From IMG/VR virus record IMGVR_UViG_3300029907_000366, positions 1 through 21,252 of that record: a DNA stretch of 21,252 nucleotides, one strand, 5' to 3'. The position numbers were made by a program, and so were the translations under genes. Position 1 is the first letter of the stretch. Each line of letters opens with the position of its first letter. The notes under the pieces are model-generated. The model saw only the letters and a list, made by a program, of their open reading frames with translations, was not told the origin of the DNA and did not search any database. Source of the stretch: a virus. Below are positions 1 through 21,252 of this stretch, piece by piece.

Positions 1-300
1 GAGACTGCCTCTGGCTTGTCCCCGGCGGAAGTAGAGCGGCTGGCGCTGCTGGCGATGTATGCGGGTAAGTTAGCGGCTGAAGCGAACAAGGTTTTGCTGT
101 ATGGATGGAAACCGCTGTCGCCGGTGACAAGGCGGCCTGGCTATGCGGACGTGGAGCGCGGGTTGGGGCGCGTGCAGGCGCTGGCGGAGCTGATGGCGGA
201 GGCTGGGGATGTGCGCGGCGGGGAGGTGCGTACATATGCCGCTCTTACCAGGGAGCGGGCGCCAGTTCATAGTTCGCAGTTCATAGTTCGTGGCGGGTAG
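1..300 (+). CDS. MazG-like protein remnant, 5' end outside window
   Basis: The frame is open from the first base, so the true start lies upstream; the visible part is 99 residues. The segment reading VERLALLAMYAGKLAAEANK, then a His/Tyr/Pro-rich loop, then VERGLGRVQALAELMAEAGD resembles the compact phage MazG-like NTP pyrophosphohydrolases (all-alpha fold, hydrolysis of (d)NTPs). Members of that family normally show LAEECGEV and ExGDV at these places; here they read LAMYAGKL and GLGRV, so the acidic metal ligands are gone. If the homology is right, the protein is probably not catalytic. The last 11 residues (from VHSSQF) are encoded by a 7-bp tandem repeat that also runs up to the stop, so the natural C-terminus may have been replaced. 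The family call is by eye and tentative. Confidence 0.5.
   Translation, partial: ETASGLSPAEVERLALLAMYAGKLAAEANKVLLYGWKPLSPVTRRPGYADVERGLGRVQALAELMAEAGDVRGGEVRTYAALTRERAPVHSSQFIVRGG
264..291. repeat. Heptamer repeat array 1 (4 units)
   Basis: Four exact-length 7-bp units in a row: AGTTCAT, AGTTCGC, AGTTCAT, AGTTCGT. Read on the other strand these are the same units (GAACTAT, GAACTGC) as the array at 18184-18225. The array sits inside the 3' end of the first gene and encodes its last residues. Confidence 0.85.
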
Positions 301-356
301 CCTGGAGCTTTGTCTCCTGGACGATTAAACGCAATAGCAACCGAGAGGATGGAGCG

Positions 357-778
357 ATGACGGAAGAGATTCAGGGGGGGGGGCAGCGGTAAGGGAAGAG
401 CGGCTGCAGAAGGCATTCGCCATGTACGACGAAGGCAAGAGCGTGAACGAGGTGGGCAGGGTTGTCTACAAAAACTATTGGGTCGCCGCGAAGAAGGCGA
501 AGGATGCGTGGTTGATCTCGCGCGGAGAGACGCCGGCGCCAACAAAGACGCCGACGAAAAAGAAGGCGGCAAAGGAGAAGGCGAAGGGTGTAGCAGCTCT
601 GAAGCTAGTGGAAGAGGGGATAGCCGACGAAGATTTGGTGGAGACACTGGAGTGCGCCATCGTGATCCCGATCGGGCGAGCTGCGGACATCTTCGCGGAG
701 TTCACGGATTGCGAGAAGGCTACGGCTATCCAGGCCGTGCTGCAGGAACGCATGGATGCCGCGCTGGGCGCGGGGTGA
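357..778 (+). CDS. Small HTH-like protein gene, frame broken at a G10 tract
   Basis: The best start is ATG 357, preceded by GAGAGG 8 bases upstream. That frame runs only 11 codons before TAA at 390, just after ten consecutive G (374-383). The long frame reaches 778, and its first ATG (422) lacks a ribosome site. Above that ATG the same frame reads VREERLQKAFAMYDEGKSV without a stop, as expected of a continuing helix. Losing two G or gaining one would fuse ATG 357 to the long frame. The protein would have an N-terminal helical, possibly HTH segment (MYDEGKSVNEVGRVVY), a Lys/Thr/Pro linker and an acidic helical C-terminal half. No family is recognised. The break may be a sequencing error, a mutation or a slippage switch. 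Confidence 0.6.
374..383 (+). repeat. G10 homopolymer tract in a gene start
   Basis: Ten G in a row at codons 6-9 after the best-supported start (ATG 357). With 8 or 11 G the ATG joins the long downstream frame; with the 10 G seen it runs into TAA at 390. Homopolymers of this length are prone both to replication slippage and to base-calling error. Confidence 0.85.
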
Positions 779-788
779 GGGGTTGAGT

Positions 789-1082
789 ATGAAGAATATG
801 GGATCAACGAAGCGCGTACGCGACCTTGCATTTAGCGCTTATAGATTTCAATCGTTCGATCGAGCGATGGCGATTGTTAAGTTGCTTGCGAATGCGGGTG
901 CGCCACTGACTCTCGGTGACATAGCTGTAACTGCGGGATTTAAGCATTCTTCGACGCATCGCTACTTGCTCACCCTACTACGTCACGGCCTCGTGTTGCG
1001 AACCGTGAAGGGAAGATACCTTTGCGCCGAACAGCTAGTGGGGTTGCTGCGCAGCGATCAGGCGCTGACCACTGACAACTAA
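789..1082 (+). CDS. Orphan IclR-type winged-helix DNA-binding protein
   Basis: 97 residues, starting at ATG 789 with GAGGGG six bases upstream; the gene begins just after the stop of the previous one. Residues about 19-85 match the N-terminal winged helix of IclR regulators: SFDRAMAIVKLLANAGAPLT, the recognition helix region FKHSSTHRYLLTLLRHGLV and a wing ending GRYLCAEQLVGLL. The effector-binding domain that normally follows (about 170 residues) is missing, so this is a stand-alone DNA-binding module, plausibly an early phage regulator. The last residues (ALTTDN) and the stop codon come from a heptamer repeat array, which may mark where a longer gene was cut. Its codons are more AT-rich than those of its neighbours. 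Confidence 0.75.
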   Translation: MKNMGSTKRVRDLAFSAYRFQSFDRAMAIVKLLANAGAPLTLGDIAVTAGFKHSSTHRYLLTLLRHGLVLRTVKGRYLCAEQLVGLLRSDQALTTDN

Positions 1083-1099
1083 GAACTGACAACTGTTTT
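1065..1099. repeat. Heptamer repeat array 2
   Basis: Units CTGACCA, CTGACAA, CTAAGAA, CTGACAA, CTGTTTT in unbroken 7-bp phase. It supplies the final codons and stop of the IclR-like gene and lies upstream of the replication gene. Confidence 0.8.
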
Positions 1100-1142
1100 T
1101 AAGACGCGGCAACGATGTTGCAGCCGCGCACGGGAGAGCACT

Positions 1143-2210
1143 GTGAGCGAGCACTTATACACGCCGGCCTATGGGACACGGCTCGGGAACCTTACGGCCA
1201 AAAGTGTGTTGGTGCGGCTGTGCAGCAATGCGGACGACAACGGTGAGACCTGGGTGGGGAATGGCAGGATTGCGCAGGACACGGAGATCAGCACGCGCAC
1301 GCTGGAGCGCACCATCGAGATCTTTGAAGCGATGGGCCTGATTGAACGCAAGTGGATGCTGCACACGGACCGCTACGGTACGCGGAAGAAGCGGTTCATC
1401 TACATCAACCTGGCCAAGCTGGGGACTGACCTGACGGTGGAGTTTGCCGAGGCCTTTGCAGCTGCGCAGGGGAAGAAGAAAGGCACCGGGGCTCAGGCGG
1501 TGGACGAAGACGACACGCTGTTTGGCGAGGGTGTCTCAGAGACGGGTGAGGGTGTCTGTGAGACGGGCGGCGAGGGTGTCTCAGAGACGGTGAAAGGTGT
1601 CTCACAGACGGAAAAGGGTGTCTCACAGACGGTTCCCCCACACCCCCTTATAGGAGGAACTGTCATTGAACTGTCATTGAACAAAGCGCAGCTTGCGCCG
1701 ACCGAGGAAAACGGGATTGGTTTGACGATTGAGCAGCAAGAGCACCTTGACCGGATAGCCGCTGGCAAGCCTGGGAGTGTGACGCTGGAGAGCTGGCGGC
1801 TGCACTACGTGGACGAGAACCGCAAGGCTCTGGAACTGGCGGCGGCGCGGGATGCGGAGGCGGCGAAGGATCGGGAACTGCAGGCTGAGTATCCCGACTT
1901 GAAAACCGGGCTGAAAAAGATGCGCACGCGGTGCGGGTTCAGCTGGGCTCAGGGTGACAAGCTGGGCCCCGTGTTGGAGCAGGTGTGTGCGGACCAGCTA
2001 GAGCTGGGTAAGCCGATCTGGCGGGTGATTGCGCAGATGGAAGCAATGTGGCACCTGCACATCAAGCAAGCGGCGGTGGGGCGGCTGTGGCGGCGGTGCG
2101 GGCCGATGGAGTTTTACCGCGATGGCTACTGGATTGACCAGGGCCGATGGCATTGGGACGCGGAAGTTTTGAAGCGGGAGATTGGCGCGGGCGTGGGGAG
2201 TGAGCGATGA
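1143..2210 (+). CDS. Replication-initiator-like protein with internal iterons
   Basis: 355 residues from GTG 1143, with GGGAGA five bases upstream. Residues about 15-95 resemble the winged-helix domain of phage and plasmid initiators: LTAKSVLVRLCSNADDNGET, then RIAQDTEISTRTLERTIEIF and EAMGLIERKW. A linker at residues 130-163 contains five GVSET/GVSQT repeats, encoded by five nearly identical palindromic DNA units. The C-terminal part (about 230-350) is Trp-rich and helical (SWAQGDKLGPVLEQ, IWRVIAQMEAMWHLH) and not recognised; it could contact a helicase or loader. By analogy with lambda O, whose gene contains the origin iterons that O binds, I infer an initiator acting on its own gene. The next gene overlaps by ATGA, which suggests translational coupling. 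The role in replication is inferred, not shown. Confidence 0.65.
   Translation: MSEHLYTPAYGTRLGNLTAKSVLVRLCSNADDNGETWVGNGRIAQDTEISTRTLERTIEIFEAMGLIERKWMLHTDRYGTRKKRFIYINLAKLGTDLTVEFAEAFAAAQGKKKGTGAQAVDEDDTLFGEGVSETGEGVCETGGEGVSETVKGVSQTEKGVSQTVPPHPLIGGTVIELSLNKAQLAPTEENGIGLTIEQQEHLDRIAAGKPGSVTLESWRLHYVDENRKALELAAARDAEAAKDRELQAEYPDLKTGLKKMRTRCGFSWAQGDKLGPVLEQVCADQLELGKPIWRVIAQMEAMWHLHIKQAAVGRLWRRCGPMEFYRDGYWIDQGRWHWDAEVLKREIGAGVGSER
1530..1632 (+). repeat. Five palindromic iterons, candidate phage replication origin
   Basis: Core GGTGTCTCASAGACGG at 1530-1545, 1551-1566, 1575-1590, 1596-1611 and 1617-1632; copy 2 has TGT in place of TCA/TCAC-type centre. Spacing is 21, 24, 21 and 21 bases, i.e. 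near two helical turns. Each core contains a GTCTC...GAGAC-type inverted repeat. All copies stay in the reading frame of the initiator-like gene. The arrangement resembles the iterons within lambda gene O. Confidence 0.75.
1657..1682 (+). repeat. 11-bp direct repeats beside the iterons
   Basis: GAACTGTCATT occurs at 1657-1667 and again at 1668-1678, followed by GAAC. This is the most AT-rich stretch near the iterons and would fit a duplex-unwinding element, but no experiment or comparison supports this. Confidence 0.55.
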
Positions 2211-2512
2211 CAGCGACAGATTGGGCGAAGCGGTACGGGGTGAGCCAGAGGGCGATTGCGCGGATCGGCGTGGAGCGGTTTGCGGCGGCCACGGAGGATG
2301 CGCGGCTTGTGTGGACCAAGACCAGGCGTGGGCTCACCCCTGCGCAAATGAAGATCGCGAGAGAGCGTATCTCGGCCGAGGATAAGGCGAGCGTCCGGAG
2401 AGAACGCGTGATGTATGCGCACCTGGCGCGGCCTGCGGGCTTTGTGAGAGGGAAAAAGCCGCCGGCGAAGACGGATGCAATCAACGAAGTGCTGTATTGG
2501 CTGGCGCGCTGA
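2207..2512 (+). CDS. Small basic helical protein of the early operon, unknown
   Basis: 101 residues. ATG 2207 overlaps the stop of the initiator-like gene (ATGA), and the stop overlaps the next start (TGATG at 2510-2514), so three genes form a coupled chain. The N-terminus DWAKRYGVSQRAIARIGVER looks like a helix-turn-helix; the rest is rich in Arg, Lys and Ala and predicted helical, ending in AINEVLYWLAR. No family is recognised. The position after a replication gene suggests a replication accessory or regulatory role, but this is inference. Confidence 0.65.
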   Translation: MTATDWAKRYGVSQRAIARIGVERFAAATEDARLVWTKTRRGLTPAQMKIARERISAEDKASVRRERVMYAHLARPAGFVRGKKPPAKTDAINEVLYWLAR

Positions 2513-2763
2513 TGGGACGAGCGGGGGGAAAAAGCGAGGTTGAGAGACAGTTTGACTTGGCGCTTGGAGCTAGACTTAAGGAGCTCCGCACCCGCAGGCG
2601 CGTGGGTCAAGCAGAGCTGGCGCGGTCGGTGGGGATCACCCCGCCGCAGCTCCACGCGTACGAACAAGGCCGCGTTCGCTGTTCGCCGTTCAGATTGGTC
2701 TTATTCGCGTCGCGTCTTAGAGTTACGGTCGCTGAGTTGTTCCCGCCGAGAAAACTTGTGTGA
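2512..2763 (+). CDS. XRE/Cro-CI type helix-turn-helix protein
   Basis: 83 residues from ATG 2512, which overlaps the upstream TGA; a TTG 15 bases further up is possible but less likely. Residues about 16-78 form a typical HTH_3 domain: LGARLKELRTRRRVGQAELA, then RSVGITPPQLHAYEQGRVR and a C-terminal helix ending LRVTVAELF. Proteins of this kind bind operator DNA as Cro- or CI-like repressors; with no dimerisation or cleavage domain it is more Cro-like in size. It closes the coupled operon, and a possible promoter lies just downstream. Which genes it controls cannot be told from the sequence. Confidence 0.85.
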   Translation: MGRAGGKSEVERQFDLALGARLKELRTRRRVGQAELARSVGITPPQLHAYEQGRVRCSPFRLVLFASRLRVTVAELFPPRKLV

Positions 2764-2770
2764 AGAACCC

Positions 2771-2798
2771 TTGCAAAACCATGAAAAACACCTAAGAT
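2771..2798 (+). promoter_or_regulatory. Possible sigma-70 promoter
   Basis: TTGCAA (2771-2776), a 16-bp spacer and TAAGAT (2793-2798) lie in the 163-bp gap after the XRE gene and before the gene at 2927. The hexamers are imperfect and the gap is AT-rich, so chance is a real alternative. Confidence 0.35.
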
Positions 2799-2926
2799 TG
2801 CCCAAGTAACTTAACCCTCAATTTCCCGGTTGGTGTGTTGTGCCGGGCGGTGTGCGTACCGATTATCGTAGGAGCGCCAAAGAGATGCTGGCTTGCGTCT
2901 AGTTGGCGTTTCTTGTTTGGAGGCAT

Positions 2927-3367
2927 ATGGCGACAGTGCGCAAAGGGGATCGCAGCTTCCTTCCGGTCTTTCCAAGTGAGGGCCGGAAAGTGATTCGTCG
3001 CACCACGCGTCTGGATGCGGAGAAGTATGAAGCGCAGGGCTTGTGGTGCCGTGAGTATGACACGCAAAGCGGCGAACTGATCGGCTTTCGCCTGGTCGGC
3101 GCCGAGGTGAACAAGGTGGACAGCGATCTGCAATCGACGCATACGACTGCGGGTATTTCTCCAAGTGAAATGCAGTTGAACGTGTGCCACTCGCGGACAT
3201 ACGGAATGCGTGAAGTCGACAGGCTGGCGCTGATCAAGAACGGCGATCTGCCGGAAGATGTGGTGGAGCGTACGCAGGCGAAGGTTCGTGTGTATCGGCT
3301 TGTGGGCGCGGCGAAAGGCGACATTCTGCGGGCGTGGCCGCTGAATTGTTCAGCTGCTCGGGCTTAA
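2927..3367 (+). CDS. Hypothetical protein
   Basis: 146 residues from ATG 2927, with GGAGG only three bases upstream; TTG 2903 in the same frame is an alternative but has no clear ribosome site. The N-terminus is basic (MATVRKGDRSF), the middle mixes beta and alpha character (LWCREYDTQSGELIGFRLVG), and the C-terminal part VVERTQAKVRVYRLVGAAKG is helical to beta. There is no signal peptide and no membrane segment. No family is recognised. It begins a new transcription unit after a 163-bp gap and precedes the coiled-coil membrane protein. Confidence 0.6.
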   Translation: MATVRKGDRSFLPVFPSEGRKVIRRTTRLDAEKYEAQGLWCREYDTQSGELIGFRLVGAEVNKVDSDLQSTHTTAGISPSEMQLNVCHSRTYGMREVDRLALIKNGDLPEDVVERTQAKVRVYRLVGAAKGDILRAWPLNCSAARA

Positions 3368-3394
3368 CTACAACCTGGGTAGGTGAGGGAGCGC

Positions 3395-3682
3395 ATGGAA
3401 GGATCGACTGGGCAGCTCGTTGTATCAATGCTTGGCGAAATACGCGCGGAGATCAGTGCTTTGCGGTCGGAGACTGCTGGCCTGAGAACCGATCTCGGTG
3501 AGCGGCTTGCTGTTGCGGAGAGCCAGATTGAGGATGTGCTTGGCAATGGACAGCCTGGCAGATTGAAGATCGTTGAGGATGCTGTGGCTGCGCTGTTGAA
3601 CTACAGGTTCTGGCTGCTGGGTGTGGCTGCAACGGTAGGCGTGGTCGCCGCCATAGTTGGCTGGGCTTTCCCGAGGCATTGA
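3395..3682 (+). CDS. Small coiled-coil protein with C-terminal membrane anchor
   Basis: 95 residues from ATG 3395 (purine-rich GAGGGAG just upstream; GTG 3383 is an alternative). Residues about 10-65 are heptad-like (LGEIRAEISALRSETAGLRT), followed by VLGNGQPGRLKIVEDAVAAL and one membrane span at about 71-91 ending in GWAFPRH. This layout, coiled coil then a single C-terminal span, is shared by XhlA-like and other small phage envelope proteins; similarity is structural only. The TGA stop at 3680-3682 is in the same frame as the HNH gene that follows, with nothing but GTT between stop and the apparent HNH start. Confidence 0.65.
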   Translation: MEGSTGQLVVSMLGEIRAEISALRSETAGLRTDLGERLAVAESQIEDVLGNGQPGRLKIVEDAVAALLNYRFWLLGVAATVGVVAAIVGWAFPRH

Positions 3683-3685
3683 GTT

Positions 3686-4063
3686 ATCCCGTTCGCTTCC
3701 AAGTCGGCATGTCGCGGATGCGGCAGATCTACCGCTGGTGCATGGTGCGTCAACTGCGCGCCGGCGGCCGCCGCTCCGAAGCGAGAGAATGCAGCAAGGC
3801 GTGGCTATGATCGGCACTGGAGAGCCTACAGATGCAACTATCTTGAAGCTCACCGTCTCTGTGTTGACCCTGACAAGCGTCACGTTGGCGTGTTCGTGAC
3901 TGCAACTGATGTGGATCACATCATTCCAGTGGATGGTCCTAGCGATCCGCTGTTCTGGGATGAAGATAACCATCAAGGATTATGTCACGAGTGTCACGGC
4001 TTTAAGACTGCGAAGGAAGATGGCGGGTTCGGTAACCGTGTTGGAGGGGGTAGGGGGGTGTAA
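3686..4063 (+). CDS. HNH endonuclease without a canonical start codon
   Basis: This frame carries a complete phage-type HNH nuclease of about 125 residues. It has a zinc ribbon (Cys9, Cys12, Cys21, Cys24 counted from codon 3686), a basic RGYDRHWRAYR segment, the first His in DVDHIIPV (His78), Asn95 in WDEDNHQGLC and the CHECH pair (residues 100-104) followed by TAKEDGGFGN. Homologues sit just before the terminase genes and are needed for packaging-site cleavage in HK97-type phages. Family members often begin MPF-x-P-K; here the matching codon is ATC (3686), with GAGG 9 bases upstream. No ATG, GTG or TTG lies in frame before GTG 3890, which would remove the zinc ribbon. The gene is otherwise intact, so an ATC start, coupling to the upstream stop, or a lost start are all possible. 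Confidence 0.8.
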   Translation: MPFASKSACRGCGRSTAGAWCVNCAPAAAAPKRENAARRGYDRHWRAYRCNYLEAHRLCVDPDKRHVGVFVTATDVDHIIPVDGPSDPLFWDEDNHQGLCHECHGFKTAKEDGGFGNRVGGGRGV

Positions 4064-4251
4064 ATCTCTTCCGACCATGGCCCGTAGACCGTGCCCCAGA
4101 AACACTCACACGTCCACAAAATGAAAGTTTTCAGCCAATCGCGCGGCAAGGTAGGACACATTGCTTTTATGCCCTATGATGCCGTTGAAATGGCCGGAGT
4201 ATCCCCCACAAGCTCTCAGAAGCCCCGCCAACATTCGCGGAGATACCTCAA

Positions 4252-4707
4252 ATGCCTGGAAGACCTCCCAAGCCGACAAAGCTCCTGGAGCTGACAGGCG
4301 CATTCCGCAAGAATCCTGCTCGCAAGCGCGCAAGGAACGGCGAGCCGGAATCCGCCCCCATCGGCGGCCCTCCGGCGAAGTGGATGATCTTCCATCCAGA
4401 CACGGGATTCGGCAAAGCCGAGAAGCTCCGCGCAATCTGGGATAACTGCTGCTCCATGTGGCCCTGGATGGAATACGCCGATCGCGATGCGCTGGAGGAC
4501 TACTGCCGCTGGAAGCTGGAAGTCGACGAAGGCCGAAAGCTTTCCGGCGCTGAGATCTCCGCGATGAAGAGCATCCGTTCTGAACTCGGCGGAACCGGCA
4601 GTGGCCGCGCGCGCCTCGGCGTCCGTTCTTCGCGTCCAGGCGTTCCGGCAAAGCTGGCGAAGATCGCGGATCCGCGCGCCGCGTTCCTGGCGCAGAAATA
4701 CGGGTAA
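4252..4707 (+). CDS. terS: Terminase small subunit (P27 family)
   Basis: 151 residues from ATG 4252, with GGAG 9 bases upstream. The N-terminus MPGRPPKPTKLLELTG is the hallmark of P27-type small terminase subunits, which recognise the packaging site and feed DNA to the large subunit. A central helical region (IWDNCCSMWPWMEYADRDAL, EDYCRWKLEV) would form the oligomerisation and DNA-binding core. Length is normal. The stop overlaps the ATG of the large subunit (TAATG at 4705-4709), which argues for coupled translation. The 188 bp between the HNH gene and this start contain no gene I can support. Confidence 0.88.
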   Translation: MPGRPPKPTKLLELTGAFRKNPARKRARNGEPESAPIGGPPAKWMIFHPDTGFGKAEKLRAIWDNCCSMWPWMEYADRDALEDYCRWKLEVDEGRKLSGAEISAMKSIRSELGGTGSGRARLGVRSSRPGVPAKLAKIADPRAAFLAQKYG

Positions 4708-6407
4708 TGCGCATCGATGTCCAGCCGCCCCCGGTCTTTGCCCAGAAGTACATCGCCGACGTGCTCGCCGGCCGTGTGCTCACATCGAAGTTGGTTCGCC
4801 TTCAGATCGAGCGCCACGTCCGCGATCTGAAGGAAGGCTCAAAGCGCGGCCTGGTCTTCAGCCGCAAGTCGGCGCAGCGCGTCATTGACTACTTTCCGCT
4901 CTTCTGCTGTGGCGTCGACGGCGACTACTACGGCGTTCCCATCGTTCTCGACCCGGCATGGCAGGCGCTGCTCTGGATCCTATATGGCTGGAAACGTAAG
5001 GATGAGAAAGGGCGCAAGCGTCGCCGCTTCAAAATTGCCTACAGTGAGATGGGGGCGGGTAATCTTAAGTCCCTCATCCTCTCCGGCCTCTGTCTCTATG
5101 AGCTCCACGCCTTCGGTGAGCGCGGCGCCCAGGTCTACGCCGCGGCCACCGATCGCAAAACCGCACGCCGCGTCTTCGATACCGCCTCCACGATGGCTAA
5201 GGAGTCGGAATACCTTCGCAGCCAACTCCTCATCGGCAAGGAGAACATCGCCGACGTCGGCACGAACAGCAAGTTCGAACCCTGCGCTTCTGAGGATCAG
5301 AACCTGCAGGGGCTACGGCCTTCCTTTGTCTGCATTGACGAGCTGCACGCGCACGCCAATGACGGCGTGTGGAACGCCTTCTACAGCCGCCTGGGTAAAA
5401 CTACCCAGCCGCTCATGTTCGCAATTACCAACAGCGGCTACAACCGCAACTCTGTTTGCTACAACCAGCGTGAGTATTCCGAGAAAGTTCTCAGCGGCAT
5501 CATCCCGGACGACACATGGTTTGCCTGGATCTGCGGTCTCGATCCGGAGGACATCGAAGATCCCGACGGCTGGCAGGACGAAACCAAGTGGCCCAAGGCG
5601 AACCCTTGCTGGGGCACGGCCATCAAGCTCGCTGAAATGCGAGAGCAGGCCGTCAAAGCCCAGGGCGATCCCAGCTCGCTCAACACGTTTCTTCGCTTCC
5701 GTCTCTGCATCTGGACCACGAATTACTCCATGTGGATGCCCATGGATAAGTGGGAGCTTTGCAAAACTGCTATCCCCCGCGAGCAGCTCAAGGGCCGGCG
5801 CTGTTTCGGCGGCCTCGATCTGTCCACCACTACCGATATTTCGGCCTTCGTTCTTCTGTTCGAACCAACTCCGGAGGATCCGCTCTGGCATGTTCTGCCG
5901 TTCTTCTTTCTGCCCAAAGACAACATCGCCTTCCGCTGCAAGCGCGATCGCGTTCCCTATGACGTGTGGCAGCGCGCAGGCCTCTTTGAGCTGACTGAAG
6001 GCAACATCATCGACTATCGCTTCATCCGCGCCCGTATCAATAAGCTCGCTGCGGAGTTTCAAATCGAGCAGATCGCCTACGATCGCTGGAACTCAACCGA
6101 CATCGTCACCAACCTCACTGAAGACGGCTTTGAGATGGTCAAGGTCGGCCAGGGCTTTGCCAGCATGGCCGCCCCCACCAAGCGCCTGTTGGAGCTTGTG
6201 CTCGGCGGTGAAATCGCTCACGGCGGCAACCCGGTCCTGCGTTGGATGGCCTCCAACGTTATTGTTGAAACGGATCCGGCCGGCAACATCAAGCCGGACA
6301 AAAGCAAGAGCCGCGAAAAGATCGATGGAATTGTCGCCCTCATCATGGCCGTCACCGGCGTGATGGCCGCAACGGCGCCATCCTCAAACGAACTCATCGT
6401 GTTCTAG
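4707..6407 (+). CDS. terL: Terminase large subunit
   Basis: 566 residues, the packaging motor ATPase and nuclease of the HK97/P27 type. The ATPase part shows a Walker A region at residues 112-122 (YSEMGAGNLKS), a coupling segment (VYAAATDRKTARRVFDTAS) and Walker B FVCIDELHAH with Asp211 and Glu212. The nuclease part shows Asp371 in FGGLDLSTTTD, IAYDRW, and Asp540 in KIDGIVALIMA. The P-loop glycine that precedes Lys in NGKS is Leu here (NLKS), which is unusual. The gene overlaps terS and is followed nine bases later by the portal gene. Whether cutting is by headful or at cos ends cannot be settled from the sequence; the HNH partner fits the HK97-like cos pathway. Confidence 0.95.
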   Translation: MRIDVQPPPVFAQKYIADVLAGRVLTSKLVRLQIERHVRDLKEGSKRGLVFSRKSAQRVIDYFPLFCCGVDGDYYGVPIVLDPAWQALLWILYGWKRKDEKGRKRRRFKIAYSEMGAGNLKSLILSGLCLYELHAFGERGAQVYAAATDRKTARRVFDTASTMAKESEYLRSQLLIGKENIADVGTNSKFEPCASEDQNLQGLRPSFVCIDELHAHANDGVWNAFYSRLGKTTQPLMFAITNSGYNRNSVCYNQREYSEKVLSGIIPDDTWFAWICGLDPEDIEDPDGWQDETKWPKANPCWGTAIKLAEMREQAVKAQGDPSSLNTFLRFRLCIWTTNYSMWMPMDKWELCKTAIPREQLKGRRCFGGLDLSTTTDISAFVLLFEPTPEDPLWHVLPFFFLPKDNIAFRCKRDRVPYDVWQRAGLFELTEGNIIDYRFIRARINKLAAEFQIEQIAYDRWNSTDIVTNLTEDGFEMVKVGQGFASMAAPTKRLLELVLGGEIAHGGNPVLRWMASNVIVETDPAGNIKPDKSKSREKIDGIVALIMAVTGVMAATAPSSNELIVF

Positions 6408-6415
6408 GGAGCCGC

Positions 6416-8107
6416 ATGGGAATTTTCGCCGGACTACTCGAAGATCAGCGCCAATCACTGGCAGTTGAGCGCCGATCGAACCTCGAAAACCCGTCGGTCC
6501 CGCTCTCACTCGCCTCGTTTCTAGGCTGGCTTGGGGCCGGTGAACCCACGGCTTCGGGTGAAGTCATCAACGTCCAGACCGCCATGCAGGTCACCGATTT
6601 CTATATCGGCCTGCGCTGGCTTGCCCAGGCCGTCGCTTCGTCGCCTCTCGTCATCTATGAGCTGCAGGGAAACGGCACAAAAGAGCGCATCGATCACGAT
6701 CTGACGTGGATCCTCGCCAACGAGCCCAATGACGAGATGTCCGCGGTGCCTTTCTGGGAGTCGCAAGTCGGCGCCATGGCTTCCGCCGGCAACAGCTATG
6801 CGGAGATCATCCGCGACGGCGCAGCTCGCCCGCGCGGCCTCTATCCGCTCTCGCCTGGCGTCACCGAGCCGCGGCGCAACAAGAATGGCGTTCTTGAGTA
6901 TGTAACCCGCTCCGGAATGCAAACCGGCATCGAGCGCGTCATCGCCAAAGAAGACATGGTCCACTGCCCCCTGTTCTCTTTCGACGGGTTGAAAGGTTTC
7001 TCGCCAGTCACCTGCGCGCGGCAAACGCTCGGCCTGGCGCGGGCTACTGAGAAATTCGGTGCAAAGTTCTTTGGCAATGGCGCCATGCCGCTTTCCATCT
7101 TTACCCCGGAGGTGGGCAACAAGGTTACGCCCGATCAAGCCGCCGCGCTCAAAGAGTCTTTCGAGCGCAACTATGGCGGAGAAAATTCGCTGCGCACCGC
7201 CGTGCTCACTGGCGCGTTCAAGCTTCAATCGCTCGGCTTCTCTCCCGAGGATTGCCAGTTCATCCTCACCCAGGGTTTTACTCGTTCCCGCATCGCCGCC
7301 TTGCTCGGTCTTCCGCCTCACGTTATCGGAGACACAACCAGGCTCAGCAACAACAACCACGAAAATCAGACTCTGCAGCTTGTTACTGACACGCTGCGGC
7401 CCTACTGCAACCGCATTGAGAAAGAGCTGCTCCGCAAGCTCATGCCGCGCAGCGGCCCCAAGGCCTTCAAGTACGTTATCGAGTTCGATTTCACCGAGCG
7501 CCAGCGCGGCGATTTTGTCACCACGCAGCAGGGCTTTGCTCTGGGCCGCCAGTGGGGCTGGCTCTCCGCAAACGACGTCCGCCGCGCCCTGGGCCTCAAC
7601 CCTGGCGGTGCGGAGCTCGACATCTATCTGTCGCCGCTCAACATGCTTGACGCCAAGCAGGTCCTGCTCATGCCGCCACCCAGCGACGATAACGACGAAG
7701 CCGGCGCGGCGCTCGATGAAAGCCAGCGCACAGTTCTCGCCCGCTATGTCGTTCGCTATGGCAAGGCCTTTGTGCAAGCGTTCCAGGCCGCCGGCTCCGA
7801 TCTTGAAAGGCTCTCGGCCGAGTTGCAGCCCGTGGTCGCTCTCATCGCCGACGGCGCAATCCATCACGATCCCTTTGGGCCCCGTGATGATTCCGCCGGT
7901 CAACGCATCGCCGGCGAAGCTATCGCTGCCGTCATACGCCGCTTGAAGAAACGCGGAGCCGCCTGGATCTTCGACGTCAACATCTGCCGCGCGGAGTTCC
8001 GCCGCGTCATCCGCGCCATTCACATCCGCACCGCCCGCGAAAGCGCAGCCATCGTTGCTTCGCGGCAAATCGAACCTGAAACCGAGGAGGAAGAACATGG
8101 CGATTGA
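6416..8107 (+). CDS. Portal protein (HK97 gp3 family)
   Basis: 563 residues from ATG 6416, with AGGGAG four bases upstream. It forms the dodecameric DNA channel at one capsid vertex. Characteristic segments include the early VTDFYIGLRWLAQAVASSPL, the ILANEPNDEMSAVPFWESQV region, GNSYAEIIRD, and the stem/crown-linked QGFTRSRIAALLGLPPHVIG with LSNNNHENQTLQLVTDTLRP. Typical HK97 portals are about 400-450 residues; this one has a C-terminal extension after about residue 420 (Ala/Arg-rich helices ending EEEEHGD). The extension overlaps the start of the protease gene by 11 bases. Confidence 0.93.
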   Translation: MGIFAGLLEDQRQSLAVERRSNLENPSVPLSLASFLGWLGAGEPTASGEVINVQTAMQVTDFYIGLRWLAQAVASSPLVIYELQGNGTKERIDHDLTWILANEPNDEMSAVPFWESQVGAMASAGNSYAEIIRDGAARPRGLYPLSPGVTEPRRNKNGVLEYVTRSGMQTGIERVIAKEDMVHCPLFSFDGLKGFSPVTCARQTLGLARATEKFGAKFFGNGAMPLSIFTPEVGNKVTPDQAAALKESFERNYGGENSLRTAVLTGAFKLQSLGFSPEDCQFILTQGFTRSRIAALLGLPPHVIGDTTRLSNNNHENQTLQLVTDTLRPYCNRIEKELLRKLMPRSGPKAFKYVIEFDFTERQRGDFVTTQQGFALGRQWGWLSANDVRRALGLNPGGAELDIYLSPLNMLDAKQVLLMPPPSDDNDEAGAALDESQRTVLARYVVRYGKAFVQAFQAAGSDLERLSAELQPVVALIADGAIHHDPFGPRDDSAGQRIAGEAIAAVIRRLKKRGAAWIFDVNICRAEFRRVIRAIHIRTARESAAIVASRQIEPETEEEEHGD

Positions 8108-8831
8108 ACGCCGCTTCATCAAGGGCGCAAGCATCCGCGCCGTCAAGGGCGACAAGCCCGGCATCGCGGGCATTGGCGTTGTCTATGACCAGGTCTATGA
8201 CAATGGGTGGTTCAAGGAAGTGGTCAAGCCCGGCGCTTGCGCCCGCGTCCTCAGCGAGAGCCAGGACGTGCGCTGTCTCTTCAATCACGACGTCAACCAG
8301 GTCCTGGGCCGCACTAAATCCGGCACGCTCCGCCTGCAGGATTCCTCCGAAGGCTTTGGCTTCGATTGCGACACGGATCCGGCAACCAGCATCGGTGCCG
8401 ACGTCCGCTCCATGATCGAGCGCGGCGACGTCGACGGCTGCAGCTTCAGCTTCAACGTCCGCAAAGACACCTGGTCTGACGAGTTCGATGAGAACGGCCG
8501 TTATGTTTCCAGCACGCGGTCAATCGAAGACATCGACATGTTTGACGTCGGCCCCGTCACCTTTCCGGCCTACACGCAAACCAGCGTGGGCGCGCGTAGC
8601 GCCTGGCCGGATGGTGTGCCGGCAGAGCGCCGCAGCCACATTGAGCAGCTCCGCGCCGCGCCGATCCGCAGTAAGCGGGATGAAGGTTGCGAGTGCAACT
8701 GCGAGCCGTGCGACGCCGGCCGCTGTGAAGACTGCGACAACCCTGACTGCAGCGACGAAAACTGCCGTTGCGAAGGTTCGCGTTGCCGGTCGCTGTTGCT
8801 TCGCGCTCGTGCCCATATTCACGCCGCTTAG
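8097..8831 (+). CDS. HK97-family prohead protease with cysteine-rich tail
   Basis: 244 residues from ATG 8097, with GAGGAGG six bases upstream, overlapping the portal gene end. It is a peptidase U35/S78-type maturation protease that cleaves the capsid delta domain and scaffold. Visible landmarks are the N-terminal IAGIGVVYDQVYDN, the catalytic His64 in LFNHD, Ser116 in GCSFSF and the DVGPVTFPAY strand. After residue 195 comes a tail with ten Cys (198, 200, 202, 205, 210, 213, 218, 223, 225, 230), separated by acidic residues and CxC/CxxC spacing, which suggests metal binding. The HK97 protease lacks this tail. It may be removed by self-cleavage or act as a zinc module; its role is unknown. 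Confidence 0.92.
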   Translation: MAIERRFIKGASIRAVKGDKPGIAGIGVVYDQVYDNGWFKEVVKPGACARVLSESQDVRCLFNHDVNQVLGRTKSGTLRLQDSSEGFGFDCDTDPATSIGADVRSMIERGDVDGCSFSFNVRKDTWSDEFDENGRYVSSTRSIEDIDMFDVGPVTFPAYTQTSVGARSAWPDGVPAERRSHIEQLRAAPIRSKRDEGCECNCEPCDAGRCEDCDNPDCSDENCRCEGSRCRSLLLRARAHIHAA

Positions 8832-8852
8832 AGCCGCTTTCGAGGTGAGAAA

Positions 8853-9122
8853 ATGAATTCAAATATTCGTGTTTTCGATGTCCGACTCATGAAAATCTCG
8901 CGCGAACCTGCTCGCTTCTTGCCGCTTGAAATCGTAGTCATAGCTGATTCTTTTCCGCAGGCTGCTGAGGCGGCGGTGATTCGCGCAAACGATATTGTAA
9001 AAACTCGCGCCTTAAGCGGCGCGGCAGACAATACAGGCGTCGTTTTTGAAGGTTTCACTGTTGAGGATGTCTCCAGTATGACGGTGGTCCGCGAAAATGC
9101 AGCGCTCGCAAGGGGCGTCTGA
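8853..9122 (+). CDS. Small hypothetical protein between protease and capsid
   Basis: 89 residues from ATG 8853, with GAGGTG five bases upstream. The sequence mixes beta strands (IRVFDVRLMKI, LEIVVIADSF) and helix (PQAAEAAVIRANDIV), and ends NAALARGV. There is no signal peptide and no membrane segment. No family is recognised. The gene is more AT-rich than the protease and capsid genes that flank it, and its stop codon lies inside a heptamer repeat array, which suggests an insertion into the head module. The slot between protease and capsid sometimes holds a scaffold-like gene, but this capsid already has its own N-terminal delta domain. Confidence 0.6.
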   Translation: MNSNIRVFDVRLMKISREPARFLPLEIVVIADSFPQAAEAAVIRANDIVKTRALSGAADNTGVVFEGFTVEDVSSMTVVRENAALARGV

Positions 9123-9146
9123 CCATTGATCACTGACAACTGTTTT
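9119..9146. repeat. Heptamer repeat array 3
   Basis: Units CTGACCA, TTGATCA, CTGACAA, CTGTTTT in 7-bp phase. It contains the stop of the small gene upstream and opens the 151-bp gap before the capsid gene. I see no gene in the rest of the gap. Confidence 0.75.
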
Positions 9147-9273
9147 TCGTTTCCGTTGCGGCCCAGCGCCGCTGCCTTCAAGGGCAATCGGATGCGTACG
9201 TCTTCCTGGCAACGGCCGCGCCGCCAACAGGTCAACCGCAACTTTCAACCCAGTTTTTCCGGGAGGAAAAGCA

Positions 9274-10629
9274 ATGGCTATACAGGAACTCAAACTGAAG
9301 CGCGGCCAGCTCGGCACGGAAGCCAGCCGCCTGGCGGCGGAGTCAACCAAGCTTGCAACTAAGGTGGGCCGCTCCGTAGATGAAGTCGCAAAAGCGAAGG
9401 AGCTTCGCACGCAAGCCACTGTCATGCTCGACGAGGCTGACACCATCACCGAGCAGATCACCCTGCTCGAACGCAGCGCATCCCTCGAAGAGCGCAATGG
9501 TCGCATTAACCCGTCGCCCCGCCCCAACCCGGGCACTGAAGAGCCTGCGGCGCGCACCGATGCGGCGGCCTCCAGGCTGCTCACCAACGCGGTTGAGGTC
9601 TATCTCCGCTTCGGTGAGCAGGGCGTGGAAAAGATGTGCACGCAAGAAGAGCGGGCCGCTTTCAAGGGTGGCCGCCGCGATGCGCCTGTCCGCCACATCG
9701 TTATTGGCGGCGAGCGTCGCGACATCACGGAGGGTGGCACTGGCGCTTATATCGTGCCGCAGGAGTTCTATCCGGAACTCATCTCCGGTAAAAAGTTCGT
9801 TGGCAACCTGGTTGGCAGCGTCCGCAAAAAGGTCACCGCGGGCAATGGCGCGCCCATGAAGATCGGCCTGGAGAACGACACCGCGAATTCCATCGTCATC
9901 ATGACGGAGGATACGGATGTCACCGAGACCGATCCAACCCTTAGCGGTTTCACTGGGTCGACCGACACCGGGGCGACGCTCATCAAGGTTTCCAGGCAAG
10001 AGCTTGCGGATTCGGGCTTCAACCTTGTTTCGATCTTCCGCGATCGGCTCACCAAGCGCTATGCCCGTGGCCTTGAGAACTTCATCGCCAATGGTGACGG
10101 CGCAAATGTCCAGTCGTTGCTCAGCACTTCCGTTACCGGTGCGCCATTTGCAGGCAGTTCCGGCACCACCTTCGGTACGGACACCTTCAACATCACCGCA
10201 ACCAACGCGGGCCCCGGGTACGCGGACTTCAATGCCTGTGAAGGTCTCCTGGATCCGGTCTATGAGCCGAACGCCGCGTGGTTCATGCACAAGTCCACCC
10301 GCGTCTACGTGGCAGGGCTTCTCGATACCCTGAACCGTCCGCTCTTCCAGCCCAACCCGCAAAGCGGCATGCTTGACCAGATCCTGGGCTATCCCATCAA
10401 GCTCACCGCATACTATCCCATCGCCACCACGGCCGGAGCCAACGCAGTTACCTTCGGCGATCACGAGGAAGGCTACCTGCTCCGCACCGATGGCGACCTG
10501 GTTGTCCAACGGCTTGACGAGCGCTTCGCCACACAGTTGATGGTTGGGTTCCTGGCTTACACCCGTTTTGGCGGCTACATCACCAACCCGGGTACCAATC
10601 CCATCGTGGGCATGCAGACGCACTCCTAA
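9274..10629 (+). CDS. Major capsid protein (HK97 gp5 family)
   Basis: 451 residues from ATG 9274, with GGGAGG seven bases upstream. Residues about 1-75 are a helical, coiled-coil delta domain (LAAESTKLATKVGRSVDEVA) that acts as an internal scaffold and is normally removed by the prohead protease, probably in the Pro/Ala-rich stretch at about 80-105. The mature part shows the HK97 fold signature: GGTGAYIVPQEFYPELI, the A-domain and spine region, AWFMHKSTRVYVAGLLDTLN, ILGYPIKLTAYYPIA and the C-terminal GYLLRTDGDLVVQRLDERFA. Length is somewhat over HK97 gp5 (385). Whether it cross-links cannot be judged from sequence alone. Confidence 0.95.
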   Translation: MAIQELKLKRGQLGTEASRLAAESTKLATKVGRSVDEVAKAKELRTQATVMLDEADTITEQITLLERSASLEERNGRINPSPRPNPGTEEPAARTDAAASRLLTNAVEVYLRFGEQGVEKMCTQEERAAFKGGRRDAPVRHIVIGGERRDITEGGTGAYIVPQEFYPELISGKKFVGNLVGSVRKKVTAGNGAPMKIGLENDTANSIVIMTEDTDVTETDPTLSGFTGSTDTGATLIKVSRQELADSGFNLVSIFRDRLTKRYARGLENFIANGDGANVQSLLSTSVTGAPFAGSSGTTFGTDTFNITATNAGPGYADFNACEGLLDPVYEPNAAWFMHKSTRVYVAGLLDTLNRPLFQPNPQSGMLDQILGYPIKLTAYYPIATTAGANAVTFGDHEEGYLLRTDGDLVVQRLDERFATQLMVGFLAYTRFGGYITNPGTNPIVGMQTHS

Positions 10630-10641
10630 GCAGTTGTCATC

Positions 10642-10671
10642 GCAGCCACTGGCTACCGGGCTGGTGGCTGC
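10642..10671 (+). terminator. Hairpin after the capsid gene, possible weak terminator
   Basis: GCAGCCAC (10642-10649) pairs with GTGGCTGC (10664-10671), and two wobble pairs plus one C-G extend the stem. No T run follows, so it could equally protect the abundant capsid transcript from decay from the 3' end. Confidence 0.4.
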
Positions 10672-10674
10672 TCT

Positions 10675-10716
10675 CTGACCACTGATCTCTGAAAACTGGC
10701 AACTGACAACTCGTTC
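10675..10716. repeat. Heptamer repeat array 4
   Basis: Units CTGACCA, CTGATCT, CTGAAAA, CTGGCAA, CTGACAA, CTCGTTC in phase. It fills the space between the post-capsid hairpin and the ribosome site of the next gene. Confidence 0.8.
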
Positions 10717-10731
10717 ACTGGAGGTGAACTC

Positions 10732-11190
10732 ATGTCGCACACCACCACGCTCTCCAACCTCAACGTCGCGGTTCCCGCCACTGGCGCGCCTGACTACGGC
10801 GGCGGGGCAACGGATTTTGCGTTGCTTTGCCTCGCGCTTATCGCCATCAACTCGGGCTTCTTCGGCGCAGCCAAGTACACCGCCGCTGGCGCCATCGCTG
10901 TTCCGGCTGTCGGCACCGCCACGGCCTTCCTGAAGGCTGGCTCCGCGGCCGCAATGACTCTTGCCGCTCCGGTAACCGGTGCGCCCAGCGCCGGCGGCCA
11001 GGACGGCGTTAACCTCACCATCATCGCGGAAGATGCCTACGCGTACACCGTCACCACGCCCGCCAACGGCATTGTTGGCTCCAAGCACGTCGCCACATGG
11101 ACCGCCGCGGTCGGCAACAGTATCGACCTGGTCGCTCAGGGCGGTGCATGGTGGCCGGCGGGTACGCCTGCCGGAGTCGCCCTCACCTAA
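10732..11190 (+). CDS. Probable capsid decoration protein
   Basis: 152 residues from ATG 10732, with GGAGGTG five bases upstream. It is rich in Ala, Gly, Thr and Val, has no signal peptide and reads as mostly beta (AAMTLAAPVTGA, DGVNLTIIAEDAYAYTVTTP, SKHVATWTAAVGNSIDLVAQ), ending near GGAWWPAGT. Small beta proteins encoded right after the major capsid gene are commonly cement or decoration proteins that bind the mature shell. Position, size and strong ribosome site fit that; no specific family is recognised, so the function is inferred mainly from context. Confidence 0.6.
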   Translation: MSHTTTLSNLNVAVPATGAPDYGGGATDFALLCLALIAINSGFFGAAKYTAAGAIAVPAVGTATAFLKAGSAAAMTLAAPVTGAPSAGGQDGVNLTIIAEDAYAYTVTTPANGIVGSKHVATWTAAVGNSIDLVAQGGAWWPAGTPAGVALT

Positions 11191-11253
11191 ACTGCACAGA
11201 TTTTCTTCCGCCGGGGCGGTCCTGTTGCCGGGGCTGCTCCGGTTCTTTTCGAA

Positions 11254-11288
11254 CTGTTATCTGTAACTTGCCATCTGCCATCTGGTGC
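11254..11288. repeat. Heptamer repeat array 5
   Basis: Units CTGTTAT, CTGTAAC, TTGCCAT, CTGCCAT, CTGGTGC in phase. It reaches to within three bases of the next start codon and takes the place where a ribosome binding site would be. Confidence 0.7.
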
Positions 11289-11291
11289 CTC

Positions 11292-11477
11292 ATGAAGACA
11301 TCTATCGTCATCGCCGCTGATAACTTTCGTCCTGCAGGCTGCCTGCGCCCGGCGATCCCCGGCGAGGTTCTTTATCCACCCGCCGCGATCGCCAAGCAGC
11401 TCGTCAAAGACGGCCTCGCCATCCCCGCAAAGCGCGCCCCTGAGTTTGCAGTCCGTAAGCCGAAGGAATCTCGCTAA
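11292..11477 (+). CDS. Small head-region protein, hypothetical
   Basis: 61 residues from ATG 11292. The pattern VIAADNFRPAGCLRP, PGEVLYPPAAIAKQLVKDGL, then a basic tail resembles the small proteins found between capsid and connector genes in many tailed phages, with a short beta segment and a helix carrying AxxLVxxGLA. No function is established. No Shine-Dalgarno sequence is visible because the heptamer array abuts the start, so translation may be weak. The stop is immediately followed by the ATG of the connector gene. Confidence 0.55.
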   Translation: MKTSIVIAADNFRPAGCLRPAIPGEVLYPPAAIAKQLVKDGLAIPAKRAPEFAVRKPKESR

Positions 11478-12383
11478 ATGGCTCTTAACGTCCAACAACT
11501 GGCCGGCCCGCTCATCGAGCCCATCACGCTCGCTCAGATGCATGCGCAGTGCCGCGTAGACGCGAGCTTCACGGGGGATGACTCACTCTTCGCCATCTAT
11601 GGCCCTGCGGCGCGCCAGGTAGCGGAAAAGGTCACTCGCCGCGCCTTCTTCAATCAGACCTGGCAGCGCACTCTGGACAACTTTCCCATCGCCGGCAGCT
11701 TTGATTACACATCTTCGCCCGCCGATCGGTGGAACGCGCCCACCTATGGCGCTCTCTGGAACCGCCTCGCCATCGACCTGCCTAAGGGCCGCGCGCTGGC
11801 AATCAACTCCATCGGATACGTCGACGGTAACGGCAACCCGCAGACTTTGTCGGCTTCGTCCTATTCTCCCGATCTCAGCGGCGACGTGCCGCGGCTCTTT
11901 CCCGCGCAGATCTCCAGCGGCGGCCAGGTGTGGCCCTTCACCGGCGTCTATCAGCCTGGCAGCGTCAACATCCAGTGGCAGGCCGGCAGCTACGTGCAAA
12001 AGGTTACTGAAACTTTTACAGTGCCATCGAGCCCCGGTCCTTACGTCTACAACCTTCTGCAGCCCGGCGTCACTGGCGGCATCGCCGTCTCTACCACCGG
12101 GGGCACGCCGGTCCCAGTTTCTGGCTGGTCTGCCACCTATCCCGGGGTCGGCACAACCTCTGTTCTCACGCTTCCCTCCGCACAGGCCGGCGCAACGCTC
12201 TCTGTCACCTACTACGTCGCTAACACGCCGGCTAACGTCCTGGTGGCCTTGCTCATGCTCGTTGCTCACTTCTACCGCAACCCTGAGGCCACCACGGACC
12301 TCGAAATGAAAGACCTGCCCTTCGGTGTGCAGGCGCTGCTCGGCTCTGAAGTCATAGAGTGGACGGATTACCGCCCATGCTGA
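11478..12383 (+). CDS. Head-tail connector (gp6-like) with an inserted beta segment
   Basis: 301 residues. The N-terminal part (LIEPITLAQMHAQCRVDASF, DDSLFAIYGPAARQVAEKVT, NQTWQRTLDNFP) and the end (ANVLVALLMLVAHFYRNPEA, LPFGVQALLGS) match the gp6-like adaptor that docks on the portal ring. The core then gives IDLPKGRALAINSIGYVDGN and a WPFTGVYQPGSVNIQWQAGS strand pair. Residues about 172-248, lying between that strand pair and the final helix, are a Thr/Ser/Gly/Pro-rich beta stretch absent from ordinary members of about 100-220 residues. It may fold as an Ig-like or other exposed domain. Start ATG 11478 follows the previous stop directly. Confidence 0.85.
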   Translation: MALNVQQLAGPLIEPITLAQMHAQCRVDASFTGDDSLFAIYGPAARQVAEKVTRRAFFNQTWQRTLDNFPIAGSFDYTSSPADRWNAPTYGALWNRLAIDLPKGRALAINSIGYVDGNGNPQTLSASSYSPDLSGDVPRLFPAQISSGGQVWPFTGVYQPGSVNIQWQAGSYVQKVTETFTVPSSPGPYVYNLLQPGVTGGIAVSTTGGTPVPVSGWSATYPGVGTTSVLTLPSAQAGATLSVTYYVANTPANVLVALLMLVAHFYRNPEATTDLEMKDLPFGVQALLGSEVIEWTDYRPC

Positions 12384-12748
12384 GGCAATCTGTTCTCAAC
12401 CCCTCTATCCGTGCGGGCGAACTCACCCGCCAGGTCAGCTTCGCGCATGTCAGCGTCGCGCAAGACGGCAGCGGGCAGCCCATCAACACCTGGTCCAACT
12501 ACCTCACCACGCGCGCCAAGATGGAGAACTTGAGCGGCCAGCAGCTCTATCAGTCTGACAGCTTCACCGCGCAGGGCATCTGGCGCATTACGCTTCACTA
12601 TCACGCCGGCATCGTCTCGGGCGATCGCTGCTTCTACGCGCCATCCACCGGCACGCCGCACACCTTCGATGTGCAACTCGTCAATGACATCCTCGAACGT
12701 CACCGCGTCCTTCAACTCACCTGCCTTGAAATCGACGGGAGCAGCTAG
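12377..12748 (+). CDS. Head-tail joining (head closure) protein
   Basis: 123 residues from ATG 12377, overlapping the connector gene by seven bases; GTG 12359 is an alternative start. The layout GELTRQVSFAHVSVAQDGSG, W-x-N-Y-x-T-x-A, METLSG-like ENLSGQQLYQSDSFTAQG, WRITLHYHAGI and a final VNDILERHRVLQLTCLEID matches the Phage_H_T_join beta-barrel family (SPP1 gp16-like). It seals the connector and provides the docking surface for the tail. Length is normal for the family. Confidence 0.85.
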   Translation: MLRQSVLNPSIRAGELTRQVSFAHVSVAQDGSGQPINTWSNYLTTRAKMENLSGQQLYQSDSFTAQGIWRITLHYHAGIVSGDRCFYAPSTGTPHTFDVQLVNDILERHRVLQLTCLEIDGSS

Positions 12749-12750
12749 CC

Positions 12751-13212
12751 ATGATCGAGGTCGGCATCGGTCAACTCATCGGCGGCTACGCGCAGGGACT
12801 GCCCGCCATCAAGACGCAGCAGCTGCAGGCCGTCAACGCGCTCATCGGCACCCGCTTCTATCCGGTGGTCCTCCCGGAGAATCCAACCTGGCCCTGCGCC
12901 AGCTATCAGCTCATCTCTGACACGCCGGGTTATACGCTCTCCGGTCCGTCGGGGCTTGATGTCAAACGCATCCAGATCGACGCCTGGTCGGGCGGTCCAA
13001 CCAACGCCAGCTTTCTAGTCGCTAAACAAATCGCTCTCGCCATCCGGCTTCTGCTCGCCGGGTCTAAATCAACTCCATACTTCGCCGGCAAGCTTCCAGA
13101 CGGCAGCCGTGTTGCCGCCATCCTTGTTGCGGGCTCGCATGACAGTTTCGAGCAGGACGCCCGCGCCTACCGCAGCTCCGTGGATTACATGATCCACTTC
13201 TACCCCGCGTAA
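12751..13212 (+). CDS. Tail terminator / tail completion protein (DUF3168-like)
   Basis: 153 residues from ATG 12751. The N-terminal helix leads to IGTRFYPVVLPENPTWPCAS, YQLISDTPGYTLSGPSGLDV, then KRIQIDAWSGGPTNASFLVA and a C-terminal strand SVDYMIHFYPA. This is the DUF3168-like pattern (gp17/tail-terminator type) in which a short alpha/beta protein caps the tail tube and joins it to the head. The position between head closure and the major tail protein is the canonical one. Similarity is by pattern; a more specific assignment is not possible. Confidence 0.75.
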   Translation: MIEVGIGQLIGGYAQGLPAIKTQQLQAVNALIGTRFYPVVLPENPTWPCASYQLISDTPGYTLSGPSGLDVKRIQIDAWSGGPTNASFLVAKQIALAIRLLLAGSKSTPYFAGKLPDGSRVAAILVAGSHDSFEQDARAYRSSVDYMIHFYPA

Positions 13213-13225
13213 CCTGGTGGGCCTT

Positions 13226-13260
13226 CACTGTCCACTAATTGCTAACCACTAACCACTGAT
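13226..13260. repeat. Heptamer repeat array 6
   Basis: Units CACTGTC, CACTAAT, TGCTAAC, CACTAAC, CACTGAT in phase. The last unit runs into the left arm of the hairpin over the ribosome binding site of the major tail gene. Confidence 0.8.
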
Positions 13261-13276
13261 TTTCCGGAGGAAAATC
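13258..13276 (+). promoter_or_regulatory. Hairpin enclosing the ribosome binding site of the major tail gene
   Basis: GATTTTCC (13258-13265) pairs with GGAAAATC (13269-13276), with the three bases GGA as loop. The Shine-Dalgarno sequence GGAGG (13266-13270) spans the loop and top of the stem, two to eight bases before ATG 13279. The fold could limit or time translation of the tail tube protein. Confidence 0.6.
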
Positions 13277-13278
13277 CT

Positions 13279-13803
13279 ATGACCATCACCGCCCAGACTC
13301 AGGAAGGCATGGGCTCGCTTATTGCCATCGGAACGCAGGGCGGCTCGCCCACCTACACGCAGATCGGCGGCAACACGGAGATTGAGCCGCCCCAGCCCAA
13401 GTGGGGTAAGGAAGATGTCACCACGCTGCCCATCGGCGCCAGCGGCACCACGCCGCCCACCCTCACCGGAGCCAGCTTCCTCCGCAAGTTCCTCAAGACG
13501 CTGCAGGATGGCGGCGAGCCCAAGCTTACCGGCTTCTGGCAATCGGGCGACCCCGGCCAGATCGCGCTCTATGCGGCTTACAATCAGCCCTCGAACTCCA
13601 CTTACGGATCCGTCTACCCTTTCAAGATCATCCTGCCGGTGAACCTGGCCGGTGGCCAGCTCACAACCGGGGACACTCTCACTTTCAGCGCCCATGTTAT
13701 GGAGTTCGCCATGGGCAAGGCTGAACCTGGCAAGCCCGTCCCCTATTCCGCCGCGCTACAGGTGGATGGCTCCGTCGCACCCACTTACACGGAAGGCAGC
13801 TAA
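13279..13803 (+). CDS. Major tail (tube) protein
   Basis: 174 residues from ATG 13279, with GGAGGA eight bases upstream inside a hairpin. The sequence is mostly beta with landmarks of the tail tube family: an early QEGMGSLIAIG, GNTEIEPPQPKWGKEDVTTL, a loop PPTLTGASFLRKFLKTLQDG, then PFKIILPVNLAGGQLTTGDT and LTFSAHVMEFAMG strands. Proteins of this type stack as hexameric rings around the tape measure. The length is in the normal range, with no extra Ig domain. Gene order (after tail terminator) supports the call. It closes the head-tail joining module before the accessory cassette. Confidence 0.8.
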   Translation: MTITAQTQEGMGSLIAIGTQGGSPTYTQIGGNTEIEPPQPKWGKEDVTTLPIGASGTTPPTLTGASFLRKFLKTLQDGGEPKLTGFWQSGDPGQIALYAAYNQPSNSTYGSVYPFKIILPVNLAGGQLTTGDTLTFSAHVMEFAMGKAEPGKPVPYSAALQVDGSVAPTYTEGS

Positions 13804-13844
13804 CGGAAAATAGCCGCGGTTTGCGGTAACGCTTCCAGGGCCGC

Positions 13845-13853
13845 TGTTATACT
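13845..13853 (+). promoter_or_regulatory. Extended -10 promoter of accessory gene 1
   Basis: TG-T-TATACT (13845-13853) is an extended -10 element 10 bases before GGAGG of the exported-protein gene, implying a very short leader. CCAGGGC (13835-13841) and GCCCTGG (13858-13864) form a 7-bp inverted repeat around it, which could be an operator. No good -35 is seen. Confidence 0.65.
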
Positions 13854-13871
13854 GGCTGCCCTGGAGGGGTC

Positions 13872-14297
13872 ATGGTAAAGCGTTCGTTGCTCTTCGCACT
13901 TCTCTTTTTTGCAGCGTGCGGCGTATTTGCGCAGTCCACCGCGCGTGTCGTTTTTTACCGGCCTAAATATGCGGCCGTCTCAACGCACCTTGACAGTGCC
14001 TCGGTGTGGATTGATGGCGTCAAGGCGGTCATTATCGATCCGCGGCGACGTGCGGTTGCGGAGCTGCCGGAAGGTAAGCATGAGTTTCGTTCTAATTCGA
14101 AGTCGGATTTGATCGTTATCAACCTCGAGGCTGGCAAAACATATTACCTGCGCCAGGGCTACGGCTACCCCAGCGCCTGGATAAGGAATATCGTCACGCA
14201 GGTCGACGCGGATACTGGGGAAGCTCAAAGTCGGGATATGAAGCTTGTCGATCGCGCCAGCGTACTCGATCATCATTTGATTACCGAGCCGCGTTGA
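13872..14297 (+). CDS. Exported DUF2846-like protein (accessory gene 1)
   Basis: 141 residues from ATG 13872, GGAGGGG just upstream. A signal peptide is clear: MVKRSLLFALLFFAACGVFA, then Gln21. The FAAC segment could also act as a weak lipobox with Cys16 lipidated. The mature part follows the DUF2846 pattern: ARVVFYRPKY, SASVWIDGVKAVI, VAELPEGKHEF and INLEAGKTYYLRQGYG, a small beta domain found in envelope lipoproteins. It therefore acts in the periplasm or at a membrane, not in the virion. It has its own promoter and lies between tail genes, as do morons that alter the lysogen's surface. A role in blocking other phages is inference, from its partner gene and from known prophage lipoproteins. 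Confidence 0.75.
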   Translation: MVKRSLLFALLFFAACGVFAQSTARVVFYRPKYAAVSTHLDSASVWIDGVKAVIIDPRRRAVAELPEGKHEFRSNSKSDLIVINLEAGKTYYLRQGYGYPSAWIRNIVTQVDADTGEAQSRDMKLVDRASVLDHHLITEPR

Positions 14298-14303
14298 AAG
14301 CCG

Positions 14304-14312
14304 TGCTATACT
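14304..14312 (+). promoter_or_regulatory. Extended -10 promoter of accessory gene 2
   Basis: TG-C-TATACT lies just after the stop of accessory gene 1. The stretch 14300-14325 matches 13840-13866 at 23 of 26 aligned bases with one gap, so the two genes carry copies of the same promoter and leader. GCCG/CGGC arms flank the -10 box. Confidence 0.65.
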
Positions 14313-14331
14313 GGCGGCCTTGGAGTGCATT

Positions 14332-14667
14332 ATGAGCAACGGTTTCAAAATCTTCCTCGTCGTTACCGGCGTTCTGGCTGTGGGCATCGTGGCCGTTGGC
14401 GTGATGGCATCGCAGGCTGGCATCCAGGCTGACATGATTCCAGGGCTGCTTCTGATTTTGGCGGCTGCGGTTATCTACTTCCTGCCGACCCTCGTTGCGG
14501 GTGTCCGCGGGTGCAAGGCTGGCGCTGGCATCGTGATCGTCAACATCTTTCTCGGCTGGACGTTCATTGGCTGGGTCGTCGCTTTGGCCTGGGCTGCTGC
14601 TGGTGAACGGAAACTGCTGCCAGTATCAACGGATCCCTTGTTGCCGCAAATGGCCGGCAAAGCCTGA
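14332..14667 (+). CDS. Superinfection-immunity (T4 Imm-like) membrane protein (accessory gene 2)
   Basis: 111 residues from ATG 14332, with GGAG six bases upstream. Three membrane segments are visible at about 6-26, 36-57 and 64-89. The core IYFLPTLVAGVRG followed by VIVNIFLGWTFIGWVVALAW is the signature of the superinfection immunity family (Pfam PF14373, T4 Imm), in which GWT-x-IGW-x-x-AL-x-W is highly conserved. T4 Imm sits in the inner membrane and stops DNA of incoming related phages from entering. The polar C-terminal tail (about 90-111) would face the cytoplasm or periplasm. The gene has its own promoter and is followed directly by an intrinsic terminator, so it is likely expressed in the lysogen independently of the late genes. 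Confidence 0.85.
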   Translation: MSNGFKIFLVVTGVLAVGIVAVGVMASQAGIQADMIPGLLLILAAAVIYFLPTLVAGVRGCKAGAGIVIVNIFLGWTFIGWVVALAWAAAGERKLLPVSTDPLLPQMAGKA

Positions 14668-14688
14668 CTCTTTAAGAATTGAACTGAA

Positions 14689-14716
14689 GGGTCGCCTCCG
14701 GGCGGCCCTTTTTATT
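14689..14716 (+). terminator. Strong intrinsic terminator closing the accessory cassette
   Basis: GGGTCGCC (14689-14696), loop TCCG, GGCGGCCC (14701-14708), then TTTTTATT. Eight paired bases (one G-T) and a T run. It ends only nine bases before the start of the tail chaperone gene, so late transcription must pass it, by antitermination or by partial read-through. Confidence 0.9.
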
Positions 14717-14725
14717 GGAGAAAAC

Positions 14726-15154
14726 ATGTCCGATTCCCCGAAGTTCCTCTTCGAATTCGACGAACCGAATGAGAAGGCCAGCATCACTGTTGAAGGCCGC
14801 ACTTACCGCATCTTTTACGATCTCGACGCCATCGAAATGTTCTATCTCATCTTCGGCGTCAACCCTGCCATTGAGGGCGTCGGCCTGCAGCCCATGCGGC
14901 TCGCGGTCCTGCTCTGGTGTGGCCTGCTGCGCTATGAGCCTAAGATCGAGTCGGATTTCGTCAAGTCCTGGTTTACGCCGCGCAGCATGCGGGACCTGGC
15001 CGTGGGCACGTTTAAAGCGTGGTCTCTCTTTGTGCCGACTCCTGTGAAAGAGGCACCAAAACCAAACCCTCGGAAAGCCCGACGGGCGCGGCGTGGTGGC
15101 GGCACTCCCGCAGCATCGCGCGCTACCACCTCGGGCTCTCCCTCGTTGAATTAG
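14726..15154 (+). CDS. Tail assembly chaperone, first frame (lambda gpG-like)
   Basis: 142 residues from ATG 14726, with GGAG seven bases upstream. The N-terminal half FLFEFDEPNEKASITVEGRT, YRIFYDLDAIEMFYLIFGVN and LLWCGLLRYEPKIESDFVKS is the compact helical/beta pattern of gpG-like chaperones, which coat the tape measure before tube assembly. After about residue 105 the protein becomes a low-complexity Lys/Arg/Gly/Ser tail (PKPNPRKARRARRGGGT), as expected where the zero frame only continues past the frameshift site. The next reading frame carries the T part, so both a short and a fused product are likely. Confidence 0.8.
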   Translation: MSDSPKFLFEFDEPNEKASITVEGRTYRIFYDLDAIEMFYLIFGVNPAIEGVGLQPMRLAVLLWCGLLRYEPKIESDFVKSWFTPRSMRDLAVGTFKAWSLFVPTPVKEAPKPNPRKARRARRGGGTPAASRATTSGSPSLN

Positions 15155-15507
15155 GCCGGCTGTCTCTCAAGGATTTTCACGCTCTTTACGAATGCCACGC
15201 AAACGCGCGAGAGGATGAGGCTCGTCTCTTCGGCCACGTTATCTGCGCCGTAGTCAATGGCAGCTTCTATCGGCCTAAAGATGACGTTACACTCTCCGAT
15301 CTTGGCTTTGATGCTCCGGAAACCTCGGCGCAGGCCTCGACGGAGGGGGCAGCCGCGCGGGCCGATTTGGTTCGCATGTGGGCCATGGAAATGGTCGCCA
15401 ATCATCCAGCCAACTTGAAGCGGGAGAAGCTGAATGTCGATGAGCCTCAAGATGGATGGGCTGGAGCAGCTCCAGGGCAAGCTGAAGCTGATGAGGGAAG
15501 CGGCTGA
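15019..15507 (+). CDS. Tail assembly chaperone, frameshift extension (lambda gpT-like)
   Basis: This frame is -1 relative to the gpG-like gene and overlaps it by 136 bases. The T-specific part WWRHSRSIARYHLGLSLVEL, then GRLSLKDFHALYE and a helical end, is the usual T-domain pattern that recruits tube protein. It most likely has no own start; GTG 15019 is only the first possible codon. Shift at the A4 run 15058-15061 (CCA-AAA to AAA-ACC) would give a fusion of about 260 residues. A perfect X-XXY-YYZ heptamer in zero-frame phase is not present. The C-terminal end overlaps the gp10-like gene by 74 bases. Confidence 0.75.
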   Translation: MVSLCADSCERGTKTKPSESPTGAAWWRHSRSIARYHLGLSLVELGRLSLKDFHALYECHANAREDEARLFGHVICAVVNGSFYRPKDDVTLSDLGFDAPETSAQASTEGAAARADLVRMWAMEMVANHPANLKREKLNVDEPQDGWAGAAPGQAEADEGSG

Positions 15508-15928
15508 GGGTGAGGCCGCGCGCCAGGGTGTAACGGCCGGCGGCAATGTCATCCGCGATGCCATGCGCTCTGAAGCTCCGGTTCTCGATGAGAAGACGGC
15601 GCATAGCACGGCTCTTGAGCCGGGCGCGCTCAAGGCCGATATCTCCACGCGCGTGGAGAAAAACAAGGATGGGCTGATCACCGCTTTCATTGGTCCCGGC
15701 AAGCGCACCTCGCATGTCGCCCTGTGGGTGGAGCGGGGGCATCTGCTGGTCAAGGGTGGCCAGCTGCCTTGGACCAATGGCAAGCGTAAACGCAGCGGCG
15801 CAGGGCGCGCTGTAATGCATGTCCCCGCTCACCCGTTCCTGAGGCCGGCATATGACGGCAGCAGGCGAGCCGCGCTGCAGGAGTTTGCTGAAACGGCCTG
15901 GGCGGTATTGAGAAAGGCGGTAAGCTGA
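15434..15928 (+). CDS. HK97 gp10-like protein
   Basis: 164 residues from ATG 15434, with GGGAG seven bases upstream. The N-terminal MDGLEQLQGKLKLMREAAEG, the AGGNVIRDAMRSEAPVLDEK segment, a central DISTRVEKNKDGLITAFIGP strand and the end HPFLRPAYDGSRRAALQEFA match the HK97 gp10 family (Pfam PF04883), a head-tail joining or tail-completion protein. The usual place for this gene is between the head closure and tail terminator genes (about 12.75 kb here); in this phage it stands after the chaperones, right before the tape measure. Its stop overlaps the tape measure ATG (TGATG). Confidence 0.82.
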   Translation: MSMSLKMDGLEQLQGKLKLMREAAEGEAARQGVTAGGNVIRDAMRSEAPVLDEKTAHSTALEPGALKADISTRVEKNKDGLITAFIGPGKRTSHVALWVERGHLLVKGGQLPWTNGKRKRSGAGRAVMHVPAHPFLRPAYDGSRRAALQEFAETAWAVLRKAVS

Positions 15929-18177
15929 TGGGCACTGCTGTCATGGGTGCGGTAACCGCGCAGTTTGCCGCCGACTCGCGTAACTTTGATTCGCAGATCG
16001 CCAAGATACAGAAGGATCTGAAGGCGACCGGCGAAGCGGCCACGCAGGCAGCGGCGAAGGTCAAGCTGGGCGGCGATGTGGCCGACAAGGTCGCTGCGGC
16101 CCAGGCGAGGGCTATGGAGCGCGCCCGAGCCGCCTGGGACAGGGAGCTGGCGGCGCAGGACAAGCGCCTTGCGAAGGAGCAGCAGCTTGCTCGCGCCAAG
16201 GAACTGGCTGCGCTTAGGCAGGATATTGAAACTCGCGCAATTAAGGCGGCGGCGCTTGCCCAGGAAGAACTGAATGCCCAGCGCGAAATGGGCGAGAAGA
16301 TCAAGGGTGGCCTCGAGATGGCAGGCTTCGGCGGTCTGCTCGCCATCCCTGCAGCTATTGAGGGTTTGAAGGAGATGTTCAAGGGCACCATGGAGACCGG
16401 CGTCGAGATCGGTCACATGAATCAGCAGACCGGCATCTCGGTTGAAACGCTTTCTAAGCTCAAATTTGTTGCGAGTGAGAATGGTATCGAATTTGAGGCG
16501 CTGGCGAAGGGTTTCAAGAAGCTCTCTACTGAGGCCTATGAGGCCGGCAACGGTGGCCAGGCGGCGTTGAAGTCTTTTGCCGGGCTCGGCATCACCGAGG
16601 CTGATCTGGCTGCCAAGGGGAACGACCTGTACGCCGTGTTGGCGATGGTCTCTGACAAGTTCAAAGACATGCCGGATGGGATCCAGAAAAACGCGCTCGC
16701 AACGCAGCTCTTCGGCAAGGCCGGTCAAACGCTGATTCCGGTGATGAACGATCTGGCGGCGTCGATGGAGGAGGCTAAGTCGAAGGCCGCCGTCTATACG
16801 GAAGTGGACATCCAGAAGATGGAGCGGATGCATAAGGCCACCAAAGATCTTGCCGCTGAGTGGGAAAAACTGAAGGAAGTAGCCGTTTCTACTTTTGGCC
16901 CGGCACTCAGTGGCTATCTCGGTTTCGTAATGCAGCAGCAGGATGAAAGCAATCAAAAGTGGCATGAAATGCTTTCGACGATCCAGCAGATTCACTCTGA
17001 GCTTAGTGGTGCTTCGCGGATCGATCTTTCAACGCATTTCGTTCCCGGCGTGCCCTCCAGCCTCATGGACCTTCCCACCAAGCCGGTCAAGCCTGCCGGG
17101 GGCGGCGGTTCCGGATCTGATGATGCCATGACCATCAACCTCGCCAACCTGTTCAACCAGCAGGTGGAGGATCAAACCAAAAACGTTGACGCCAACCGCG
17201 CGCAATCCGCGAAGATCGCCGCCGATATGGCTGCAGGCGCCGCTGCCTGGCAAGCGTTCCTCGCCCAGCTGCAGTCGGCCCAGGGCGCATCGGCGCTCGC
17301 TGCCTTCGGGGGCTCCAGGGCTCCGAACGTTTCCCTTGCGCCGCAGAAAGCGGCTAGTTTCTTCGCTGAGGTCACTCAAGGCCTCGATGATTGGATCAAC
17401 AAGGTTACCGACGTGCGCAAGGAGATCGGCTCCCTGGCAAAGAGCGTCTTCGCCGATGTGAACAATGAGCTCGTCAAGCTGATGACTGGCAAGTATCACC
17501 GTGGCGACGCGGGCAAAATGCTTCAGGGCGTCGCCGGCAACTTCGCCAAGACTGGACTGCAGATGACGGAGGGCAGCCTGCTCAAGGCCTTCGGCATGGA
17601 TAAGAAGCTGGGCTCCAGGGGCAATCCGTCTCACGTCGTCGTCGACAACATGGGCGCGGGCATGGGCGGTCCGCCGTCGGGCACGCTTGGCAACCCTCTC
17701 GGTGCTTCCGGCGATTCGCCATGGGGCGCGGGCGGCTCCGATGCCGCGGCTGCGCTCAAGGGTGCCGGCGGCATCATCGGCAGCATGGGCGGCGTGGTCA
17801 GTGGCATCCTCGGCGCCTTCAGCGGCGGCGGCGTTCCCTCTGCGCCTATGAGCATGTTCAGCGGCATGATGGCCGATGGCGGCCTTATGAATACCGGCGG
17901 CTTCTACCTCACCAGCGAGCGCGGCCCGGAGCTGGTGCAGGTGGGCTCTACCAGCCGCATCAATAACAGCCGCGACACCGCCCGCATGATGGGCGGCGGC
18001 GGTGGCCGCGACGGCGCTTTCTATGACTTCAGCGGAGCCAACTTTGGCGGCGCATCGGCTGCCGAAATGAAGCAGTACCTCAACTCAGCCCTTACGCGTA
18101 TTCACGGCTCCGCGGTCCAAAGCTCAGCAATGCTTGAGCGTGAGCGTAAGCGTCGCACTCCCGGCCGCGGCATGTAG
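15928..18177 (+). CDS. Tape measure protein
   Basis: 749 residues from ATG 15928. Residues about 5-125 form long Ala/Lys/Glu-rich coiled coils (RARAAWDRELAAQDKRLAKE). A tape-measure core follows (MNQQTGISVETLSKLKFVAS, ALATQLFGKAGQTLIPVMND), and then a Gly-rich hydrophobic C-terminal region with the typical motif MADGGLMNTGGFYL and SERGPELVQVG. The protein sets tail length (about 1.5 angstrom per residue in known phages, so near 110 nm) and is thought to help DNA entry. A relatively short tape measure indicates a short to medium siphovirus tail. No lysozyme or peptidase domain is seen. The next gene is a fibre-like protein, not a distal tail protein. Confidence 0.93.
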   Translation: MGTAVMGAVTAQFAADSRNFDSQIAKIQKDLKATGEAATQAAAKVKLGGDVADKVAAAQARAMERARAAWDRELAAQDKRLAKEQQLARAKELAALRQDIETRAIKAAALAQEELNAQREMGEKIKGGLEMAGFGGLLAIPAAIEGLKEMFKGTMETGVEIGHMNQQTGISVETLSKLKFVASENGIEFEALAKGFKKLSTEAYEAGNGGQAALKSFAGLGITEADLAAKGNDLYAVLAMVSDKFKDMPDGIQKNALATQLFGKAGQTLIPVMNDLAASMEEAKSKAAVYTEVDIQKMERMHKATKDLAAEWEKLKEVAVSTFGPALSGYLGFVMQQQDESNQKWHEMLSTIQQIHSELSGASRIDLSTHFVPGVPSSLMDLPTKPVKPAGGGGSGSDDAMTINLANLFNQQVEDQTKNVDANRAQSAKIAADMAAGAAAWQAFLAQLQSAQGASALAAFGGSRAPNVSLAPQKAASFFAEVTQGLDDWINKVTDVRKEIGSLAKSVFADVNNELVKLMTGKYHRGDAGKMLQGVAGNFAKTGLQMTEGSLLKAFGMDKKLGSRGNPSHVVVDNMGAGMGGPPSGTLGNPLGASGDSPWGAGGSDAAAALKGAGGIIGSMGGVVSGILGAFSGGGVPSAPMSMFSGMMADGGLMNTGGFYLTSERGPELVQVGSTSRINNSRDTARMMGGGGGRDGAFYDFSGANFGGASAAEMKQYLNSALTRIHGSAVQSSAMLERERKRRTPGRGM

Positions 18178-18183
18178 CGCGGT

Positions 18184-18225
18184 TCACTGTGAACTACGAA
18201 CTATGAACTATGAACTGCGAACTCT
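18184..18225. repeat. Heptamer repeat array 7
   Basis: TCACTGT, then GAACTAC, GAACTAT, GAACTAT, GAACTGC, GAACTCT in phase, lying between the tape measure stop and the ribosome site of the fibre gene. It is the inverted counterpart of array 1 (264-291). Confidence 0.85.
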
Positions 18226-18247
18226 AACCTTCCATCCGGAGATCTCA

Positions 18248-20485
18248 ATGCGAATCCAAAACCTTCGCGCGGCCCTGGCCGTGCTCGCGGGGCTGTTTTT
18301 CTCTGTCGTTGCCGGCGCAACCGCGCAGGTTCCTGTGGGCTGGGTGCAGGTGTCCGCCACCAACCAGATGAATGGCGGCGCTCTGGTCGCCAGCGGCACA
18401 GTCAACTTCTATCCGGTGAACAATAGCATCCAGCCTCTCAGCCTGCGCGTCGCCGGGGGTACGGGTGCGGCGGCCACGGCCACCTTTGGCGTGGGCATCA
18501 TCTCGCAGACGCCCGGTTCCGGTTACAGTGGCTCGTGGACCTGCACGGTTGTGGGTGGAACCTATTCCTCGCTGGCCACCTGTACGGCCACGGTCTCGAG
18601 CGGTGGCCTGGTCTTCGCCATCCCCTATCAGGGCCAGTACACGGTTGCGCCTACGGGCATCACCTTCACCGGTGGCACCTATACCGCGGGCTCGCCGGCC
18701 AGCGCAGTTATCACGCTTGGGGTCAGCGGCACCACTGTCACGGCGGGCGGGTCTGGCTACGCGGGAACTATCGCCGTCTTCCCCAGTTGCACCACGCAGC
18801 CAACATCCACCGTTACGGTGTCGGGCGGCGCTGTCGTCGGCTTCACCGCATCCGGCGGCATTTGCCCCACCAGCTCCGTCGTCTCCATTCTTGGCAGCGG
18901 CCAGGTGGGGCCTGCGCCCTTCACGGCCACGGTCACAAACGGCGTATGGAGCATCCTTGTGCCGGACACGGTCTCCACGTTTCCCGCCAACCCCTGCTAC
19001 AACATCATCGTTGTCGACAACGCCAGCGGCCAGACTGACTCCGGCCCTGGCTATAGCTGTGTGCAGCCCGCCGGATCCGGCACGGCCGTGAGTGGCGGCG
19101 CGGACTGGTGCACCGCGCAAACCAGCACGGCCGGCGGGACGTGTAACTTTGATATCTACCCGCCCAATCTCTCGGCTAACGTCACCGTTCAGACAGGCCC
19201 CGTTGGGCCAACCGGCCCAACGGGGCCGACAGGTGCTACGGGCGCAGGGGGCAATGCGACGCTTACTTCCGGTTCTAGCGGCCAGCTTACGCAGGTTACC
19301 GGCAGCACCACATTCGCTGGCATCAGCGGTACCAGCGTCAGCGGTTCCGGCACCTCGCAAGTGGTCACCTACCCAGGCCAGGTGGCCGCTTATTCGGTGC
19401 AGGTCAACGGCGCGTCCTCAGCTGTGGCGCTGTCTAGCAATGGCGGAATCTATCAGAACATGGGCACTACGGCTAACGAGCAGACGCTGTGGGGTAGCCG
19501 TGTGGGCATAGCTATCCCTGTGCCTTACGTCATGCCCACCGGGACCGCTAAGAACATTGCTTTTGATGTGGTGCCGTTGGCGGGGGCGACGAACTTTAGC
19601 TCCAGCACGGGTGAGGCGTGGGTTGATATTTGCGACGGAGGTTTTTCCACGCCATGCAACCAGTCGGGCACTGTGAATTATGAAACCATCCGGCTGGGGA
19701 TACTGTCAACCGGGGATGGGTTCCTTTCATCTGAAGCGGGCGGCACTGGGACTATTCATAACCTTTTCCTTCAGAATAGCTTTGGCAATGTGATGATTGG
19801 CAGCGAGGGAACTACAGAACCGGCATGGCCACTGGTTGTAGCGGAGACGACGAATCCGGCCATTCAACTTACCGATGGGACTGGGACAAATTCCTGCTAT
19901 TTATCCAAAGTAAGTTCATCAAACGCATTTATCTCCGGCGCAGCAGCGAACGACCAGATTGATCGCTGCACGGGCGGGAACATGCTTTTCGGCAGTAACT
20001 CATCCACCCCCGGACCAACGCTGGAAATTACTCCTGGAGCACCGGGCACTGTAGAGTCGTTCGGTAATTTAATGGTGCTCGATCCTCACGGTCATGCTTC
20101 AGCGGAGACGCATGCCTCATCTGACTGCGTTAGCGGCGGCGGGATTACAACGGTCAATACTGGCGGCGCGGTGACAAGTACGGCGCTCAGCTGTCTTCCG
20201 GCTTACGCTTGGATTGATTCGATTGGCTACATCATCACCACAGCCATAACCACAGCTACGAGTTTCACGGTAGGGGATTCCGGATCGGCAACCCGCTACA
20301 GTTCATGCCAGTTCTCTGGCGGTGCTCAGTCAATGGCTCTGGGGGCGACGGGCGACTGTGATGCTGGTCAATACAAAATAGGTGGCACTGCTCTCCCGGT
20401 GCAGTTGACTTTCAACACGACTCCGGGGGCTGGGGTCGTGCGCATCATCGTTAAATATCACATTGGCGTGCCCCCCGCCAGCTAA
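18248..20485 (+). CDS. Collagen-like fibre protein with signal peptide
   Basis: 745 residues from ATG 18248, with GGAG six bases upstream. The first 26 residues, MRIQNLRAALAVLAGLFFSV then VAGATA, form a good signal peptide cleaved before Gln27; this is unusual for a tail fibre, since virions assemble in the cytoplasm. Residues 27-310 are Gly/Thr/Ser/Val-rich beta repeats (GTVNFYPVN, GGTYSSLATCTATVSSGGLV), then six Gly-X-Y triplets (317-335, GPVGPTGPTGPTGATG) mark a collagen-like trimer stalk. From about 340 come beta/adhesin-like sequence and a C-terminal domain at about 620-745 that looks like a receptor-binding tip. Beyond about 19.43 kb the codon use changes. It may be a receptor-binding protein or an exported host-type adhesin. 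Confidence 0.75.
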   Translation: MRIQNLRAALAVLAGLFFSVVAGATAQVPVGWVQVSATNQMNGGALVASGTVNFYPVNNSIQPLSLRVAGGTGAAATATFGVGIISQTPGSGYSGSWTCTVVGGTYSSLATCTATVSSGGLVFAIPYQGQYTVAPTGITFTGGTYTAGSPASAVITLGVSGTTVTAGGSGYAGTIAVFPSCTTQPTSTVTVSGGAVVGFTASGGICPTSSVVSILGSGQVGPAPFTATVTNGVWSILVPDTVSTFPANPCYNIIVVDNASGQTDSGPGYSCVQPAGSGTAVSGGADWCTAQTSTAGGTCNFDIYPPNLSANVTVQTGPVGPTGPTGPTGATGAGGNATLTSGSSGQLTQVTGSTTFAGISGTSVSGSGTSQVVTYPGQVAAYSVQVNGASSAVALSSNGGIYQNMGTTANEQTLWGSRVGIAIPVPYVMPTGTAKNIAFDVVPLAGATNFSSSTGEAWVDICDGGFSTPCNQSGTVNYETIRLGILSTGDGFLSSEAGGTGTIHNLFLQNSFGNVMIGSEGTTEPAWPLVVAETTNPAIQLTDGTGTNSCYLSKVSSSNAFISGAAANDQIDRCTGGNMLFGSNSSTPGPTLEITPGAPGTVESFGNLMVLDPHGHASAETHASSDCVSGGGITTVNTGGAVTSTALSCLPAYAWIDSIGYIITTAITTATSFTVGDSGSATRYSSCQFSGGAQSMALGATGDCDAGQYKIGGTALPVQLTFNTTPGAGVVRIIVKYHIGVPPAS
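19196..19227 (+). repeat. Perfect 14-bp inverted repeat in the collagen-like stretch
   Basis: GGCCCCGTTGGGCC (19196-19209) is fully complementary to GGCCCAACGGGGCC (19214-19227), with the four-base loop AACC. Alternating Gly (GGN) and Pro (CCN) codons favour such pairing, but a perfect 14-bp stem depends on the chosen synonymous and threonine codons. The RNA hairpin would be very stable. Confidence 0.85.
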
Positions 20486-20503
20486 CCATTGAAAGGAAAG
20501 TGA

Positions 20504-20893
20504 ATGAAAAAGTTGCTTGTAATTTTCGCACTCGTTTTGGCATGTGCCGCGCAGTCAGTCGCGCAGGATAACAACGTTCGCCACATCGACTTCACGCAAG
20601 TGCTGAACGGCCTTGACGGGAAACCTGTAATGGGTGGCGACGCAAAAAACCCGACGCAACTCACCCTCAGCGATGTTGCGATTACGGCTCTGGAGACGCC
20701 GCTGGAGGAAGATAGGGGGTTGACGGGGAAGGCGAAGTTTGAGCTGGACGACCTGGCTCGGCGTGTCTATCGCAATAAGAGTGCGGTGCTAAGTCCGGAA
20801 GATCAGACGCTTCTGAAAGATCGGATAGCCAGGCTCTATGGGCCGCTTGTGGTGGGCGTGGCCTGGCGGCTGATTGACCCGACCGTTAAATAG
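20504..20893 (+). CDS. Exported small protein with a phage-type core
   Basis: 129 residues from ATG 20504 with AAGGAAAG upstream. The N-terminal MKKLLVIFALVLACAAQSVA is a signal peptide with cleavage before Gln21. The mature part LTLSDVAITALETPLEEDRG, FELDDLARRVYRNKSA, LLKDRIARLYGPLVVGVAWR resembles small phage proteins that follow fibre genes (beta start with LDGKP, then helical). Such proteins are usually cytoplasmic, so the added signal peptide is the odd part. The pairing with the exported fibre protein just upstream suggests they are secreted together, but no function is established. Codon use is more AT-rich than in the head genes. Confidence 0.7.
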   Translation: MKKLLVIFALVLACAAQSVAQDNNVRHIDFTQVLNGLDGKPVMGGDAKNPTQLTLSDVAITALETPLEEDRGLTGKAKFELDDLARRVYRNKSAVLSPEDQTLLKDRIARLYGPLVVGVAWRLIDPTVK

Positions 20894-20948
20894 CTCAAAT
20901 TTTTACCTTCGGTACTCTCTTCGATTCGCATCGCGAAAGGGGTTTGTC

Positions 20949-21152
20949 ATGAATTCAACTCTCGCCAATATCTGGCAGCATCCCCGCACCTCGGCCATGG
21001 GGCTTCTGCTCGCAACCGTTACCATCGCCGGCGCGCTCTCGCAGCAAGGAGTCACGCTGGGCCACGCCGGTACCGGCACGGTGGTCACTCTCATTTCGGG
21101 CATCGCAACCGCGCTGCTCGGTCTCCTCGCGAAGGATCCGCGCTCCAACTAG
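20949..21152 (+). CDS. Small holin-like membrane protein
   Basis: 67 residues from ATG 20949, with AAAGGGG seven bases upstream. Two hydrophobic segments lie at about 14-31 (TSAMGLLLATVTIAGAL) and 41-60 (GTGTVVTLISGIATALLGLL) around a QQGVTLGHAG turn, with the charged tail AKDPRSN. Size, two spans and a position after tail genes fit a class II holin, which makes holes in the inner membrane at lysis. No endolysin is seen inside the window, and two-span small proteins occur in other roles, so the function is a probable inference. Confidence 0.65.
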   Translation: MNSTLANIWQHPRTSAMGLLLATVTIAGALSQQGVTLGHAGTGTVVTLISGIATALLGLLAKDPRSN

Positions 21153-21213
21153 CTCCATATCCCCCGCACAACCTCAACCGGCAACCCACTCCGCGCCAAG
21201 GAGGCGCATCCCC

Positions 21214-21252
21214 ATGTCCAATATCTTCGTAAGTTTCGCCATCGACGTCGAG
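21214..21252 (+). CDS. Start of a further gene, 3' end outside window
   Basis: ATG 21214 is preceded nine bases upstream by a full AAGGAGG. The 13 visible codons read MSNIFVSFAIDVE. Too short to identify; its spacing suggests it belongs to the lysis or late operon that begins with the holin-like gene. Confidence 0.6.
   Translation, partial: MSNIFVSFAIDVE

What the first reader, a model, noticed from the sequence alone, without database searches (positions are those of the whole stretch)
13804..14716. Twin-promoter immunity cassette inserted among tail genes
Seen: two small genes, each preceded by an extended -10 (TGNTATACT) in leaders that match at 23 of 26 aligned positions, followed by a strong intrinsic terminator that ends nine bases before the next late gene. 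Known: genes with own promoter and terminator inside late operons are morons; T4 Imm-family membrane proteins block DNA entry, and prophage lipoproteins (for example T5 Llp) block adsorption. Inference: an exported DUF2846-like protein and an Imm-like protein work as a two-layer superinfection-exclusion unit expressed in the lysogen. The duplicated leaders suggest co-regulation, perhaps by a factor that recognises the inverted repeat round the first -10 box.
Basis: partly seen in the sequence, partly recalled or inferred. Interest (0 to 1): 0.72.

Follow-up and report, generated by a model that had tools for sequence, protein, structure and literature searches.

The report
Swappable prophage accessory-gene slot among tail genes
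Between two tail genes of a soil phage sit two small add-on genes, each with its own promoter and probably made while the phage is dormant; related phages carry quite different add-on genes at the same spot, often behind nearly the same start signal, so the spot looks like a plug-in socket for host-altering (here probably anti-phage) genes.

Summary
Genes at 13872-14297 (PF11008 DUF2846, exported) and 14332-14667 (PF14373, Imm-type membrane protein) each follow TGNTATACT, the only two such sites in the window, and a strong terminator ends nine bases before the tail-chaperone gene. The moron reading is supported: in a related contig from an Acidobacteriaceae-family genome the same slot is empty, and in 13 related phages or prophages it holds other cargo (Imm alone, DUF2846 alone, exported proteins, small membrane proteins, a HIRAN-domain protein), usually behind a -10 box and before the same kind of terminator. 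One relative is an integrated prophage with an integrase.

Imm and DUF2846 occur singly at this slot, but adjacent (convergent) in a second phage lineage. The near-identical leaders are not private to this pair; close copies precede unrelated cargo in other phages. The inverted repeat is not shared by the two promoters. [quoted passage not shown] Similar hairpins of different sequence occur in four other cassette leaders. A lysogen-only exclusion role is plausible but untested. New variant of a known kind (morons).

The parts
13279..13803 (+). major tail protein, left border of the slot
   Evidence: phrog_158 major tail protein, E 7e-8; same neighbour in L020 and L095
13833..13870 (+). inverted repeat / RNA hairpin with the -10 in its loop and the Shine-Dalgarno GGAGG in its 3' arm
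   Evidence: -27 kcal/mol, z about -4, 7 of 5000 shuffles; same architecture with other stem sequences in L269, L268, L274, L314
13845..13853 (+). extended -10 (TGTTATACT) of the first cassette; predicted start about 13858-13863
   Evidence: no start site was measured
13872..14297 (+). DUF2846 protein, 141 aa, signal peptide (VFA|QS), predicted small beta-sandwich
   Evidence: PF11008 39.1 bits against cut-off 34.3; fold of the L095 homologue modelled at pLDDT 72
14304..14312 (+). extended -10 (TGCTATACT) of the second cassette
14332..14667 (+). Imm_superinfect-family membrane protein, 111 aa
   Evidence: PF14373 54.7 bits against cut-off 27.9; phrog_1039 'immunity to superinfection' E 2.4e-20
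14686..14716 (+). intrinsic terminator closing the slot
   Evidence: -21.3 kcal/mol, z -3.5; equivalent terminators before the chaperone in 12 related loci
14726..15154 (+). tail protein (probable tail assembly chaperone), right border of the slot
   Evidence: phrog_2115 tail protein, E 6.6e-5; 60% identical in L020; family alignment

Best explanation
The region is a moron (accessory-gene) slot between the major tail protein and the tail-chaperone gene of a siphophage of, most likely, Acidobacteriota. In this phage the slot holds two consecutive single-gene cassettes. Each starts with an extended -10 promoter and Shine-Dalgarno leader of a type shared across the slot in related phages, and one intrinsic terminator shields the late tail genes downstream. 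Shown by sequence and comparison: the slot, its variable cargo, the promoters and the terminator. Inferred: the genes are transcribed by host RNA polymerase from the silent prophage. The Imm-type inner-membrane protein then blocks DNA entry by related phages, and the exported DUF2846 protein is a second, independent periplasmic factor that may assist it. Also inferred: the leader hairpin keeps the first gene from being translated off read-through late mRNA and leaves its ribosome site freer on its own short transcript.
For: Empty slot in L314 (tail protein ends 9660, terminator, chaperone 9724). Other occupants in 13 related loci: Imm L020, L024, L266; DUF2846 L095; exported proteins L274, L269, L296, L308; 66-77 aa membrane proteins L268, L283, L289, L297; HIRAN proteins L266, L296; a 115-aa protein L262. 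TGNTANNNT precedes 11 of 23 Imm/DUF2846 genes but 0 of 130 other ORFs in the same contigs. Leader TATACTGGCNGCYYYGGAG: 9 stretches in 2.9 million viral contigs; the six that are real gene leaders all lie in this slot, and none occurs in about 790 Acidobacteriota genomes. Integrated relative in a 6.79 Mb chromosome (terminase 61% identical, integrase about 23 kb downstream) with a cassette in the slot. Integrases also in the L098, L012 and L017 contigs. Imm and DUF2846 assignments pass curated cut-offs. Inner-membrane exclusion proteins of long-tailed phages block DNA entry (PMC10883804), and T4 Imm appears to be a plasma-membrane protein (PMC6832632).
Against: No expression or infection data. 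No tyrosine integrase in the two overlapping records of this phage that with the window span about 38 kb, so its own lysogeny is not shown. PF14373 and PF11008 are also common in Acidobacteriaceae-family genomes (111 and 77 of 299), so family membership alone does not prove exclusion. DUF2846 has no known function, and the model of the window protein is poor (pLDDT 60). Predicted freeing of the ribosome site on the short transcript depends on the exact start (mean unpaired 0.21-0.59).
Confidence: 0.62

Rival explanations
1. The two genes form one functional pair: the exported DUF2846 protein and Imm act together as a two-layer exclusion system, co-regulated through their twin leaders.
For: The adjacency recurs in a second lineage with DUF2846 only 28-32% identical and in convergent order: L010/L011, L012/L013, L017, L098. 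Apart from one contig that is cut off (L105), only L095 of the DUF2846-bearing phages found lacks an adjacent Imm.
Against: Either gene occurs alone at the same slot (L020, L024, L266 against L095). Both are attracted to the same accessory sites, which explains co-location without interaction. The leaders are shared with unrelated cargo. No adjacent pair in 299 bacterial genomes.
Confidence: 0.25
2. The genes are late, lytic-phase functions (tail assembly, adsorption or lysis-time superinfection control, as T4 Imm acts during lytic growth), and the promoters boost their late expression.
For: They lie in the late tail operon, same strand. T4 Imm works during lytic infection (PMC6832632). No integrase was found for this phage.
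Against: Cargo is swapped or missing in relatives, including an empty slot. Host-type promoters and a terminator would be pointless inside a late operon. The hairpin predicts poor translation from read-through mRNA. An integrated relative exists.
Confidence: 0.15
3. The inverted repeat round the first -10 is a DNA operator for a repressor rather than an RNA structure.
For: Palindromes centred on -10 boxes are typical operators; the window has a small XRE-type regulator at about 2497-2763.
Against: Arm sequences differ between phages (CCAGGGC, CTCCGGAGCG, CCATGGCTC, CCCAGG) while the position of the -10 is kept. The second promoter and most other leaders lack a palindrome.
Confidence: 0.2

Closest known systems
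HK97 gp15 moron (superinfection exclusion)
   Same: Single accessory gene in the tail region of a temperate siphophage; predicted inner-membrane protein that blocks DNA injection (PMC10883804); expressed from the prophage (own knowledge of Cumby 2012, cited there)
   Different: gp15 is related to YebO (own knowledge), not to PF14373; a single gene; no shared slot-wide leader is known to me
T4 Imm / PF14373 superinfection immunity proteins
   Same: PF14373 domain and phrog_1039 match; small membrane protein
   Different: T4 is virulent and Imm acts in lytic infection; here the gene is a cassette in the late tail operon with its own extended -10 promoter
Tab of phage JBD26 (prophage moron with anti-phage action)
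   Same: Small moron with its own promoter inside the late region that protects the lysogen (PMC10884400)
   Different: Always between the terminase genes, on the other strand, unrelated sequence, acts on virion assembly
T4 gene e / I-TevI / Aeh1 mobE ribosome-site hairpins with internal promoter
   Same: Long upstream transcripts hide the Shine-Dalgarno in a hairpin, and a promoter inside or next to the hairpin makes a translatable short RNA (PMC3014915, PMC2988022)
   Different: There it delays late proteins during lytic growth; here the long RNA would be the lytic late mRNA and the short one the lysogenic mRNA; not tested
DUF2846 (PF11008)
   Same: Pfam match over the cut-off, signal peptide, beta-sandwich prediction
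   Different: No DUF2846 protein with a known phage function was found in the literature held; the Bd1399 crystal structure carrying that label was reassigned to DUF4360 (PMC10792529)

Membership tests
Phage moron | Inserted between two genes that are adjacent in related phages | tested here: met
   L314: tail protein 9010-9660 and chaperone 9724-10107 with only a terminator between; other cargo at the site in 13 loci
Phage moron | Own promoter | tested here: met
   Sequence and comparative evidence only: extended -10 in 11 of 23 homologues against 0 of 130 other ORFs; transcription not measured
Phage moron | Own terminator | tested here: met
   14686-14716, z -3.5; conserved in kind at the site
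Phage moron | Expressed from the repressed prophage and dispensable for growth | not testable with these tools
   needs RNA-seq and a deletion
Imm_superinfect (PF14373) | Match over the curated cut-off | tested here: met
   54.7 bits against 27.9, residues 48-88; phrog_1039 E 2.4e-20
Imm_superinfect (PF14373) | Blocks DNA entry of superinfecting phage | not testable with these tools
   no assay
DUF2846 (PF11008) | Match over the curated cut-off | tested here: met
   39.1 bits against 34.3
T5 Llp-type exclusion lipoprotein | Signal peptide with lipobox cysteine | tested here: not met
   FFAAC lacks the L/V/I at -3; homologues end in SPase I-like CDA|QQ, VYA|QE and the cysteine is not invariant in A2; read by eye, no signal-peptide predictor was at hand
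HK97 gp15 family | YebO-like sequence | tested here: not met
   Pfam scan to E 1 gives only PF14373 for the second protein
Ribosome-site hairpin with internal promoter (T4 e type) | Shine-Dalgarno paired in the long RNA | tested here: met
   GGAGG unpaired probability 0.00 in 131- and 261-nt read-through RNAs; a prediction
Ribosome-site hairpin with internal promoter (T4 e type) | Shine-Dalgarno free in the short RNA | tested here: inconclusive
   mean unpaired 0.59, 0.43 or 0.21 depending on start and length
Ribosome-site hairpin with internal promoter (T4 e type) | Structure kept while sequence changes in relatives | tested here: inconclusive
   5 of 19 cassette leaders have z below -3.2 against 4 of 165 controls below -3 (Fisher p 0.0007), but the imm leader and most others lack it

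The most novel reading that the evidence does not exclude
A group of Acidobacteriota siphophages carries a dedicated exchangeable cargo socket in the tail operon. A standard promoter and ribosome-site leader (TGnTATACTGGCnGCcTTGGAGG) and a standard terminator are reused with unrelated envelope-acting genes, and an RNA hairpin wrapped round the promoter confines the first cargo to lysogeny by blocking its translation from late read-through mRNA.
Probability: 0.25. Interest if true: 0.72.

Novelty: new variant of a known kind. Interest (0 to 1): 0.5.

Why it matters
It gives a sequence signature (slot, leader, terminator) for pulling candidate lysogenic-conversion and exclusion genes out of uncultured soil phages, where function cannot be read from homology. 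If the hairpin rule is true, it is a simple answer to how a gene inside a lytic operon is kept for the lysogen only, and it can be tested with reporter fusions.

Tried and rejected
tblastn of both proteins in 50,697 phage records: no match. DUF2846 scan of genome contigs: no confirmed relative. Solved-structure search with the DUF2846 profile: nothing above chance; fold search of the L095 model: only weak beta-sandwich matches, PDB best E 1.3e-3 and TM below 0.4 by query. The tool's own promoter scan found no -10/-35 pair and missed the terminator, probably because its stem was extended into the T tract. TGNTATACTGGC as a general host promoter: 1 hit in 13 genomes, before a tRNA-Lys gene, so it can be a host promoter but is not common. 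Hairpin as a general rule of the cassettes: rejected, 14 of 19 leaders lack it. Pair as a bacterial system: rejected, never adjacent in 299 genomes. The wider chaperone alignment was too diverse for a collection scan; a closer subset was used.

Full report
Observation. The window is a complete IMG/VR record of 21,252 bases, a siphophage head-tail gene cluster: terminase 4707, portal 6416, capsid 9274, tail terminator 12751, major tail protein 13279, tail protein 14726, tape measure 15928. Two more records carry the same phage with 100% identical DNA over the stretches compared and extend it by about 7.6 kb to the left and 9 kb to the right. The leader identity is 19 of 22, a little below the stated 23 of 26.

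What the genes are. The first is a DUF2846 protein (PF11008, 39.1 bits) with a signal peptide and a predicted small beta-sandwich. The second is a PF14373 membrane protein that also matches phrog_1039, 'immunity to superinfection'. Its conserved core FLGWTFIGWVVALAWA is shared with a large set of phage proteins.

The slot. Searching with the flanking genes rather than with the cargo gave the main result. In L020 (60% and 54% identical flanking proteins) the slot holds Imm alone; in L095 DUF2846 alone; in L024 Imm alone; in L266 Imm, a HIRAN-domain membrane protein and a third gene; in L274 an exported protein; in L269 a short exported protein plus another; in L268, L283, L289 and L297 small membrane proteins; in L262-L265 a 115-aa protein; in L296 a HIRAN protein and an exported protein. 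In some of these (L283, L289, L297) a structural gene has also moved in between the tail protein and the cassette, so the constant border is the chaperone gene. In L314, a contig of an Acidobacteriaceae-family genome with 65% identical terminase, the tail protein and the chaperone are separated only by a terminator: the empty site. In most of the occupied loci a GC-rich hairpin with a T tract sits just before the chaperone gene. This meets the defining comparative test of a moron.

Promoters. TGNTANNNT lies upstream of 11 of 23 Imm or DUF2846 genes checked, and of none of 130 other ORFs from the same contigs. The sequences are not fully independent, so the counts should not be read as a strict p-value. 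In several relatives the DUF2846 gene has its -10 only seven bases before ATG, which implies leaderless RNA. The longer leader TATACTGGCNGCYYYGGAG was found in nine stretches of 2.9 million viral contigs. Six are real gene leaders (this phage in three records, L266, and L280/L283), all just before the tail chaperone or the cassettes that precede it; the other three are chance hits. It was not found in about 790 Acidobacteriota genomes. The imm leader of the window resembles the imm leader of L266 (20/22) more than the DUF2846 leader beside it (19/22). The twin leaders are therefore a property of the slot, not of the pair.

The inverted repeat. It is absent from the second promoter (z about 0) but has counterparts of different sequence, again centred on the -10, in L269 (perfect 11-bp arms, z -5.0), L274 (z -4.1), L268 (z -3.4) and L314 (z -3.3). 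Among 165 control leaders four have z below -3, three of them plain terminators. In RNA that reads through from the tail operon the GGAGG of the first gene is fully paired; in RNA that starts at the local promoter the 5' arm is missing, though how free the site becomes depends on the exact start. T4 gene e, I-TevI and Aeh1 mobE use this layout. I propose that it stops translation of the DUF2846 gene from late mRNA; this is inference.

The pair. In a second phage lineage (L010-L013, L017, L098) Imm follows a minor tail protein on one strand and DUF2846 follows the tape measure gene on the other, ending tail to tail. Three of these contigs carry an integrase. So the two families do meet more than once, but each also occurs alone at the same slot, and in 299 Acidobacteriaceae-family genomes with 77 DUF2846 carriers and 111 Imm carriers they are never neighbours. 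Sharing a site is enough to explain the association; a functional partnership remains possible.

Lysogeny. The records of this phage have no tyrosine integrase. A relative (terminase 61% identical) is integrated in a 6.79 Mb chromosome (G277) with an integrase about 23 kb downstream of the terminase, and its slot holds an exported protein behind GCGTATACTG. This supports lysogenic expression for the group without proving it for this phage.

Verdict. The feature is real and best described as a moron slot with two cassettes; exclusion by Imm is the likeliest role of the second gene and the role of DUF2846 is open. The new elements are the slot-wide leader and the promoter-in-hairpin layout.

Noticed in passing
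L009:3671-4189, L014:3266-4216, L017:3848-4213: Imm-family proteins with long N-terminal exported extensions of unrelated sequence before the same membrane core, and two tandem imm genes in L014: the Imm core seems to be fused to varied periplasmic domains.
   Followed up: partly
L266:2110-2736 and L296:1009-1779: Membrane-anchored HIRAN-domain protein (PF08797 in L266) as a cassette in the slot, with a -10 only about seven bases before ATG (leaderless).
   Followed up: partly
L268:3142-3372, L283:5815-6048, L289:2223-2432, L297:2206-2439, L314:10478-10747: Family of 66-89 aa proteins with a C-terminal membrane segment (motif VFxGNLxxxxxxGxxYA) and no Pfam match where tested, carried behind the same type of leader.
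   Followed up: partly
L314:10440-11236: A second accessory site, between the chaperone and the gp10-like gene, with the same kind of -10 in an inverted repeat (CCCAGG...CCTGGG) and a terminator.
   Followed up: partly
window 14726-15507: The chaperone ORF is overlapped by a second ORF (15019-15507) in another frame and relatives show a similar layout, as expected for a programmed frameshift of the lambda G/GT kind.
   Followed up: no
L106:3315-9058 (left extension of this phage): ParB-like protein of 634 aa and a phrog_2045 protein of unknown function; no integrase.
   Followed up: no
299 Acidobacteriaceae-family genomes: PF14373 in 111 and PF11008 in 77 genomes, so both families are common bacterial genes here.
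   Followed up: partly
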